Positions 1 through 64,000 of a stretch of 64,000 nt of DNA are shown here, in pieces. Under the pieces are notes generated by a model that ran no database searches, was not told the origin of the DNA, and saw only the letters and a program-made list of their open reading frames with translations. The stretch's first letter is position 1; each line of letters begins with the position of its first letter. The position numbers and the translations under genes are program-made. This stretch comes from Methanocorpusculum labreanum Z (GTDB lineage: Archaea; Halobacteriota; Methanomicrobia; Methanomicrobiales; Methanocorpusculaceae), in assembly GCF_000015765.1 (NCBI RefSeq), contig NC_008942.1:62001-126000 (forward strand), given 5' to 3'.

Positions 1-424
1 ATTCATACGCTCCCGATCTGATTTGTTCGAAGGTCAGATTCTTTGTGTCCCTGCTTACGAGATACTGGACGGCTTTTCTCCCCTCTTCTTCACCCTGTTC
101 CAGAGCCTTTTCGACGGCTCCGACATGTTCTTCCAAGGAGCGCCATCCGATGCAGAATGCAAGGGCGAGTGTGGAGAACGGGAGGGAAATATACCACGGC
201 GTGTAGAGCAGAATGAGGAGACACGGCAGGATCACGATACTTACGGTCAGCAGCCAGCCGCAGATTCCCACGAATCGTTCGGTTCGTTTGGGATAATAAT
301 TCGTTCGTCCCCATAGACCGATGAATCTCCCAATCAGCGCTACCGGATGAAAATTAGAACGCGGATCACCGATCAGACGGTCGATGACCAGTCCGAAAAA
401 AAGAGTTACTGCACCGATCGCCAT
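1..424 (-). CDS. cbiB: Adenosylcobinamide-phosphate synthase CbiB/CobD (5' part; gene runs off the window)
   Basis: Only the first ~141 residues lie in the window. Read on the minus strand from the ATG at 424, they begin with a hydrophobic segment holding LFFGLVIDRLIGDPRSNFHP and then a loop RFIGLWGRTNYYP. Later comes SLEEHVGAVEKALEQG followed by VSRDTKNL. This is the N-terminal pattern of CbiB-family integral membrane enzymes, which attach the aminopropanol linker to adenosylcobyric acid in cobamide synthesis. The start overlaps the end of the upstream gene by 19 bases, suggesting translational coupling. Cobamides are needed for methanogenic methyl transfer (Mtr). The rest of the protein is unseen. 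Confidence 0.85.
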   Translation of the reverse strand, partial: MAIGAVTLFFGLVIDRLIGDPRSNFHPVALIGRFIGLWGRTNYYPKRTERFVGICGWLLTVSIVILPCLLILLYTPWYISLPFSTLALAFCIGWRSLEEHVGAVEKALEQGEEEGRKAVQYLVSRDTKNLTFEQIRSGAYE

Positions 425-960
425 GTAATGATGATTCCGGCGAGCATGATAATATAGAGAATCACTGCCATGACGGTGTTATTGACTGCGTCGGGAGCTA
501 GTATCCAGAAGATGAGTACGATGAAGCCGAGGATCGGGGCGATGAAGTTGATCAGAATCACACTCCATCCGATCTTTGTGAGAGGAGCGGGTTTGTTTTT
601 CTGCTGTACTGGCTCAGCTGCGACCGGCTCCTTTTTCTCTTCGAGTTCGGGAAGGATCACATTCACGGTGAAGCCGGAACGCCGCATGCCGTATCCGGAG
701 ATGACCTGCATCTCGAAACTGCCGGGGTTTGCTGAAGGCAGGATGTCGACTTTGATTTCCGACTCGGCCTCGACGTAGAGGTTTTCATACGTGAAACTGG
801 TGTATGCCGATCCTTCGGTCCTCAGTGTCGCGTGTGTGGGTGCACCGAAGTTCACGATCCTTATATGGAGGGCCGTGCCTGCACTGACCTCAACGGAGTC
901 GGTCGAGACCTCGAGTGAGTTTATTCCAAGACGATTCAGCTGGACTTCAACGATTGGCAT
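406..960 (-). CDS. Membrane-anchored protein with N-terminal beta domain (DUF7524-like)
   Basis: 184 residues. Residues 1-~110 look like an extended beta-rich domain (alternating hydrophobic strands, aromatic and acidic turns). A charged, proline-containing linker follows at ~108-128, then two hydrophobic membrane segments at ~130-153 and ~160-180. There is no N-terminal signal peptide, so the beta domain's side of the membrane is unclear. The shape resembles an uncharacterised euryarchaeal family (DUF7524), but I assign that only tentatively. It sits 6 bases downstream of trm112 and overlaps cbiB, so it is part of the purA operon. No function can be inferred. Confidence 0.75.
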   Translation of the reverse strand: MPIVEVQLNRLGINSLEVSTDSVEVSAGTALHIRIVNFGAPTHATLRTEGSAYTSFTYENLYVEAESEIKVDILPSANPGSFEMQVISGYGMRRSGFTVNVILPELEEKKEPVAAEPVQQKNKPAPLTKIGWSVILINFIAPILGFIVLIFWILAPDAVNNTVMAVILYIIMLAGIIITWRSVQ

Positions 961-966
961 TTTTGG

Positions 967-1146
967 TTACCTCTGATCTTCCGGAAGGAGATTTGCGATC
1001 CCGGATGAGATCGGATACACCCGTTTGCATGCAGTACACGTCAGGAGTCCTTCCATTATTTCTGTATCATTACCCTCCATCTCTGTAAGCATAAACTTTC
1101 CCTTGCATACGGGGCAGCAGATGATGTCAAGTATCCGTCTTTTCAT
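967..1146 (-). CDS. trm112: Trm112-family methyltransferase activator
   Basis: A 59-residue zinc-ribbon protein: MKRRILDIICCPVCKG at the start and LTCTACKRVYPI near the C-terminus, giving paired cysteines at about 11/14 and 37/40. The ending GIANLLPED is typical of the Trm112/YcaR family. Archaeal and eukaryotic Trm112 is a small obligate partner that stabilises several tRNA, rRNA and protein methyltransferases. The gene lies 3 bases after purA and 6 bases before the next gene, so it is co-transcribed. Family assignment is firm; the partner enzymes are not visible here. Confidence 0.88.
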   Translation of the reverse strand: MKRRILDIICCPVCKGKFMLTEMEGNDTEIMEGLLTCTACKRVYPISSGIANLLPEDQR

Positions 1147-1149
1147 GAA

Positions 1150-2160
1150 TTAGAGCTCTGATCTGATGTCGATGATATGCGACTGGTCCGGGCCGGTGGA
1201 AATGATGCCTACTGGTTTTCCCGTGTCGGCTTCGATCTGGTCGATGAACGCCAGTGCTTTCGGGGTGAGTTTTGCGTAGTCGGTTGCTCCGTAGACCGAT
1301 TCGTCGATGTGGTCGATGCCGGTTATTGCGATCGTCGTGCAGCCGTTGATCATGGCAGAATAGCGGGCCATTTTTCCATCCCACATACCAATACGGCGTT
1401 CTCTGTGGGTAACGGCGCCGAATTCCTGGATTCCAAGGGCGATGGATTCGTCATGGGTAAGTTCGGTTGGGAAGGGTCCTTCGCCGACTCGTGTTGGAAA
1501 CGCTTTGAAGACAACGACGACGTCATCGATGTTGGTGGGTCCGACACCGACATCAGCAGCCATCTGGGATGCCGAAGTGTCTTTGCTGGTGACAAAGGGA
1601 TAGTTTCCATAGTAAAGGGAGATGCCGAACCCTTGCGTTCCTTCGATAAGGATGGAGTCGCCTTTTTCAATCGCGTCGTTGACGTTTTGGGCGACGTCTG
1701 TTATGTAGGGTGCGAGTTCGGGGACATCCCGTGCAAGTCTGCCTTTTCTCATGACACGGTCTGAGTTAGCAGGCCCGCACCCTGAGCCGGTTGAACCGAC
1801 TGTTTTTGACAGGTGTGGGTCTTTTTTGTCGAGAAGGATGTGTTCTTCTTCGATGATTCCGCATCGGCTGTCGATCCTGGTCCTGCCGGCACACTTCAGG
1901 ATGTCAAGTTCGTGAGCAAATACTCTCGGGTCAACCAGTACGCCGCTGCCGATCATGAGTTCCGCTTTTGGATAGAGGAATCCTGAAGGAATCATGCGGA
2001 CAACGTACTTTTCATTTTGCACGTTTATGGTGTGGCCTGCGTTCGGTCCGACCCCGCCGCGGGCAATGATGGTTGCTTGGTCTTTTTGCGCAATGTGGGC
2101 GACGATTTTCCCTTTCCCTTCGTCGCCAAAAAAGCCGCCGACTATGATCGTACTTGGCAT
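1150..2160 (-). CDS. purA: Adenylosuccinate synthetase, short archaeal form
   Basis: PurA joins IMP and aspartate with GTP to make adenylosuccinate, the first step from IMP to AMP. The N-terminus has the signature FFGDEGKGK (catalytic Asp13, phosphate loop Gly12-Lys18), followed by GPNAGHT with the catalytic His at about residue 43. [15 protein letters not shown] and [13 protein letters not shown] provide the IMP-binding segments. At 336 residues it is about 90 shorter than bacterial PurA, which is normal for the archaeal form and not a truncation. It is the first gene of a minus-strand operon with trm112 and cbiB. The 5' region contains the hairpin repeat at 2215-2318. Confidence 0.95.
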
Positions 2161-2214
2161 GGTTATCGAATATTATTGGATGCAGTTGGTGATAAGGACT
2201 TGGGTTAGCGGGTT

Positions 2215-2318
2215 GAACGCTGAAAGCGGCCGACCTCAGCAGAGCAAGCTGAAAGCTTGCGATCGGGGCGGGCCACGTCTGAAAGGCGTGGCCTCAGCTA
2301 AGCAAACCGCAGGTTTGC
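2215..2318 (-). repeat. Dispersed hairpin-module repeat, copy 1
   Basis: Three perfect or near-perfect hairpins with three-base loops follow each other. They are GCAAGCT-gaa-AGCTTGC (2244-2260), GGCCACGTCT-gaa-AGGCGTGGCC with one G.U pair (2271-2293), and GCAAACC-gca-GGTTTGC (2302-2318), joined by CTCAGC-type linkers. On the minus strand the order and linkers match the repeats at 7565-8222 and 58895-59030. Positions 2215-2236 are an exact inverted 22-base match to 58947-58968. The function is unknown. Confidence 0.8.
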
Positions 2319-2594
2319 GATTGTGGACGATGATGAATCCCTCCCTTCAAAGAAAACCACTCCTCTAAATCTCTCCAGCAAAGATATGGTCTACATCCGC
2401 ACTATTATATTATAGTGCAGCTTCTTCCTTCTAGTCGCATGTGACGTATTCTCAGCGGTAGCAATCCGTCATTTGTCGAAACGAATTGTGCGGTTATTTC
2501 GCTAGAATGGCATGCCCATAAGGATGCGTGTTTTCTTTTTGGGCTCACGTTATCGCCGATATCAATCTAAAACCGGGGCCATGACCACAAAGTC

Positions 2595-2604
2595 TATTAT
2601 ATTA
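2595..2604 (+). promoter_or_regulatory. Likely TATA element of the S-layer gene
   Basis: The A/T-only decamer TATTATATTA lies about 150 bases before the chosen start, which predicts a leader of roughly 120-125 nt. A second copy of the same core occurs at 2402-2412 inside an inverted repeat. Assignment rests on composition and spacing only. Confidence 0.45.
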
Positions 2605-2661
2605 CATAATCAAATATCAAAGCATATTCCGTTCATCGGAGTATGACCCTTGCAGAATGCT

Positions 2662-2681
2662 TATTCGACATATGTCGAATA
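2662..2681. promoter_or_regulatory. 20-bp perfect palindrome in the S-layer leader
   Basis: TATTCGACATATGTCGAATA is identical to its reverse complement over 20 bases. It lies between the likely TATA element and the ribosome binding site, with a second hairpin GCATGT-caa-ACATGC following at 2691-2705. It could be an operator for a dimeric regulator or a stem in the mRNA leader. Confidence 0.6.
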
Positions 2682-2746
2682 TCACGTATCGCATGTCAAA
2701 CATGCACAACCAAATTTACAATCCTAATTTAGGAGGAATTGATTAC

Positions 2747-4921
2747 ATGAAAACAACTAAAACAATTGCAGCAGTCCTCGCTGTATTCCTTGTTGCCGTT
2801 CTCTTTATGGGAGCGGGTGCAGCAGCGGATCCATCAACGGGTGATACTGTGTACGTATATCAGTACGGTGCAGTCAACGCAAGCTCTACCTATACCCTGT
2901 GGGTAGGCGGTCAGCCTGCTGGCCAGATCGCTTCAGGTCAGATAAATTCTGATGGTACAATTGACAGCGCTGATGTCACACCAGGTCTCTATTCTCTTAA
3001 CCCAAGTGCTCCTGTAGATCTCTTTACCGTCAAATTCCCTGCCCTTACTCTTGCTGTATACAAAGCAGGTACCGGCGACTCTATTGCAGATACCACTGTT
3101 ATAAAGGCTCAGGCTATTGACTTCTCGCTTACAGGTCTTAACGGACTTAATTACAGTGTTAAGTTTACCACACCAGCTGGTGGATCAACCTACGAGTTTG
3201 GTGAGAATTCTACTGGATCCCCACTTATCTGGAATGAGACCGCTACAAAGACCCTTACCGGTGTTTACCTCACAAACGTGACCTCTGGTACCTGGTCTGC
3301 CAAAGCTTCATTTGCAAAAGGCACCGTCGCCACGAAGTTAATCTCTACCACTCCGGATAAGTACGTTGATTCCAACAAGGTTTCCTTCACTGTTGGTTCT
3401 GAAGTAACAGATTCAATCTCCATCAACAAGGATTCAATTATCCGCGGAGCTTCCATCCTGGTTACCGTCACTGGTACTCCCAATGACTATGTTGATGTTT
3501 CCATCAACAATGCAGGTTTCACCCTCCTCGCAGGTCAAACTAAAGTTTGGGGAACCACATCAGGGAACTATCTGACTAATTTCACGGTACAACTCAGCTC
3601 AAGTGGAACTAAGACCGTCCAGCTCAACACTGACAGCTCTTCAGATGATACTACCTACACGTTCACCACTAACCAGACTCCTTCCCAGAAAGCAAAAGTT
3701 AGTGTTGCAGAAGGTACTGTGACTGCTGTTGCAGATCAGGATGCCTATTACATTGGTAACGACATCACCCTTTCCGGTACAAACACCGAAACCGATAATG
3801 TTTATCTCTTTATCAAAGGATCGAACGTTGCCCGGACCTACCTTGCTGTTTCAATCTCCGTTAAAGATGACGACACCTGGACCGCTACCTTCGACCCAAC
3901 AGATGTGTATGGAAAATCGTTAGATGCAGGTACCTACACCATCTATGCCTCCTCTAATATGGATGCAGGCAACGCCTTTAACTCAGATTACGCATATGCT
4001 ACCGTCTCTGTCTCTCTGAAACAGCCGTTCCTTTCAGCTACTGCTGAATCATCAACTGTTGCACAGGGCGATGATATCGTTATCGACGGAACTGCAGAAG
4101 CAACCAATGATCTTAGATACTACGTCTTTGGAACTAACAAATTCGTAAACGGTTCTATTTCGGTTGATGACGATGCTACCTTTACCGCTAAGATCTCCAC
4201 CGATGATCTTGCAGCTGGTCAGTACTTCGTAGTTATCCAGCACAAGATGTATGATGGATTCTTCAACATCCTGCCGATTGGCTCTCTCATCTATCAGGAC
4301 CCAACCGCAACACCTGTTATTGGTAACAACAACACGACGCTGTTATTCGATACTGCAGACCGCCAGAATGCAAATGCAGCAGAAGCACTCTGCCAGGCAC
4401 TTGACACTCAGAACATCGATGATATCTACGTGAAGCTTACGTTCATCGTTGCTCAGCCTACCCTGACTATGAATCCTGTTTCCGATGTAACCAAGGGCTC
4501 TGCTCTTAAAGTTTCCGGAACCACAAACCTCAAAGCAGGTACTGTAATTACTGTTGATGTTCTCTCAACCGCATTCACTGCAGTTGACAAGACCTCAGTC
4601 AACTCTGCATCCTTCATCACCCTGACAACCAAGGCTGTTGCAGGTGCTGATGGTGCAAACACCTGGGAAGTCACCTTTGACACAACCGGATTAAACGTTG
4701 ACTCCTACACAATCCAGGCAGTTACGGAAGATCTGTCCACCTCTACGATCATTAAGATCACCGAGGCAACTCCGACTGCAACCGCAACCGCAACTAAGAC
4801 TGCAACTGCAACCGCAACCGCAACTGCAACCGCAACCCCGACCACGACCCCCGGCTTTGGTGCATTCCTTGCACTCGCCGGCCTTGGCGCTGTCGCAGTT
4901 CTCGTCCTCCGCCGCGACTAA
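2747..4921 (+). CDS. S-layer-like surface glycoprotein with PGF-CTERM anchor
   Basis: The start at 2747 is preferred because AGGAGG at 2731-2736 sits at good spacing; the frame is open 30 codons further upstream but without such a site. The 724-residue product has a signal peptide (MKTTKTIAAVLAVFLVAVLF, then GAGAAA). A long Ser/Thr/Asp-rich beta-type ectodomain follows with several N-glycosylation sequons (for example NAS, NVT, NFT, NNT). Last come a Thr-rich linker and the C-terminal TTTPGFGAFLALAGLGAVAV plus LVLRRD. PGF-CTERM tails are processed by archaeosortase A and lipid-anchored. The N-terminal VYVYQYGAVNASSTYTLWVG resembles S-layer glycoproteins of Methanomicrobiales. A hairpin terminator follows. 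Confidence 0.88.
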   Translation: MKTTKTIAAVLAVFLVAVLFMGAGAAADPSTGDTVYVYQYGAVNASSTYTLWVGGQPAGQIASGQINSDGTIDSADVTPGLYSLNPSAPVDLFTVKFPALTLAVYKAGTGDSIADTTVIKAQAIDFSLTGLNGLNYSVKFTTPAGGSTYEFGENSTGSPLIWNETATKTLTGVYLTNVTSGTWSAKASFAKGTVATKLISTTPDKYVDSNKVSFTVGSEVTDSISINKDSIIRGASILVTVTGTPNDYVDVSINNAGFTLLAGQTKVWGTTSGNYLTNFTVQLSSSGTKTVQLNTDSSSDDTTYTFTTNQTPSQKAKVSVAEGTVTAVADQDAYYIGNDITLSGTNTETDNVYLFIKGSNVARTYLAVSISVKDDDTWTATFDPTDVYGKSLDAGTYTIYASSNMDAGNAFNSDYAYATVSVSLKQPFLSATAESSTVAQGDDIVIDGTAEATNDLRYYVFGTNKFVNGSISVDDDATFTAKISTDDLAAGQYFVVIQHKMYDGFFNILPIGSLIYQDPTATPVIGNNNTTLLFDTADRQNANAAEALCQALDTQNIDDIYVKLTFIVAQPTLTMNPVSDVTKGSALKVSGTTNLKAGTVITVDVLSTAFTAVDKTSVNSASFITLTTKAVAGADGANTWEVTFDTTGLNVDSYTIQAVTEDLSTSTIIKITEATPTATATATKTATATATATATATPTTTPGFGAFLALAGLGAVAVLVLRRD
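4765..4848 (+). repeat. Hexamer microsatellite coding the Thr/Ala linker
   Basis: Repeats of GCAACC/GCAACT encode the alternating Ala-Thr stretch just before the PGF anchor. The 6-base unit keeps the frame, so copy-number change would lengthen or shorten the glycosylatable wall-spanning linker without breaking the gene. Confidence 0.7.
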
Positions 4922-4980
4922 ATTCTTCTAAAGAATTTTAACGGCTAAGACAGATTTGTGTCCCACCCGGGGCACAAATC
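4921..4980 (+). terminator. S-layer gene terminator hairpins
   Basis: Two stem-loops follow the stop codon: AATTCTT-cta-AAGAATT at 4921-4937, and a stronger stem GATTTGTG paired with CACAAATC plus CCC/GGG (4953-4980). A T-run comes at 5000-5005. The second stem and T-run look like a transcription end. Confidence 0.65.
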
Positions 4981-4998
4981 CCCAAATTTTCCGAACTG

Positions 4999-5606
4999 CT
5001 TTTTTAATAGGACTTAGGCGGTGGGCTTTCTCATGCTTCCACACCCAGCCATATACTTCCCGAATTGTATCCCCACAATCTCACATATTTCCTGCCCAAA
5101 TCCTTCACTCCAGATGAACTACCTGAAAACGTATAGGGGCCTCAGCAAATAGGATATTCCCACCGCGGGCCGCTCCGCGCCGGAGTCGCGGCCCCGCACC
5201 CCATGATCAAGAAAAGGGATTGTTCATCTATTTTTTCCAGAAAAAAGACATGCAAGATAAGAAAAACCCGCACGCGGGTTTTTCCTCAGCATTTGTCCAA
5301 GAGCCAAAGGCTCTTGAGACGTCTCACGAGCTCTCAGCTCGTGGACTTTTCCAGAGAGGGTGCGATTCTGCGTAGGCGAAGCCCAAACAGGCAAAGCCTG
5401 TTTGAGGCGGCACGCAAATCTTCGATTTGCACGCATCAGCCGAAGCAGAGCACCCGAACGTAAGGAAAATGCGATTCGCGAGGATTCGCGGTTCTTTTAT
5501 CTCATACACTCACACTAATGCCGTACACTAAATCGAAGTCCATCTCATAAGGACTTCAGTTTTTTTTCGGTTGAGAGCACACCACGTAAGTCCTATTTAA
5601 AATAAG
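4999..5606. mobile_element. Putative ~608-bp element bounded by imperfect inverted repeats, no coding gene
   Basis: The left end 4999-5032 and the right end 5573-5606 are imperfect inverted repeats about 34 bases long with the shared core TAGGACTTA. The inside has no credible gene but contains a GC-rich stem near 5164-5198 and a run of perfect short-loop hairpins (5261-5440). A terminator-like GAAGTCC...GGACTTC hairpin followed by eight T's lies at 5535-5567. The form is that of a non-autonomous MITE-like element. No transposase or clear target duplication was recognised, so this is an inference from end symmetry. Confidence 0.45.
5261..5441. repeat. Cluster of perfect short-loop hairpins
   Basis: In order there are: AAAAACCCG-cacg-CGGGTTTTT (5262-5283); CAAGAGCC-aaa-GGCTCTTG; CACGAGCT-ctc-AGCTCGTG; AAACAGGC-aaa-GCCTGTTT; and GCAAATC-ttc-GATTTGC. 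All stems are perfect and four loops are three bases, but the stem sequences differ. The architecture matches the dispersed repeats at 2215, 7565 and 58895, although the linkers are different. The open frames across it are not credible genes. Confidence 0.75.
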
Positions 5607-5654
5607 TAAAACATCCGGAATCTCCTGTCATGATCTCTCAAAGCGCTTTATGGG

Positions 5655-5910
5655 TGATGTCATCCGTCATCAATCATCCGTCATCAATCATCCGTCACAT
5701 ATGATCCGCAAAAAGAGATGCAGCAAAAGATTTCGAGCCAGACTCTCTCACTGAGAGAATGAGCTGCCGAAACTCTCTTGTATTATTTATTTGTTTCTTA
5801 ATCTATATATAGTTGATTCAAAAAAAATTCGAAAACAAAAAACAGCGGTGTCACTATATTTTTTTCCAGCAGCATTGACGGATGACGGATGACGGATGAT
5901 GTCACATCAG
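5655..5910. repeat. Iteron-like direct repeats arranged as two inverted arms
   Basis: The left arm (5655-5697) has 14-base direct repeats CATCCGTCATCAAT in 2.7 copies. The right arm (5876-5910) has three TGACGGA units, which are the inverse of the same CATCCGTCA core, and both arms carry a TGATGT/ACATCA end. The ~178 bases between them are AT-rich with homopolymer A and T runs and a CTCTC-act-GAGAG hairpin. It looks like a binding array for a DNA-bending or initiator protein. No orc1/cdc6 gene is nearby. Confidence 0.6.
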
Positions 5911-6128
5911 TGAGACAACACATCCAGTTCAGCATCTCAATCGCAAAAATTCATATTATTCTCCAGCCTCCGTCCCGGATCCCTGTTTCGCGTTACTGCA
6001 AAAACAGGAAAAATACCAATGATCACCCGGGCGGATTTATTCCAGTGAAGGTATATCGATACATGCTGAATGGGTAAGACACATCAGACCCTGCAGTTAC
6101 CCTGCAGTTACCCTGCAATACCTGCCAG
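5911..6128. repeat. Non-coding stretch with 11-bp direct repeats
   Basis: No gene is supported here. At about 6091-6117 the unit CCCTGCAGTTA occurs in nearly three tandem copies immediately before the 3' end of the AlbA_2 gene. The rest is AT-rich and unremarkable. Confidence 0.55.
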
Positions 6129-7457
6129 TCAGTTCAGTATTTCCCATGAGCCTGTTCTATCTGAGCCTTTTCTATGAATAATATTCTTCTGTTTCAAATT
6201 TGCAAGGATATATCGCACACTTCTCTCTGAGATCCCGATGTCACGAGATAATTCCTGAGCTGTAATGTTTGGATTTCCAGAAATTAACGCAAGAATCTTT
6301 TTTTCATTAATCCCAAGATTTAAACAACTATGGGGGACTTCCCCCGGACTCTCCTTTAAAACAGTTGCCTCAAAATCTTTTGTAAATGGAAGGGTGACTC
6401 GGATAAATGATTCGTTGATTTGAAACACCTCTTTACCATAAGCCTTCAGGATACGCGGAACACCAGATCCGAGCTCCTCCACGACCCCCAAATCACGAAA
6501 AACTCTCATAAGTTCCTGATTGCGCGGATTAGACGCTCCTGAAAAGAACGCTTCTTCAGATAGACCATAAGGCAACCCTCCCATCGAAGTAATTTCAACA
6601 CGGTTAGAGAAGAATTCTATTTTTGGATAAGAGAAATTAGCATAATCATTGTGCAGCAAGGCATTAAGAACAGCTTCGCGCAGGGCCGCCGTATCAATCA
6701 ATTTGCGTGAGAGCCTGCGTTTCATAGTTATTTTTGTGAAGGTTGTATTCTCAGCAATCAGCCGATCGCTTATACGTTCGAATATTTTTACAAGACAGCA
6801 GCATCCGTATTCCTCATTTGAAATCAAATCAGCACGAGTATCGTCTGCATATTTCGCAAACTTAACTGAATTATCATTTTCATCAGCCAGAAGATAAGCT
6901 GCGTAGTTAAATTTCCCGTCATCAATAAGCAATTTAAGATTGAGCAAGAAATAGTCGTTGAGAACTTTGCCTTTTCCATCATAATATATATTCAATTGAC
7001 GAAATGTCAAGTCCTGACGTGGTGATGGAATATTTTTTAGGCTGTTCCTCACCCGTTTGGCAAATATGCTCTCAATCTCTCCCGCGTTCATTGGTTCTGA
7101 TGCGCTACCGGCACGTTTGAAACAGCCTTTCGGTGTCATCCCGTATTTCTTCAGATAAAATGGCTTTTCCCATCCTGCCTGAATAGTCAGAACAACGATA
7201 TAGTGTGAGTCGCGTATTTCAATTGTTATCTTACAATAATCTAATGCAGGTTGAGAGATGTTATTTTTAATCCTATCTTTCAATTTTAACTGCAAATCAT
7301 CAATATCTGGAATATGAAGGATATCTCCGTTGTCGTCTATTCCAAAATAGACTGTCCCTCCCTCGCTATTTAAGAAAGCGACGACATCCTTTTCCATTCT
7401 CTCGATTGATGTGGGATGTTCACGTTTATATTCAGTTATGTTGGATTCGGGATTCAT
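6129..7457 (-). CDS. Schlafen/AlbA_2-domain ATP-binding protein with C-terminal winged helix
   Basis: 442 residues. The N-terminal ~120 match the AlbA_2 (Schlafen, divergent AAA-4) domain: EYKREHPTSIERMEKDVVAF, then LNSEGGTVYFGIDDNG and PKGCFKRAG. The middle (~250-360) has ALREAVLNALLHNDY and GLPYGLSEEAFF, the HATPase_c_4 region seen in RecG-like regulators. Residues ~388-440 form a winged helix (ITAQELSRDIGISERSVRYI). Such proteins are common accessory regulators or nucleic-acid-binding factors; the precise role is unknown. Its DNA is clearly AT-richer than the flanking core genes and it lies among repeats, which suggests acquired DNA. Confidence 0.82.
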   Translation of the reverse strand: MNPESNITEYKREHPTSIERMEKDVVAFLNSEGGTVYFGIDDNGDILHIPDIDDLQLKLKDRIKNNISQPALDYCKITIEIRDSHYIVVLTIQAGWEKPFYLKKYGMTPKGCFKRAGSASEPMNAGEIESIFAKRVRNSLKNIPSPRQDLTFRQLNIYYDGKGKVLNDYFLLNLKLLIDDGKFNYAAYLLADENDNSVKFAKYADDTRADLISNEEYGCCCLVKIFERISDRLIAENTTFTKITMKRRLSRKLIDTAALREAVLNALLHNDYANFSYPKIEFFSNRVEITSMGGLPYGLSEEAFFSGASNPRNQELMRVFRDLGVVEELGSGVPRILKAYGKEVFQINESFIRVTLPFTKDFEATVLKESPGEVPHSCLNLGINEKKILALISGNPNITAQELSRDIGISERSVRYILANLKQKNIIHRKGSDRTGSWEILN

Positions 7458-7564
7458 TGTCTAAATATGTATTGGATTTATGGGGCGATAATATCTCTTA
7501 TTCTCTAATACTATACCCTCCAGAACCTTCAAATCAACGAAAAAAACCAGGGAGCCGCCCGCAT

Positions 7565-8222
7565 GCGCAAGTCATGTTCGATCGCTTTCGCTCCCTCCCA
7601 GACTTGCTTAGCTAAGGTCGGCGACTTCATAGCCAACCCGCACTCGCAAACATTCTGTTTGCTCGGCTGAGCACACTTCTTTGGGGTGTCCCGAACTCGC
7701 AAGTCATGGTCGGTCGCTATCGCTCTCTCCATGTCTTGCTTAGCTAAGGTCGGCGACTTCGTCACCAACCCGCACTCGCAAACATTCTGTTTGCTCGGCT
7801 GAGCACACTTCTTTGTGGTGTCCCGCACTCGCAAGTCATGTTCGGTCGCTTTGGCTCTCTCCACGCCTTGCTCCGCTAAGGTCGGCGACTTCGTCACCAA
7901 CCCGCACTCGCAAACATTCTGTTTGCTCGGCTGAGCACACTTCTTTGTGGTGTCCCGCACTCGCAAGTCATGTTCGGTCGCTTTGGCTCTCTCCATGCCT
8001 TGCTCCGCTAAGGTCGGCGACTTCGTCACCAACCCGCACTCGCAAACATTCTGTTTGCTCGGCTGAGCACACTTCTTTGTGGTGTCCCGCACTCGCAAGT
8101 CATGTTCGGTCGCTTTGGCTCTCTCCATGCCTTGCTCCGCTAAGGTCGGCGACTTCGTCACCAACCCGCACTCGCAAGTCTATCGACTTGCTCGACTGAG
8201 GGCACCCCTCCGGGGTCCCCCG
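7565..8222 (+). repeat. 132-bp tandem repeat array (hairpin-module family)
   Basis: The unit recurs exactly every 132 bases: its CACTCGCAA mark is at 7641, 7773, 7905, 8037 and 8169, with a partial unit before and a divergent end after. Each unit carries GCAAAC-attct-GTTTGC followed by TCGGCTGAG, an ACAC...GTGT stem, and TTGCTCCGCTAAGGTCGGC. The last unit ends in GCAAGTC-tatc-GACTTGC and a CCCCTCCGGGG stem. Because 132 is divisible by three, long frames stay open on both strands, but neither has a convincing start or protein character. The outer copies diverge more than the inner ones. Confidence 0.9.
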
Positions 8223-8266
8223 TAACACAAAAATCCTTATCCTATCCCGACTAAAAGAGAATCATT

Positions 8267-9784
8267 ATGAACCTTATTCTTGATATGATCGACATCTCTA
8301 CACCCGTTATTCTTCTTAACGACACCGATGCCCGACAGATAGGCGTACTTGAAGGCGATCGTGTCACCATTACCCGGATAAAAACAAAACATACCATTGC
8401 GGCTCCAGTATCTATCACAAAAACACTCACGAGTCAGGGAACTGCCACCATCTCCCTTGGAACCAATGAAAATCTTGCCGCAGAAAAAGGTGACGAAATA
8501 GAAATTCGTGCCGCTCCACGTCCGGCATCAATCGCCTTCATCCGGAAAAAAATGGACGGAGGTAAATTTACCCGGGAAGAAACGGCCACAATCATCTCCG
8601 ACATGTCATCGAACGTTCTCTCCCCCTCAGAAATCACCGCCTACATCACTGCCGCCTACATCAACGGACTCGACATGGATGAAGTAGAATTCCTCACCCG
8701 GGAAATGGTTGCCTCAGGAGAGCAGATCACCTTCTCGAAAAAACCCGTCGTTGACAAACACTCGATAGGAGGCGTTCCCGGAAACAAAATCACACTCCTT
8801 GTCGTCCCTGTGATCGCCGCATCCGGTCTTCTCATTCCAAAAACCAGCTCGCGGGCAATCACCGGAGCGGGAGGAACGGCTGATCTTATGGAAGCCCTTG
8901 CTCCCGTTGCCTTCTCGGCTGCTGAAATCAAAACCATGACCGAAAAGGCCGGTGGCGTTATCGTTTGGGGCGGTGCAACAAACATCGCCCCCGCCGACGA
9001 TATGATCGTCACCTATGAGTATCCTCTGAAAATCGATGCACGAGGTCAGATGCTTGCAAGCATCATGGCAAAGAAAATGGCAGTCGGCTCCGACACCTGT
9101 GTCATCGATATTCCGATCGGTCCCGGTACAAAAATCCCCGATGAAGCAGAAGGCAGGGTACTTGCCAACGAACTCATCACCCTTGGGAATCGTCTAGGGA
9201 TCAGAGTAGAATGCGCCGTCACCTTCGGCGGCTCTCCCATCGGCAGAAACATCGGCGTCAACCTCGAAGTCTCCGAAGCTCTCAGCCTCCTCGAAGGAAA
9301 ACGGGGTGCCAACTCCCTTGTCCAGAAAAGCGTCGCCATTGCAGGAATCGCGCTTGAAATGACCGGTAAAACCGGGGCCGATTCGGGAGCGGAAGCTGCA
9401 TATGACATCATCAAAAAAGGAAAAGCCCTCAAAAAAATGCTCGACATCATCGAGATCCAGGGAGGTGACCCCAAAGTCAAATCGACCGACTTCCCCGTTG
9501 GCGAACACACCTTTGTTGTACCTGCAGCTTCAGACGGCTACGTGGTCTCCGTTAAAAATCAGGCCCTCATCAGCATTGCCCGGGCAGCCGGATCCCCGGT
9601 AGATCACGGCGCAGGTCTCCATCTCCACAAAAAACCCGGAGAATACGTCAAACGCGGAGAGCCGCTTCTTACCATCTACGCCGAACGCGGATGGCGTCTT
9701 ACCCGGGCCATCGAAGAAGCAAGAACCTCCTACCCCGTCCTTGTGGAAGGTATGCTTCTCGAACGCATCTCGAGCAACCGATGA
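8267..9784 (+). CDS. deoA: AMP phosphorylase
   Basis: 505 residues of the archaeal thymidine-phosphorylase-like family that phosphorolyses AMP (and CMP/UMP) to base plus ribose 1,5-bisphosphate. This feeds the archaeal AMP pathway with ribose-1,5-bisphosphate isomerase and form III RuBisCO. The archaeal N-terminal extension (residues 1-~85) is present. It is followed by [11 protein letters not shown] (164-174, phosphate binding) and [18 protein letters not shown] (192-209), the family core. The C-terminal domain contains [19 protein letters not shown]. The start at 8267 follows AAAAGAGAATC. It stands alone, downstream of the tandem repeats. Confidence 0.93.
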
Positions 9785-9808
9785 ACTAATAGGAGTTGAC
9801 CGCAAAAG

Positions 9809-10993
9809 ATGAATATAATGATAAAGCATACCCTTGCAGTATTATTCCTCCTTTTTCTTTTATGTGGGTCAGTCTCAGCTGTCTCCACCACACTCACGGT
9901 AAATGTGTTCGACAACAACGCAAACTACGATGCGGTCAGCGGAGCAAGTGTCGTTATTACCAAAGGAACGGTAAGCAATACCCTCTACACCGACGTGAAC
10001 GGAGTTGCCCAGTTCTCCGGAGTTGAATATGAAGGGGTTTACACCCTTTCAGTTTTCAAATCAGGGTATATTTCGCAGACAAAGACAATTACCATCAGTA
10101 CTATGCCCAGAAGCGAGTCCGTCTATCTCGTCTCGGAAACCCCGGTCTCAATAAAAATTACTGATGAGAACGGGGCGGCAATCTCCGGAGCGGTAATCAC
10201 CATAGATGGGAAAGAAGAGGGTATGACAAACGGTGCAGGGCTGCTTCACGTCAGCATTGGAAAAGGTGCATATCATTTGATTGCCGTCAGTGCTGATTCC
10301 TACGATCCCTACAGCTCGTCACAATATATTGGTACGGATCAAACTTCCCTTACTCTCACCCTCGACAAATCCGAATTCACACCGCTGATTCTTATTTACA
10401 ACGAGGAAAAACTTCCTATCTCCGGGGCGGCAGTATACATCAATCAAAAGATTGTTTCATACTCCGATACATATGGCAGAGCTCAGCTCCCAACGTACAG
10501 CTCGGGAACCTATGCTCTGAAAATAGAGAAGAACGGGTATGTTTCGTATGAACAGCAGATTCAGTTCAGTGCCGATACGCCCGACATCATTGTGGAACTC
10601 AACTACTCGGTCGTTCCGCTGATAATTTCCGTGACCACCCACGAAAAACCGATTCAGGGAGCTATCGTTTACTTCGACGGGACGGTGAAAGGCATCACTT
10701 CCGTGAACGGAACCTACACAACAACCGTCACACCCGGGACGACTCTCGTTCTCTCGGCATCGGCTGACGGATATACGGGGGCCGATGTTACCTATCTGGT
10801 GCTTGCCGGTTCCGACAACAAAGTGACCATCAGTTTATCGGAAAACCTTCCGACCACCATGATTGGGCTTGCCGCTCTTGGGGTTATCATCGTAATTCTA
10901 ATCCTCATTCTGATCGTCACCGGCAAAAAACGGCGGGGAAATAAATCTGGAAAATCCAAATCTCCTGTTTCAGGCAGGAGGGATTCTCTCTGA
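9809..10993 (+). CDS. Secreted, C-terminally anchored protein with four Ig-like/carboxypeptidase-regulatory repeats
   Basis: 394 residues. The N-terminus MNIMIKHTLAVLFLLFLLCG is a signal peptide. Four similar beta-sandwich units follow at about 24-103, 108-190, 192-268 and 270-348. Each has the pattern 'V..SGA.V.I.G......T..G......L..G.Y.L....GY' typical of CarboxypepD_reg/PEGA-like domains. A transmembrane helix at ~350-372 and a Lys/Arg/Ser-rich cytoplasmic tail end the protein. It is probably displayed outside the membrane, in a cell-envelope or binding role; no catalytic motif is visible. The FtsZ-like gene follows after 53 bases with its own TATA-like element. Confidence 0.8.
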   Translation: MNIMIKHTLAVLFLLFLLCGSVSAVSTTLTVNVFDNNANYDAVSGASVVITKGTVSNTLYTDVNGVAQFSGVEYEGVYTLSVFKSGYISQTKTITISTMPRSESVYLVSETPVSIKITDENGAAISGAVITIDGKEEGMTNGAGLLHVSIGKGAYHLIAVSADSYDPYSSSQYIGTDQTSLTLTLDKSEFTPLILIYNEEKLPISGAAVYINQKIVSYSDTYGRAQLPTYSSGTYALKIEKNGYVSYEQQIQFSADTPDIIVELNYSVVPLIISVTTHEKPIQGAIVYFDGTVKGITSVNGTYTTTVTPGTTLVLSASADGYTGADVTYLVLAGSDNKVTISLSENLPTTMIGLAALGVIIVILILILIVTGKKRRGNKSGKSKSPVSGRRDSL

Positions 10994-11046
10994 TTTTTTC
11001 TATAAACATTATATCTTTGCAAGGGGAATAATACAAACAGGCATAC

Positions 11047-12993
11047 ATGAGGGCATTACTAATAGGAGTCGGAGGTGCGGGATGCCGAATCGTTGAGACG
11101 CTATCCCGTCATGATGCAAAAAGCGGCGTGAAAAGTGTCCGTTCTTATGTTTTCGATGCCGACCGTGATCTTATTAGCCGGTTATCCGGGATTCCTGCGG
11201 CGAACCGCATGGTTTTAACTCCCAGTGATCCGGTAAAATCTGTTAATGATAAAGGAACGGATTTTGATACCGGGCACCTTGCCAGCTGTTTTCAGGATGC
11301 CGGCGTCGACGAAATCGATGCGATCTTTGTATGTGCCGGGCTCGGCGGCAGAATGGCTGAACTTGTACCAGAGTTTGTTAAACAGGTGAGTGCTGCCTTT
11401 CCCGATCCTGTTTTCACGATACTGACATTGCCCGGCAGAAATGAAGGCATCAAAGTGTCCGCCCATGCTTCAGAGACGCTTGAGGCCATTAGAGAAATTA
11501 CCAGTGCCTCCCTTCTTTTCGACAATGAAACATGGTATACGAGGATCACCGAGGATGTCTCTTTAGCTGCAGAAAAAGACGGGGTCATTACCAAACCAAA
11601 GATCGAAGAACTCTATGCTAGACTCAACGAAGACCTTGCTGCCAGAATCGGTCTGCTTCTCCGTGCCGGAGAGTTCGGTCTGAAAGGTGTCGAATCAGCT
11701 GAAGTTGTTCTGGATGCCGGTGAGATCCTGAATACATTAACCGGTATGGATCTTGTTGCGATCGGTTATGCGGTGGAGAAACTTCCAACTGCCTGGTCAA
11801 GTTTCATGAAAAGACTGCGGGTCGAGGAGTATCTCCTTACTGAGGGACATCTTAGAACATCCCGTATCGTGGAACTCGCAAAAAAAGCGGTCTACGAAGA
11901 AATATCCGTCCCCTGTGACCTCACCTCGGCGGACAAGGCCCTCATTCTCATATCCGGCCCCTCGAAAGAACTCTCAATGAAAGGGTTCCAGACGGTCCGC
12001 AAATGGATCGACCGAAGCATCAGGGGGCTCGAGATGCGTGCCGGTGATTATCCGGTTAAATCGACGAAGTACGTTGGGGTCATCATCGTTCTTGCCGGCA
12101 TCCAAAACGTACCGCGTGTTGCAGAGCTTGATGAAATACGTTCGATCTATGAAGCCGAGCAGAATAAAGTGTATGGTTTCGAGGAGATAGCTGCCTCCCC
12201 CATCCCGCTATTATCAATGGCAAAGGATGAAGTGATTTTTGAAGATGACATAGTTGATCTGGCCGAAATGCCAAATAAGCCTGATGATTTGCAAAATGGT
12301 GATTTCATGGAATTTGAAGATGAGGATATGTTTGAAGAAAGCATAGTAGTAGAACAAGCGTCTGATTCCGAGGATGACCTTTTCGAGATCGATCCGGTCA
12401 TCATCCAAACAAAACCGGTCAGAACTCCGGTTGCCGCTCCCCCTAAAAAAGCGTCTCCGAAGAAAAAGGATCCGCAGATACTTGTTGGAGGCGCCAAAAA
12501 AGTACAAAAAATCGACAACACGATCCCTCTTCCAAAACGTGAAAAGAAGGATGACAATGTTCTCTCGGGGAAAGCAAATGTCGGAGGCAGCGACAAACCC
12601 AAGGAAATGTACGGCTGTGAGAGAAAACCTGCGGTTGGAACGAGGAAAAGACCGGATGCTTCTGAGGCAGGAGTACTGGAAGGTTCACTCTCTGAAATTC
12701 GCGGTAGGCAGCGCCCAAAGGAAACCGACGGCTATATCAGAATGGCTGATACAAAACGTCCGAAGGATACTGTGGATGAAAAAATCAAGATGTCGGCATA
12801 TGCACGTCCAAATGACACCGACGGGTCGATCCGGGCCGGAAGTTCAAAGAGGCCAAAGGACGATACGGCTGGAATCCATTTGCAGGGCAACAAAATCGCA
12901 AGAGATGTGGACAGGCCGATTCGTGTTACTTCTATCCCCCTTCCGAAAAATATCGACGGCAAAATAGAACCAAAGAAAAAGAAGCAGATTTAA
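11047..12993 (+). CDS. Non-canonical FtsZ/tubulin-family protein with repetitive basic tail
   Basis: 648 residues. The N-terminus RALLIGVGGAGCRIVETL is the FtsZ-type nucleotide-binding Gly motif. AIFVCAGLGGRMAELVPEF aligns with the FtsZ 'FVTAGMGGGTGTGAAP' loop but lacks the GTGTGA signature. VVLDAGEILNTLTGMDLVAI aligns with the synergy loop NVDFADV and keeps only part of it. After the ~390-residue globular part comes an acidic stretch (~395-445). The tail from ~554 has six 15-16-residue repeats of the type KRPKDTDGxIR. It probably has a tubulin fold, with doubtful GTPase activity. It is convergent with the HxlR gene, 3 bases apart. Confidence 0.8.
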   Translation: MRALLIGVGGAGCRIVETLSRHDAKSGVKSVRSYVFDADRDLISRLSGIPAANRMVLTPSDPVKSVNDKGTDFDTGHLASCFQDAGVDEIDAIFVCAGLGGRMAELVPEFVKQVSAAFPDPVFTILTLPGRNEGIKVSAHASETLEAIREITSASLLFDNETWYTRITEDVSLAAEKDGVITKPKIEELYARLNEDLAARIGLLLRAGEFGLKGVESAEVVLDAGEILNTLTGMDLVAIGYAVEKLPTAWSSFMKRLRVEEYLLTEGHLRTSRIVELAKKAVYEEISVPCDLTSADKALILISGPSKELSMKGFQTVRKWIDRSIRGLEMRAGDYPVKSTKYVGVIIVLAGIQNVPRVAELDEIRSIYEAEQNKVYGFEEIAASPIPLLSMAKDEVIFEDDIVDLAEMPNKPDDLQNGDFMEFEDEDMFEESIVVEQASDSEDDLFEIDPVIIQTKPVRTPVAAPPKKASPKKKDPQILVGGAKKVQKIDNTIPLPKREKKDDNVLSGKANVGGSDKPKEMYGCERKPAVGTRKRPDASEAGVLEGSLSEIRGRQRPKETDGYIRMADTKRPKDTVDEKIKMSAYARPNDTDGSIRAGSSKRPKDDTAGIHLQGNKIARDVDRPIRVTSIPLPKNIDGKIEPKKKKQI

Positions 12994-12996
12994 TTT

Positions 12997-13425
12997 TCAG
13001 TCTTCGAGAATAAACTCTTCCGCTTTTTTTTGTTCAACCGATTTTTCACCCATATGAATGTGGATCGGGCATCCCTCCTCCTCATGTCCGCCGTTTTTCA
13101 TAACCCATGTGAGAAGCGGGATCAGAAGTTCGCGTAATTCCCATCCGGATACGGTTAGATAATATCGCACGGTCGGCGGAGTTGTTTCCATCACCCTTCT
13201 CTCGATAAGATCTTTTTCTTCAAGTTCTTTGAGGGTTACCGACAGCGTTTTTGAACTGACGTTGCATAGGCCGCGTTTCAGTTCGTTAAATCCTGCATAT
13301 CCTGCGTTCCCTATAACTGCAATGATCATCAGGGCCCATTTTTTACTGATCGTATCAAGAATTCCGTGCAGCGGACAGAAACATACGGTTGTGTGTTCCG
13401 GTATCTCCAAAGTATCCTCCTCCAT
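12997..13425 (-). CDS. HxlR-family transcriptional regulator
   Basis: 142 residues. CFCPLHGILDTISKKWALMI opens the HxlR winged-helix domain. FNELKRGLCNVSSKTLSVTL is its recognition helix and EKDLIERRVMETTPPTVRYY its wing. The C-terminus has a His/Cys/Glu-rich tail (GGHEEEGCPIHIHMGE) that could bind metal. HxlR proteins often respond to electrophiles or redox stress; here the paired cysteines CFC near the start may serve that, which is inference. No target is evident from the neighbourhood. Confidence 0.88.
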   Translation of the reverse strand: MEEDTLEIPEHTTVCFCPLHGILDTISKKWALMIIAVIGNAGYAGFNELKRGLCNVSSKTLSVTLKELEEKDLIERRVMETTPPTVRYYLTVSGWELRELLIPLLTWVMKNGGHEEEGCPIHIHMGEKSVEQKKAEEFILED

Positions 13426-13570
13426 GATTTTATATTACGATCTTTAGCCTAATAAATCCAACACCAAGTTACAAAAAGAAATCTTAGTTTACTGGGAGTG
13501 ATATCAATCTGATATCTTTAGATAATTCACGAAAGGATTTATCTCATAAAATATACAATGCTATAGTAAT

Positions 13571-14056
13571 ATGTTTGAACAGAGAATATTCGAGACCGAT
13601 TTTCGCGTGGCATTGTCCGAAGAGCTCGACCGCCGAGGTTTAAGCATTCGCCAGCTCTCCGAACAGACTGGTATCCCTGCGGTGACTCTGTATAAGATCG
13701 CATCCGGTGAACGCGATCCCCGTCTCTCTACCGTGAAAAAAATCGTTGCCGTTTTTTCACCTCATCATGGAAAATTCATAGCCCTGATCGCAGCAAAATT
13801 TCTCCTTGATGAGAACGAAGGGGTCAAGATCGAGGCAAACGGAACGGCGTACAGGATCAAAGGATACGCGGCAAACTCTCTCGAAGACTGCCTTATCGTT
13901 GCCGTTCGCGCAAGAAACGACGGTGCGGCCGGCATTATCTGTGCGCCGATTCTCGCCTCGCTCATTGAAAAAATGGTGGATGTTCCGGTGGCAATTTTAA
14001 AACCTGATATGTATGCCGTGCTTGGCGCAGCGGAATCAATTGCAAAACGACTCTAA
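13571..14056 (+). CDS. XRE-family helix-turn-helix regulator
   Basis: 161 residues. Residues ~12-60 form an XRE/Cro helix-turn-helix (LSIRQLSEQTGIPAVTLYKI with ASGERDPRLSTVKKI following). The C-terminal ~90 residues, with NGTAYRIKGYAANSLEDCLI, resemble the effector part of a conserved archaeal regulator family. A TATA-like stretch and direct ATG follow an AT-rich upstream region. Target genes are unknown; its neighbours are the HxlR gene and tRNA-Ser. Confidence 0.82.
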   Translation: MFEQRIFETDFRVALSEELDRRGLSIRQLSEQTGIPAVTLYKIASGERDPRLSTVKKIVAVFSPHHGKFIALIAAKFLLDENEGVKIEANGTAYRIKGYAANSLEDCLIVAVRARNDGAAGIICAPILASLIEKMVDVPVAILKPDMYAVLGAAESIAKRL

Positions 14057-14064
14057 AATAAGAA

Positions 14065-14148
14065 CGCTGAGGGGGAGATTTGAACTCCCGAGAGACTTTC
14101 GCCTCACGGGCTTTCCAGGCCCGCGCCCTACCGCTAGACTACCTCAGC
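14065..14148 (-). tRNA. tRNA-Ser (anticodon GGA)
   Basis: On the minus strand GCTGAGG pairs with CCTCAGC as the 7-bp acceptor stem. The anticodon arm is CGGGC-CTGGAAA-GCCCG with anticodon GGA. A long variable arm follows and the T arm contains GGGAGTTCAAATCTCCC. The class II shape and anticodon give serine. CCA is not encoded. Confidence 0.95.
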
Positions 14149-14185
14149 CTAAAAACTAGCATAAAAGATGTGTTCTCTGCCTTTA

Positions 14186-15034
14186 TTAAGTTACTGAGTT
14201 GGGGGTCGCGAACACGCGTGTTGATCTCGCAATCAGACCGGGTTTCCCGCAATCGATTTTGTCCGAATCAAAAAGAGATTCGGCAAGAGCGATGAGCTTT
14301 CCGCTTTGCGTAATCAGAGCAACACTCTGCCCGCGTGAAAATTTTTCCACCGATATAGCGCCGACTCCGGCGAGCATTGCTCCATTAGCAACTGCCTTTG
14401 CCGCTTTGTCGCGAATCACAATCTTTGGGATATCCCCAATTGCCTGCTCAGGAGGAAGAATCATCGCCGAAAGTGCCGCTTCATCTTTCAGTTCCACTGC
14501 ATCGCGAATCTCGTGCAGAGTGTGTGCCTCGTCGCATGAAAATCCGCCGGATTTTGTTCTGCGCAGTTCTATCATCTGACCGCCGCAGCCGAGAACATTG
14601 CCGATGTGGACGCAAACCGACCTGATATAAGTTCCCGCTTCGCACCTGATTTTCAGGAGAACCAGTCTGTCCTGCATATCGATGAGTTCGATTCTGTAGA
14701 TCACCCGAATGCGAAGGGCACGTTTTACTGCAGACCGTCTCGGCGGCCGCTGATAAACTCTGCCGGTGAACTGCTTTACGACCTCTTCGACGCGTTCACG
14801 CGGGATATCTGCATGGAGACGCATGCATGCAACGTACTCTTTTTCATGCTGAAGCAGGAGGGGAGCCAGTCTCACTGCTTTACCAAGCATTACGACAAGA
14901 ACCCCCGAGACCATCGGATCGAGTGTTCCCGAATGACCGACGTCCGACTTCAGCATCTTGCCGACCCAGGCAGCAACCTGATGACTCGTGGGCCCTCTCG
15001 GCTTGTCAACCAAAATGATCCCGGTATATCCCAT
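14186..15034 (-). CDS. cbf5: tRNA/rRNA pseudouridine synthase Cbf5
   Basis: 282 residues. The TruB/Cbf5 catalytic domain begins with GIILVDKPRGPTSHQVAAWV and has GHSGTLDPMVSGVLVV with the catalytic Asp39. YQRPPRRSAVKR and CEAGTYIRSVCVHIG are the other family motifs. A C-terminal PUA domain (~200-282) is present. Archaeal Cbf5 is the catalytic subunit of the H/ACA guide RNP and also makes pseudouridine 55 in tRNA. Its ATG overlaps the hemD stop by one base (TGATG), so the two are coupled. tRNA-Ser is downstream on the same strand. Confidence 0.93.
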   Translation of the reverse strand: MGYTGIILVDKPRGPTSHQVAAWVGKMLKSDVGHSGTLDPMVSGVLVVMLGKAVRLAPLLLQHEKEYVACMRLHADIPRERVEEVVKQFTGRVYQRPPRRSAVKRALRIRVIYRIELIDMQDRLVLLKIRCEAGTYIRSVCVHIGNVLGCGGQMIELRRTKSGGFSCDEAHTLHEIRDAVELKDEAALSAMILPPEQAIGDIPKIVIRDKAAKAVANGAMLAGVGAISVEKFSRGQSVALITQSGKLIALAESLFDSDKIDCGKPGLIARSTRVFATPNSVT

Positions 15035-15729
15035 CAGTGACTCTCCGTCACAAGATAGGCGTTGAGAGCTTTGAGTGTTCCTTCGATCGATCCGTCGCCA
15101 ATCACCGCCGGGGCATCGCCTCCGTACATCATTTCGTTTGCCGTTACCTCGCCTATCGCCATTTGGATGATGTTTTCCATCTTTGGAAGTTTTGCCAGTT
15201 TGAATGCCATTGGACTCGTGAATAATATTGCGCCAACACCAGTAAGATCCATCACTTCATCGGTTTTCTCAACGTCATAGCATCTGTATTCAACGGGAAT
15301 CCCTCCCGCATGCTTAATGTCATCGGCAAGTTTGGGGTAGGTATTCCCTGCTCTTGGAATGCCGATCCTCTTCCCGCGGATCCACCGGTCGAGATACAGA
15401 ACCAGATCTTTCGAATAGAAAAACGGCAGCATCTCTGCAGCGAGTCCGATGTTGTGTAGTACTTTCGCGGTTTGCGGCCCGTTCGCTATTATTCTGACTT
15501 TGGATGCCAGTTCCGGCTTGATGCAGGGCCCGAGTTTTTCAGCGACAAATGCATTCGGGAAAAAGATAGCATCGAACTCCCCGTCATTTGCCGCTTTAAC
15601 AAAACTCCCGATAACCTCCATGTTTTTTACCGGTTTAATGGGTGCAACGACCTTTGCTTTATGATTGTATTTTTCACAAAGGGCGGCGTCCTCTAAAGCC
15701 CCGGTATGGCGGGTTATGGCGATTAACAT
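15034..15729 (-). CDS. hemD: Uroporphyrinogen-III synthase
   Basis: 231 residues with the two-lobed HemD pattern: MLIAITRHTG at the start, DAIFFPNAFVAEKL, ANGPQTAKVLHNIGL, GKRIGIPRAG and a final AIGEVTANEM segment (HemD proteins usually have 'AIGxxTA'). It cyclises hydroxymethylbilane to uroporphyrinogen III, the precursor of cobamides, F430 and sirohaem, all needed in methanogens. HemD proteins are poorly conserved, so the assignment rests on overall pattern. It is the first gene of the hemD-cbf5 unit. Confidence 0.85.
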   Translation of the reverse strand: MLIAITRHTGALEDAALCEKYNHKAKVVAPIKPVKNMEVIGSFVKAANDGEFDAIFFPNAFVAEKLGPCIKPELASKVRIIANGPQTAKVLHNIGLAAEMLPFFYSKDLVLYLDRWIRGKRIGIPRAGNTYPKLADDIKHAGGIPVEYRCYDVEKTDEVMDLTGVGAILFTSPMAFKLAKLPKMENIIQMAIGEVTANEMMYGGDAPAVIGDGSIEGTLKALNAYLVTESH

Positions 15730-15783
15730 ATATGAAATTATTGGACTGTTGGGTTTAATAGTCGTTGTGTCTAAATCACTACT

Positions 15784-17010
15784 ATGTTCGGGGTGGCGGC
15801 TGGATTTTTAGCGGGTGTAATCTTTGGCACCATCTCAGGATTTGTCCCGGGTATTCATTCAAATACCGTGGCGGGAATTCTTGCCGCGCTCTCAATTCCC
15901 CTCGTAATGGTGTTTGGTGTAGAGGGGGTTTGCGTGATGATCGTGTCGATGATGATCGTTCACACGTTTGTTGATATTCTTCCCTCTACGTTTCTGGGCG
16001 TTCCGGATCCGGACACTGTACTTTCAGTCCTTCCTGCACACAATCTCTGTCTTCTGGGGAACGGTCCGGAAGCAGTAAGAGTTTCTGCTCTCGGCAGTCT
16101 GTGGGGATTTGTATTTTGCCTCCCGCTGTTTGCTTTGTTTATGATCGTTCTTCCGTCGGTTCAGGGGTATGTTGACTGGGGCATTGGTCTCGTGATCCTG
16201 CTGGCAGCCGGACTTCTTATCGTTTTCAGCAAAGCTCCTGTATGGTCATGTGCGGTTTTTCTCGTGTCAGGCCTTTTAGGGATATATGCGATGCGGTTTT
16301 CGTATTTTTCCTTTGGCGTGTTTGGGATCGGTGAAATTCTTCTACCACTTCTGACAGGTCTTTTCGGCATTCCGATTCTCCTCACATCCATGAAATCTCT
16401 GGTAAAACCTGCCGAGCAGACGTTTACCGGGCTGATGGTATCTCAGGGGGCGATTCTGAAAAACGGTATCAAAGGGGCTATTGCCGGCGCTATTGTCGGG
16501 TGGCTTCCAGGTTTTTCAAGTGGCACGGCGAATGCTTTGCTTGCCGTTCGGAAAAGTTCGGATTTCGAAAAAATAGATCCACGGGAATACCTTATCTCAA
16601 CATCTGCAGCGAACACGGCAAATGCCGTTTTGGGTCTTGCTGCGCTGTATGCCGTTGGAAGAATGCGTTCGGGAGCCATGATCACGCTCGCTTCGTTCGA
16701 TCTGCCTTCGATCTATCTGCTGGTTCTTGTCGCAGGAGTTGCGGCATTGGCCGGTTATTCCGTAACGGTTTATTCCTCCAGACTCAGCCGGATATTTATG
16801 CGTTTAAATCAGCGGATCCTTTCCAAAATTGTTTTGCTGTTCTTAATTAGTATAACGGTAATTATCTGCGGCCCCTTTGGGATCCTGATTCTTATTCTTG
16901 CAACGCTTGTCGGCATGATTCCCGGGATGATCAATATTCCAAGGATTTTTTGTATGGGGGCTATTATGCTCCCGGTGATGCTTTTTACGCTAGGTATCTT
17001 AAATTTTTGA
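15784..17010 (+). CDS. TctA-type permease (tripartite tricarboxylate transporter family)
   Basis: 408 residues, almost entirely hydrophobic with about ten or more membrane segments. GTISGFVPGIHSNTVAGILA near the N-terminus and AIVGWLPGFSSGTANALLAV in the second half are the paired 'G-x-x-P-G' signatures of the TctA/DUF112 family. No TctB or TctC binding-protein genes are adjacent, as is usual for archaeal members, so the substrate is unknown. It diverges from hemD and its last 12 bases overlap the convergent dUTPase-like gene. Confidence 0.85.
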   Translation: MFGVAAGFLAGVIFGTISGFVPGIHSNTVAGILAALSIPLVMVFGVEGVCVMIVSMMIVHTFVDILPSTFLGVPDPDTVLSVLPAHNLCLLGNGPEAVRVSALGSLWGFVFCLPLFALFMIVLPSVQGYVDWGIGLVILLAAGLLIVFSKAPVWSCAVFLVSGLLGIYAMRFSYFSFGVFGIGEILLPLLTGLFGIPILLTSMKSLVKPAEQTFTGLMVSQGAILKNGIKGAIAGAIVGWLPGFSSGTANALLAVRKSSDFEKIDPREYLISTSAANTANAVLGLAALYAVGRMRSGAMITLASFDLPSIYLLVLVAGVAALAGYSVTVYSSRLSRIFMRLNQRILSKIVLLFLISITVIICGPFGILILILATLVGMIPGMINIPRIFCMGAIMLPVMLFTLGILNF

Positions 17011-17430
17011 TTTCACTACGCCGTAACTATCCTGATAATTTCCGTTGTAGGTATTTTCCACTTTGCCTTCAACGGTGTGGATGAGCATTTGTACGACTCG
17101 CATACCTTTGGTTACCTGGATGTCTTCAGGCCCGTAATTTGCCATACATAATGTCAGGTTCCCGCGAAATCCCGGGTCGATATACCCGGCTCCAAGAACG
17201 ACGCCTTTTCTCCCGAACGATGATCTTCCCCAGAGTGTTGCGCAGAGATCTTCCGGGAGGCTGACGAACTCCATCGTTGGAACGAGGGTTAACTCTCCTT
17301 TTGTTATTGTGATATCTTCAGCGCTTCTGAGATCGTATGAGGAGGGCTGCAGCGATTCTTCGGCGAAAGGATCTATTCCAAGAGATCCCTCTTTAAGGCG
17401 TGTCCTGATTATTGATGAAGAAAGAACCAT
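16999..17430 (-). CDS. dUTPase/dCTP-deaminase family protein, probably dUTP diphosphatase
   Basis: 143 residues, shorter than typical dCTP deaminase (~180-200). SLQPSSYDLR and WGRSSFGRKG (Ser70, Arg74) and GYIDPGFRGN (Asp85) are conserved active-site segments of the superfamily. The position of the catalytic Glu of dCTP deaminase, ten residues after this Asp, is Cys95 here. That argues against deamination and for dUTP hydrolysis to dUMP, the substrate of the thymidylate synthase at 38652. The C-terminal NGNYQDSYGVVKSKI could be the flexible lid. Activity is inferred. Confidence 0.8.
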   Translation of the reverse strand: MVLSSSIIRTRLKEGSLGIDPFAEESLQPSSYDLRSAEDITITKGELTLVPTMEFVSLPEDLCATLWGRSSFGRKGVVLGAGYIDPGFRGNLTLCMANYGPEDIQVTKGMRVVQMLIHTVEGKVENTYNGNYQDSYGVVKSKI

Positions 17431-17471
17431 ACAAGATAATACGCATCGGACACAAATATACTAATAACTCT

Positions 17472-17543
17472 GGACTTGTGGGGTAGTGGATATCCTTTCG
17501 GGCTTCGAACCCGAAGAACCGGGTTCGATCCCCGGCAGGTCCG
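17472..17543 (+). tRNA. tRNA-Arg (anticodon TCG)
   Basis: GGACTTG pairs with CAGGTCC, with a G.U pair in the stem. The anticodon arm is TCGGG-CTTCGAA-CCCGA with anticodon TCG. The T arm is CCGGG-TTCGATC-CCCGG. CCA is not encoded. Confidence 0.95.
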
Positions 17544-17630
17544 TCCTGTTCTAGAAGAGCGCATACAAAAAGCCACATTTTTCGCATTTTTTTCTGTTCA
17601 GATGGTAATAGCCCAAAATCTGCCGCGAAT

Positions 17631-17661
17631 CTGCTTTTTAAATCAGAATATATTTAAGCAG
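17631..17661 (+). promoter_or_regulatory. mer promoter region with inverted repeat
   Basis: CTGCTT...AAGCAG arms flank an AT-rich core that includes the TATA-like ATATATTT at about 17648-17655, some 40 bases before the mer start. An inverted repeat overlapping the TATA box could be an operator. A GAGGTG ribosome binding site follows at about 17681. Confidence 0.5.
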
Positions 17662-17695
17662 AGGAAAGCAATTTTAAAATGAGGTGTAAAGAACT

Positions 17696-18679
17696 ATGAC
17701 TTATGGAATTGAGTTTGTTCCAGGAAACGTCAATGTTAAACAGGTAGTTAACTTCTGCCAACTCGCAGAGAGCAAAGACATTGACTTCGCATGGATTACC
17801 AACCACTACAACAACCGCCACTGTTACCCGGTTTTAACCGCAGTAGCACAGGCAACGACCACACTTAAGATGGGTCCGGGTATCATGAATGCATTCACTG
17901 ACACTCCGGCAGCAATGGCATCTTTTGCCTGCACCCTGAACGAGATTTCCGATGGACGTGCAACCCTCGGTATCGGCCCAGGTGACCTGTCCACCCTTCC
18001 AAAGCTGGCAATCCAGCCGACGAAGCCGGTTGCAAGACTCGGCGAAGCAATCGACCAGATCCGCGCACTCTGCAGCGGTGCAGAAGTCAAGAAAGACGGC
18101 AAAGAGTTCTTTGACTACGATGGTGCAAAACTCACCGGTGTTACACTCCCGGGTAAGAAAGGCATCCCAATCTATGTCGGCGCACAGGGACCCAAAGTCC
18201 TTGAGCTCGCCGGACTGAAAGGCGACGGTGCACTTATCAACGCATCCAACCCCAAAGACTTCGCAGTTGCAATCCCAATCATCAAAGCAGCATGCGACTC
18301 GATCGGTAAGAAAGGATTCGATGTTGGAGCATACACTGCACTCTCTATCGACAAAGATGAGAAGAAAGCAAAGAAGGCAGCAAAGATCGTTGCAGCATTC
18401 ATCGCAGCAGGATCCCCCGAAGCACTTCTTCTCCGCCACGGTCTCGACCTCGCAAACGTAGCAAAGATTAAGGACGCACTGTCCCGCTTTGACTTCGGTG
18501 CAGTCGGCGGACTTGTAACCGACAAAGAAATTGAAGCATTCACCATCTGCGGTACCCCAGACACTATCCGCCAGAAATGTGATGACCTTACCGCCGCAGG
18601 CGTTACTCAGATCATCTTCGGTTCCCCGCTCGGACCCGACATGACGACCTCGATCCGCCTCCTTGGCAAGATTATGTAA
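17696..18679 (+). CDS. mer: F420-dependent methylenetetrahydromethanopterin reductase
   Basis: 327 residues. Mer reduces methylene-H4MPT to methyl-H4MPT with F420H2 in the cytoplasm, in the CO2-reduction route to methane. The N-terminus MTYGIEFVPGNVNVKQVVNF and the segments FAWITNHYNNRH, GPGIMNAFTDTPAAMA, GIGPGDLSTLP and YVGAQGPKVLELAG are characteristic of this bacterial-luciferase-like TIM-barrel family. High use of favoured codons suggests strong expression. It is monocistronic, with a TATA/inverted-repeat promoter, a GAGGTG site and a hairpin terminator. Confidence 0.97.
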   Translation: MTYGIEFVPGNVNVKQVVNFCQLAESKDIDFAWITNHYNNRHCYPVLTAVAQATTTLKMGPGIMNAFTDTPAAMASFACTLNEISDGRATLGIGPGDLSTLPKLAIQPTKPVARLGEAIDQIRALCSGAEVKKDGKEFFDYDGAKLTGVTLPGKKGIPIYVGAQGPKVLELAGLKGDGALINASNPKDFAVAIPIIKAACDSIGKKGFDVGAYTALSIDKDEKKAKKAAKIVAAFIAAGSPEALLLRHGLDLANVAKIKDALSRFDFGAVGGLVTDKEIEAFTICGTPDTIRQKCDDLTAAGVTQIIFGSPLGPDMTTSIRLLGKIM

Positions 18680-18682
18680 ATT

Positions 18683-18712
18683 CGGCACTGCCGATTTTAC
18701 CCTTTTTCTTTT
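18683..18712 (+). terminator. mer terminator
   Basis: A short CGGC-act-GCCG hairpin lies 4 bases after the stop codon and is followed by two T-rich tracts. This suits both archaeal U-tract termination and an intrinsic-type hairpin. Confidence 0.6.
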
Positions 18713-19002
18713 CAGATTTATATTTGAGAATCATTTTTAGCCCTCTTTACTGCTTCTTCCAGGTCGGTATGTGTTTAAATTAGATGATATATTTTCTGAA
18801 AAAGTCTTAGAATCTGTAATTTTATTTCAATTTTCTCAATTAATCTCACTTATGGGACGTTCAATGACCTCTCAATTTGGCAATCTTTATCTCCGATTCA
18901 TCCAAAACCCTGATATAACGTCAGAGGTATATTGAATAAGGTATTCTAATGATGGGTCATCTGCCTTTCAAAGGATAATAACCATATAATCCGTGAGTAT
19001 TC
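18713..19002. other. AT-rich intergenic region before pdxS
   Basis: Nothing gene-like is seen on either strand. The stretch is AT-rich, with TATATTTTC near 18787 and ACCATATAATCC at 18979-18990 just before the pdxS start. The latter would be consistent with a very short leader or a leaderless mRNA. Confidence 0.4.
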
Positions 19003-19878
19003 ATGACAGAAAATCGTTCAAAACTTAATAAGGAACTTGCGCAGATGCTGAAAGGAGGAGTGATTATGGATGTCACCTCTCCAGAGCAGGCAAAGATTGC
19101 AGAGGATGCAGGAGCCTGTGCTGTTATGGCTCTGGAGCGTATCCCTGCTGATATTCGTGCCGCAGGGGGCGTTTCCCGCATGAGTGACCCGAAGATGATC
19201 AAAGGTATCCAGAACGCGGTCTCGATTCCGGTTATGGCCAAGGTCCGCATCGGTCATTTTGTTGAAGCGCAGATCCTCGAAGCAATCGAGATTGATTACA
19301 TTGACGAGAGCGAAGTGTTATCACCTGCCGATGATCTCAATCACATTGATAAAAACAAGTTCAATGTCCCGTTTGTCTGCGGCGCCCGTGATCTCGGCGA
19401 GGCTCTTCGCCGCGTTGCCGAAGGTGCAACGATGATTCGAACCAAAGGCGAGGCAGGTACTGGAGATATCGTTCAGGCGGTTCGTCACATGCGCACAATG
19501 AACAGCGAGATTCGCCGCGTCGTCAGTCTTCGTCAGGATGAATTGTACGTTGCAGCAAAAGATATGCAGGTTCCGATTTCGCTTCTGCAGTTTGTCCATG
19601 ATAACGGTAAACTTCCGGTCGTCAACTTCGCTGCAGGCGGAGTTGCAACTCCGGCCGATGCCGCGCTGATGATGCAGCTTGGGGCTGAGGGAGTATTCGT
19701 CGGTTCCGGTATTTTCAAATCCGGTAATCCGGCAAAACGTGCCGCCGCCGTCGTGAAGGCCGTTACGAACTATAATAATCCCTCCATGCTTGCCGAACTC
19801 TCAGAAGATCTTGGCGAGGCAATGGTTGGTATCAACGCAGACGAAATTTCTATCTTGATGGCTGAACGGGGAAAATAA
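19003..19878 (+). CDS. pdxS: Pyridoxal 5'-phosphate synthase, PdxS subunit
   Basis: 291 residues. The (beta/alpha)8 synthase builds PLP directly from a pentose phosphate, glyceraldehyde 3-phosphate and ammonia delivered by PdxT. Characteristic segments are [40 protein letters not shown] (with the Schiff-base Lys just beyond) and [29 protein letters not shown] and [20 protein letters not shown] follow. Length and motifs are typical. It is followed after 2 bases by pdxT, forming one operon. Confidence 0.96.
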
Positions 19879-19880
19879 CG

Positions 19881-20450
19881 GTGAGGATCGGTGTTCTGGC
19901 ACTGCAGGGTGCATTCATTGAACACATCAGGATGCTGGAACGTCTGGGTGTCGAGACGTTTGAGATTCGAAATCTCTCAGATCTTAAAGAAATACCGGAT
20001 GGTCTAATCCTCCCGGGTGGGGAGAGTACTGTCATGTCGAAGCTTTTGCAAGACCTTGGCCTCTTTGAAAAGCTTCGCTCGCTCATCATGACCGGCACTC
20101 CGGTAATGGGTACCTGTGCCGGTTTGATTCTTCTTGCAAAATATATTGAGGGCGGAAGTCCATCACTTGGAACGATGGACATTACTGCCGTACGGAATGC
20201 ATATGGCCGTCAGCTTGGCAGTTTTCAAGCGACTGCACCATTCGCCGGGGCTGGAAATATTCAGATGACCTTTATACGTGCCCCGATGATTACGCATGTC
20301 GGCAAAAATGTTAAAGTACTTGCAGAGGTTGACGGGGTCGTTGTTGCTGCCCGCGAAGATAATCAGCTTGTTCTGTCCTTCCATCCGGAACTAGGTGAGG
20401 ATACGTTCGTTCACCAGTATTTTCTGGAAATGATCGCTGGAACCAATTGA
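19881..20450 (+). CDS. pdxT: Pyridoxal 5'-phosphate synthase, PdxT glutaminase subunit
   Basis: 189 residues, starting with GTG two bases after pdxS. It is a class I glutamine amidotransferase: IGVLALQGAFIEHI at the start, LPGGESTVMSKLL, MGTCAGLILLA with the nucleophile Cys, and SFHPELGEDTFVHQYFL with the His-x-Glu pair. It hydrolyses glutamine and channels ammonia to PdxS. A run of ten T's at 20461-20470 follows as a likely terminator. Confidence 0.95.
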   Translation: MRIGVLALQGAFIEHIRMLERLGVETFEIRNLSDLKEIPDGLILPGGESTVMSKLLQDLGLFEKLRSLIMTGTPVMGTCAGLILLAKYIEGGSPSLGTMDITAVRNAYGRQLGSFQATAPFAGAGNIQMTFIRAPMITHVGKNVKVLAEVDGVVVAAREDNQLVLSFHPELGEDTFVHQYFLEMIAGTN

Positions 20451-20460
20451 ATATCCAAAC

Positions 20461-20470
20461 TTTTTTTTTT
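20461..20470 (+). terminator. T-run after pdxT
   Basis: Ten consecutive T's lie 10 bases after the pdxT stop, as expected for archaeal U-tract termination. Confidence 0.55.
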
Positions 20471-20535
20471 GAAAATATATCTGATCTTAATTATTGTATA
20501 TCATTAAATACAGAGGGGTAATTCCCCCTGCATCC

Positions 20536-20555
20536 AAAAAGAAAAATGGTAAAAT
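20536..20555 (-). terminator. T-rich tract after mtd
   Basis: On the minus strand two T-rich runs (TTTTACCATTTTTCTTTTT) follow the mtd stop within about 30 bases, a likely transcription end facing the pdxT terminator. Confidence 0.5.
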
Positions 20556-20567
20556 TTGGGTGTCTGA

Positions 20568-21410
20568 TTACTCGGGCTTGCTGATAAGGGCGACCTTGGA
20601 GACGATCTCACCGGTCTTCTTGTGCGGCTTGCGGATAACGCCGTCGCATCCCTTCTCGAGTTCGCGTGCCTGGTCACAAAGGTTTGCTGCTGCACGCATC
20701 ATTTCGTGTGCGGAGGCGACGATTGGTACGTAGTCTGTCCACTCTTTGGTCATGAAACAGCCTTTGACGTTGACACCTGCAACTGCCTGGGCGATCTCGT
20801 ATGCTGCGCGTGCTTTTGCAAGTGCATAGGGGTTTGTGAACTCGCCTTTGGTCGAGTTGTCAGAGTTCAGAACAAGTTTCGGGAGTTCGAGCTCTGCGCC
20901 TTTCTTACCTGCTTTTACCTGGTCGATGACTTTGTCAAGCTCCAGCTGGAGTTTGCGGAATGCACCGGTAAGGGCAAGGACTTTCACAAGGTTGCCGTTG
21001 TAGTCTGCCATCTCGACTGGGTCGAGGAATTCGCGGCGGGCACCGATCATGGCGTCTGCTTTGACGATGATGTAGCCAAAGCCGGATGCCTTGAGTGCTT
21101 CCCAGCCTTCTTTCTTGGTCGTGACATCGTCAGTGATAACGATGGTCGGGATACCTGCTGCTTTGAGGTCCTCGCGTGCACCGACCGGGCCTTCGAGAAC
21201 TCCGTTCGGGGAAACAACGATTGCGAAGTCGGGCTGCCATGCTTTCAGGTTTGAAACGACACGGTCAACATCTTCCTTCTGCAGTTTGGTTCCGGAAGTT
21301 GCCATGAATGTCATCATGTCTTCACGGTCTGCACGCTCATCTAAAAGCAACTCTGCCATAACACCGGCTGCGATGTTACCGAGTTTTGCAACTCCTACCT
21401 TAACTACCAT
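20568..21410 (-). CDS. mtd: F420-dependent methylenetetrahydromethanopterin dehydrogenase
   Basis: 280 residues from the ATG at 21410. The frame is open 6 codons further, but GAGGTG is well spaced for this start and [20 protein letters not shown] is the conserved N-terminus. Mtd reversibly reduces methenyl-H4MPT to methylene-H4MPT with F420H2, the step before Mer. [20 protein letters not shown] and [20 protein letters not shown], with [16 protein letters not shown] after it, are diagnostic. The gene is divergent from tfx and its leader resembles that of mer. Confidence 0.97.
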
Positions 21411-21721
21411 ATTTGATACACCTCTCATTTTGAAATGAGAACATCAGATTATCGACGAGAATCAATATAAGGTTTGTGAATGACACTCTTCAAAAATCAA
21501 ATAACTACAATTTTAGCCTATTCTCACCTATTGGAATCAAATGACGAGGTATTTTTTCATCGAGATCTTTTCACAGTGTGAGAATATTAGGGCTCAGTTG
21601 ATTTTTATGGGAAATTTACCTGATAATTATCTCATTCTCTGCGCGCAATATCCTTCAGAAACTCAACCCGCGAGAATGTTTAATCAAATCATTTATAGTT
21701 AATCAGGTTGTATTAATAACA
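21411..21721. promoter_or_regulatory. Divergent control region between mtd and tfx
   Basis: On the mtd side, a TATA-like CTTATATT (minus strand) is at about 21465-21472. An inverted repeat TCTCATTT-tg-AAATGAGA at 21423-21440 falls at the predicted transcript start, 13 bases before the ATG. On the tfx side the sequence before 21722 is AT-rich (ATTTATAGTTAATCAGG). No gene is seen in the 311 bases. Confidence 0.5.
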
Positions 21722-22126
21722 ATGAAAGATACACTCCTTACTGACCGTCAGAAGGAAGTCATACGATTCCGGAAACAGGGTATGACGCAGCAGCAGATTG
21801 CTGACCGACTTGGCACATCCAAGGCTAATATTTGTACTATTGAAAAATCTGCCAATGAAAATATTCGGCGGGCGAAAGAAACTCTCGAGTTTTTGTACAC
21901 CCTTGATGCAACCGAGTTGTGCGTCCTTCCCGAAGGAACCGATTTAATGGAGGCCCCAAAGATAATTTATGTCTCGGCGGCACCGCTCAACATTAAGATC
22001 AGGTATGATACGCTTGCCTTGATCAATCGTATATCTTCGTATATGCCTGAGAAGATCAAAGGCCGGCATGTGAAAGAGGATATCATCGTTTATCTGAATA
22101 ATGACGGTGATCTGTATTTTGGATGA
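21722..22126 (+). CDS. tfx: Tfx-family DNA-binding transcriptional regulator
   Basis: 134 residues. LTDRQKEVIRFRKQGMTQQQ and IADRLGTSKANICTIEKSAN form the basic helix-turn-helix. The acidic C-terminal half (TLDATELCVLPEGTDLMEAP) is the conserved Tfx effector domain. The founding Tfx of Methanothermobacter binds near the molybdenum formylmethanofuran dehydrogenase promoter. Here the gene is divergent from mtd, which suggests but does not prove control of a methanogenesis gene. A TGCATTTT...AAAATGCA hairpin follows. Confidence 0.92.
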   Translation: MKDTLLTDRQKEVIRFRKQGMTQQQIADRLGTSKANICTIEKSANENIRRAKETLEFLYTLDATELCVLPEGTDLMEAPKIIYVSAAPLNIKIRYDTLALINRISSYMPEKIKGRHVKEDIIVYLNNDGDLYFG

Positions 22127-22139
22127 CTCGGCAATATTT

Positions 22140-22166
22140 TGCATTTTTGATTTTTGCTAAAATGCA
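22140..22166 (+). terminator. tfx terminator hairpin
   Basis: Eight-base arms TGCATTTT and AAAATGCA enclose a T-rich loop, 13 bases after the tfx stop. Confidence 0.6.
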
Positions 22167-22271
22167 TATCCCTCTTCCTTAATGATTATTGATTGGGCAG
22201 TATGGTATGTATCTCCTTCTGCCTCAAAAATCATCAGCTCTTTTTAGGATTTTCAAACGATCATACAACAC

Positions 22272-22279
22272 TTTATATT
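22272..22279 (+). promoter_or_regulatory. TATA element of the structured RNA / S10 leader
   Basis: TTTATATT lies about 26 bases upstream of the point (around 22301) where the hairpin-rich sequence begins, the spacing expected between an archaeal TATA box and a transcription start. Confidence 0.55.
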
Positions 22280-22300
22280 CTCTCTTCTCCAATTATATAG

Positions 22301-22880
22301 GAGCCTTCAATAGGCTGATATCAGCAAGATCTGCTGAATGAGGATATCCAGTTGGTATGAAACAGTCGTGATTTCGCGGTTGTTTCGTAATTGTGTAACT
22401 CTGAGCGGTAATTCCGCGGCAGAAGTTAAGACCTAGAATAGGTCTGATCAGATGCGCCGGGCGAACGTCTTCATGATGTGCCCTTTCCTGGACGTCAGGA
22501 AGCGTATCGGAAGTCAGGTTCTCTTTCGTGAGACTTGGAAACCGCAGTATAACTACTGCAAATCGGGCAAATGAACAGATAAGACGTTATCGTGTTCATA
22601 ATCGGATATCCCGCAAGGAATCTCAATTGCGTGCAAAGTAAAGCTTTGTGTGCCTTCACACGTTGGAAATATACGTGTGTTGAACTCCCGTCTTTCCGTC
22701 CAATGTGTCGCACGCCAGCCCTATGGTGCTGTCTGCGTGTAAAACACAGAGACCGACAAAATGCGTCCCGCGGGTCGATTCCTCACATAGCAGGAAGCCG
22801 GCGGTGAAAGAACGGCTGTCATATTGATGACAACCACAGCAGACGTCTTCTTTGCGTAAGCAAAAGAGGACATTAAAGGA
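22301..22880 (+). ncRNA. Candidate long structured RNA or 5' leader of the S10 operon
   Basis: About 580 bases without a credible reading frame form at least a dozen clean hairpins. Examples are GAAACA-gt-CGTG-attt-CGCG-gt-TGTTTC (22359-22386), AGACCTA-gaa-TAGGTCT (22429-22445), TCCTG-gacgt-CAGGA (22486-22500), GCAGTA-taac-TACTGC (22544-22559), TGAACA-GATAA-gacg-TTATC-g-TGTTCA (22572-22598), CACACG...CGTGTG (22657-22679), a two-tier stem (22704-22748) and TGTCAT-attg-ATGACA (22817-22832). A TATA box precedes it at the right distance and no terminator separates it from rpl3. I could not match it to RNase P RNA, SRP RNA or rRNA motifs. Confidence 0.5.
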
Positions 22881-22891
22881 TTGATTAATAA

Positions 22892-23893
22892 ATGAGAACA
22901 GTGAGACCCCGCGCTGGGTCACTCGCATACTATCCCCGTAAACGGGCCAAGGGAATTGTACCAAAGTACCAGTCCTGGCCGGAATACAATGGGCAGCCAA
23001 TGCTCCAGGGATTTGCAGGCTACAAAGCCGGTATGACCCATGTGATCATGATCGACGATCACAAAAAGAGTCCGACTGAAGGTAAGGAAGTAATGGTTCC
23101 CGTAACCGTTATCGAGATCCCCGCCATGACCGTTGCAGCCATCCGTGTTTACGTTAAGGATACCTACGGCAAACACCCGCTTACTGAAGTCTGGGCAGAA
23201 AATCTCGAAGCACTTTCTGGCAGAATCACCAAAGCAAAGACCAACAACGCTGCAAAAGCAACCGAGAAGATCAATGCTGCAATTGGCGATGTTGTTGAAG
23301 TAATGGTGCTCATGTACACCAAACCGACTGAACTCACCGGTGTTCCAAAGAAGGTCCCCGACCTTATGGAGATCCGTGTTGCAGGCGGCAGTGCACAGGA
23401 ACGCTTTGACTACGCTCTTTCCATCCTTGGAACCGATGTTGATATGAAGTCCCTCTTAAGCGAGGGTCAGTTTGCCGACATCACTGGTATCACCAAAGGA
23501 AAAGGATTCCAGGGTGCCGTCAAGAGATTCGGTATTACTCTTCGTAAGAGAAAGCACGCAAGAACCAAGAAGGAAAGACATATCGGAACTCTTGGTCCAT
23601 GGACCCCCCACCACGTCCGCTGGCAGGTACCAATGCCGGGTCAGATGGGTTTCCAGCAGCGTACTGAGTTCAACAAACGCATCATCAAGATCGGTGAGAA
23701 CGCAGACGAAATCAACCCGGCAGGAGGCTTCCTCCACTATGGTCTTGTTCGTAACAACTACGTCCTGATCAAAGGAAGCATTCCCGGGCCGGCAAAGCGC
23801 CTTGTTAGAATCCGTTCCGCAACCCGCATGGGCGAGCAGAAGATTCAGGCCCCGGTTGTAGAATATGTCAGTCTTCAGAGCAAACAGGGGTGA
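22892..23893 (+). CDS. rpl3: Ribosomal protein uL3
   Basis: 333 residues. [20 protein letters not shown] at the start, GYKAGMTHV and the loop [16 protein letters not shown] are the archaeal/eukaryotic uL3 signatures. The basic extension contacts the peptidyl-transferase centre and GTPase-associated region of the 50S subunit. It is the first gene of the ribosomal supercluster and directly follows the structured leader at 22301-22880. uL4 starts 8 bases after its stop. Confidence 0.97.
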
Positions 23894-23901
23894 AATGACC
23901 G

Positions 23902-24645
23902 ATGAAAGCAAATGTAAAAGCAATTAACGGCTCAGTCCTCCATGAGATCGAACTCCCGGCCGTTTTCGACGAAGCATATCGCCCGGACCTCATCAAGAGG
24001 GCCATCCTCGCATACCAGAGCGAGCAGTATCAGCCTCACGGGGCAGACCCGTATGCAGGTATGAGAACCTCTGCAGAAGGCTGGGGATCCAAACGCGGTG
24101 AAGCTAAGATCCCGCGTATCAAAAACGGAAGCCGCGCTGCAAAAGTACCGAACGTAAAAGGCGGTCACCCGGCACACGCACCGAAAGCAGAGAAGATCCT
24201 TGTTGAGAAGATCAACAAGAAAGAGAAAGCAAAGGCAATCCGCTCAGCCATCGCAGCTACCGTTAACACCGAACTTGTCACCGCCCGCGGTCACAAATTC
24301 GAAGGCGAAGCAGCAATCATCGTTGATGACTCCTTTGAGCAGATCGCCAAGACCGCTGAAGTCAAACTTGCCCTTGTGGCACTTGGACTTGGTGCCGATC
24401 TTGAGCGTGCAAGACTCTCCAGAAATATCCGTGCAGGCCGTGGAAAGACACGTGGACGCAAATATAAGCAGGCAAAGTCCGCTCTTATTGTAACGTCAGG
24501 TGAATTCCTCGCTGGCGCGAATATCGCAGGAGTCGACTGCGTATCCGTCAATGCCCTGAACATCAACGTTCTTGCACCCGGAGCCGACGCAGGCAGACTG
24601 ACCGTCTGGACCGAAGCTGCAATCAAGAAGTTCGTGGAGGCCTAA
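23902..24645 (+). CDS. rpl4: Ribosomal protein uL4
   Basis: 247 residues, archaeal length. The RNA-binding loop contains ADPYAGMRTSAEGWGSKRGE (with AKIPRIKNG following), which lines the 50S exit tunnel. RNIRAGRGKTRGRKYKQAKS lies in the C-terminal half. Close spacing to uL3 and uL23 places it in the operon. Confidence 0.96.
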   Translation: MKANVKAINGSVLHEIELPAVFDEAYRPDLIKRAILAYQSEQYQPHGADPYAGMRTSAEGWGSKRGEAKIPRIKNGSRAAKVPNVKGGHPAHAPKAEKILVEKINKKEKAKAIRSAIAATVNTELVTARGHKFEGEAAIIVDDSFEQIAKTAEVKLALVALGLGADLERARLSRNIRAGRGKTRGRKYKQAKSALIVTSGEFLAGANIAGVDCVSVNALNINVLAPGADAGRLTVWTEAAIKKFVEA

Positions 24646-24647
24646 TC

Positions 24648-24896
24648 ATGACACTTGCACACCCCCTCGTAACAGAAAAAGCTATGGTCCTTTTAGAGAA
24701 CTCAAACCAGCTCTCCTTCATTGTTGAGAAGGAAGCCGGCAAGGCATCCATCAAGGCAGCAATGGAGAAGAACTTCGGCAAGAAGATCGTCTCTATCAAC
24801 ACCATGATGACCTCTAAAGGAAACAAGAAGGCAGTCATTACCTTTGAAGAGAAAAACGCCGCTGAAGAAATTCTTTCTCAGCTCGGAATCGTGTAA
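24648..24896 (+). CDS. rpl23: Ribosomal protein uL23
   Basis: 82 residues: LAHPLVTEKAMVLLENSNQL and NFGKKIVSINTMM are family motifs. uL23 sits at the exit-tunnel rim and is a docking point for SRP and the SecY translocon. It starts 2 bases after uL4. Confidence 0.95.
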   Translation: MTLAHPLVTEKAMVLLENSNQLSFIVEKEAGKASIKAAMEKNFGKKIVSINTMMTSKGNKKAVITFEEKNAAEEILSQLGIV

Positions 24897-24906
24897 GGTG
24901 AGATAA

Positions 24907-25629
24907 ATGGGACACAGAATAAGTACACAGTCACGTGGAAAAGGCGGTCCAACCTACCGCGCCCCGTCGCACCAGTATAAAGCAGAGCTCAAACACTTCG
25001 GCTCCGCACTTGAGACCGTTCGTGCAACCGTCATCGACATTGAACACGATCCGGCACGTCACACGCCGATTGCGGTTGTGAAGATCGAAGGTAAGGCATC
25101 CGACAAGAAAGAATACGCACTGATTACCGAAGGTGTCGGTATTGGTCAGGAACTTGTATGGGGACCTGAAGCCACTGTCGTAAACGGTAATTCGTTACCA
25201 CTTTCCGCAATCCCGACCGGAGTTGCCGTCTGCAACATCGAAGCACGCCCCGGAGACGGAGGTAAATTCGTTCGTTCAAGCGGAGTTCAGGCAGTTATCA
25301 TCGGTAAATCCGCTGGTAAAGTCGGTGTCAGAATGCCATCAGGCAAACCGAAATGGTTCAATGAAGCATGTCTTGCAACCGTTGGCCTTGTCGCCGGCGG
25401 AGGCCGCATCGACAAGCCGATCCTGAAAGCAGGTAAACAGTACCACAAGATGAAAACCTCGGCAACCCGCTGGCCAAGAGTACGTGGTGTCGCAATGAAC
25501 GTCATCGATCACCCATTCGGTGGTGGAGGACATCAGCACCCAGGTAAGCCAAAGACCGTTGCACGCGGTGCATCGCCCGGTAGAAAAGTCGGATCTGTCG
25601 CCGCACGCAGAACCGGATATCGGAGGTGA
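24907..25629 (+). CDS. rpl2: Ribosomal protein uL2
   Basis: 240 residues of the short archaeal form. It contains GVAMNVIDHPFGGGGHQHPG, the peptidyl-transferase-proximal loop with the conserved His residues, and VARGASPGRKVGSVAARRTG at the C-terminus. GGTGAG lies just before the ATG as ribosome binding site. Confidence 0.96.
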   Translation: MGHRISTQSRGKGGPTYRAPSHQYKAELKHFGSALETVRATVIDIEHDPARHTPIAVVKIEGKASDKKEYALITEGVGIGQELVWGPEATVVNGNSLPLSAIPTGVAVCNIEARPGDGGKFVRSSGVQAVIIGKSAGKVGVRMPSGKPKWFNEACLATVGLVAGGGRIDKPILKAGKQYHKMKTSATRWPRVRGVAMNVIDHPFGGGGHQHPGKPKTVARGASPGRKVGSVAARRTGYRR

Positions 25630-25635
25630 ACGTAA

Positions 25636-26046
25636 ATGGCAAAGAAAACTACTAAAAGAATGCCAAAGCGGCGAGAGGAATACACCTACCACGGCTACAA
25701 TATTGAGCAGCTCAAAGCCATGTCCATGGACGAGCTTCTCGCTATTATGCCCAGCGGCGCCCGGAGAAAGGTCCTTCGCGGATTTACCCGTGATGAAGAG
25801 GACGTTCGCGCGAAGATCGCTGAAGGTGACGGTGTAAGAACTCACAGCCGTTCAATGATTATCCTCCCCGAAATGGTCGGCAAGAATGTTGCCATCTACT
25901 CAGGTAAGGAGTTCATTAACGTAGAGATCCCGGTTGAAGGAGTATTCCACTACTTTGGAGAGTTCGCCTTGACCCGCAAGAAAGTTACCCACGGAAGTGC
26001 CGGTATCGGTGCAACCAAGTCGAGTAAGTATGTTCCGTTGAAGTGA
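25636..26046 (+). CDS. rps19: Ribosomal protein uS19
   Basis: 136 residues, longer than bacterial uS19 by an archaeal N-terminal extension. RTHSRSMIILPEMVGKNVAI and KKVTHGSAGIGATKSSKYVP are characteristic of the 30S head protein. GGAGGTGAA precedes the start. Confidence 0.95.
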   Translation: MAKKTTKRMPKRREEYTYHGYNIEQLKAMSMDELLAIMPSGARRKVLRGFTRDEEDVRAKIAEGDGVRTHSRSMIILPEMVGKNVAIYSGKEFINVEIPVEGVFHYFGEFALTRKKVTHGSAGIGATKSSKYVPLK

Positions 26047-26051
26047 TTGTT

Positions 26052-26525
26052 ATGGCAAGAACAGAATACAGTAACAAACTTACCGGCGACAACATCGCCC
26101 GTGCCAAGGCTAACGAACTCGGCTGCTCTCCAAAGCACGCTGTGGAAATCGCCCACCTTGTCCGCAATATGATGGCAGACGACGCAGTTGCATACCTTGA
26201 ACAGGTCATCGACCTCAAGCGTGCAGTTCCGTTCCACCGTTTCAACAGAAACGTAAGCCACCAGAAGAGCTTAAACGGTAAGACCTTCGGAACCGCAGCC
26301 GGCAGATACCCGGTCAAGGCCGCCGCCGAGTATGTCCGTTTAATCCGCTCTGCACAGAAGAACGCTGAATACGCAGGTCTCGCACCGGAAAAGATGGTCA
26401 TCATCCACGCCGCTGCAAACAAGGGACGCTGCATCAAAGGAATCTTCCCCCGTGCAATGGGTAGAGCTACCCCTAAGCATAAAGATTCCGTCAACGTTGA
26501 AATCATCCTCCGTGAGGTACAGTAA
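26052..26525 (+). CDS. rpl22: Ribosomal protein uL22
   Basis: 157 residues from the ATG at 26052; an upstream in-frame GTG overlaps the uS19 stop and is less likely, because MARTEYSNKLTGDNIARAKA matches family starts. The beta-hairpin region GRAT and VNVEIILREVQ lie near the C-terminus. uL22 lines the nascent-peptide tunnel. Confidence 0.95.
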   Translation: MARTEYSNKLTGDNIARAKANELGCSPKHAVEIAHLVRNMMADDAVAYLEQVIDLKRAVPFHRFNRNVSHQKSLNGKTFGTAAGRYPVKAAAEYVRLIRSAQKNAEYAGLAPEKMVIIHAAANKGRCIKGIFPRAMGRATPKHKDSVNVEIILREVQ

Positions 26526-26527
26526 GT

Positions 26528-27223
26528 ATGACAATCGAAAAGAAATTCGTTGCAGACGGTGTCCGCAAAGTCAGAGTCGAGCAGTACCTTAACAAGGAAC
26601 TCAAACGTGCAGGCTATGGAGGTATGGACATCGTCCGGACTCCTGTCGGAACCCAGGTCACGATCTTTGCAGAAAAGCCCGGTATCGTTATCGGTAAAGG
26701 TGGTAAACTGGTTCGCCAGCTGACCACTGATCTTAGCACTGTTTACGGCATCGAGTCCCCGCAGGTCGAGGTTCAGCAGGTTGCAAACCCGAACCTCAAT
26801 GCCCAGATCATGGCAGAACGCCTTGCAAATGCACTTGAACGCGGATGGTACTTCCGAAAGGCAGGAACCTCCGTGATCCGCCGTGTCATGGACTCCGGCG
26901 CACTTGGCTGTGAAGTCATCATTGCAGGTAAACTGACAGGTGCACGTGCACGTGTCCAGAAGTTCGTTGAAGGCTACATCAAACACTCCGGTGAGCCGTC
27001 AGAGTCGATCGTTGAGAAAGGCTACGCAACTGCAATCAAGAAACTCGGTATCATCGGTGTTCAGGTCAAGATCGTTCCGCCGGGAGCAAAACTTCCGGAT
27101 CAGTTCGAGATTCGTGCTGATGCAGCTCCTGCTCCGGCACGTGTTGTCGAGACCGATATCTTTGAAGAGTTCGATGCAGAACTTGCAGCTGAACCCGAAC
27201 CGGAATTTGTTGAGGAGGTCTGA
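26528..27223 (+). CDS. rps3: Ribosomal protein uS3
   Basis: 231 residues. A KH domain holds KPGIVIGKGGKLVRQLTTDL (the GxxG loop), and the C-terminal S3 domain contains ALGCEVIIAGKLTGARARVQ. The tail after ~205 is Ala/Glu-rich and acidic (EPEPEFVEEV), an archaeal feature. uS3 forms part of the mRNA entry channel. Confidence 0.96.
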   Translation: MTIEKKFVADGVRKVRVEQYLNKELKRAGYGGMDIVRTPVGTQVTIFAEKPGIVIGKGGKLVRQLTTDLSTVYGIESPQVEVQQVANPNLNAQIMAERLANALERGWYFRKAGTSVIRRVMDSGALGCEVIIAGKLTGARARVQKFVEGYIKHSGEPSESIVEKGYATAIKKLGIIGVQVKIVPPGAKLPDQFEIRADAAPAPARVVETDIFEEFDAELAAEPEPEFVEEV

Positions 27224-27225
27224 AA

Positions 27226-27426
27226 ATGGCTATCTTCAGAGCAAAAGAAGTCGCCCAGTTTTCCGATGCTGAGTTAGTCGAGAATGAGCAGAAGCTCAAG
27301 ATCGAACTGATCCAGAACTATGGAAAAGTCAGCGCCGGTGGTGCACCGGAAAACCCCGGAAAGATCCGGGAAGTTCGCAGAACTATCGCACGTATCAAGA
27401 CTGAACAGACCAAACGTCAGGCATAA
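27226..27426 (+). CDS. rpl29: Ribosomal protein uL29
   Basis: 66 residues forming two helices: RAKEVAQFSDAELVENEQKL and EVRRTIARIKTEQTKRQA. It binds near the tunnel exit. In many euryarchaea an aIF1/SUI1 gene follows; here the next gene is directly Rpp29. Confidence 0.94.
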   Translation: MAIFRAKEVAQFSDAELVENEQKLKIELIQNYGKVSAGGAPENPGKIREVRRTIARIKTEQTKRQA

Positions 27427-27435
27427 ATCTCGTCT

Positions 27436-27723
27436 ATGATCACTCCGCAGAATATACTCAGACACGAACTTATCGGTCTTTTTGTATCTGTGGAGTCCTC
27501 ACCGAACAGATATGAAGAAGGGCTTTCCGGGATCATCATCGATGAGACCAGAAACACTCTTCGGATCAACACAGGGAATGGCATTAAGTGCCTGGAGAAA
27601 CAACGTAAGTTACTCCGGGTGACCCTCCCGGACAGTGTTCAGGTGATAATAGACGGCAATGCTTTGTCTGTTTCTCCAACGCGGCGCGTAAGTATGCGCG
27701 TAAGCCCATATCGCAAGGTATGA
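27436..27723 (+). CDS. rnp1: Ribonuclease P protein component 1 (Rpp29)
   Basis: 95 residues. [20 protein letters not shown] and [20 protein letters not shown] form the Sm-like beta barrel of archaeal Rpp29/Pop4, which binds the specificity domain of RNase P RNA. Its place between uL29 and uS17 is conserved in archaea. It acts in 5' maturation of tRNA. Confidence 0.93.
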
Positions 27724-27742
27724 GCGAGACATGAGGGTTAAT

Positions 27743-28069
27743 ATGGCAAAAAATATCGGCTTAAATGTCGCAGTCCCAGAAAAGGATTGTGACGATGTAA
27801 ATTGTCCGTTTCACGGCAGCTTACCGGTGCGCGGCCAGGTGATTACCGGTAAGGTCGTAAGCGAACGAATGCAGGGAACTGTTGTCGTGGAGAGGAACTT
27901 TCTTCATAAAGTCCAGAAATATGACAGATATGAGAAACGCAGTTCCAAAATCCACGCACACATGGCTCCATGCCTCAACGCCAAGATCGGCGACGAGGTA
28001 AAGATTGCAGAGTGCAGACCACTGAACAAAACGACCTCCTATGTAGTTGTCGAGGTGATTAAGGAATGA
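27743..28069 (+). CDS. rps17: Ribosomal protein uS17
   Basis: 108 residues from the ATG at 27743, chosen because GAGGG lies just upstream and the four preceding codons are not conserved in the family. [20 protein letters not shown] and [20 protein letters not shown] are archaeal uS17 motifs. Its stop overlaps the uL14 start. Confidence 0.95.
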
Positions 28070-28464
28070 AAGGCTTAACGTCAAAAATTCCGCGCGCACT
28101 TCAGACCGGCTCAAAGATGGTCTGTGCAGACAACACGGGTGCCCGTGTTGTACAGATTGTATCTGTCTTCGGTTATCACGGTGTTAAAAACCGGCAGCCA
28201 AAGATGGGACTTGGAGACCTTGCGACTGTCACAGTCAAGAAAGGAACTCCCGACATGAAACGCAAGCTCGTTCGAGCTGTCGTTGTCCGTCAGAAGAAGG
28301 AATTCCGTCGCCCGAACGGCCTCAGAGTCTCCTTCGAAGAGAACGCAATGATCCTCCTCAATGAAAACGGCGATCCACGTGGAACCGACATTAAAGGTCC
28401 GGTTGCCCGTGAAGTCGCAGAACGTTTCCCGAAGGTTGGATCAATGGCAACCATCATTATCTAA
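28066..28464 (+). CDS. rpl14: Ribosomal protein uL14
   Basis: 132 residues: [20 protein letters not shown] and [20 protein letters not shown], then [20 protein letters not shown]. It lies at the subunit interface. Its ATG overlaps the uS17 stop (ATGA). Confidence 0.96.
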
Positions 28465-28473
28465 GGTGAAAAC

Positions 28474-28839
28474 ATGGCACGTATTTCAAGCACTCAGCCA
28501 AGAAAGCAGCGGAAGTTCCGGTATAATGCTCCGATTCACACTCGTGGTGCATTTTTACACTCCCCTCTCGCAAGCGATCTTCGCGAAAAGTATGGAAAGC
28601 GCAGTTTCCGTGTTGTTACCGGCGATACTGTCAAAGTACTTCGTGGTGAATTCAAAGGAATCGAAGGCGTTGTTGACGGCGTAGACGTCAAAAACACGAA
28701 GGTCCTTGTTCACGGAGTTTATGTCAAGAAAGCCAACGGCGAAGATGTCCCAAGACCACTCGATCCGTCCAAGATAATGATCACCAAACTCAACACAAAA
28801 GATGCAGTGCGTGTTGCACGTCTTGAGGTGAAGGCATAA
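28474..28839 (+). CDS. rpl24: Ribosomal protein uL24
   Basis: 121 residues with the KOW motif VVTGDTVKVLRGEFKGIEGV and the archaeal/eukaryotic N-terminal QPRKQRKFRYNAPIHTRG. It is an early-assembly 50S protein. Its stop overlaps the eS4 start by one base. Confidence 0.95.
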   Translation: MARISSTQPRKQRKFRYNAPIHTRGAFLHSPLASDLREKYGKRSFRVVTGDTVKVLRGEFKGIEGVVDGVDVKNTKVLVHGVYVKKANGEDVPRPLDPSKIMITKLNTKDAVRVARLEVKA

Positions 28840-29558
28840 TGACCCGAACCAAGAGAATGACTGCACCGGATGCATGGCAGATCGCCAGAAAAGAAAGCAA
28901 ATATGTCGTCAGCACCTCAAGCGGTCCGCACGATGGTTCAGCTCTTCCAATCGGCATCTGGCTCCGCGACCACATGCAGTTTGCATTAAACACCAAAGAA
29001 GTCAGAAAGATTCTGCACGACCGTCAGGTTTTACTGAATGGTCATATCGTAACCGATGAACACATCGGAATCGATGTCTTTGATATCATCAGCTTCCCGA
29101 AAATCGACAAGCACTACATGATCCTTGTCGATGAGAAGGGACGCCACAATGAATATGAGATCTCCGCAGATGCAGCCAAACTCCAGCTCGTAAAAGTTGC
29201 AAACAAAACCACCATTAAAGGCGGCAAGACACAGATCAACTTAACCAGCGGTGCAAACTTCATCGGTGAAGAAAACTGTAAAGGCAAAGATTCTCTCGTT
29301 ATCGGCATCGCCGGCGACGACCGTTTCGCAGTCCAGCAGCACTTCCCGTATGCAGTCGGCAACATGGCAATCATCATCGGCGGACAGCACACAATGAAGA
29401 CCGGAAAACTCGTGGAGATCCTTGTTCAGGAATCATCTCTGCCGAACCGTGTCATCATTGAAGATGCCGACGGAAACAAGTTCGAGACCATTGAAGACTA
29501 TGTCTACATGATCGGAACCACCGAGTCCTTCCTCAAAACCTGGGGTGTTGACGCATGA
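28839..29558 (+). CDS. rps4e: Ribosomal protein eS4
   Basis: 239 residues. It has an S4-type RNA-binding domain (SSGPHDGSALPIGIWLRDHM, VRKILHDRQVLLNGHIVTDE) and a KOW-like C-terminal part (GGQHTMKTGKLVEILVQESS). It is found only in archaea and eukaryotes, and stands in the standard position between uL24 and uL5. Confidence 0.95.
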   Translation: MTRTKRMTAPDAWQIARKESKYVVSTSSGPHDGSALPIGIWLRDHMQFALNTKEVRKILHDRQVLLNGHIVTDEHIGIDVFDIISFPKIDKHYMILVDEKGRHNEYEISADAAKLQLVKVANKTTIKGGKTQINLTSGANFIGEENCKGKDSLVIGIAGDDRFAVQQHFPYAVGNMAIIIGGQHTMKTGKLVEILVQESSLPNRVIIEDADGNKFETIEDYVYMIGTTESFLKTWGVDA

Positions 29559-30070
29559 CCGATATGCAGACACCGTTCGTTGCAAAAGTCGTTGTCCACA
29601 TGGGCGTCGGCGAAGCAGGTGAGCGTCTTGTCAATGCCGAGAACATCATGGCTGATTTGACCAAAGGTGCAAAACCAATCCGCTCCTATGCCAGAAACAC
29701 TCTTCCGGCATTTGGTATCCGTAAAGGACAGCCGATCGGATGCAAAGCCACTCTTCGCGGCAAAAAGGCAATGGACTTCCTCGAAATGGCACTCAAAACA
29801 TACGCTGTGGAAAATGTTCTCCACACCCGTCAGTTTGATGCAACCGGCAACTTTGGTTTCGGTATCGAAGAACACACCGACTTCCCGGGCCAGGCATATG
29901 ACCCGAAAATCGGTATCTACGGTATGGATATCATCGCTGTCATTGAAAAGAAAGGAACCAGAACCGCACGCAGAAAAATCCAGCAGAAGAAGATCAACAG
30001 CAAACTTCATGTGGCTCGTGAAGAATCCATGAAGTTCGTTACTGAGACCTTCGGCATTGAGGTGGAGTAA
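29555..30070 (+). CDS. rpl5: Ribosomal protein uL5
   Basis: 171 residues: [40 protein letters not shown] and [20 protein letters not shown] are family motifs. uL5 binds 5S rRNA and contacts P-site tRNA. It overlaps eS4 by four bases (ATGA). Confidence 0.96.
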
Positions 30071-30071
30071 T

Positions 30072-30242
30072 ATGGCAGCAAAAGACAACGGCAAAGTCCA
30101 GCAGAAAAAGTATGGCCGCGGTGCAAACCAGTGCCAGCTGTGCGGACGTAAGCAGGGACTTGTGCGCAGATACAACATTTACTTCTGCCGTCAGTGCTTC
30201 CGCGAATGGGCACCCACCATGGGCTTTAAGAAGATGAACTAA
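30072..30242 (+). CDS. rps14: Ribosomal protein uS14 (zinc form)
   Basis: 56 residues from the ATG at 30072, one base after the uL5 stop. Two CxxC pairs (CQLCGRKQ and FCRQCFREW) form the zinc knuckle. The ending [10 protein letters not shown] resembles archaeal uS14. It belongs to the 30S head. Confidence 0.95.
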
Positions 30243-30255
30243 GAGGTGAAGGAGA

Positions 30256-30648
30256 ATGACAAAACAGAATCCTATCGCAGACGCAATGAGCGCTATCAAG
30301 AATGCTGGTGATACTGGTAAACTTGCAGTGACCGTTGAACCGGCAAGCCGCCTCTTTGGTGACATGCTTAAGGTCATGCAGGAATATGGCTACATCACCG
30401 GCTTTGAAAAGATCGACGACGGAAGAGGAGGTCAATTCCAGATTGCTCTCTCCGGCGGCATCAACAAATGCGGTGTAATTACGCCGCGTTTCTCGGTGAA
30501 AGTTGAGGACCTCGAGTCCTGGGAAATCAGATACCTTCCGGGAAAGGGCTTTGGGATTATCATCCTGACCACTTCCAAGGGAGTTATGTCCCACGAACAG
30601 GCACGTAAGCTCGGCGTCGGTGGCGAGCTTTTAGGGTACGTCTTCTAA
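30256..30648 (+). CDS. rps8: Ribosomal protein uS8
   Basis: 130 residues. DAMSAIKNAGDTGKLAVTVE and GKGFGIIILTTSKGVMSHEQ, with ARKLGVGGELLGYVF at the end, identify uS8. It nucleates assembly of the 30S central domain, and in bacteria also represses the spc operon. AGAGGTGAAGGAG precedes the start. Confidence 0.95.
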   Translation: MTKQNPIADAMSAIKNAGDTGKLAVTVEPASRLFGDMLKVMQEYGYITGFEKIDDGRGGQFQIALSGGINKCGVITPRFSVKVEDLESWEIRYLPGKGFGIIILTTSKGVMSHEQARKLGVGGELLGYVF

Positions 30649-30660
30649 GGAGTGAAAACA

Positions 30661-31185
30661 ATGGCAGAATTGATTTTCGAAATCCCGAAAGGCGTAACCA
30701 TCACCAAGACCGGTGATCTCGTTACCGTGAAGGGATCCAAAGGTGAACTTACCCGTACGATGTACCACCCTGCGATCACTATCACTATCGCAGACGGTTC
30801 AGTTACGCTCGTAAGTACTTCCGCAAGACGCAGTGTATATGCACTGCTTGGAACCTACAAAGCACACCTCGGTGTCATGAGCAAAGGCGTGTCCGAAGGA
30901 TATGAATACCACATGAAGATTGTGTACAACCACTTCCCTATTCAGGTCAAAGTTGCCGGCGACAAAGTCGAGATCGGAAACTTCCTTGGTGAGAAGCAGG
31001 CACGGTACGCAAACATCGTAGAAGGTGTCAAAGTAAAAGTTCAGGGTGATGAACTGATCTTAAACGGTATCAACCGTGAGACGATCGGCAACACCGCAGC
31101 AAATGTCGAACAGGCATGCAAAGTCAGAAACCGTGATCCACGTGTCTTCCAGGATGGCATTTACATTACCAGCAGAGGCGACTAA
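30661..31185 (+). CDS. rpl6: Ribosomal protein uL6
   Basis: 174 residues from the ATG at 30661, preferred over an in-frame GTG at 30652 because AGGAGTG is correctly spaced. IPKGVTITKTGDLVTVKGSK and SKGVSEGYEYHMKIVYNHFP, with NRDPRVFQDGIYITSRGD at the C-terminus, are archaeal uL6 motifs. It sits near the factor-binding site. Confidence 0.95.
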   Translation: MAELIFEIPKGVTITKTGDLVTVKGSKGELTRTMYHPAITITIADGSVTLVSTSARRSVYALLGTYKAHLGVMSKGVSEGYEYHMKIVYNHFPIQVKVAGDKVEIGNFLGEKQARYANIVEGVKVKVQGDELILNGINRETIGNTAANVEQACKVRNRDPRVFQDGIYITSRGD

Positions 31186-31186
31186 C

Positions 31187-31621
31187 ATGGCGAGTGAAAT
31201 CAAGAAACTTATCAAAGCTCGTGGAGCTAAGAAGTCATCCCGCTTTGCCCGCCAGTGCCTCCAGGCTAAAGTAAAACTGGCAGACAGCTGGAGAAGACCA
31301 CGGGGTCTCCACAGCAAACAGCGTAAGGATTACCGTGCAAAGGGTGCCCACCCGGAAGCAGGTTTTGGAGCACCGAAAGCAGTACGCGGATTCCACCCAA
31401 GCGGATACCGCGAAGCTCTCGTATTTACTCCTGTCGAGCTTGATGCTGTTGATCCGGCAACCACCGCAGTACGCATCGGTGCGTCAGTCGGCGGTGCAAA
31501 ACGCAGCGTTATCCAGACCAAAGCTGCCGAACTCGGCATCAAGGTCTTGAATCCGAAGGAAGCAAAAGTTGCTGTTACTCCGGCTGCACAACCCGCAGAA
31601 GAGGTGAAAGCAGATGAGTGA
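31187..31621 (+). CDS. rpl32e: Ribosomal protein eL32
   Basis: 144 residues from the ATG at 31187, one base after the uL6 stop. SWRRPRGLHSKQRKDYRAKG and HPEAGFGAPKAVRGFHPSGY are eL32 signatures. The C-terminus is extended with Ala/Pro/Glu. It overlaps the eL19 start by eight bases. eL32 is archaeal/eukaryotic only. Confidence 0.94.
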   Translation: MASEIKKLIKARGAKKSSRFARQCLQAKVKLADSWRRPRGLHSKQRKDYRAKGAHPEAGFGAPKAVRGFHPSGYREALVFTPVELDAVDPATTAVRIGASVGGAKRSVIQTKAAELGIKVLNPKEAKVAVTPAAQPAEEVKADE

Positions 31622-32066
31622 TCTCGCATCCCAGCGCAGAATCGCCGCATCCGTTCTTGGCTGCGGTGAAAACCGTGTATGGTTCAATCCGGAGAAGCTC
31701 TCTGACATCCAGAATGCAATGTCCCGCGAGGATATCCGCAACCTCATTGATGAGGGTGCAATCTCTTCCCACCAGAAGAAAGGAATTTCCCGTGGACGTG
31801 TCCGGGCCCGTATGGTCAAACGTTCATACGGACACGGAAAAGGTCCGGGACGCCGGAGCGGTGCAAAAGGCGCCAGAACTCCGTCCAAGACCCAGTGGAT
31901 CAAAAAGATCCGTGCCCAGCGTAAAGAACTCCGTGCTCAGCGTGAAGCAGGATCCATCACACCGACCGAATACCGCAGACTTTACCGTCGTGCAGCAGGT
32001 GGTCAGTTCCGTAACGTCGCTCACATGAAAACTCAGATTGAGCTCGTAACCTCCAGGAGGGAGTAA
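31614..32066 (+). CDS. rpl19e: Ribosomal protein eL19
   Basis: 150 residues. QRRIAASVLGCGENRVWFNP, GRVRARMVKRSYGHGKGPGR and TPTEYRRLYRRAAGGQFRNV are the eL19 motifs; the long C-terminal helix reaches toward the 30S subunit. It overlaps the end of eL32. Confidence 0.95.
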   Translation: MSDLASQRRIAASVLGCGENRVWFNPEKLSDIQNAMSREDIRNLIDEGAISSHQKKGISRGRVRARMVKRSYGHGKGPGRRSGAKGARTPSKTQWIKKIRAQRKELRAQREAGSITPTEYRRLYRRAAGGQFRNVAHMKTQIELVTSRRE

Positions 32067-32069
32067 ACA

Positions 32070-32594
32070 ATGGCAATTAATGGAAGATATTTCGTTCAGT
32101 TCAGAAGACGCCGTGAAGGCAGAACTGATTACTACCAGCGCCAGCGTTTAATCGTTTCTGGTAGAAACCGTATGGTTGTCCGTAAGACAAACCGCCACAT
32201 CATCATCCAGCTCATCGCAGCTCAGATGGACGGCGACTACACTCTTGTTCACGTCAACAGCCGCGAACTGGTGAACTTCGGATACAAAGGATACCTTGGA
32301 AACACCCCTGCAGCATACCTCACCGGCATGCTCTTTGCGGTTCGTGCACAGAAAGCCGGATACGAAGGTGGAATCGCAGATATCGGTCTGCAGGTTGCAT
32401 CGACCGGTGCACGCGTGTTTGCTGCAATCAAAGGTGCTGTCGATGCAGGTTTCGACGTCCCAGTAGGAGAAGCAATTCTTCCGGACGATGACCGCTGCAA
32501 CGGCGCCCACATCGCTGAATATGATGAACGCTTTGCCGGTCTCGTTGAAAACGTCGAGGCTACCAAAGACGCAATTATGAAGGAGCTGGAGTAA
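32070..32594 (+). CDS. rpl18: Ribosomal protein uL18
   Basis: 174 residues of the long archaeal form: [40 protein letters not shown] and [20 protein letters not shown]. It binds 5S rRNA with uL5. AGGAGGGAG precedes the start. Confidence 0.95.
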
Positions 32595-32595
32595 A

Positions 32596-33213
32596 ATGGC
32601 TTACGAACAGGAAGTATGGGTCCCAGTAACCGGTCTTGGCAAGAAAGTCATGGCAGGCGAATTTGCAAGCTTCGATGAGATCCTTGCAAGCGGACAGCCC
32701 ATCAAAGAGGCAGGCATTGTTGACGCAATGCTTCCCGATCTTGTTGACGAAGTCCTCTGCATCGACATGATGCAGCGTATGACCGACTCCGGACGTCGTA
32801 TTAAGTTCAGAGCTGTGGTCGTCATCGGCAACAAGAATGGTTACGTTGGTTTTGGCCAGGGCAGAGATGTTCAGGTTGGAACTGCAATCAAGAAAGCAAT
32901 CACAAATGCAAAACTGAACATTGTCAAAGTCCGCCGTGGATGCGGTTCATGGGAATGCGGATGCGGTATGAAACACTCCGTACCAATGGAAGTCACCGGT
33001 AAAGCCGGATCCGTTGCCGTTACCCTTAAACCAGCTCCGAAAGGAATCGGTCTTGTGACTGGTGACGTTGGTAAGAAAGTACTTACCCTTGCAGGAATTC
33101 AGGATGTCTGGGTTAACACGAGTGGAAACACGAGAACAACCCTGAACTTCGCAAAGGCAACCTACAATGCACTTCGTGAAACGAATCTGATTCGCATCGG
33201 AGGGCGCAAATAA
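32596..33213 (+). CDS. rps5: Ribosomal protein uS5
   Basis: 205 residues. The double-stranded-RNA-binding-like domain has [20 protein letters not shown] and [20 protein letters not shown]; the C-terminal half contains [20 protein letters not shown]. It belongs to the mRNA entry and decoding-fidelity region of the 30S. It overlaps uL30 by one base. Confidence 0.96.
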
Positions 33214-33674
33214 TGTACGCTGTCGTTCAGGTTCGCGGTGTGGTCAACACCCGCCGTGACATCAAGGAAACCCTCAAGATGCTCCGTCTTCACCACATCA
33301 ACCACTGTGTTATTGTGCCAGAGACCCCCGAGTACCTCGGTATGATCCGTAAAGCAAAGGATTTCGTTGCCTTTGGTGAAGTTGACGCTGCGACACTCGC
33401 AACTATCCTCACCACCCGTGGAAGACTTACCGGCAACAAACCGCTCACTGAAGAGTATGTGAAATCTGCAACTTCCTATGGAAGCATTGAAGAGTTTGCA
33501 TCTGCTCTTGTCAACGGTGAGGTCCGTATGAAAGATGTCCCCGAACTTAAGCCGGTGCTTCGTATGCACCCGCCAAGAAAGGGATACAAGACCACGAAAC
33601 GCACGTATACCCAGGGCGGTGCCCTTGGCTATTACGGTACGGAGATCAATGATCTTCTGATCAAAATGAGGTAA
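33213..33674 (+). CDS. rpl30: Ribosomal protein uL30
   Basis: 153 residues: YAVVQVRGVVNTRRDIKETL, LRLHHINHCVIVPETPEYLG and the long archaeal C-terminal part with LRMHPPRKGYKTTKRTYTQG. The start overlaps the uS5 stop (TAATG). Confidence 0.95.
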   Translation: MYAVVQVRGVVNTRRDIKETLKMLRLHHINHCVIVPETPEYLGMIRKAKDFVAFGEVDAATLATILTTRGRLTGNKPLTEEYVKSATSYGSIEEFASALVNGEVRMKDVPELKPVLRMHPPRKGYKTTKRTYTQGGALGYYGTEINDLLIKMR

Positions 33675-33679
33675 TTAGC

Positions 33680-34105
33680 ATGCCAGTAAACAAGCGTTCA
33701 AAGTTCCGGGGGACCCGCACCTGTGGTGGGGGTACCCACAAAAACCGCCGTGGTGCAGGTAACCGTGGAGGTCGTGGAGCAGCCGGATGGCGTGACCACA
33801 ACTTTACCCGCTGGTATCTTCTCGGTAAGACCGAGGGAAAACACGGATTTGTCAGTAAGATATCTGTAACGTATGAAGTTCTTGATATTGGCGACCTTGA
33901 TCAGATGATCCCTGATCTTGTTGCCCGTGGAATTGCAACTCAAAACGGAGATGTTATTACTCTTGATGCCGCACAGATTGGTGTAGAGAAGATCCTCGGC
34001 GGAGGCAAAGTCACTCACAAACTTGCCATCACTGCAGAGAACTTCTCCGGCCGTGCTGTTGCTAAAATCGAGGAACTGGGTGGAACCACCCAGACCTCCG
34101 AATAA
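33680..34105 (+). CDS. rpl15: Ribosomal protein uL15
   Basis: 141 residues. SKFRGTRTCGGGTHKNRRGA and GNRGGRGAAGWRDHNFTRWY are typical of archaeal uL15, a 50S assembly protein that contacts many rRNA helices. It is the last ribosomal gene before secY. Confidence 0.95.
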   Translation: MPVNKRSKFRGTRTCGGGTHKNRRGAGNRGGRGAAGWRDHNFTRWYLLGKTEGKHGFVSKISVTYEVLDIGDLDQMIPDLVARGIATQNGDVITLDAAQIGVEKILGGGKVTHKLAITAENFSGRAVAKIEELGGTTQTSE

Positions 34106-34123
34106 TTTTTTGGTGTATAACTC

Positions 34124-35563
34124 ATGGGAGAACTGTTGGATCGAATGGAACCCCTGCTGGCTAGAATGCCGGCAGTCAAGCCACCGGAAGGTCACGTCCA
34201 CTTCAAAAACAAACTGATGTGGACAGCTGCGGTGTTGCTGCTGTATTTTATTTTAACGAACATTCCGGTGTTTGGTCTTTCCGCCACATCAATCGATGTT
34301 TTTGAGTATTACCGTGCCCTTTTAGCCGGTGCACAAGGTACTATCCTGCATCTTGGTATTGGACCGATCGTTACCGCATCAATCGTTTTGCAGTTACTCC
34401 GCGGTGCTGATCTGATTAAAATCAACACGTCAGATCAGCGTGGTCAGGTACTCTACATGGGTCTGCAGAAGGTCCTTATCTTCGTCATGATCATCCTTGA
34501 AGCTCTGCCGAACGTGCTGGGTGGATGGATGAGTGCTGATCCAGCCGTTTCGGCATTCTTCGGTGGGAACGCCGGTTTTGTCATGCTGCTGATCTTCCTG
34601 CAGATCTGTATTGGGGGTGTCCTTGTCATGTTTATGGATGAGGTCGTCTCCAAATGGGGTATTGGATCCGGTGTCGGTCTTTTTATCGTCGCAGGAGTCG
34701 CCCAGGGTCTTATTAACGGATTCTTCAACTGGGAAGCAACGACCGATCAGTTCGCGGTCGGATTTTTCCCGAGACTGTTCCAGGTCATTGCCGATGGTTC
34801 AAACTTTATCGAATACTTTGGTCTTCAGCTCCTGGCTCTCGTAACAACCGTTGGACTGTTCTTCATTATCGTGTATGTTGAATCAACCCGTATTGAGATC
34901 CCCCTTGCTCATGCAAATGTTCGCGGTGCAAGGTCAAGGTTCCCGGTAAAACTTGTTTATGCTAGTGTTCTGCCGATGATTCTTGTCCGTGTGCTGCAGG
35001 CAAACGTCCAGATGATTGGTATGTTCCTTTCGAGCATAGGATTCACCGCACTCGGCGAGTATAACGGCTCAACGCCGATTAACGGTCTGATGTGGTACCT
35101 CGCTCCGATCAACCAGCCTCAGGACTGGATGTGGTGGCTTTCCTCCTTCACCGGAACAGGTCATGCCGTATGGGAAGTTATTCTCCGTGTCGGTATTGAT
35201 TGTACGGTGATGATTCTTGGTGGCGCCCTCTTTGCAATATTCTGGGTCAAGACAGCAGGTCTTGATTCGAAGCATGTCGCCCGGCAGATTCAGAACTCCG
35301 GTATGCAGATCCCCGGCTACCGGAGATCTCCCGCCGTTCTTGAACGCTATCTCGACAGATACATTCCCCGTGTAACTGTTATTGGAGGAGTGTTCATCGG
35401 TCTTCTGTCTGTTATGGCAAATATGCTTGGTATCATCGGTTTTGTTGGTGGAACCGGTCTGCTGCTTACCGTCTCGATCATTTACCGTCTGTATGAACAG
35501 ATCGCAAATGAGCAGATGATGGAGATGTATCCGTTTATGCGGGGCTTCTTCGACAAGGAATAA
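34124..35563 (+). CDS. secY: Protein translocase subunit SecY (Sec61 alpha)
   Basis: 479 residues with about ten membrane helices. The conserved N-terminal LTNIPVFGL-type segment, the plug region (SASIVLQLLRGADLIKINTS) and GIGSGVGLFIVAGVAQGLIN are SecY signatures. EIPLAHANVRGARSRFPVKL carries the cytosolic loop that contacts the ribosome. It is the protein-conducting channel for secretion and membrane insertion. It starts 18 bases after uL15 and ends in a T-rich tract. Confidence 0.96.
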   Translation: MGELLDRMEPLLARMPAVKPPEGHVHFKNKLMWTAAVLLLYFILTNIPVFGLSATSIDVFEYYRALLAGAQGTILHLGIGPIVTASIVLQLLRGADLIKINTSDQRGQVLYMGLQKVLIFVMIILEALPNVLGGWMSADPAVSAFFGGNAGFVMLLIFLQICIGGVLVMFMDEVVSKWGIGSGVGLFIVAGVAQGLINGFFNWEATTDQFAVGFFPRLFQVIADGSNFIEYFGLQLLALVTTVGLFFIIVYVESTRIEIPLAHANVRGARSRFPVKLVYASVLPMILVRVLQANVQMIGMFLSSIGFTALGEYNGSTPINGLMWYLAPINQPQDWMWWLSSFTGTGHAVWEVILRVGIDCTVMILGGALFAIFWVKTAGLDSKHVARQIQNSGMQIPGYRRSPAVLERYLDRYIPRVTVIGGVFIGLLSVMANMLGIIGFVGGTGLLLTVSIIYRLYEQIANEQMMEMYPFMRGFFDKE

Positions 35564-35577
35564 AGCAAACCCCCAAA

Positions 35578-35603
35578 AAATATTTCATTTTTTCTTTTTT
35601 GTT
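35578..35603 (+). terminator. T-rich tract after secY
   Basis: Several T-runs separated by single other bases lie within 40 bases of the secY stop. The adenylate kinase gene after it has its own TATA-like ATACATTTATTA (about 35662), so the ribosomal transcript may end or be reduced here. Confidence 0.5.
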
Positions 35604-35723
35604 GAATGCAACTCCATCCGAAAGTTGTGACTCCGTTTTTTTCTGCTTCGCTATCGTGAAAATACATTTATTAGCCTCCAAACCCAACCTTAGAGATACT
35701 ATCTCCAAAGGAAGAGAATAACC

Positions 35724-36296
35724 ATGTCAGGCAAAAAAGTAATCATCACCGGCGTCCCGGGTGTTGGAAAAACCACCGTGATAAATGCGGCATTTGATAA
35801 AATCACCGCTGAAGGTGTCAAATATCAGAATCTCAACTTCGGCAGTTTCATGTTCGAAGTCGCTCAGGCAGATGGTCTTGTCACCGACCGTGACCAGATG
35901 AGAAAACTCGACCGTATTGCCCAGAAGCGTCTCCAGAAAACCGCTGCCGAGAAGATCGCTGCAATCGATGGCAATGTGATCGTCGATACCCACGCCTCGG
36001 TCAAGACCCCGAACGGCTATCTTGCCGGTCTTCCCGAGTGGGTCGTTTCAGCAATTATGCCTGACGTGATCGTTCTCGTTGAGACCGACAACGACCAGAT
36101 CCTCGTTCGAAGACTCTCCGACGAGACACGTGTTCGTGACGTTGAAGGTTCGAAATCCATTGCCGAACATCAGGAAATGAACCGTGCCTTCGCCGCTGCA
36201 TACTCCATGCTTACCGGATGTACGGTTAAGATCATCACCAACGCAGACTTCCTGTTAGACAAGGCTGTAGATGATCTTGTAGCAACGCTGAGGTAA
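35724..36296 (+). CDS. adkA: Archaeal adenylate kinase
   Basis: 190 residues. Walker A ITGVPGVGKTTV at the start, then VIVDTHASVKTPNGYLAGLP and DETRVRDVEGSKSIAEHQEM, characteristic of the archaeal AdkA family (unrelated in length and lid to bacterial Adk). It interconverts AMP + ATP with 2 ADP. GGAAGAG precedes the start. The secY-adkA-DUF106-cmk order is conserved in euryarchaea. Confidence 0.94.
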   Translation: MSGKKVIITGVPGVGKTTVINAAFDKITAEGVKYQNLNFGSFMFEVAQADGLVTDRDQMRKLDRIAQKRLQKTAAEKIAAIDGNVIVDTHASVKTPNGYLAGLPEWVVSAIMPDVIVLVETDNDQILVRRLSDETRVRDVEGSKSIAEHQEMNRAFAAAYSMLTGCTVKIITNADFLLDKAVDDLVATLR

Positions 36297-36302
36297 CTGG
36301 TC

Positions 36303-36938
36303 ATGGACAGAGCCGAGTTCAGCAAGAAATACAGTATGTATATAGCTCTTGCTGTAGTTTTTGGCATGATGATGCTTTACGGCTGGCAGGAAGCCCGTCA
36401 GGTTATCGCAGGTATTGTAAATATAGTAATTGGTCCTTTTGCGGCACTTGGTCTGCCGTTCTTTGCTCTTGTTCTGATTCTCGCCACCATCACGGGTTTT
36501 TACTCATCCCTGATTCAGAAATACACGATAGATTACGAAAAGATGGCTGAGAACCAGGCAAAGACCAAAGAGTTCCAGGCAAAGTTCCGTGAAGCCCAGC
36601 TCTCGGGCGACGAGAAACTCATCAAAAAGATGCAGGCTCGCCAGCAGGCAATGATGGCTGATCAGATGGAGATGTCCAAAAACCAGTTCAAACCCATGGC
36701 GTACATTCTGGTTTTGACCGTCCCGATCTTCTTCTGGCTGATCGAACACATCCCGACCGAAGCACAGATGCTCGCAGATCCGAGTCTCGCAACGGCGATC
36801 GTCATCCCGTTTGCAGGTCTTTCCACGTACTTTGAAGTTTATCTCGGTTTCTTCCCGCTGTGGATTCTCTGGTATATGCTTTGCTCATTAGTAATGTCCC
36901 AGATCATCAGAAAGTCCCTGAATATCGGGGGTATGTAA
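36303..36938 (+). CDS. DUF106 membrane protein (YidC/Oxa1/EMC3-like insertase)
   Basis: 211 residues. There is a first membrane helix (~14-30), a second (~45-72), then a charged coiled-coil-like cytosolic segment (EKMAENQAKTKEFQAKFREA to QMEMSKNQFKP), followed by three more hydrophobic segments. This is the three-core-helix layout of the archaeal Ylp1/DUF106 proteins, relatives of YidC, Oxa1 and EMC3. It probably inserts membrane proteins at or near SecY, which its gene follows. Function is inferred from family knowledge. Confidence 0.9.
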   Translation: MDRAEFSKKYSMYIALAVVFGMMMLYGWQEARQVIAGIVNIVIGPFAALGLPFFALVLILATITGFYSSLIQKYTIDYEKMAENQAKTKEFQAKFREAQLSGDEKLIKKMQARQQAMMADQMEMSKNQFKPMAYILVLTVPIFFWLIEHIPTEAQMLADPSLATAIVIPFAGLSTYFEVYLGFFPLWILWYMLCSLVMSQIIRKSLNIGGM

Positions 36939-37472
36939 GTGAGGATAACGATCAGCGGGTCGCCTGGATCAGGCACGACAACTCTTGGTCGTTCGATTGC
37001 TGAGAAGTATTCATACAGATATGTGTCGGCGGGGGAGGTGTTCCGCGGCCTTGCAAAGGAACGGAATATGGATCTCGCCGCATTTGGTAAAATTGCCGAG
37101 ACTGACCCTGCGATCGATCTGGAGATCGATGCCCGTCAAAAAGAGATCGGCGAGTCATCGGACGATATTATCCTTGAAGGCAGGCTTGCCGGCTGGATGG
37201 TTGAGAACGCTGATCTAAAAATCCTTTTATGCGCCTCCCCCGAGTGCCGTTCGACCAGGATCGCGGCACGCGAGGGTCTGACGGAAAAGCAGGCATTTGA
37301 GATGACGATCGAGCGCGAGGCCTGCGAGGCAGGACGATATATGGAGTATTATGAAATCGACATTCTCGATTTCTCTCCGTATGATCTGATCCTGAACTCG
37401 GAAACCTTTAGCGCGAATGAGTTATTTGCGATTGTCGATGCTGCCGTCTCTTCGCTTCTGAAACGCGAGTAA
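36939..37472 (+). CDS. cmk: Cytidylate kinase, archaeal type
   Basis: 177 residues starting with GTG directly after the DUF106 stop. Walker A ITISGSPGSGTTTLGRSIAE, then YVSAGEVFRGLAKERNMDLA and DIILEGRLAGWMVEN, as in short archaeal Cmk. It phosphorylates CMP/dCMP. It ends the conserved secY-linked group; a T10 run follows at 37476-37485. Confidence 0.94.
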   Translation: MRITISGSPGSGTTTLGRSIAEKYSYRYVSAGEVFRGLAKERNMDLAAFGKIAETDPAIDLEIDARQKEIGESSDDIILEGRLAGWMVENADLKILLCASPECRSTRIAAREGLTEKQAFEMTIEREACEAGRYMEYYEIDILDFSPYDLILNSETFSANELFAIVDAAVSSLLKRE

Positions 37473-37475
37473 TTC

Positions 37476-37485
37476 TTTTTTTTTT
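37476..37485 (+). terminator. T-run after cmk
   Basis: Ten T's immediately after the cmk stop, before a convergent gene. Confidence 0.6.
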
Positions 37486-37629
37486 GATTATCTGTTCTGC
37501 CGAAATTTCGGCGTAATTTTTTTGGATACAAGCGGTCATTTTTCTCTCCCCTTAACATGCGATATGTGGATCGGTTGGATATGCGGGGAAGCCAGGTATT
37601 TGCCAGAAAAAAAGGGAAATGAAGTTGAT

Positions 37630-38454
37630 TTAGAATGAAGCGATCAGTGCCGTGATGATTCCTGTAAGGAAAATCCCGTCAAAGGTTCCGGCCCCTCCGA
37701 TTGAAAGCATCGAGGTTTCCTGTGTTGGAACATCCTTTAGGTGCAGAAGATCGGCGCCGATCAGCGTCCCAAGTGTTCCCGCCACATAGGCGATCCCTGC
37801 TGCCGGAAGCCCGAACCCTCCGCCGAGAATCAACGCCGCTGCGAGTGTTACGATCGGGCCGATAAAGAATGGCGTCGCGATCCCAATGCCTCGCACGGGT
37901 TTTGCAGCGAGATACACCCACACCGTAGTGATGATCAGGCCCCCTGCCATCTTTACAAGATACCACGGGTCATTGGATATTGTGCCGAAAGCTCCCATTA
38001 GGATGATGTACATCGAGATCAGGATCGGGATCACAGCACCACCGACGTTTATAGATATCTGTGTTCCCCGTGAAGATCCGGAGGTGTACGGTTCGGGTTC
38101 GAACCGGTCTGTGCGGTACATCTTATCATACATTGATGGGGCATACTGTCCGGTTGGTTTTCTCGTGGTCGGCTCTTCTTTTGGTTTTGGACTCTTTGGT
38201 TTCAGCGTTCCAAGAGGAATATTGATAAAACTTCCAACAACGATTGCTATGATCAAAAGAACGATCATCCAGAACCCGAATCCCAGATTCCCAAGTGCCG
38301 CTCCGATGAGTCCGAAGAACAGTAAAGGTAATCCTATTACGACGAGAAGAATCAGGGCAAACAGGACCCAGATGGATATTGGGCTGAATATAAGTCTTGA
38401 CACTGGTAATTGTTTTGTGAGGGCTGATATAAAATCTATCTGGTCACCAACCAA
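37630..38454 (-). CDS. DUF1614 family membrane protein
   Basis: 274 residues. Two N-terminal membrane helices (~24-52 and ~60-82) precede a cytosolic linker rich in Lys/Pro/Thr (~83-130). Four or more helices then follow, with ISINVGGAVIPILISMYIIL and SIGGAGTFDGIFLTGIITAL, the conserved DUF1614 motifs. The family is widespread in bacteria and methanogens but has no established function. It stands alone, convergent with cmk. Confidence 0.85.
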   Translation of the reverse strand: MVGDQIDFISALTKQLPVSRLIFSPISIWVLFALILLVVIGLPLLFFGLIGAALGNLGFGFWMIVLLIIAIVVGSFINIPLGTLKPKSPKPKEEPTTRKPTGQYAPSMYDKMYRTDRFEPEPYTSGSSRGTQISINVGGAVIPILISMYIILMGAFGTISNDPWYLVKMAGGLIITTVWVYLAAKPVRGIGIATPFFIGPIVTLAAALILGGGFGLPAAGIAYVAGTLGTLIGADLLHLKDVPTQETSMLSIGGAGTFDGIFLTGIITALIASF

Positions 38455-38499
38455 TCGCTATCTTAATATTCTGTCATGTCATATTCATTAAGGTAATTT

Positions 38500-38572
38500 A
38501 GCCCGTTAGTGTAGTGGTCAATCATGGGGGACTCTGGATCCCTCGACAGCAGTTCGAATCTGCTACGGGCTA
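38500..38572 (+). tRNA. tRNA-Gln (anticodon CTG)
   Basis: AGCCCGT pairs with ACGGGCT as acceptor stem. The anticodon arm is GGGGA-CTCTGGA-TCCCT with anticodon CTG and one G.U pair. The T arm is GCAG-TTCGAATC-TGC. CCA is not encoded. Confidence 0.92.
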
Positions 38573-38651
38573 CTTGTTTTGTCAGATTGTTAGTTCTGTT
38601 TTCAAAATCTTATTGGCTAAAAATATCTAGCTTCAGGTTCTATTCTATTAC

Positions 38652-39371
38652 ATGAAACTACTTCGTGCACCGAACCTTGCACGGGCACATGAACTTGTTA
38701 TCCGGTATATTCTGGAAAAGGGTAGCTTGCTGACCACCGAAAACGGCGAGGAGACGGTCGAAACCGATGAGGTCTGCCTCTTCGTCGACACACCGCTTGC
38801 AAAGCCGATGGTCTCCCCCTGCTCCAGATTTAAGGAAGCTTTTCTGGAAGCATATGCCCGAAATCTGATTGATGGTTCGGATTCGGTGTTTGAGTATGAT
38901 TATCACGGCAGGCTTTTCGACTGGGGCTGCGGACTTACGCAAAACGGCGAAATCCATCAGGACCAGATCCAGTATATCATCGATAAATTACGGGAATGCC
39001 CGGTATCCCGCCGTGCCGTCGCCGTCACCTGGTGTCCCCCGGTTGATGCAAAACTTGCTGACTGTCCCTGTCTTCAGCTGGTCCAGTGTGTTGTCAGAGA
39101 TGGAAAACTGAATATGAAGATCGTTTTCCGGAGCAATGATATGCTTTCGGCCGCCGGATCGAATATGTTTGCCCTTGCAAAACTCCAGGAATATATCGCA
39201 GAAAAAATTGGGGTAGAGGTTGGGACGTACACGCACATATCGCTTGTACCTCATGTATATTATAAGCGGGATGCAGCCGACATTCCGCCGTTTTGCGGAA
39301 AGGGAACACAGTTCACTCCGTGCATCGAGGTTTGCCGTGTATGCGGCGGATGCGCGAAAGCAAAACGCTAA
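38652..39371 (+). CDS. thyA: Thymidylate synthase, methanogen type
   Basis: 239 residues. FEYDYHGRLFDWGCGLTQNG and SRRAVAVTWCPPVDAKLADC lead to ADCPCLQLVQ with the nucleophile Cys (about residue 140) and the dUMP-binding segment FRSNDMLSAAGSNMFALAKL. These match the short archaeal ThyA-like family, which is thought to use H4MPT-linked one-carbon units rather than tetrahydrofolate. It makes dTMP from dUMP. It lies just after tRNA-Gln as a single gene. Confidence 0.92.
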   Translation: MKLLRAPNLARAHELVIRYILEKGSLLTTENGEETVETDEVCLFVDTPLAKPMVSPCSRFKEAFLEAYARNLIDGSDSVFEYDYHGRLFDWGCGLTQNGEIHQDQIQYIIDKLRECPVSRRAVAVTWCPPVDAKLADCPCLQLVQCVVRDGKLNMKIVFRSNDMLSAAGSNMFALAKLQEYIAEKIGVEVGTYTHISLVPHVYYKRDAADIPPFCGKGTQFTPCIEVCRVCGGCAKAKR

Positions 39372-39377
39372 TTTTTT

Positions 39378-40037
39378 TTATTCTTCGTCTACAATGCTGT
39401 AAAATCCATCTGTGGGTCCGATGATCAGATGATCCAGCAGTTTTATTCCGAGCAGTTCTCCGGCAGCCTGCATCTCTTTTGTTATTTTCAGATCCTGTTT
39501 GCTTGGATGCAGATTTCCGGACGGATGGTTATGAATCAGAATCATCGCTGCCGCCCGGTCCAAAATTGCTCCGGCAAACACTTCTCTTGGGTGGATCTGT
39601 GATTCATTTACGAGACCTTTGGTGATGAGTCTGACCTTCAGCACTTCATGTGCGCCGGACAATGTTACTGAAATGACGTTTTCCTGCGTATCATATCGGT
39701 ACTGATGAACGAATGGGAGGACATCCTCTGCTTTGTGAATGACTGCAAACCGGTGAACTGGCGGAGGGAACCGGCGTGCGAGTTCCAGAGCGGCTATGAT
39801 CTGGCACGCTTTTGCTTCACCCATGCCGTTTACCCCGCAGAGATCATTCACCTCTGTTTCGTAGGTTCTGGACATCAGAATCTTTGCGACCTTTTTTCCA
39901 ATTTGGACGGCATCACACCCCGGAACTCCCCTTCCGATGATTGCTGCGACCAGTTCTTCAAGTTCAAGACTTCCCGGGCCCTTTGCGATCAGTTTTTCTC
40001 TTGGTTTATCGATATCAGCGGTATTTTTCAGACTCAT
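39378..40037 (-). CDS. radC: RadC family protein (JAB1/MPN-like)
   Basis: 219 residues from the ATG at 40037; the frame is open much further upstream but that part is the antisense shadow of the rubrerythrin gene. An N-terminal helix-hairpin-helix-like part (GVNGMGEAKACQIIAALELA) is followed by the JAB metal site with LIHNHPSGNLHPSKQDLKIT. RadC was long called a DNA repair protein, but its true role is unsettled. It is uncommon in archaea. It is divergent from the first rubrerythrin gene. Confidence 0.9.
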   Translation of the reverse strand: MSLKNTADIDKPREKLIAKGPGSLELEELVAAIIGRGVPGCDAVQIGKKVAKILMSRTYETEVNDLCGVNGMGEAKACQIIAALELARRFPPPVHRFAVIHKAEDVLPFVHQYRYDTQENVISVTLSGAHEVLKVRLITKGLVNESQIHPREVFAGAILDRAAAMILIHNHPSGNLHPSKQDLKITKEMQAAGELLGIKLLDHLIIGPTDGFYSIVDEE

Positions 40038-40130
40038 GCGTAATTCTCTTTTGGAAAAGAGTACACATAGTTGTTTCGCATAAAGTTCCCCTTCCAAATC
40101 TTTATCCGAATTATCCAACAATATATGTGT

Positions 40131-40631
40131 ATGAACACTCAGGACTGTATTGATGGAGCATTTTCTGGAGAATCCCAGGCAAACCGTAAGTATAAATCCT
40201 ACGCAGAAGCAGCAGCTGATGAAGGATACGATCATGTAGCAAAACTCTTCCGTGCAACGTCGGCAGCAGAAGAAATCCACGCCCGCAGGCTTCTCCGTGT
40301 TGGTGGCTACATTGGAAGCACCGTTGCAAACCTCGAAGCTGGTCGTGAAGGTGAACTTCATGAGACCAATCAGATGTATCCCGAGTTTGTTTCTATTGCT
40401 GAAAAGGAAGACCGTCAGGATGCTGTCATCACATTCACGCACGCGATGAAAGCCGAGGCAGTGCACGCCGAGCTCTACAGAAAAGCACTTGAAGCAGTAA
40501 AAGCAGGCAAAGATTTCAATGTCAAAACCATCTATCTCTGCCCGGTCTGCGGAAATGTCGAAATCGACAAGACTCCGGCAAACTGCCCAATCTGCGGTAT
40601 TCCCGGTGCCTCATTCAAAGTCGTCGAGTAA
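40131..40631 (+). CDS. rbr1: Rubrerythrin 1
   Basis: 166 residues from the ATG at 40131. A ferritin-like four-helix domain with two Glu/His sets (GAFSGESQANRKYKSYAEAA, ATSAAEEIHARRLLRVGG, FTHAMKAEAVHAELY) binds the di-iron centre. A C-terminal rubredoxin-like domain (YLCPVCGNVEIDK, CPICGIPG) carries the Fe-Cys4 site. Rubrerythrin reduces hydrogen peroxide in anaerobes. A close paralogue follows 96 bases later. Confidence 0.95.
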   Translation: MNTQDCIDGAFSGESQANRKYKSYAEAAADEGYDHVAKLFRATSAAEEIHARRLLRVGGYIGSTVANLEAGREGELHETNQMYPEFVSIAEKEDRQDAVITFTHAMKAEAVHAELYRKALEAVKAGKDFNVKTIYLCPVCGNVEIDKTPANCPICGIPGASFKVVE

Positions 40632-40727
40632 ACTCAGGTTTACTCATCTTTTTTCTCTGAAAATCATTATTCTTGGTAACTACCCCCTCCATTATCTTTA
40701 TCAAATTTCTGGACAAAGTAAGAAGTT

Positions 40728-41228
40728 ATGAACACTCAAGACTGTATTAATGGAGCATTTTCCGGAGAATCCCGGGTAAACCGCAAGTATAAAACATTTT
40801 CAGAAGCAGCGGCTGAAGAAGGATACACTCATTTAGCAAAACTCTTCCGTGCAACGTCTGCAGCGGAAGAGATTCATGCACGCGAGCTTCTCCGTGTCGG
40901 CGGATATATCGGCAGTATGGCTTCCAATCTTGAGGCTGGTATCGAAGCTGAACTTCGTGCAAGTACGGAGAGTTATCCCGCTTTTATCTCCATTGCTGAA
41001 AAGGAAGACCGTCAGGATGCAGCCCTCATATTTACACATGCCATGAATGCCGAGGCCAGGCACGCCGTACTCTATAAAAAAGCACTTGAGGAAGTTAAAG
41101 CTGGCAAAGATTTCGATGCGAAGATCGTCTACCTCTGTCCCGTCTGTGGAAATGTCGAGATTGACACCGTTCCGGAACACTGCCCTGTATGCGGGGTTCC
41201 CGGGACCTCATTCAACGTAATCGAGTAA
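40728..41228 (+). CDS. rbr2: Rubrerythrin 2
   Basis: 166 residues, the same length and domain order as the upstream copy (GAFSGESRVNRKYKTFSEAA, ATSAAEEIHARELLRVGG, YLCPVCGNVEIDT, CPVCGVPG). Identity is high throughout, so it is a recent tandem duplication. The 5' sequence differs, so the two may respond to different signals. It acts in peroxide detoxification with rubredoxin or NADPH-linked donors. Confidence 0.95.
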   Translation: MNTQDCINGAFSGESRVNRKYKTFSEAAAEEGYTHLAKLFRATSAAEEIHARELLRVGGYIGSMASNLEAGIEAELRASTESYPAFISIAEKEDRQDAALIFTHAMNAEARHAVLYKKALEEVKAGKDFDAKIVYLCPVCGNVEIDTVPEHCPVCGVPGTSFNVIE

Positions 41229-41292
41229 ACCTCAGGTTTGCTCTTTCTTTTTAACCCAGAATTTATTATCCTTTGCCGTCTCTATTCATATA

Positions 41293-42333
41293 ATGAATAT
41301 TCCGCAGTATGCAAGAGACCATTTCAGTCTGATACTTGTCGTTCTGATATTTCTGGCGATTCTTGTCGTATCGTGGAATTATATTTTCCTCTTTATCCTT
41401 GCTCTTTCAGTAGCGGTTGTGTTTCTGCCGCTGCACCGGAAGATGATTAAGCGTATCCCGGCACCGTTTTCTGCGGGGATTTTGACAACGTTTGTTCTCG
41501 CGGTAATTATCGGGATCTGTGTGGGAATTGTAGTGGTGGTCAGTTCGGATTTTGAGTACTTCATGTCGATTTTCCAGACGATCATAAACACCGTTACAAA
41601 TATGCTTCATCTGACCGATGGTAATGACTTCTCCCTAAAAATCGTTGATGAGGTAAAAAACATACTTCTTACCATGTTTCCAAGCTTTGCGCTGAGCGCA
41701 GCACAGATGATTCCAGCCGTCATCATCGACATGATCCTCTTTTATTCTCTGGTGTATCTGTCGATAATCTGCGGGGACAGAATATGGGCCGATTTGTGCA
41801 GTGTTATCCCTGCTGGTTCCATGGACAATGTCTTGTTAATGGCGAAAAAAACTAAAGATATCCTCTTTTCAATCTATGTAGTTCATGTCTTCATAGCCTT
41901 TCTGACCTTCTTTTTAGCATACGCATTTTTCCTGTTGCTTGGGTATGGTCACGAGATCTTCTTTTCCACGATGTGTGCGTTGTTTGCTCTGATCCCTGTC
42001 TTGGGCCCGCTAATGGTGATCATTTTCGTCGGCATCTATGCGTTATGTCTTGGAGATATCCGTGGCGTTATCCTGACCGCAACGCTTGGATACTTTTTAA
42101 CGTGTGTTTTAACTGATCTGATCATCCGTCCTAAACTCACCGGAAAACGGGTGAAGATCAGACCGATGCTCATGTTTGTCGGATTTTTCGGCGGGGCTAT
42201 GGCAATGGGACTTCTGGGATTCGTTTTAGGCCCGGTTCTGTTGATTCTCGGACTTACCGCGTATGAAATCTTCATCAAGGAAGGAAGAAAGAAAAATGCC
42301 AGTGAGATAATGTATGAGGAAACCAAGGTTTGA
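41293..42333 (+). CDS. AI-2E family (PerM/UPF0118) membrane transporter
   Basis: 346 residues with seven or eight hydrophobic segments. Paired helices lie at the N-terminus (LILVVLIFLAILVVSWNYIF). A periplasmic-type loop spans ~85-140. The C-terminal half contains CALFALIPVLGPLMVIIFVG and FVGFFGGAMAMGLLGFVLGP, the characteristic AI-2E family motifs. Substrates vary in this family (sodium/proton antiport has been reported for some). It overlaps the next gene by 20 bases. Confidence 0.88.
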   Translation: MNIPQYARDHFSLILVVLIFLAILVVSWNYIFLFILALSVAVVFLPLHRKMIKRIPAPFSAGILTTFVLAVIIGICVGIVVVVSSDFEYFMSIFQTIINTVTNMLHLTDGNDFSLKIVDEVKNILLTMFPSFALSAAQMIPAVIIDMILFYSLVYLSIICGDRIWADLCSVIPAGSMDNVLLMAKKTKDILFSIYVVHVFIAFLTFFLAYAFFLLLGYGHEIFFSTMCALFALIPVLGPLMVIIFVGIYALCLGDIRGVILTATLGYFLTCVLTDLIIRPKLTGKRVKIRPMLMFVGFFGGAMAMGLLGFVLGPVLLILGLTAYEIFIKEGRKKNASEIMYEETKV

Positions 42334-43021
42334 CGCAGGGCAGTATTCACTGCTGCAGGAATGTTCGAAGGCGAAGGATTTTACCCGCTGGAACGCGTGG
42401 TATGCCGTCCATCTGAAAGAGACCATGTATCTGAGAAGTTCAGATGCATACGGGGCCCATCTTGAGGGGGGGGATCTTGCCTACTGGTTTTTGGAGGGTG
42501 CCGATCTCAGGTTTGCCAATCTCAAAAATGCCGACCTTTCCTACTCCTATCTGAAGTCAGCCGATCTTTCCTATGCGAATCTCGCTGGCACCAACCTCTG
42601 GCGTGCCTATTTATCCAAGGCAATCCTCGATGGTGCCAATCCGGATGCTGCTGTCTATGACGGGGCAGGAAAAATTAAGTGCGATCCAGCTCAGGTTTCC
42701 CGTCTTAAAGAAGGGGTTTCCAGCTGGAATGCATGGTATGAAAACGAGATCTCGAATAAACCCGATGATACCAGGGTCTATGGTGCTTATCTGGAAGAGG
42801 CCTCGTTTATGGGTATGGATTTGTCGGGAGTAAATCTTTCATACGCTCATCTGGAAGGCGCCGACCTCAGGCATGTAAACTTCTCGGGTGCCGATCTTAC
42901 CCACGCTCATCTGGAAGGTGCAGATATGTGGAAAGCTGATCTTTCCGGCGCTGATCTCCGGTTTGCCGAGCTGGGCGGTGCAAATATGGCCGGTGCCAAA
43001 AAAGTAAACACTCTTTTTTAA
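42314..43021 (+). CDS. Pentapeptide-repeat protein
   Basis: 235 residues. Two blocks of A(D/N)Lxx repeats (about residues 45-110 and 160-230, such as LRFANLKNADLSYSYLKSAD) form right-handed quadrilateral beta-helices. They are separated by a repeat-free segment in which SSWNAWYENEI echoes FTRWNAWYAVHL near the N-terminus, so the protein looks like an internal duplication. The function of pentapeptide proteins is varied (DNA mimics, scaffolds). It overlaps the transporter gene, so the two are probably co-translated. Confidence 0.85.
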   Translation: MRKPRFDAGQYSLLQECSKAKDFTRWNAWYAVHLKETMYLRSSDAYGAHLEGGDLAYWFLEGADLRFANLKNADLSYSYLKSADLSYANLAGTNLWRAYLSKAILDGANPDAAVYDGAGKIKCDPAQVSRLKEGVSSWNAWYENEISNKPDDTRVYGAYLEEASFMGMDLSGVNLSYAHLEGADLRHVNFSGADLTHAHLEGADMWKADLSGADLRFAELGGANMAGAKKVNTLF

Positions 43022-43070
43022 ACCGGCTGGCGAACTCATATATAGTCGAAACGACTGATACGTTAGTATT

Positions 43071-43889
43071 ATGGTAATGGGTTTTAGCGAAAACATCCAG
43101 AATTCCATGGAGTATGCAAACACTGCATTCAAAACCTTTGGAAGCTGGTTTGTTCTAATTCTTCTGTACTCGGTAATGTTTGCCGGTACGGTTCTGCTGA
43201 TCCTTGGTCTGATCTTCGTGCTGATGGCGTTTGCCGCCATGACTCCCGCATTTGCCTCGGCGGTCGATTCCGCGATGATGAGCGCTCCGGGGATGGATCA
43301 GGCGGCTTTGGCGATGTTCACGTCCGCTTCGGTCATCTTCTTCATTCTTGGCACCATTGTCACGACAATTGCAGGTGTCTTCATCTACGGATTCATGATG
43401 AGAGTCTACCGCGGAGGAGAACTTGCACTGAACCATTGGGGTAAGATGTTTGTCGAGGGAATTCTTGCAATGATCATCCTCTTCATCTACATGATCCCCT
43501 ACATGATCATCTCAACTCTCGTGACGCTTGGTCCGATGGACAACATGGCATATCTGATCATTGTCGGCATGATCATCCCGATCATTCTTCTGATCATCTC
43601 TGTAATGATCGGAATGATGGGTGTTATCAAATTCGCAAAGGAAGAGAAGTTCGGCGCAGCATTCCACATTAAGGAACTTCTGACCGTGATTGGGAACATC
43701 GGCTGGTTACGGTATCTCGGATACTGGATCCTTCTCTCCCTGATAGTTGGGGTTGCAGAAATCGTTCTTTTCTGTATCCCGATCGCCGGCTTTGTGCTGC
43801 TCGTGGTCGCAATGCCGTTTATCATGATCGTAACTGCCCGGTTCTTTGCCAATCTCTATGACTCGGCTCTGCCGGCAGTAACCGAATAA
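43071..43889 (+). CDS. DUF4013-type membrane protein
   Basis: 272 residues with about six membrane segments, very rich in Ile, Met, Phe and Gly. The N-terminal FSENIQNSMEYANTAFKTFG and an internal YGFMMRVYRGGEL motif fit the DUF4013 family of methanogens. A second ATG at 43077 may be the true start. No function is known. T-rich sequence follows the stop. Confidence 0.78.
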   Translation: MVMGFSENIQNSMEYANTAFKTFGSWFVLILLYSVMFAGTVLLILGLIFVLMAFAAMTPAFASAVDSAMMSAPGMDQAALAMFTSASVIFFILGTIVTTIAGVFIYGFMMRVYRGGELALNHWGKMFVEGILAMIILFIYMIPYMIISTLVTLGPMDNMAYLIIVGMIIPIILLIISVMIGMMGVIKFAKEEKFGAAFHIKELLTVIGNIGWLRYLGYWILLSLIVGVAEIVLFCIPIAGFVLLVVAMPFIMIVTARFFANLYDSALPAVTE

Positions 43890-44015
43890 CTCTTCTTTTT
43901 TTATATTTCAGATTCACCGTCTCTTTCCGTGTGGGTCTTTCCTTCTTCTGACATCAGGTATTATCAGATTTGAAAACACATACTTACAGACACATTGAAT
44001 TGCAGGTATCAATAC

Positions 44016-45533
44016 ATGGAAGAAAAAATACATGAGAAGATTCACTGGGCTGATGCGAAAGCAGCGCAGGTTGCGGCTGATGCTCCGCAGCTTATTGCGA
44101 CCGGCATTACGCCTTCCGGCCCTATCCATCTAGGAAATATGCGTGAGGTCATGACGGGTGACATGATCTACAAAGCTCTCCTCAAACGGGGAATTGAAGC
44201 CGAACTTGTCTATATTGCAGACGACTTCGACCCTCTGAGAAAAGTCTACCCGTTCCTTTCCGACGAATATCAGAAATATATCGGCTGGCCGGTCAGCGAT
44301 ATCCCGTGCCCGTGTGGAAAACACAAAAGTTATGCAGAACATTTCCTTGACCCCTTCCTCTCGGCGATCGAGGAGCTCGACATCCACCCAAGAATCATCA
44401 GAACCAGCGAGGCTTACCGCTCGGGAATGTTTACCGAACAGATCAAACAGGCTCTCGTTCACGCCGAAGATATCAAAGAGATCCTTGAAAGAGTCTCCGG
44501 CAGAAAACTCGAAGAGGGCTGGACGCCGTATTATCCGATCTGTTCATCCTGCGGCACGATTTCCCGTGCAGCGATCCTCTCCCACGATATCGAAAACCAT
44601 ACCGTCACCTACAAATGTTCCTGCGGTCACGAAGGCGTCTCCGACTACTCCAAAGGCGAAGGAAAACTCGTATGGCGTGTCGACTGGCCGATGCGCTGGT
44701 CAGTACATGGCGTGACGGTTGAACCGTTCGGAAAAGACCACGCCTCGCCCGGCGGATCGTATGATACCGGCAAGATCATCACCAAAGAGATCTACGGCTA
44801 CAATGCCCCGGTCCCGGTAACCTACGAATGGATCAGCCTGAAAGGAAAAGGCGAGATGCACTCCTCAAAAGGTGTCGTCTTAACGATTCGGGATATGCTC
44901 GATGTCGTCCCGCCGGAAGTTCTCCGCTACTTGATCGCAAAAACCAAACCCGACAAGACCATCGCGTTTGATCCGGGAATGGGCCTGCTCCGTTTAATCG
45001 ACGAGTATGACAAGGCAGCCGTTGTTGGAGAGTCACGCGAATATGAACTCTCCAGAATCGCCTCACCCCAGACGACGATTCCGTTCCGTCATATGGTGAC
45101 GGTCGTCCAGATCGCACGGACCGATGATGCAATCTTCGATATCCTCAAACGCAGCGGATACGAGATCGTCGACAAAGAGGCCGTCCTTGATCAGGCAAAC
45201 CGTGCCAAGGTATGGCTCGAACGTTACGCTCCCGAAGATGCCAAGTTTGCCGTTGCCGAATCCCTTCCTGAGGTTGCCGCGAATGAAAAGCCCGAGGTCA
45301 AAGCAGCCGTAGTTGCCTACGCAAAAATTGTGACCGATGCCGAGTGGAAAGCCGATGTTCTCCACAATGCCGTGTATGATGCCGCCCAGGCAACCGGCGT
45401 TACCGGAAAAGAGGTCTTCACCGGTATCTATCGGGCTTTCCTCGGGGCCGACCGTGGTCCACGCCTCGGCTGGTTCCTCGAAGCACTTGGCCGCGAAGAG
45501 ACGCTGAAACGTCTTCTTGAGATGTCATTATAA
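44016..45533 (+). CDS. lysK: Lysyl-tRNA synthetase, class I
   Basis: 505 residues from the ATG at 44016; the seven codons before it in frame are not family-like. The class I signature appears as PSGPIHLGNMRE (HIGH variant HLGN at 38-41) and GEMHSSKGVVLT (KMSKS variant). Zinc-type cysteine sets CPCGKHK and CSSCGTIS...CSCGHEG are present. Class I LysRS is found in most archaea in place of the class II enzyme. It charges tRNA-Lys in the cytoplasm. It is followed after 2 bases by a radical SAM gene. Confidence 0.95.
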   Translation: MEEKIHEKIHWADAKAAQVAADAPQLIATGITPSGPIHLGNMREVMTGDMIYKALLKRGIEAELVYIADDFDPLRKVYPFLSDEYQKYIGWPVSDIPCPCGKHKSYAEHFLDPFLSAIEELDIHPRIIRTSEAYRSGMFTEQIKQALVHAEDIKEILERVSGRKLEEGWTPYYPICSSCGTISRAAILSHDIENHTVTYKCSCGHEGVSDYSKGEGKLVWRVDWPMRWSVHGVTVEPFGKDHASPGGSYDTGKIITKEIYGYNAPVPVTYEWISLKGKGEMHSSKGVVLTIRDMLDVVPPEVLRYLIAKTKPDKTIAFDPGMGLLRLIDEYDKAAVVGESREYELSRIASPQTTIPFRHMVTVVQIARTDDAIFDILKRSGYEIVDKEAVLDQANRAKVWLERYAPEDAKFAVAESLPEVAANEKPEVKAAVVAYAKIVTDAEWKADVLHNAVYDAAQATGVTGKEVFTGIYRAFLGADRGPRLGWFLEALGREETLKRLLEMSL

Positions 45534-45535
45534 AT

Positions 45536-46540
45536 ATGGCGAAGGACAAACTCCCGAGAAACCTCTCTGACGGCTGTAAACTCTGTTACATCGGAGCAAA
45601 GCTGGTCCTCTTTATTACCGGACGGTGTGATCGCGACTGCTGGTACTGCCCTCTTTCCGAGGAGAGAAAAGATCTCGATGTGATCTACGCAAACGATCAG
45701 AAGATCACCACTCCCGAAGAAGCGATCGCCGAAGGCGAGATAATGGATGCTCTTGGGACCGGCGTCACGGGAGGCGAACCTCTTCTCGAAATCGAACGGG
45801 TCGTCGAGTTCTGCTCGGCGCTCAAAAAGCACTTCGGCAAAGAGCATCAGATCCATCTTTACACAGGCCACGCACCGACCGAAGAGGATCTCGCGGCCCT
45901 CGTCGGGTGTGTTGACGAGATCAGAATGCACCCTCCCCACGAAGTTTGGAAGGATATTTTGAACTCCCTATACGTTCAGTCGATCGCAAATGCGAAAATG
46001 ATGGGTTTTTCGATCGGTTTCGAGGTCCCCTCTCTTCCAGGTCTCCGGCATTTCTTCCCGCTGCTTGACTCCGTTGACTTTTTCAACATCAATCAGCTCG
46101 AGTGGGGTGACGCCTGTGCCGACAATATGCGTGAGAGAAAACTCGAGACGGAAAATCCTCTCTGCAATGCAATCAAAGGTTCGACAAAATGGGCCGGCGA
46201 AATCAACGGCCATCCCAAAGTCCATTACTGTACATCCACCTTCAAGGATTCGGTCCAACTCCGGGAAAGGCTCAAGCGTATCGCCATGAACTCTGCCCGG
46301 CCGTTTGATATGATCACCGAGGACGGCACAATAATGTACGGCTCGATGGAGGTAAAAGGAGATCTTGAGCTGATTATTCCGTGTCTTCGCGCCGGAAGTT
46401 ATTACGAAGAGATGGAGGACGGGACGATCGAACTCGACTGGCAGCAGATGAGAAAGATCCCCCGCAAGTTCGGCGGCGAACGCAAAATCATCGAGCGGTA
46501 TCCAAACGACGGGATGATCGTTGAGGTGATTCCTCAGTGA
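45536..46540 (+). CDS. Uncharacterised radical SAM protein (COG2108-like)
   Basis: 334 residues. ITGRCDRDCWYCPLSEER contains the CxxxCxxC cluster motif that binds the [4Fe-4S] used with S-adenosylmethionine, and GTGVTGGEPLL is the SAM-binding GGE motif. The N-terminal GCKLCYIGAKLVLF adds two cysteines. It resembles archaeal proteins once described as relatives of pyruvate formate-lyase activase, whose substrate is unknown. The gene sits in a tight lysK-radical SAM-uppS operon and overlaps uppS by four bases. Confidence 0.87.
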   Translation: MAKDKLPRNLSDGCKLCYIGAKLVLFITGRCDRDCWYCPLSEERKDLDVIYANDQKITTPEEAIAEGEIMDALGTGVTGGEPLLEIERVVEFCSALKKHFGKEHQIHLYTGHAPTEEDLAALVGCVDEIRMHPPHEVWKDILNSLYVQSIANAKMMGFSIGFEVPSLPGLRHFFPLLDSVDFFNINQLEWGDACADNMRERKLETENPLCNAIKGSTKWAGEINGHPKVHYCTSTFKDSVQLRERLKRIAMNSARPFDMITEDGTIMYGSMEVKGDLELIIPCLRAGSYYEEMEDGTIELDWQQMRKIPRKFGGERKIIERYPNDGMIVEVIPQ

Positions 46541-47295
46541 GTCTCAGGTCCTTTGCAGAAAACCTGTATGTTCACAGGCTTATCCGGCAGCTGACCCACG
46601 TCCCGACCCATGTGGCCATCATTCAGGACGGAAACCGGAGATATGCAAAGGCCAAAGGAAAAGATACCGCATTCGGGCACCGTGCCGGAGCTGAGATAAC
46701 CATGAAGGTTTTCGACTGGATGGAAGAACTTGGCGTCATCCACACAACGTTTTATGCTTTTTCCACGGAAAATTTCAAGCGTTCGCCCGAAGAAGTAAAC
46801 GAGTTGCTGGAACTCTTTATCGAAAAATTCTCGGAGATGATCAAAGACCAGCGGATCTATGATAAGAAGGTCAACATAACCGTGATCGGCGACCGGTCTC
46901 TTATCAACGACCGGCTCCTGCAAAAGATCCATGATGTCGAAGAGGCCACAAAGGATCATCATCACTATTATCTGCATTTTGCCATCGCATACGGCGGACG
47001 AAACGAGATTCTGGAAACGACCAAATCGATCGTTGCCAAGGTTCGTGCCGGCGAGTTATCGCCCGATTTGATCACGCCGGACTGCGTGACCGAACGTATG
47101 TATCCGGAAGTGGAGATGCCCCCGGTCGATCTGATCATCAGGACAGCAAACGATAAACGGACCTCGAACTTTCTTCCATGGCTTGCAAACGGAAATGAAG
47201 CCGCCGTCTGTTTCTGTGTGCCGCCGTGGCCGGAATTCCGGTACGTGGATATGGTCCGTGCTCTTAGAACATACGATCAGAGAATGAAGGTCTGA
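46537..47295 (+). CDS. uppS: cis-prenyltransferase, catalytic type (UppS/DHDDS-like)
   Basis: 252 residues, GTG start overlapping the previous stop. VAIIQDGNRRYAKAKGKDTA carries the catalytic Asp31 and diphosphate-binding residues; FYAFSTENFKRS and LHFAIAYGGRNEI are further family motifs. It adds isoprenyl units in cis to make the long polyprenyl phosphate carrier used for glycosylation. The C-terminal conserved region is unusual (DLIIRTANDKRTSNFLPWLA) and the last residues, YDQRMKV, lack the RxG motif. A second gene at 51700 shows the opposite pattern. Confidence 0.92.
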   Translation: MSLRSFAENLYVHRLIRQLTHVPTHVAIIQDGNRRYAKAKGKDTAFGHRAGAEITMKVFDWMEELGVIHTTFYAFSTENFKRSPEEVNELLELFIEKFSEMIKDQRIYDKKVNITVIGDRSLINDRLLQKIHDVEEATKDHHHYYLHFAIAYGGRNEILETTKSIVAKVRAGELSPDLITPDCVTERMYPEVEMPPVDLIIRTANDKRTSNFLPWLANGNEAAVCFCVPPWPEFRYVDMVRALRTYDQRMKV

Positions 47296-47297
47296 GA

Positions 47298-48005
47298 TTA
47301 TTTTCTCTTCATTCCCCTGAGAATGGTTTTTGCCTCCTCATCGGCCCGATAGGATTCGCATATCTTCTGGATCGCTTTGTTGTAGGTGGCGTTATCCAGA
47401 GAAGAGTTTTCCAGATATGCATGGGTGATGTTTGGGAACTTCACATAACATACTGAAACCGCCCAGGCGACTGCCATTCTGACGTAGTATCCTTCGTGGG
47501 TGATTGAATCGAGCCGCTCCAAAACCAGCGAGATGTGTTCTTCGTCCACATAATGGGACAGAAGCATTACAACTCCGAACCGAACGAAAAATTCCTGGTT
47601 CGAGTCAAGATACGGCTGGATAAATTTCCAGAATCTATCCTGATGTTTTTTGGCGATCTTCAGCCCCATCGCGGTTGAATCATTGATCGACCAGTTGTCT
47701 ATTTTCGGGATAAAATAGGTGAGAGCTGCAATTATCTCATCCGGCTGGCCTTTTGCATAACCGATGACAAGGCCCTGCAGCATGATCTCTTCAAAGGAGT
47801 CATCGGTTGCTTCTTTGAGATAGTTTTTCCAGTCGCCTGCGGCGATCCTTTTTGCCAGATCGCGAAGGTCCGGGATTCGTACCCCGATCATATTATCAGC
47901 TCCCGGAATCAGACCGCTCGAAAATGTGCGGTATTTCGGATCGGCAAGCCGTATTAGTTCCGATTTGATCTCAGAATTATCCACGTGCTTTCGTGATGGC
48001 TTCAC
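47298..48005 (-). CDS. DNA alkylation repair protein (AlkD-like HEAT repeats)
   Basis: 235 residues in repeated helical pairs. GVRIPDLRDLAKRI, IDNWSINDSTAMGLKIAKKH and FVRFGVVMLLSHYV resemble the AlkD family, whose HEAT-like superhelix excises bulky or cationic alkylated bases. The ATG at 48005 overlaps the flavoprotein gene by 29 bases; a GTG at 47984 is an alternative start. It is convergent with uppS, 2 bases apart. Confidence 0.85.
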   Translation of the reverse strand: MKPSRKHVDNSEIKSELIRLADPKYRTFSSGLIPGADNMIGVRIPDLRDLAKRIAAGDWKNYLKEATDDSFEEIMLQGLVIGYAKGQPDEIIAALTYFIPKIDNWSINDSTAMGLKIAKKHQDRFWKFIQPYLDSNQEFFVRFGVVMLLSHYVDEEHISLVLERLDSITHEGYYVRMAVAWAVSVCYVKFPNITHAYLENSSLDNATYNKAIQKICESYRADEEAKTILRGMKRK

Positions 48006-48579
48006 CCAATGCTCTCCCTTTTTCGTATGCCGCTTTCATCACTTCCGGTTTGCTCTCTATTTTCTTAATGTTGTCCATATCATTTTGGAGCAGTTCATCG
48101 AAATATTTCGTGTCGATGATCTGGCAGAATGCTTTTACGGTAAGGACCGGTCCGATGAAAACCTCGGGTGTGTTCATCCCTGAGATGCAGATGAACAGGG
48201 TTTTTCGGATCTTTGCATGTTCATCGGAGATGAACGAATGCTTCCGGTAATATTTCGCCATGTAAAACGGCTGGCATCTATCCATGAAGGATTTCAGCTG
48301 ACCGGGTATCCCGTAGGTCATAACAGGCGTTGCAATGATGATTCCGTCTGCCTCTTTAAGCAGGGTATGATATTTTTCCGCTTCATCTAAAATGACGCAG
48401 TGTTCCTTTTCCATACAGTGGTAGATCTGTCTGCATCCCGAGAGATCAAGGCTGACGATATCCAATCTCTCGACGATGCACCCAGCATCTTCTGCTCCGC
48501 GAATCGCTTCTTTGAGAAGTTTGTCGGTGTTTCCTCCAATAACGTTGCTGCCGAACAAGGCCACGATCTTTTTCGTCAT
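47977..48579 (-). CDS. Flavodoxin-fold NAD(P)H-dependent FMN reductase family protein
   Basis: 200 residues. IVALFGSNVIGGNTDKLLKE is the FMN phosphate loop, SGCRQIYHCMEKEHCVILDE has the two cysteines seen in iron-sulphur-flavoprotein relatives, and GIIIATPVMTYGIPGQLKSF is the flavin-binding strand of the NADPH-dependent FMN reductase fold. It is probably a redox enzyme for quinone-like or metal substrates. It is co-transcribed with the AlkD-like gene. Confidence 0.85.
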   Translation of the reverse strand: MTKKIVALFGSNVIGGNTDKLLKEAIRGAEDAGCIVERLDIVSLDLSGCRQIYHCMEKEHCVILDEAEKYHTLLKEADGIIIATPVMTYGIPGQLKSFMDRCQPFYMAKYYRKHSFISDEHAKIRKTLFICISGMNTPEVFIGPVLTVKAFCQIIDTKYFDELLQNDMDNIKKIESKPEVMKAAYEKGRALGEAITKARG

Positions 48580-48667
48580 TGTTGAATGTTATGCCGGGCG
48601 ATCTATAAAAATGTGCTTCTATACATAGAATAATTAGCTTGACGGACAATATTTCGCTGAATAAAAA

Positions 48668-49045
48668 ATGTCATTCGAAGAAAAAAAAGGCACCTGCGGG
48701 TGTCAGGGACAAATGAGGGAACTTGAGCATAATATCGGTCACGTCCCCGTCTTTTTCAAAGAACTCGCCGAATCCGACCCTCTCATTCACGAGGCCGTCC
48801 TGAAACTGGATAACTACATCTGGTCTGATGGTTCCCTGACCCGGAAAGAGAAAAAACTGATCGCCATCGGCATTGCGGCAGCAATGAGAGATGATCATGC
48901 TCTGCGTGCCCAGCTCGCCGGAGCCCAGATGGTTGGCGTTGAGTTGGACGAGGTCGAAGAGGCATTGCGTGTATCCTATATGCTTGCTGGCATGCCTTCC
49001 TATGTTCACGGAAAGTACGTCGCCAAGTCCGTTTTTCATGAGTGA
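48668..49045 (+). CDS. Carboxymuconolactone decarboxylase-like (AhpD-fold) protein without the CxxC pair
   Basis: 125 residues. TRKEKKLIAIGIAAAMRDDH aligns with the CMD/AhpD core, where active members have CxxCxxxH. Here the cysteine positions are occupied by other residues and only the His (RDDHAL) remains, so thiol peroxidase-type activity is unlikely. The N-terminal EKKGTCGCQGQ adds a separate Cys-x-Cys. The family has structural relatives in quorum and stress proteins. Function is unknown. Confidence 0.8.
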   Translation: MSFEEKKGTCGCQGQMRELEHNIGHVPVFFKELAESDPLIHEAVLKLDNYIWSDGSLTRKEKKLIAIGIAAAMRDDHALRAQLAGAQMVGVELDEVEEALRVSYMLAGMPSYVHGKYVAKSVFHE

Positions 49046-49095
49046 GGTCCCCCTCACCCATTGATTTTATCTGATTTCAGATCGAAATCTAATTT

Positions 49096-49863
49096 ATGAT
49101 TCTTTCACTGCCGCTTGCATTGTCGGCATTTCTGGTTCTCGCGACCTTTCTCTATGCTTGCTGGCAGGATTTAAAGACCCGTACGATTTATGCCGTTACG
49201 TGGTATCCGGCTGCCGTTGCCTGCGGAGTTCTGGTTATCTGGTTCTGGGTCGAATTTTTTTCAGCTCCGTGGGGAGTGTATGTATTATGTACGTCGGTTT
49301 TCATCGCTCTGCTGATGTTCCTTTTCACCTATTTCGGTCTCTTCGGCGTTGCAGACGGAAAAGCCATGATCCTTTTATCTCTCGCGGTCCCAATTACTCC
49401 ATTTGCCGACTGGATTTTCCCCTCTCTTGCTCTGTCCTCTCTCGTGAACGGTGCGGTCTTTGCGTTGATCGTTCCGGTCGTGTTCCTTATCCGGAATCTT
49501 GCCTTGAAAAATAAAGCGCCGTTCTGGCTGATGTGTTCGGGAAAACCAGTCCCGGGAGATTCCATCACCAATTATTTTGGTTTCGTATCCGAGGACATCA
49601 CCGAAGAGAATGGAATCATCTCCCGGAAATTCTGCCGCGCACACAGTTCGATCCGTGCTCTGAAAACCCAGTCGGGTTTATCGATCCGCAATCTCCGTGA
49701 GGATCCAAAAACCTATGCCCGCCAGCTTGAACTGTATGCAAAAGCCGGCGATGTCTGGATATCGTACGGCGTTCCGTTCATGATCCCGATCACGATCGGC
49801 TATATCTTTGCCCTCTTTGGATTTTCTCTTGTGGATCTGGTTCTTGGGATCCTTCTACTGTAA
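49096..49863 (+). CDS. Archaeal prepilin/prearchaellin peptidase (A24 family)
   Basis: 255 residues with about six membrane helices. The two catalytic aspartates lie in YACWQDLKTRTI near the N-terminus and in FGVADGKAM (a GxGD variant), the aspartic protease pattern of PibD/FlaK. It would cleave class III signal peptides of type IV pilin-like proteins in the membrane. A candidate substrate is the pilin-like protein at 59071. The soluble loop (~140-215) is longer than in FlaK, resembling the EppA-type enzymes. Confidence 0.85.
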   Translation: MILSLPLALSAFLVLATFLYACWQDLKTRTIYAVTWYPAAVACGVLVIWFWVEFFSAPWGVYVLCTSVFIALLMFLFTYFGLFGVADGKAMILLSLAVPITPFADWIFPSLALSSLVNGAVFALIVPVVFLIRNLALKNKAPFWLMCSGKPVPGDSITNYFGFVSEDITEENGIISRKFCRAHSSIRALKTQSGLSIRNLREDPKTYARQLELYAKAGDVWISYGVPFMIPITIGYIFALFGFSLVDLVLGILLL

Positions 49864-49900
49864 GAAAATAGATGAGCTGAAAAAAGAGAAAAAGGGATGT

Positions 49901-50986
49901 TCAGATGAGATTATAGAACGTGTCTCTCTGACGAAGTGTCCTGCCGATATCGTCACACATTATTTTCATGTCTTCGGGACTGAAGTAATCCGATTCATCT
50001 CCGCCGCCGGCATCCTTTGAAAGGGCGTCCACAAACATCGTCCCCCCGACATCATTTCCTCCCGCCATCAGGGACAACTGTGTGACCTTTCGTCCGATCT
50101 TCGACCAGGGTACCTGGATGTTGTCGAAGTTGTCCAAAAACAGCCGTGAAATGGCGATCAGCAGAATGTCTTCGCGTCCTGTTGCATCATGGTTTACGAT
50201 TCCTGCCCGTTCGAGCGGCGTATTTTTGTGCAGGAACGCCAGCGGAACAAGTTCGGTAAATACACCGGTTTCGTCCTGGACGTCGCGAAGGACCGATAGA
50301 TGGCGTGCCCGTTCCTTTTCCGTTTCCACCGATCCGTACATGATCGTGGACGTTGCTCGAAATCCAACTTCCGAGGCTTCTTTGATGATCCTGACCCACT
50401 CTGCCGTGGAGAGTTTTTTACTGCAGATGATGTTTCGAACACGGTCGACGAGAATCTCCGCCGCCGTTCCCTGGACTGAACCGAGTCCCGCATCTTTTAG
50501 CCGAATGAGTGCTTCTTTTGTTGTGATGTCGCTTTGGTTCGCTGCAAACAAAATCTCATCCGGGCTGCATCCGTGAACGTGGATGCCGGGGATCTCTTCG
50601 TGGAATGTCCGGATCATCTTTTCGTAACTTTCGATGGTGAATTCCGGGTGAATTCCGGAAAGATACGAGACCTCGGTGACCTTTTTTCTGCCCGCATCTT
50701 TGGTATGCTCCCGGAACTCTTCATCCGTGAAGCAGAAAGCCTCGGGATCGGTACTCTTTCGTCCGAATGCACATAACCCGCAACAGTTTTTGCAGATGTT
50801 GGTCATGTGGATGTTCATGTTTCGGACATATGTTACGACATCGCCGTTTTTTCGTTCGCGAATGATATCGGCGGCCTCGGCAACCTTCCATATATCCCGG
50901 TTTTGCACCGAGAACAGGAATGCAGCTTCATCTTCCGTGAGCCGTGAGCCTCCAAGGACATCATTCAGAATGGTGGTGACGTTCAT
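49901..50986 (-). CDS. cofH: FO synthase subunit CofH
   Basis: 361 residues. INMHMTNICKNCCGLCAFGR-like sequence (CKNCCGLC) provides the radical SAM CxxxCxxC cluster and the segment HGCSPDEI fits CofH rather than CofG. The enzyme joins L-tyrosine to 5-amino-6-ribitylaminouracil, making the precursor of the F420 chromophore used by Mer and Mtd. Methanogens often have more than one CofH-like gene, so paralogue identity is uncertain. It overlaps the upstream signal peptidase gene by four bases. Confidence 0.88.
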   Translation of the reverse strand: MNVTTILNDVLGGSRLTEDEAAFLFSVQNRDIWKVAEAADIIRERKNGDVVTYVRNMNIHMTNICKNCCGLCAFGRKSTDPEAFCFTDEEFREHTKDAGRKKVTEVSYLSGIHPEFTIESYEKMIRTFHEEIPGIHVHGCSPDEILFAANQSDITTKEALIRLKDAGLGSVQGTAAEILVDRVRNIICSKKLSTAEWVRIIKEASEVGFRATSTIMYGSVETEKERARHLSVLRDVQDETGVFTELVPLAFLHKNTPLERAGIVNHDATGREDILLIAISRLFLDNFDNIQVPWSKIGRKVTQLSLMAGGNDVGGTMFVDALSKDAGGGDESDYFSPEDMKIMCDDIGRTLRQRDTFYNLI

Positions 50987-51639
50987 TTTTTCTTTCCTTT
51001 CGTTTTGGTCTCTTTGTTCTTCTTCAGCTTTCTGCTGACGAGTTCAATGATAACGATGATGAGTACCACAATCAGGGCAGACTCAAACAGATGCAGCGGT
51101 ATAAAACCGATCAGAGGGATCGCAAACAATGCTTTTCCAACGATCCACTCCTCTTTGACCGGCTGCATCCTCCCGTAAGCCGAAAATATCGCATCCTGAT
51201 CGATAAGGTCATTGTTGTCGCCTTTAGTAATATATCCTGCATGGGCTGCATCGCCGGTAAATCCCGCATCTTCGGCGACGGATTCGTTGATCCATGTTAT
51301 CGCCCGGTGGATGATTGGCGTCACGCCGGTTACCCCGTTGGGCTGATAGACGATCACGTCCCCGTATCCTCCAAACGAAATCACCCCTGCCTCTTGTGCC
51401 TCGACCATCGTCATGAACCCGCCGTATCTGTTCTCGTCAACAACAAACACAAGGTCGTTGACGTTCAGATTCGGGACCATGCTTTCCGATTCGACGGCGA
51501 CCAAGGCAGGCCATGTTCCTGATACTGCAAATAAAGCACAGCCGATAGCTGCAACAATGATAAAAACGATCAGGATATCCCTGATAAAATTTACTTTCGG
51601 ATCTTTCGATTCGGGTAATTTTGGAATGGAAAGTGACAT
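50983..51639 (-). CDS. Signal peptidase I, archaeal/ER (Sec11) type
   Basis: 218 residues. A membrane anchor at ~20-40 is followed by ALVAVESESMVPNLNVNDLV with the catalytic Ser53 (SMxP), then TPIIHRAITWI with the catalytic His, and ITKGDNNDLIDQ with the conserved Asp residues. This is the archaeal/ER SerHis form rather than the bacterial Ser-Lys form. A second C-terminal helix and a Lys-rich tail close the protein. It removes signal peptides from secreted proteins such as the one at 2747. Confidence 0.92.
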   Translation of the reverse strand: MSLSIPKLPESKDPKVNFIRDILIVFIIVAAIGCALFAVSGTWPALVAVESESMVPNLNVNDLVFVVDENRYGGFMTMVEAQEAGVISFGGYGDVIVYQPNGVTGVTPIIHRAITWINESVAEDAGFTGDAAHAGYITKGDNNDLIDQDAIFSAYGRMQPVKEEWIVGKALFAIPLIGFIPLHLFESALIVVLIIVIIELVSRKLKKNKETKTKGKKK

Positions 51640-51699
51640 TGTTGTAGTATCTTATTCATCTATGAGAAGTATATAGATGTTTTCCCCTTCGGCTTTCTT

Positions 51700-52293
51700 T
51701 CATGTCCCGTATCGCCGGCCCCGGGACTGATAATCGCGAAGCGCCCTAAGATAGTCTACTTTTCGAAAGCCGCCCCAGTTGATGTCGGTAAAAAAAAGTT
51801 CCGAATACACCGACTGCCAGATCAAAAAGTCGGTGAGGTGATTCCCTCCGGTTTTTATCACAAAATCCGGGTTCACGTGAAATATGAGATGTTTCTCTAT
51901 CATATCTTCCGTGATTTCATTAGGCTCCACACCCTCTTTTGCGATTTTGATGATCGCGTCGGTGATCTCTTCCCTTCCGGTTTTGCCAAGAGCGATCAGG
52001 ATCTCTGGAATTCCGGTTCCGATTATCGTGTCGTGTTCGGGCGTACTTACCCGTACGGTCGTTTTCTTTCCAAGTTCTTCGAGTCCAAGCAGTCCCTCGA
52101 TTCGCCGGGGATCATCCGTACTGATGTGGAAAATGATCTTTTTGATGTCTGGGAACTCTTTTGTCCAGGTATAGACCGCCTCTATTTTCCCCGCATCGAA
52201 AAGTACATCCTCATCGCTCAGCATGAAACATATCTCTTTTGGAAATGTTGTGAGGTCTCGGGAAATCAGGTACTCATAGAGGCGGTATATCAT
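51700..52293 (-). CDS. Degenerate cis-prenyltransferase homologue (NgBR/NUS1-like partner)
   Basis: 197 residues. The C-terminal half clearly matches UppS motif V: DFVIKTGGNHLTDFLIWQSV, then YSELFFTDINWGGFRKVDYL. It ends RALRDYQSRGRRYGT, which contains the RxG motif. The N-terminal half is short and replaces the catalytic DGNRR by ICFMLSDEDVLF, so it cannot act alone as a standard prenyltransferase. This is the pattern of the non-catalytic subunit in heteromeric enzymes. The likely partner is the gene at 46537. It lies 61 bases after the signal peptidase start on the same strand. Confidence 0.85.
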   Translation of the reverse strand: MIYRLYEYLISRDLTTFPKEICFMLSDEDVLFDAGKIEAVYTWTKEFPDIKKIIFHISTDDPRRIEGLLGLEELGKKTTVRVSTPEHDTIIGTGIPEILIALGKTGREEITDAIIKIAKEGVEPNEITEDMIEKHLIFHVNPDFVIKTGGNHLTDFLIWQSVYSELFFTDINWGGFRKVDYLRALRDYQSRGRRYGT

Positions 52294-52395
52294 GAGGTAT
52301 TACTCTATTGCTTTTCTCTGCATATCAAATTCGTGTATTATTTTATACTTGTTTGAGCGGTATTTATTTATATACACAGATACATACTAAAAAAT

Positions 52396-52710
52396 ATGCT
52401 TTCACCTTCAGATCTGCGAAAGGAGATTGAGAGACGACTTCGCAGTTATCTATCTCGTGACAAGTCAGGAATCAGAAAGGCGCTTTTACGTCTGCTCATT
52501 CGGGCAAAGTCCATGACCGTTCCCCAGATTCACGAAGCGCTTTCGACAAAGTTTGACGTGACCTATCATTCCGTGGCATCGATGGTTGGTATTGTTGCAT
52601 CAAAATTAGGCATCCTGTCAACCCACAAGATGAAAGACGGTGCACTTGGAGTCTACGAACTTAAGGCACAGTATGCCGATTTAGTCGAACAGGTAGTTGC
52701 ATCCACCTGA
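52396..52710 (+). CDS. DUF2551 winged-helix-like protein
   Basis: 104 residues. LRKEIERRLRSYLSRDKSGI and RAKSMTVPQIHEALSTKFDV, with VTYHSVASMVGIVASKLGIL, fit the methanogen family DUF2551, a probable winged helix-turn-helix. A TATA-like TTATTTATATAC lies ~25 bases upstream of a very short leader. Target and role are unknown. Confidence 0.82.
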   Translation: MLSPSDLRKEIERRLRSYLSRDKSGIRKALLRLLIRAKSMTVPQIHEALSTKFDVTYHSVASMVGIVASKLGILSTHKMKDGALGVYELKAQYADLVEQVVAST

Positions 52711-52768
52711 ACATTCAGGCTGGATTCAGTACCAACTTTTTTCAGGGTATACTGCACATCAATATTAA

Positions 52769-53053
52769 ATGGATACTGAGCAGGGTGGTCCTACCCCTCT
52801 TTCTGATATTACCGTCACGGACGAGGTCATCGCGTATATGGATAGCCGCGGTGGGGATTTTCGTATAAGCACGTCATGCAGCGGCCCGATTCTGATGCCG
52901 GTGCGAATACGCCCGGCAAAATCATCCGACATTCCGATTCGGGCAGGGAATCATGTGATCTTTATTTCCAGATATCAGATACAGTGGATATCGGAGATAA
53001 CGATGCGCATGGTTCCGCGGCTTCTTTTCGAAGACGGCGATTATGGTTTTTGA
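52769..53053 (+). CDS. Small hypothetical protein upstream of archease
   Basis: 94 residues. It has a mixed alpha/beta composition with a cysteine in STSCSGPILMPVRIRP and the segment GNHVIFISRYQIQWISEITM. It has no membrane helix or signal peptide and I do not recognise the family. Its last 11 bases overlap the archease start, so it is translated with archease and rtcB, which suggests a link to RNA repair or splicing, but this is only context. Confidence 0.7.
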   Translation: MDTEQGGPTPLSDITVTDEVIAYMDSRGGDFRISTSCSGPILMPVRIRPAKSSDIPIRAGNHVIFISRYQIQWISEITMRMVPRLLFEDGDYGF

Positions 53054-53453
53054 GGAGCTCGAACACACTGCCGATATCCGTATGCGGATATCCGCCCCCG
53101 ATCTATCTTCTCTGTTTTCAGAGAGCGGTTTTGCTCTGGCAAAAATTCTGTACGGAGCGTATCCTCTAGAACCCTCTACGGATTCATTTCCCATTCATGC
53201 AGAAGGAAAAGACCGCGAAGAACTGATCGTGAATTTCCTTTCGGAACTTCTCTTTCTGACGGAAACCGAGTATCTCATCCCCCAGAAATTTACCCTTTCT
53301 GTTGGAGACTCTGTTTCCGGTACGGTTGAGGGAGTTCTCTTCGACAGAGAAAAGCATGCCGGCGGCACCGGGGTAAAAGGCATCTCCTACTCAGGCTTAT
53401 CGCTCACCAGAACAAAAACCGGATATGAACTGATAATAATTTTCGATATCTAA
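53043..53453 (+). CDS. Archease
   Basis: 136 residues. FEELEHTADIRMRISAPDLS at the start, HAGGTGVKGISYSGLSL and the C-terminal acidic IIIFDI are family motifs; the acidic residues bind divalent metal. Archease speeds guanylylation of RtcB and widens its NTP use. The neighbouring rtcB gene begins 5 bases after it, the classic arrangement. Confidence 0.93.
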   Translation: MVFEELEHTADIRMRISAPDLSSLFSESGFALAKILYGAYPLEPSTDSFPIHAEGKDREELIVNFLSELLFLTETEYLIPQKFTLSVGDSVSGTVEGVLFDREKHAGGTGVKGISYSGLSLTRTKTGYELIIIFDI

Positions 53454-53458
53454 CAATC

Positions 53459-54892
53459 ATGAACGACCAGATCAAACAGGTTACTACGAATGAATGGGAA
53501 ATCCCCATGGATTTTGTTCCCGGGATGCGTGTTCCCGGACGGTTTTTCCTCTCGAAAAACCTTGCAGAGACGCTTGAGGACGGAGCTCTCACCCAGCTTG
53601 CCAACGTGGCGACGCTTCCGGGTATTCTCAAGTATTCCCTTGGAATGCCCGACATTCACTGGGGATACGGTTTTCCAATCGGCGGTGTCGGTGCATTCGA
53701 CGCCGAAACCGGGATCATCTCGCCGGGCGGCGTAGGGTTCGATATCAACTGCGGGGTTCGGATGATCACGACCCCGCTTACCGTCTCCGATATTTCCGAT
53801 ATGAAAGAACTGGTCGAGGATCTTTTCAACGCCGTCCCTACAGGCGTTGGTTCGAAGAGCCCGATTCGTTTATCGCAGAATGATCTATCGAGTATGCTCG
53901 AGTACGGAGCAAAGAATGCCGTTGAAATGGGTTACGGCATGGAGGGCGATATTCCCCGATGTGAGGAAAACGGAGCAATGGAGGGGGCAAAGCCGGAGCA
54001 TGTCAGCAAAAAAGCCAGACAGCGGGGCATTCCCCAGTGCGGAACGCTTGGTTCCGGGAATCATTTTCTGGAAGTCCAGGTTGTTGATGACGTGGTCGAT
54101 AACGAAACGGCGAAAACGTTCGGCGTGGCTAAAGGACAGATATGTGTTATGATCCACTGCGGTTCAAGGGGTCTCGGGCATCAGGTCTGCACGGACCATC
54201 TGCAGGTTCTCGAGTCGGCAGCGAAAAAATACGGTATAGATCTTCCGGACCGTCAGCTTGCCTGTGCTCCGCTTTCCTCTCCCGAAGGGGAAGCATATTT
54301 CGGTGCAATGGCGGCTTCTGCAAATTATGCCTGGGCCAACCGTCAGATCATCACGCATATCGTCAGGGAACTTTTCGTCAAAAAGTTCCATGTCTCTTAC
54401 GAGGAGATGCCTCTTGTTTATGATGTTGCCCACAATGTCGCGAAATGGGAGGAGCACAATGTTGACGGGGTCCGGCGAAACGTCTGTGTTCACCGGAAAG
54501 GAGCGACCCGGGCATTTGGTCCGGGCAGGGCCGAGGTCCCTCACGAATTCCGGGCTTCCGGTCAGCCGGTCATCATCCCAGGAAGCATGGGGACATCATC
54601 CTACATTCTGGCGGGAACGGACGGTGCCATGGAGAAAACGTTCGGGAGTACCTGCCATGGTTCCGGCAGAGTGAAAAGCCGTTCTTCGGCGAAAAAGAGT
54701 CAGACCGGCGAAGAGGTCGCGAAAGCTCTTCTTCAACAGGGCATCATCGTTCGAGCGCCGAATCAGGCGGCGATCGCCGAAGAAGCGCCGGATGTGTATA
54801 AATCCAGCAGTGAAGTCGTTCAGACCGTGCACGATGCCGGGATCTCACGGATCGTTGCCAGAATGAGACCTCTTGGGGTGATCAAAGGATGA
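53459..54892 (+). CDS. rtcB: tRNA-splicing ligase RtcB
   Basis: 477 residues. GMPDIHWGYGFPIGGVGAFD, GGVGFDINCGVRMITTPL (metal-binding Asp and Cys), GTLGSGNHFLEVQVVDDV and IHCGSRGLGHQVCTDHL, then GSTCHGSGRVKSRSSAKK, are RtcB signatures; the His near the last motif is guanylylated. RtcB joins 2',3'-cyclic phosphate and 5'-OH ends after tRNA intron removal. It is coupled to archease upstream and overlaps the next gene by four bases. Confidence 0.96.
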   Translation: MNDQIKQVTTNEWEIPMDFVPGMRVPGRFFLSKNLAETLEDGALTQLANVATLPGILKYSLGMPDIHWGYGFPIGGVGAFDAETGIISPGGVGFDINCGVRMITTPLTVSDISDMKELVEDLFNAVPTGVGSKSPIRLSQNDLSSMLEYGAKNAVEMGYGMEGDIPRCEENGAMEGAKPEHVSKKARQRGIPQCGTLGSGNHFLEVQVVDDVVDNETAKTFGVAKGQICVMIHCGSRGLGHQVCTDHLQVLESAAKKYGIDLPDRQLACAPLSSPEGEAYFGAMAASANYAWANRQIITHIVRELFVKKFHVSYEEMPLVYDVAHNVAKWEEHNVDGVRRNVCVHRKGATRAFGPGRAEVPHEFRASGQPVIIPGSMGTSSYILAGTDGAMEKTFGSTCHGSGRVKSRSSAKKSQTGEEVAKALLQQGIIVRAPNQAAIAEEAPDVYKSSSEVVQTVHDAGISRIVARMRPLGVIKG

Positions 54893-55458
54893 CCGTCGCC
54901 GTATTCTGGGACTCAAAGATGACGTTCCACCGTCTGGTCGAAGATTCTGCCTGTCCGTGCGAAGCCGTCACGCCGCTTTTACTTTCGGCACCGTTCTACC
55001 GGGGACAATATACCGGCGTCATTATCCCAACCGGGTTTGGCAATACCTCGTACTCGAAACTTCTTCCGGCTCTCCGGGCATGTTCCGGCCGTATCGAACG
55101 GTATCTTGAGAATGGCGGGAAACTTCTCGTTTTTGGAGCGGCCGATGCCTCTCCGAACAGATATGACTGGCTTCCGGTGGAAGTTGAGTATCATTTTGAG
55201 TTTGGCGCACACTCTCTTACCGTCGACACTTCATCTCCGTGGTCTTCCCTCATCGACGGCTATGATATAACGAATTTTGCCAGTGACGGCTGGTTTGAAA
55301 AATACGAAGGCAAGCCTATCGCGACTGCGGAAAACGGCTTTCCTGTGCTGATCGAGTGTCCGGTTGGAAAAGGGACGCTTCTCCTTGCAAGCACGCATGA
55401 GTATCCGAGTTGTGCATTTCTCAAAAAATTCTCCGAAGGGGATGCCGTTTCTTTTTAA
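54889..55458 (+). CDS. Glutamine-amidotransferase-like (BPL_N-like) hypothetical protein
   Basis: 189 residues. TPLLLSAPFYRGQYTGVIIP and RIERYLENGGKLLVFGAADA followed later by LIECPVGKGTLLLASTHEYP resemble the class I amidotransferase-like fold of the biotin-ligase N-terminal (BPL_N) or ThuA-like domains. The nucleophile Cys is not apparent at the usual turn (GAADAS), so it is probably non-catalytic. It overlaps the rtcB stop and precedes birA by 85 bases. The function is unknown. Confidence 0.7.
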   Translation: MTVAVFWDSKMTFHRLVEDSACPCEAVTPLLLSAPFYRGQYTGVIIPTGFGNTSYSKLLPALRACSGRIERYLENGGKLLVFGAADASPNRYDWLPVEVEYHFEFGAHSLTVDTSSPWSSLIDGYDITNFASDGWFEKYEGKPIATAENGFPVLIECPVGKGTLLLASTHEYPSCAFLKKFSEGDAVSF

Positions 55459-55543
55459 TTGGAAAGATCCGGGTCTTCAAACGAAATCTTCTTCTTTTCA
55501 GATGGCATAACAAGTCATATATCCATTTTGGAGTCAAAACCTC

Positions 55544-56530
55544 ATGACAAACGTAATATTCGATCTTCTGCATATTCTGGACGAAGCCGGAATCGGCCAG
55601 CCGGTTGCCGGAAACGTTATCAGTGAACGCCTGGGCATATCCCGGACTGCCGTCTGGAAGTATGTCAATCTTTTGCGTGAGGTCGGATATGTCATTGATG
55701 CCTCGGCAAAAACCGGATACACGCTTCGGAAACGTACGTGGTTATTACTCCCGTATGAGGTCAAACGGCATCTCAAAACCAAGGTCATCGGTCAGGAGAT
55801 GCACCATTTCGAGCAGGTCCCTTCAACGAACGCACTTGCCCGGCAGATGATGCATGAGGTCGGAGACGAAGTTCAGCCGGGAACCGTTCTTATTGCCGAG
55901 CAGCAGACCGGCGGTCTTGGCAGAATGAACCGTGTATGGATGTCGCCTGAAGGAGGTATCTGGGCGACTATCGTGGTGATGCCAAAACTCCATGTCGATC
56001 AGACCTTCCTGATCATGATGGCCGCCTCGATCTCGCTAGCCCGGGCGATCAGACATGAGTTCGAACTCTCGGCTTTGATCCAGTGGCCGAACGATGTGTT
56101 CATCGGCGATAAAAAAGTTGCCGGAACGACGCTTGAACTTGCTGCGGACGAGGATATCATCAAATACTGTCTGGTAGGGATCGGTGTGGACGTGAACGTC
56201 TGCGTTGAAAAAGTTATGCCGAACCTTTCCAAGATCGTCACGTCTCTCTCGGATGAACTCGGCCACGATGTGGATCGTGCCCAGCTCTTCTCCGTGTTTC
56301 TTAAGGAGTTCGAACGCCGGTATCAGATGATTCTAAAAGGCGAAACCGAGCCTCTTTTCCGTGAATGGAGAAGTCTCTCCCGAACTCTTCACCGGAGGGT
56401 TCGCGTTCGGACGATCCGTGAGAGCTTCGAAGGCGAGGCACTCGACGTCGATGAACGTGGGGCATTGATCATCCACAAAGATAATGGCGAGGTCGAACGC
56501 GTGATAGCGGGCGACTGCTATCTTATCTGA
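55544..56530 (+). CDS. birA: Biotin protein ligase and repressor BirA
   Basis: 328 residues. An N-terminal winged helix (VISERLGISRTAVWKYVNLL and REVGYVIDASAKTGYTL) is followed by the ligase domain with TVLIAEQQTGGLGRMNRVWM (biotinyl-AMP loop) and IQWPNDVFIGDKKVAGTTLE, then VGIGVDVNVCV. The C-terminal domain has DVDERGALIIH. The DNA-binding domain means it can also repress; a fitting operator is at 56541-56572 before bioY. It biotinylates PycB. Lone enzymes without this domain are common elsewhere. Confidence 0.94.
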   Translation: MTNVIFDLLHILDEAGIGQPVAGNVISERLGISRTAVWKYVNLLREVGYVIDASAKTGYTLRKRTWLLLPYEVKRHLKTKVIGQEMHHFEQVPSTNALARQMMHEVGDEVQPGTVLIAEQQTGGLGRMNRVWMSPEGGIWATIVVMPKLHVDQTFLIMMAASISLARAIRHEFELSALIQWPNDVFIGDKKVAGTTLELAADEDIIKYCLVGIGVDVNVCVEKVMPNLSKIVTSLSDELGHDVDRAQLFSVFLKEFERRYQMILKGETEPLFREWRSLSRTLHRRVRVRTIRESFEGEALDVDERGALIIHKDNGEVERVIAGDCYLI

Positions 56531-56540
56531 TCCTTTTTTA

Positions 56541-56572
56541 TTGTTAACCAACACACAAATTATGGTTAACAA
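56541..56572. promoter_or_regulatory. BirA operator upstream of bioY
   Basis: TTGTTAACC, a 14-base spacer, then GGTTAACAA: a perfect 9-bp inverted repeat that closely matches the known BirA signal (TTGTAAACC-N14/15-GGTTTACAA). It lies between the birA stop and the bioY start, ending on the first base of the ATG, and so would block transcription or translation start of bioY. Confidence 0.85.
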
Positions 56573-57102
56573 TGTACGGTGACGAAAAACGTTCGAGTCT
56601 GATCATTTATTCAGCGGTGTTTGTGGCACTGATCACGGTAGGCGGCTGGATATCCATTCCGTTTGTCGTTCCGTTCACGCTTCAGACGATGTTTGTTCTG
56701 CTGGCGGCATCGGTGATGAAAAAATATGCGGTGATTCCAACAGCGCTGTATGTGTTGTTCGGCACGCTCGGTCTGCCGATCTTCCACAACGGGACTGCAG
56801 GAATTGGGATCCTGCTTGGACCGACCGGCGGGTTTTTGATCGGTTTTATTCTGATGGCATTCATTGCAGGCATGTTCTTTTCGAAAAAAACGGTGTCTGC
56901 CGATATAACCGGGCTTCTTCTCGCAACGCTTGTCAGTTATATCTGCGGGGCCGGATGGTTCATGATCTCCTCGGGAGCTACACTTCTGGCGGCCCTGATT
57001 GCCTGTGTGGTTCCGTTTATCGCAGGCGACATCATCAAAATCACTGCCGTTGAACTGATAACGCTTCGTCTTCGAAAAAGCGAGAGGTTCGTATTTGATT
57101 GA
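56572..57102 (+). CDS. bioY: Biotin transporter S component BioY
   Basis: 176 residues with about six membrane segments. WISIPFVVPFTLQTMFVLLA and YVLFGTLGLPIFHNGTAGIG with ILLGPTGGFLIGFI are the BioY signatures that form the biotin pocket. It is the substrate-binding S component of an energy-coupling-factor transporter. It overlaps the first ATPase gene by eight bases and is under the BirA-type operator. Confidence 0.94.
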   Translation: MYGDEKRSSLIIYSAVFVALITVGGWISIPFVVPFTLQTMFVLLAASVMKKYAVIPTALYVLFGTLGLPIFHNGTAGIGILLGPTGGFLIGFILMAFIAGMFFSKKTVSADITGLLLATLVSYICGAGWFMISSGATLLAALIACVVPFIAGDIIKITAVELITLRLRKSERFVFD

Positions 57103-57670
57103 AATCACCGATCTCCGTCACGGGGTTTTGAGCATCCCCTCTCTATCGATTCCGCCTGGACTTACGGTGGTCTCCGGCAAAAACGGCGCAGGAAAAACAA
57201 CGCTCCTGAAGATCTGTTCGGGGATCGTTCTTCCCGATTCAGGCTCTGTCAGTATAGATGGCCCTTCCCCTCGTTTGCAGAATGTGGGTTACGTGAGCGA
57301 GTTTCCCGACCGCCATCTGCTGTTTCCGATCGTGTTCGAAGAGATCGCCTCCTCCCTTAGGTTTGCCAAAATTCCGCAGGCCAGGATCGAGGAAAAAGTT
57401 TTACAGACCGCAGAGGATGCAGGCATAACTCATCTGCTCAAAAGGGAGTGCCGGACACTCTCCGGCGGTGAGAAGATGCTTGTCGGGATAACGGCGGCGG
57501 TCATTCACGATCCTATCCTTCTCGTTCTCGACGAGCCGGATTCCCATCTAGACCCGGAGACCGTTGAAGATCTTTGCTCGTTTATTTCTTCGAGACATAT
57601 TTCGTATGTGATGTGGAGTTCGCATTCCGTTTCCCTTAGACAAAAAGCGGATTTCGAGGTGAGACTGTGA
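57095..57670 (+). CDS. ecfA1: ECF transporter ATPase 1 (short EcfA)
   Basis: 191 residues, starting with TTG inside the bioY end. Walker A GKNGAGKTT (28-36), signature ECRTLSGGEKMLVGI, Walker B LLVLDEPDSHLDPETV and the switch His in WSSHS are all present. Typical EcfA proteins have ~270-290 residues; this one lacks the C-terminal ~80-residue extension. It powers biotin uptake with ecfA2 and ecfT. It overlaps the next gene by four bases. Confidence 0.92.
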   Translation: MIEITDLRHGVLSIPSLSIPPGLTVVSGKNGAGKTTLLKICSGIVLPDSGSVSIDGPSPRLQNVGYVSEFPDRHLLFPIVFEEIASSLRFAKIPQARIEEKVLQTAEDAGITHLLKRECRTLSGGEKMLVGITAAVIHDPILLVLDEPDSHLDPETVEDLCSFISSRHISYVMWSSHSVSLRQKADFEVRL

Positions 57671-58230
57671 GAATCGTCCTCTCTTCGGTCCAACTCCGTG
57701 CAGGTGCATTTTCTTTTGCGGCCGACGATTTCTTTTCCGAAGGGGTCCATATGATTTCCGGCAGGATTGGGTCAGGAAAATCCACGCTTGGATCGGCTCT
57801 GGCCGGATTATCCGAAATTGAATCCGGGAAAATAATTTTGGAAGGCTGTGGTTCTCCAATTCTTTTGATGCAGTTTCCGGAATATCAGGTGACAGGCCCG
57901 ACGGTGGTCCGTGAGATTTCGTCATGGGGCGTCCCCCGTGGGGATCCGACATTCTCCAGTCTCGACGTGGAGATATCGGATCGGGATCCGTTTACACTAT
58001 CCAGAGGAGAACTGAAACGGCTGATGCTTGCCTGTGTTTTTTCCAAAGACCCGGATGTTCTCATTCTCGATGAGCCGTATGCTTCGCTGGATATTTCGGC
58101 GAAGGAGGTTTTGACCGGTATGATTGAAAACCGCCGGGGTATCACGATCGTTTTTTCTCATGAAACGGAGTATGCGCCGAATCACGCAGTGTGGTGGAAA
58201 ATAGAGAGCGGAGGCCTGCATCGTGAGTGA
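57667..58230 (+). CDS. ecfA2: ECF transporter ATPase 2 (short EcfA')
   Basis: 187 residues, GTG start. Walker A SGRIGSGKST (31-40), signature TLSRGELKRLMLA, Walker B DVLILDEPYASLDIS and switch His in VFSHETEY. The Q-loop is LMQFPEYQVTGPTV. It also lacks the usual C-terminal extension. The two different ATPases presumably form a heterodimer. It overlaps ecfT by eight bases. Confidence 0.92.
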   Translation: MRIVLSSVQLRAGAFSFAADDFFSEGVHMISGRIGSGKSTLGSALAGLSEIESGKIILEGCGSPILLMQFPEYQVTGPTVVREISSWGVPRGDPTFSSLDVEISDRDPFTLSRGELKRLMLACVFSKDPDVLILDEPYASLDISAKEVLTGMIENRRGITIVFSHETEYAPNHAVWWKIESGGLHRE

Positions 58231-58849
58231 CATCCGCTTCCGGCTTCTTACGCTTGTGCTTCTCTCGGTCCTTTCCTTCGTGAATTTGTTTGGAGCGGCG
58301 GCGGTTTTTATCTGGTGGCTCGTTTTCGGGGCAAAGACGACGTTTGCAAAAAATTCCTGGAAGATCGTTGTGCCGGTATCGATTTTTATCGGTCTGTTTC
58401 CCTCGGTTGTTTTGTATTTTACGGGCGGTGATTTTTTCTACGGCGCGAAGATCTTTGTTCTTGTTCTGCTTGCGTTCTGGTTCTCGGCTTCCTTGCTTCC
58501 GGGCGAACTGATGAGTTTCTTTGTCTGGCTTTTTGGTCAGCGTATCGGTTTTGATCTGGGGATGGCAGCAGAGTTTTCCGTTCAGGCGATCAGCGAGATC
58601 AGGGAGGATTTCGGGCGTATGCGGGCTGCTCTTCGTATCAAGGGTCAGAAGTTTTCCGTTTCGGCCGTCCCTTCTCTTGCGGCAGGTCTGCTCATTCTTT
58701 CGTTAAGGAGAGCAGGTGTCCAGTCATCGCTTCTGGCAAGACGGGGATATTGTTCGGGAGGGGCGTTCGTCCCGTTTTTTTCGCCAGGGGTGTATGATTT
58801 TCTGATGCTTGGCACTGCTGTTTGTCTGTATGGTGTGTGTTTGATTTGA
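58223..58849 (+). CDS. ecfT: ECF transporter transmembrane component EcfT
   Basis: 208 residues, GTG start. Four or five hydrophobic helices at the N-terminal half are followed by the cytosolic coupling region: RMRAALRIKGQKFSVSAVPS and SSLLARRGYCSGG carry the two Arg motifs that grip the ATPases. It completes a biotin-specific BioY-EcfAA'T set encoded in one operon. Confidence 0.9.
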   Translation: MSDIRFRLLTLVLLSVLSFVNLFGAAAVFIWWLVFGAKTTFAKNSWKIVVPVSIFIGLFPSVVLYFTGGDFFYGAKIFVLVLLAFWFSASLLPGELMSFFVWLFGQRIGFDLGMAAEFSVQAISEIREDFGRMRAALRIKGQKFSVSAVPSLAAGLLILSLRRAGVQSSLLARRGYCSGGAFVPFFSPGVYDFLMLGTAVCLYGVCLI

Positions 58850-58894
58850 AATCAGGTTTTGCTCAGTTGATGGCTAACTTATCGGCTCATCCCT

Positions 58895-59035
58895 TCCTGC
58901 TCGCAAATCAAAGATTTGGTCGCACGTCTATCGACTTGCTTAGCTAAGGTCGGCCGCTTTCAGCGTTCGATCCGCCCATTCGCAAACCGTTGGTTTGCTC
59001 GGCTGAGGCTGCCCCTGCGGGTCAGCCCGCCCACA
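58895..59035 (+). repeat. Dispersed hairpin-module repeat, copy 4
   Basis: It begins CAAATC-aaa-GATTTG, continues with TTGCTTAGCTAAGGTCGGCC, then GCAAACC-gtt-GGTTTGC followed by TCGGCTGAGG and GGCTG-CCC-ctgc-GGG-TCAGCC. It shares linkers with the arrays at 2215 and 7565. An exact 22-base match (58947-58968) occurs inverted at 2215-2236. It separates ecfT from the pilin-like gene. Confidence 0.85.
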
Positions 59036-59070
59036 CAAACTAATTTATTTCAGGGAACCTACAATGAAGT

Positions 59071-60192
59071 ATGGATACATCTAAGGACAGCGGCGTAAGT
59101 CCGGTTATTGCAACTGTACTTTTAATCGCTCTTTCCGTTGTTCTTATAGCGCTTGTCGCTGCAGTCGTTATGGCAAGCATCAGCTCTTTTACGCCTGTCG
59201 AGAATAAGGTGGTCGGGTTTACCGTTGAGGTGAATGCAACGAATAATACCGCCCTGATAACCCCGGTCGCAGGAAACGATCTTCCGTTTCTGACATCATA
59301 CCGTGTATATACAAATAACGGACACTGGGACAGCCCTGATGCACAAGGGATCCGGGTTCCCGATTTCAATTCGACCGTGACGTATGTCAACATCGTCGGC
59401 AATTTTACGGATCACATCACGGCGCTGGTTTTCAGCGGAAAGGTCGTTATCGAAGGTGGTGTCATTATCGTGACCCCGGTGGTGAATCCGTATTATGTGG
59501 TCGGGTCTGATGGCTACAATACCACATCCGAATTTGTCGACTCGTTTAACACGTGGTATAACAAATACTACGATACCGGCTTGAATCCTGGAGATCCCGG
59601 GTATGAGGTCGTTACTGTAGATATAAATGATAAAGATTTCACGTTTTCCAACCTGAATCCGATCATTGTTGGAAATCAGCCGATTGAATTCTCTCAATCA
59701 AATGTACATGACCTGAGTTATGGTAATGTTAAAATTCTCATTGATGAAGGTGGAAACATTGTACGTGCCCCCGGTTATTATGATGCATTATTAGAGATAG
59801 GTAACATCAGTGATCCCGGGACGACCGAAGTTACGATTGAAAAAAAGCAAGGTGATCCGTTTACGCTCAATGGAAGTAATATCGACGGTGTTACATCCCC
59901 TCTTATAACAATATCATCCCAAGGCCGTTTGGTAGTTCAAAAAGATGCTACTCTTGTTGTGGAAAATAACCAGAACCTGTATGGAGATGGATTTGGGGGG
60001 GGGATATTTGTCGATGATGGTGGTGAACTGGAAGTACGTGGTACATTACGGATTAATTATAATTCTGCAAACTATGGCGGTGGTATTTACAAATCAAGAT
60101 GGGGTAGCGTCACCACTCCGGGTACCGGGACTATAATATACTTAGGAAACACTGCAGTGATAGCAGGTCCTAACATCTATAATGAACCATAA
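59071..60192 (+). CDS. Type IV pilin-like protein with large beta-rich C-terminal domain
   Basis: 373 residues. The N-terminus has a class III prepilin signal: a short charged leader MDTSKDSG, then VSPVIATVLLIALSVVLIAL and VAAVVMAS, which would be cleaved by a prepilin peptidase (such as the one at 49096). The body is long for an archaeal pilin. The C-terminal ~60 residues (GGGIFVDDGGELEVRGTLRI and later NYGGGIYK) resemble right-handed beta-helix (polymorphic-outer-membrane-type) repeats. From about 59640 the DNA becomes more AT-rich. It may be a pilus-borne adhesin or a variable surface protein. Confidence 0.82.
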   Translation: MDTSKDSGVSPVIATVLLIALSVVLIALVAAVVMASISSFTPVENKVVGFTVEVNATNNTALITPVAGNDLPFLTSYRVYTNNGHWDSPDAQGIRVPDFNSTVTYVNIVGNFTDHITALVFSGKVVIEGGVIIVTPVVNPYYVVGSDGYNTTSEFVDSFNTWYNKYYDTGLNPGDPGYEVVTVDINDKDFTFSNLNPIIVGNQPIEFSQSNVHDLSYGNVKILIDEGGNIVRAPGYYDALLEIGNISDPGTTEVTIEKKQGDPFTLNGSNIDGVTSPLITISSQGRLVVQKDATLVVENNQNLYGDGFGGGIFVDDGGELEVRGTLRINYNSANYGGGIYKSRWGSVTTPGTGTIIYLGNTAVIAGPNIYNEP

Positions 60193-60293
60193 TATCTCCT
60201 TCAGAGCAATCGGTTTCCCAAGGGACTACTTTTTTAACTCTACACTCCAAAATAATTAAGGTTTAGATAACTCGTATGAGCAGGGAGAACACT

Positions 60294-62027
60294 ATGAAAA
60301 AACTCAATATTACCGACACAACGCTCCGTGACGCTCATCAGTCACTGGCGGCAACGCGTATGCGGACCGAAGACATGCTCGCTCTAGCCCGCGAGATGGA
60401 AAAAGCCGGCTTCTGGTCCGTTGAAGCCTGGGGCGGGGCGACCTTTGACACCTGTATCCGGTATCTGAACGATGATCCGTGGGACCGTCTCAGAACGCTC
60501 CGGGAAATCTTTGTCAAGACTCCGATCCAGATGCTTCTTCGGGGACAAAATCTCGTCGGCTACCGTCATTACCCGGATGATGTTGTCGATAAATTCGTCT
60601 CTTCTGCATCGGAGAATGGTGTCCGTGTCTTTCGGATCTTCGACGCACTGAACGATACCAGAAATATGGAGAGGGCCATGAAGGCCGTCATCGATACCGG
60701 AAATCACCTTCAGGGCACTATATCATATACGACCAGCCCGGTCCACAGCATCGAAGGTTTCGTTACGATGGCCGAGGAACTCTACGGTCTTGGCTGTAAT
60801 TCGATATGCATCAAAGACATGGCCGGACTCATTATGCCCGAGGCCGCCCGTGAACTTATCCTCGGCATCAAAGAAAGACTCGACATCCCGGTCTGTCTCC
60901 ACAGCCACTCGACAAGCGGCATTGCCCCCATGAGTTATCAGGCGGCCATTGAAGCAGGCGTCGATATCCTCGACACCGCCATGTCTCCTTTTGCCGGAGG
61001 AACAAGCCAGCCCGCAACGGAAAGTGTCGTGGCATCTCTTATCGGCACTCCACGCGACACACAGATCTCTCTTTCCACTCTTCGTTCGATCAAAGGTGCA
61101 GCGGCAAACATCAGAGGAAAATATGAATGCCTGATCGACCCGATCAGTGTCCGTATCGACAGCGATGTTCTCAGCTATCAGCTCCCGGGCGGCATGATCT
61201 CCAACCTTGTCTCCCAGTTGAAAGAGCAGAATGCACTCGACAAAATGGACGAGGTTTTCCTCGAGGTGCCAAAAGTCAGAGAAGATCTCGGCTATCCCCC
61301 GCTTGTAACGCCGACGTCGCAGATCGTCGGGACCCAGGCTGTTTTGAATGTGTTAATGGGCGGACGCTACAAGACCGTCACCAACGAAGTCCGCGATTAT
61401 CTCAAAGGACTGTATGGAAAGAGCCCCAAACCGCTCGACGATGCTCTGGTCACCTCGATCATCGGCGATACCCCGAGAATCTCCTGCAGGCCGGCCGACA
61501 CTCTTGAACCGATCTACGACAAGATGAAAGCCGACGCAGAAGCGCAGGGTCTCGTCAAAAAAGAAGAAGATGTCCTCACCTACATTCTCTATCCGGCCAT
61601 CGCCCCGGCCTTCCTGAAAGGCGAGAAGAAAGCTGAAGCATTCCCTGTTGTTCCGACCTCGGTCGGCGGCATTGCTCCGGCAGACTACGACATCCCAAGA
61701 TCCATGGAAGTCGAGGTCGACGGTGAAATCTATGCCGTTCGCATCCTCTCTGTCGAAGGAGAAGCCGTCGTCAGTTCCGTAAAGTCCGCCGAGACCAGGC
61801 CTCGCGGCGATGTCCCCGGTGGTGTGAAGAGCAGTATTCAGGGCATGGTTCTCGACATCAAAGTTCAGGCAGGACAGAAAGTATCTGCGGGCGAGACCCT
61901 CCTCGTTCTCGAAGCGATGAAAATGGAGAATCCGATCGTCAGTCCGATCGACGGTACGGTCACCGAGATCTTCGTCGAGAACGGAGCCGTCGTCCAGAGC
62001 GGCGATGTTTTAGTGGTGGTGCAATGA
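60294..62027 (+). CDS. pycB: Pyruvate carboxylase subunit B (carboxyltransferase and biotinyl domain)
   Basis: 577 residues from the ATG at 60294; GGGAG upstream fits this start better than the ATG at 60276. The N-terminal HMG-CoA-lyase-like barrel has ITDTTLRDAHQSLAATRMRT and SICIKDMAGLIMPEAA. A C-terminal biotinyl domain has VLEAMKMENPIVSPIDG, with the biotin-bearing Lys at 61920-61922. It transfers CO2 from biotin to pyruvate to give oxaloacetate. It overlaps pycA by four bases and is the main BirA substrate here. Confidence 0.95.
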   Translation: MKKLNITDTTLRDAHQSLAATRMRTEDMLALAREMEKAGFWSVEAWGGATFDTCIRYLNDDPWDRLRTLREIFVKTPIQMLLRGQNLVGYRHYPDDVVDKFVSSASENGVRVFRIFDALNDTRNMERAMKAVIDTGNHLQGTISYTTSPVHSIEGFVTMAEELYGLGCNSICIKDMAGLIMPEAARELILGIKERLDIPVCLHSHSTSGIAPMSYQAAIEAGVDILDTAMSPFAGGTSQPATESVVASLIGTPRDTQISLSTLRSIKGAAANIRGKYECLIDPISVRIDSDVLSYQLPGGMISNLVSQLKEQNALDKMDEVFLEVPKVREDLGYPPLVTPTSQIVGTQAVLNVLMGGRYKTVTNEVRDYLKGLYGKSPKPLDDALVTSIIGDTPRISCRPADTLEPIYDKMKADAEAQGLVKKEEDVLTYILYPAIAPAFLKGEKKAEAFPVVPTSVGGIAPADYDIPRSMEVEVDGEIYAVRILSVEGEAVVSSVKSAETRPRGDVPGGVKSSIQGMVLDIKVQAGQKVSAGETLLVLEAMKMENPIVSPIDGTVTEIFVENGAVVQSGDVLVVVQ

Positions 62028-63526
62028 GTAAAAACGAATACTTTGACAAAGTATTGGTTGCGAACCGTGGCGAGATCGCCATTCGCGTTATGCGTGCATG
62101 CCGCGAAATGGGTATCGAAACGGTCGCCGTTTACTCGGAAGCCGATGCGAATGCATTACACGTGAAGTATGCCGACGAGGCTTTTCTCATCGGTGCCGCC
62201 CACCCGACGAAAAGCTACCTGAATATGGACCGGATCCTCGAGGTCGCCGAGATGGCCGGCGCCGACGCGATCCATCCGGGATACGGATTTCTTGCAGAGA
62301 AAGCAGCATTTTCCGCAGCAGTAAAAAAAGCCGGATTCACGTTTATCGGCCCGTCGGAAGCGACCATCAAAATGATGGGATCCAAACTCGACTCCAAGCA
62401 GGCGATGCATGATGCCGGGGTCCCGGTTCTTCCCTGGACCCAGAGCACCGACCATGATGAGGCCAAAGCATTTGCCGAATCGATCGGTTACCCGGTGATC
62501 GTCAAAGCGTCCGCCGGGGGAGGGGGTATTGGTATGACGATCGTCAACAACGAAGCCGAACTCGACGAAGCGATCGCAAAATCCAGCAGGACCGCCGCCT
62601 CGGCATTCGGCGACTCGACGGTTTTCATCGAAAAGTATCTGGCAAAACCCAGACACATCGAGGTCCAGGTCTTCGCCGACTCAAAGGGCGATGTGATCCA
62701 CATGTACGAACGTGAGTGTTCGATCCAGAGACGTCACCAGAAACTCATCGAAGAGGCGCCGTGCCCCATCATGACCGATGAACTCCGCGAACGAATGACC
62801 CAGTCTGCGATGACGGTTGCAAAAACCTGCAATTATGAAAACGCCGGGACCGTCGAGTTCCTGTATGATTCGGGAAATTACTACTTCATGGAGATGAACA
62901 CCCGTCTGCAGGTCGAACACACCGTGACCGAGCTTATTACCGGACTGGATATGGTCAGAATGCAGATCCAGGTCGCTGCCGGCGAACCTCTCCCGTATGC
63001 GCAGGATCAGATCACCTGCCGTGGACACGCGATCGAGTGCCGTGTGAACGCCGAGGATCCGATGAACAACTTCCAGGCGGATGCAGGAAAAATCAGCCGC
63101 TACCGGTCCCCGGGAGGTCCGGGTATCAGAATTGACAGCTGCATCCATGCAGGCTATTCGATCCCGCCGCTGTATGATTCGATGATCGCAAAACTCTGTG
63201 CACGGGCAATGACCCGCGAAGAGACCGTTGCGAGAATGCGCCGCGCCCTCACCGAATACGTCATCATCGGTGTAAAAACGACCCTCCCTCTCCATTACGC
63301 CGTCATGAACAATCCTGAGTTTATCGCCGGAAACACCCACACGCATTTCCTGCAGGATCCGACGATCACCCAGTCTCTCACAAGATATATGCGCGAGAGC
63401 GAGACCCGGATGAATCAGCTTGGAGATTCGCTGCGTCCCGGAAAAGAGAAAACCATCGCGGTCACGGCGGCAGTGAGTGCCTATATGAGTGCTCTTGCAG
63501 CGAAAAACGGCCAGAAAAAAGAATAA
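62024..63526 (+). CDS. pycA: Pyruvate carboxylase subunit A (biotin carboxylase)
   Basis: 500 residues. VLVANRGEIAIRVMRACREM, VKASAGGGGIGMTIV (ATP-grasp glycine loop), ECSIQRRHQKLIEEAPCP and EMNTRLQVEHTVTELITGLD are biotin-carboxylase signatures. It uses ATP and bicarbonate to carboxylate biotin on PycB. Oxaloacetate from this enzyme feeds the incomplete reductive TCA route and aspartate synthesis. T-rich sequence follows the stop. Confidence 0.96.
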   Translation: MSKNEYFDKVLVANRGEIAIRVMRACREMGIETVAVYSEADANALHVKYADEAFLIGAAHPTKSYLNMDRILEVAEMAGADAIHPGYGFLAEKAAFSAAVKKAGFTFIGPSEATIKMMGSKLDSKQAMHDAGVPVLPWTQSTDHDEAKAFAESIGYPVIVKASAGGGGIGMTIVNNEAELDEAIAKSSRTAASAFGDSTVFIEKYLAKPRHIEVQVFADSKGDVIHMYERECSIQRRHQKLIEEAPCPIMTDELRERMTQSAMTVAKTCNYENAGTVEFLYDSGNYYFMEMNTRLQVEHTVTELITGLDMVRMQIQVAAGEPLPYAQDQITCRGHAIECRVNAEDPMNNFQADAGKISRYRSPGGPGIRIDSCIHAGYSIPPLYDSMIAKLCARAMTREETVARMRRALTEYVIIGVKTTLPLHYAVMNNPEFIAGNTHTHFLQDPTITQSLTRYMRESETRMNQLGDSLRPGKEKTIAVTAAVSAYMSALAAKNGQKKE

Positions 63527-63534
63527 TTTTTTTA
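63527..63534. terminator. T-run between the convergent pycA and CCG-domain genes
   Basis: TTTTTTT at 63527-63533 and further T-rich sequence to 63550 follow the pycA stop; the reverse-strand gene ends at 63535. Confidence 0.5.
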
Positions 63535-64000
63535 TTAATTTATTTTCTTTTCCTGTTTACGGTAGCCTTCCAGCATCAGGGTCGCGATATTCTTTACCGG
63601 CAGTCCGGTCACCTGATGAAGGTGAAATTCGCAGAACGGGCAGACCGTTACGATGTAATCGGCTCCGGTTTCTTTCACCATCTCGGCACGCACTGCTCCA
63701 ATTGCCGCCGCCTGTTCAGGGAGACCCGACTTCACGCCGCCGCCAGCTCCGCAGCATCGTGCCGGCATCTCCACGAACTTTTCCGCAACCGAGTTCAGGA
63801 GAATTCTGGGTTGTTCCGAGATTCCCTGTCCCCGAAGGAGATGACACGGATCATGATACGTATAAGTCCCTTCCACTTTTTCCGGGATTTCAAATCCAAG
63901 TTCGCACAGGAATTCCGTAATATCCACAACTCTGAACGGGGTGTCGTAATCGTTTTTCAGCGTTGAACCGCACCCAGCACAGATCGTCAGGACGGTGTCC
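63535..64000 (-). CDS. Fe-S CCG-domain protein, 3' part (TfrB/HdrD-like)
   Basis: About 155 C-terminal residues are in the window; the frame stays open to the edge. TVLTICAGCGSTLKNDY with HDPCHLLRGQG then PARCCGAGGGVKSG and VTVCPFCEFHLH are two cysteine-rich CCG-domain sets, as in heterodisulfide reductase HdrB/HdrD and in the thiol:fumarate reductase subunit TfrB. The neighbouring pyruvate carboxylase makes a fumarate-reductase role reasonable, but this is inference. The remainder is outside the window. Confidence 0.82.
   Translation of the reverse strand, partial: DTVLTICAGCGSTLKNDYDTPFRVVDITEFLCELGFEIPEKVEGTYTYHDPCHLLRGQGISEQPRILLNSVAEKFVEMPARCCGAGGGVKSGLPEQAAAIGAVRAEMVKETGADYIVTVCPFCEFHLHQVTGLPVKNIATLMLEGYRKQEKKIN

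Follow-up and report, generated by a model that had tools for sequence, protein, structure and literature searches.

IS701 elements duplicate 4 bp at their target, and the small dispersed repeats (SDR) of cyanobacteria are very small units said to enter other repeats, in which they can be likened to the hairpin cassettes presented here. IS-derived MITEs (NCBIfam NF049921, IS701) are non-autonomous, share their ends with a transposase-bearing element, are flanked by a short duplication, and occur in many copies. Other described repeats are smaller or more composite. REP/REPIN sequences, associated with RAYT, are tiny hairpin DNAs showing compensatory stem changes, and the SDR are mentioned alongside them in the part of PMC3116915 used here. 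The pneumococcal BOX, RUP, and SPRITE repeats are modular, with optional inner modules (e.g., boxB) and repeats nested in one another; they include terminator-like members and are enriched away from upstream regions, according to sections of PMC3049150 and PMC10969869. In Anabaena variabilis, GTAG-15 REP dimers are inserted within larger palindromes, as described in a section of PMC3733652.

The locus analyzed here lies behind an S-layer-type gene of Methanocorpusculum labreanum Z, whose genome is a single contig of 1,804,962 bases; the window is the whole 64-kb stretch of this DNA. Very probably, the element found there is an IS701-type MITE that was inserted beside the S-layer terminator, would have been moved in trans, and carries smaller hairpin units nested within it. 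No description of such elements was found in the literature searched, as judged by titles and the opening of abstracts.

Boundaries and Structure of the Element

Family comparison places the element at 5008-5595 (588 bp, from TAGGACTTA to TAAGTCCTA), with TTTAA outside it on each side (Table 1). The initial annotation had located a mobile element at 4999-5606, correctly as to its presence, but with roughly 10 bp in excess at either end. The imperfect inverted ends that it reported are real: the 30-nt arms 5001-5030 and 5573-5602 are 83% complementary. The 5-bp duplication is exact; the corresponding 6-mers, TTTTAA and TTTAAA, agree at five of six positions.

Table 1. Features of the element and of its flanks (window positions).
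Feature	Position	Strand	Remarks
Terminator hairpin behind S-layer gene	4953-4980	+	conserved in M. parvum and UBA424
Target-site duplication TTTAA, left copy	5003-5007		5-bp exact
Left terminal inverted repeat TAGGACTTAGGCGGTGGGCTTTC	5008-5030	+	family ends
Module A, 60-nt hairpin motif	5147-5206	+	covarying stem; also in two other MITE families
Core terminator-like hairpin GAAAAACCCGC-AC-GCGGGTTTTTC	5261-5284	both	A-run, stem, T-run
Cassette D, 54 bp	5293-5346	+	hairpins CAAGAGCC-AAA-GGCTCTTG and CACGAGCT-CTC-AGCTCGTG
MITE core arm segment B	5347-5378	+	from copy alignment
Cassette E, 56 bp	5379-5434	+	hairpins AAACAGGC-AAA-GCCTGTTT and GCAAATC-TTC-GATTTGC
MITE core arm segment F	5435-5491	+	among the genome's most widespread pieces
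Right terminal inverted repeat	5562-5595	-	read inwards, 31 of 34 nt match the transposase-side IS701-type end
Target-site duplication TTTAA, right copy	5596-5600		5-bp exact

As first described, the element holds many hairpins and no gene: no frame in the ORF listing is longer than 86 aa, those present lie over the hairpins, and none was recognized as a gene. The whole window contains 15 perfect hairpins with a stem of at least 8, for 2.5 expected across the same 64 kb under a first-order Markov null, and four of them are in the element. Folded as a single strand, the element reaches -213.5 kcal/mol, compared with -155.4 kcal/mol in shuffles (z -12.3; 0 of 20 shuffles as good). The internal terminator-like stem already pointed out corresponds to the core hairpin of Table 1, and the MITE core can be pictured as a long pair of fold-back arms, with such A-run/T-run terminator hairpins near the tip. 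Rfam searches returned no RNA family above the gathering threshold in the element and nothing close to threshold at 4900-5700, the only window matches being three tRNAs.

Upstream, the S-layer-type gene (2657-4921, 754 aa) encodes a protein with a PGF-CTERM, matching NCBIfam S_layer_MEMAR at 433.5 bits, under the 600-bit cut-off. Its terminator hairpin is followed by a T6 run (5000-5005) that the element start adjoins, and the position directly after the S-layer terminator, as noted initially, is confirmed. Just downstream of the element, at 5654-5905, lies another inverted repeat (arms 5654-5683 and 5876-5905, 87% complementary), built from 14-bp TCATCCGTCATCAA tandem units and possibly constituting another small element.

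Copies, Target Duplications, and Empty Sites

The element is one of many dispersed copies. A BLAST search against its own genome gave 142 matches, and the TAGGACTTACGCGGTG-type end motif (with up to two mismatches) was found there at 43 sites, versus one for the reversed control; most of these sites face inward in pairs separated by about 190-830 bp. BLAST matches to the element are present in 15 of 25 Methanocorpusculum genomes. Among the five relatives searched for its ends, these are abundant in G005 (M. parvum XII), G009 (UBA424), G010 (UBA425), and G020, and G023 has 15 sites versus one in the control.

Target duplications were analyzed in 49 elements with both ends, gathered in several species from the loci examined; N-containing elements were left out, and N runs in some G009 and G010 elements were left unchanged. 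An exact 6-bp duplication flanks 13 of the 49, for 1.15 expected from re-paired flanks (500 rounds, with a maximum of five for 6-mers), and an exact 5-mer flanks nine (1.56 expected), other lengths being at or near background. The consensus is TTNNAA (6 bp). Most elements, including the window copy with its 5 bp, have no exact 6-bp duplication.

Orthologous sites were compared at 129 loci of relatives. At site 550016 of the M. labreanum genome, UBA425 has no copy: its flanks are continuous across a single TAAAA-like target, with diverged sequence near the junction. At the S-layer locus, the last stretch up to window position 5005 is 86-96% identical in M. parvum and UBA424, in which it is followed by other sequence and, about 180 bp past the break, by another member of the MITE family, different from the window copy. 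Since the right flank of the window element is not alignable with this locus in either relative, the site is unoccupied there without being a clean empty site. M. labreanum and M. parvum have the copy at 1488469 in common, at the same site; some insertions are, therefore, older than the split of these two.

Family ends or elements also occur on MAG contigs assigned to Methanosarcinaceae, Bacilli, or Bacteroidales bins (L170, L181, L226, and L227), which are probably mis-binned. Outside the genus, the 17-mer TAGGACTTACGCGGTGT was matched in Achromobacter insuavis (L188, L207, and L231), where it lies behind CGGGCGGCCTTT in what is probably an unrelated repeat, and on a Paceibacterota contig, where the match seems unrelated as well.

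The IS701-Type Partner

Family-level transposase searches missed the autonomous partner, which was found only from contig ends in draft genomes. Two G020 contig ends, 99.4% identical over 180 nt, carry an open frame finishing in ...MSTGRRAVYMKMNELDKELRFF (the transposase C-terminus), followed by the family end GGAAAGAACACCGCGTAAGTCCTA. Two further G020 contigs start with the other family end, followed by a frame of which 18 residues match the start of an 81-aa protein piece from G010. This piece led to L262:1422-2524 in G004, a 1103-bp element with both family ends and a transposase frameshifted over three frames. NCBIfam transpos_IS701_2 matches the G010 piece at 49.2 bits and the G004 pieces at 212.3 and 40.6 bits, all under the 250-bit cut-off, and the IS701-type pieces also match Pfam DDE_5. 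The transposase was, thus, seen in G004 as a frameshifted copy, the only one with both ends, in G010 as a piece, and in G020 at contig ends, and in no other form.

The same ends are, thus, associated with a transposase in a relative, as anticipated for a non-autonomous element. The partner was not detected in M. labreanum, in which the IS701 N-terminal piece gave no match at 1e-5 and PF13586 gave none; the window copy is, therefore, probably immobile now. Eight ORFs of at least 150 aa located between inward-facing ends were inspected by eye, and none was judged to be a transposase; one encodes the GNAT acetyltransferase of L215. The shared ends, among them the right end of the window copy (Table 1), give good support to the link of the MITE to an IS701-type partner. 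An IS701-type transposase recognizing TAGGACTTACGCGGTGT ends would have moved the MITE in trans, and insertion of the MITE beside the S-layer terminator would have created the TTTAA duplication. Dispersed copies, transposase-bearing ends in a relative, the 6-bp duplication, the empty site of a sister copy, and the absence from the S-layer site in two relatives together support the identification of the element as a MITE, in agreement with its initial description as a non-autonomous mobile element.

Another candidate, the IS1634 element of L162 (PF01609, 25 genus genomes; NCBIfam IS1634), adjoins a family end. It is not the partner, because it has its own ends, CCTGACTTTGACAGTTG, and is nested inside an IS701-type copy; this IS1634-family insertion is at L162:1024-2728 of UBA425 (approximate ends). 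Also in UBA425, in the element L215:367-1475, a GNAT acetyltransferase gene is found between IS701-type ends (34/34 and 32/34 nt) flanked by a perfect TTTAAA duplication, and is a passenger in the transposase's place.

Gene Context

Of the 22 end pairs of M. labreanum, 21 were classified by gene context (898030, which overlaps 898354, was excluded): 15 lie between convergent genes, four between tandem genes, and two between divergent genes. In the window, 12 of 72 neighboring ORF pairs are convergent (1681 of 7191 intergenic bases), a baseline that is restricted to these 72 pairs and to a crude ORF caller. This bias would be expected from a preference for T-run/A-run targets at terminators, from purifying selection, or from the two combined. 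Perfect terminator-like hairpins number 43 in the own-genome loci examined; they are usually paired, about 72 bp apart, with stems that are mostly CCGGC/GCCGG or CCCGC/GCGGG. The core hairpins may terminate transcription. Copies would be kept mostly between convergent genes, where they may at most add some transcription termination.

Nested Cassettes and Module A

Smaller units are nested in the MITE, namely module A and the two cassettes, D and E. In 14 aligned arm sequences, D and E behave as all-or-none blocks, apart from a truncated case (L057). D occupies a single core site throughout, between CAGCAT and TTTTCC, while E is found between GTAGGCG and ATMAGCC and in two other contexts, i.e., at three sites among the copies. 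Empty junctions are flush and have no long direct repeats. A search for 35-75 bp inserts, blind to the definitions of D and E, was applied to 62 elements, excluding those containing N. It identified E (in 10 elements, missing from 27), D (in seven, missing from 26), a third type of 51 bp (in five, missing from 13), and eight further clusters of one element each. A GCAAAN...NTTTGC hairpin is present in seven of these 11 clusters, and the three large ones each have two hairpins.

Of the orthologous MITEs shared by M. labreanum and M. parvum, the M. parvum copy lacks a unit of about 51 bp, and the two copies also differ by a second block, of about 58 bp; units, thus, continue to change once a MITE is in place. 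The initial annotation was right that the element carries hairpin modules, except that these are distinct units nested in the MITE and do not belong to its fixed parts. At individual sites, the difference may be due to insertion of D or E or to their precise deletion.

The cassette hairpin word GCAAATC-NNN-GATTTGC occurs at 49 sites in the M. labreanum genome (control: 0). It was counted 70 times in G005, 26 in G009, 80 in G010, 42 in G020, and 36 in G023, these five relatives being those picked earlier for their MITE richness, and zero times in the near-complete congeners G004, G007, G008, G012, G013, and G024. Sixteen stretches around such words, mostly away from MITE clusters, contain single and tandem cassettes. 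Genome-wide, the same GCAAATC stem bears the loops AAA/TTT, TCT/AGA, and TTC/GAA. A RAYT/IS200 origin of the cassette hairpins was rejected, because Y1_Tnp (PF01797) was found in 0 of 25 genus genomes at E 1e-6, while the control set was positive in five of 14. Elsewhere in the window, a 132-bp tandem array (7558-8177; 4.7 copies, 95% matches) contains the cassette-like hairpin words GCAAACATTCTGTTTGC and TCGGCTGAG.

Module A is also free-standing in the genus. Among 40 copies, six are in the element family, two between IS1634-like ends, two with both kinds, and seven between GATTTCTAACAACCT ends, the other 23 having no recognized end pair. Module A occurs as inverted pairs in MITEs with the IS1634 end motif (L060 and L206). 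In other congeners, L104, L106, L119, and L122 form a third MITE-like family, with GATTTCTAACAACCT ends around module A, which is in inverted pairs in three of the four. In the M. labreanum genome, three copies (L240, L243, and L248) are split at the identical base by a 52-56 bp cassette; one insertion followed by the spread of A could also explain this shared point.

Cassette E and module A both show compensatory stem changes in alignments of copies chosen by pattern after a BLAST search. The alignment of E has 17 distinct rows and is 98.8% paired; both sides are changed in 27 cells, versus 7.1 in shuffles (0 of 500 as high), affecting six of 19 pairs; for further pair types, all 500 shuffles were as high. 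In the 39 aligned copies of module A, 94.5% of the cells are paired, and changes on both sides affect 36 cells, versus 10.0 in shuffles (0 of 500). The number of pairs so changed, four of 13, was equaled in 84 of 500 shuffles, and that of further pair types in 361 of 500. On otherwise perfect stems, E loops occur as reverse-complement pairs (AAA/TTT and TTC/GAA), which suggests hairpin inversion or template switching in DNA, alongside or in place of selection on RNA.

Alternative Explanations

A fixed regulatory or sRNA locus at the 3' end of the S-layer gene would account for the strong fold, the terminator-like stem, and the place behind the S-layer terminator. Nevertheless, the segment has dozens of dispersed copies, paired ends, and target duplications, neither M. 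parvum nor UBA424 has it right behind the terminator, and no Rfam family exceeds its threshold at the locus. As a complete account, such a non-mobile locus is already refuted, and it is highly improbable overall.

It is tentatively proposed that the 44-56 bp hairpin cassettes, mostly with two hairpins, are a separate class of tiny mobile DNA that a single group of Methanocorpusculum genomes would harbor. They would enter other repeats (MITE arms and module A) precisely, with no evident target duplication, using an enzyme that is neither of the IS701 type, like the MITE transposase, nor of the IS200/RAYT type, probably as folded single-stranded DNA. A comparably doubtful reading is that D and E have no mobility of their own, being ancestral MITE parts lost by precise deletion, or being copied from one MITE to another by homologous recombination or gene conversion. 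The single core site of D is in keeping with this, as are the three module A copies bearing a cassette at one site, if a single insertion was followed by the spread of A. It is less easily reconciled with the three sequence contexts of E, the flush empty junctions devoid of long direct repeats, the same layout in different cassette types, and the many sites of the hairpin word outside MITE clusters. Regarding the compensatory stem changes, the chances are about even that they arose at the DNA level, by template switching or in-place loop inversion, rather than by selection for a functional RNA. The reverse-complement loop pairs on perfect stems, in E and genome-wide, argue for a DNA process, whereas module A, with its fixed single-stranded flanks, mostly one loop, and covarying stem, looks more like a folded molecule.

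Comparison with Known Systems

With this family, a methanogen genus gains MITEs having an IS701-type link, a TTNNAA target, and a strong bias towards convergent gene ends. The dozens of junctions with and without a cassette, some of them between orthologous copies of two species, constitute material for studying the movement of hairpin DNA. If the cassettes truly transpose by themselves, they would be, to our knowledge, among the smallest mobile units, and we know of no enzyme for them. The nested cassettes are the part that a specialist would not expect. They differ in sequence from the SDR, whose hosts are cyanobacteria, and, in contrast to the REP/REPIN system (PMC3116915), no Y1_Tnp/RAYT gene was found for them in 25 genus genomes. 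The M. labreanum family differs from IS-derived MITEs by its 5-6 bp TTNNAA target and its nested cassettes. This nesting is not wholly new in kind, since the pneumococcal repeats and the Anabaena REP dimers nest similarly (PMC3733652, in the section cited). The likeness to the pneumococcal repeats is one of architecture only, with no sequence link claimed and with an archaeal host here; and while boxB is a tandem module in the sections of PMC3049150 and PMC10969869 considered, D and E are single units at flush sites, several of them in the case of E.
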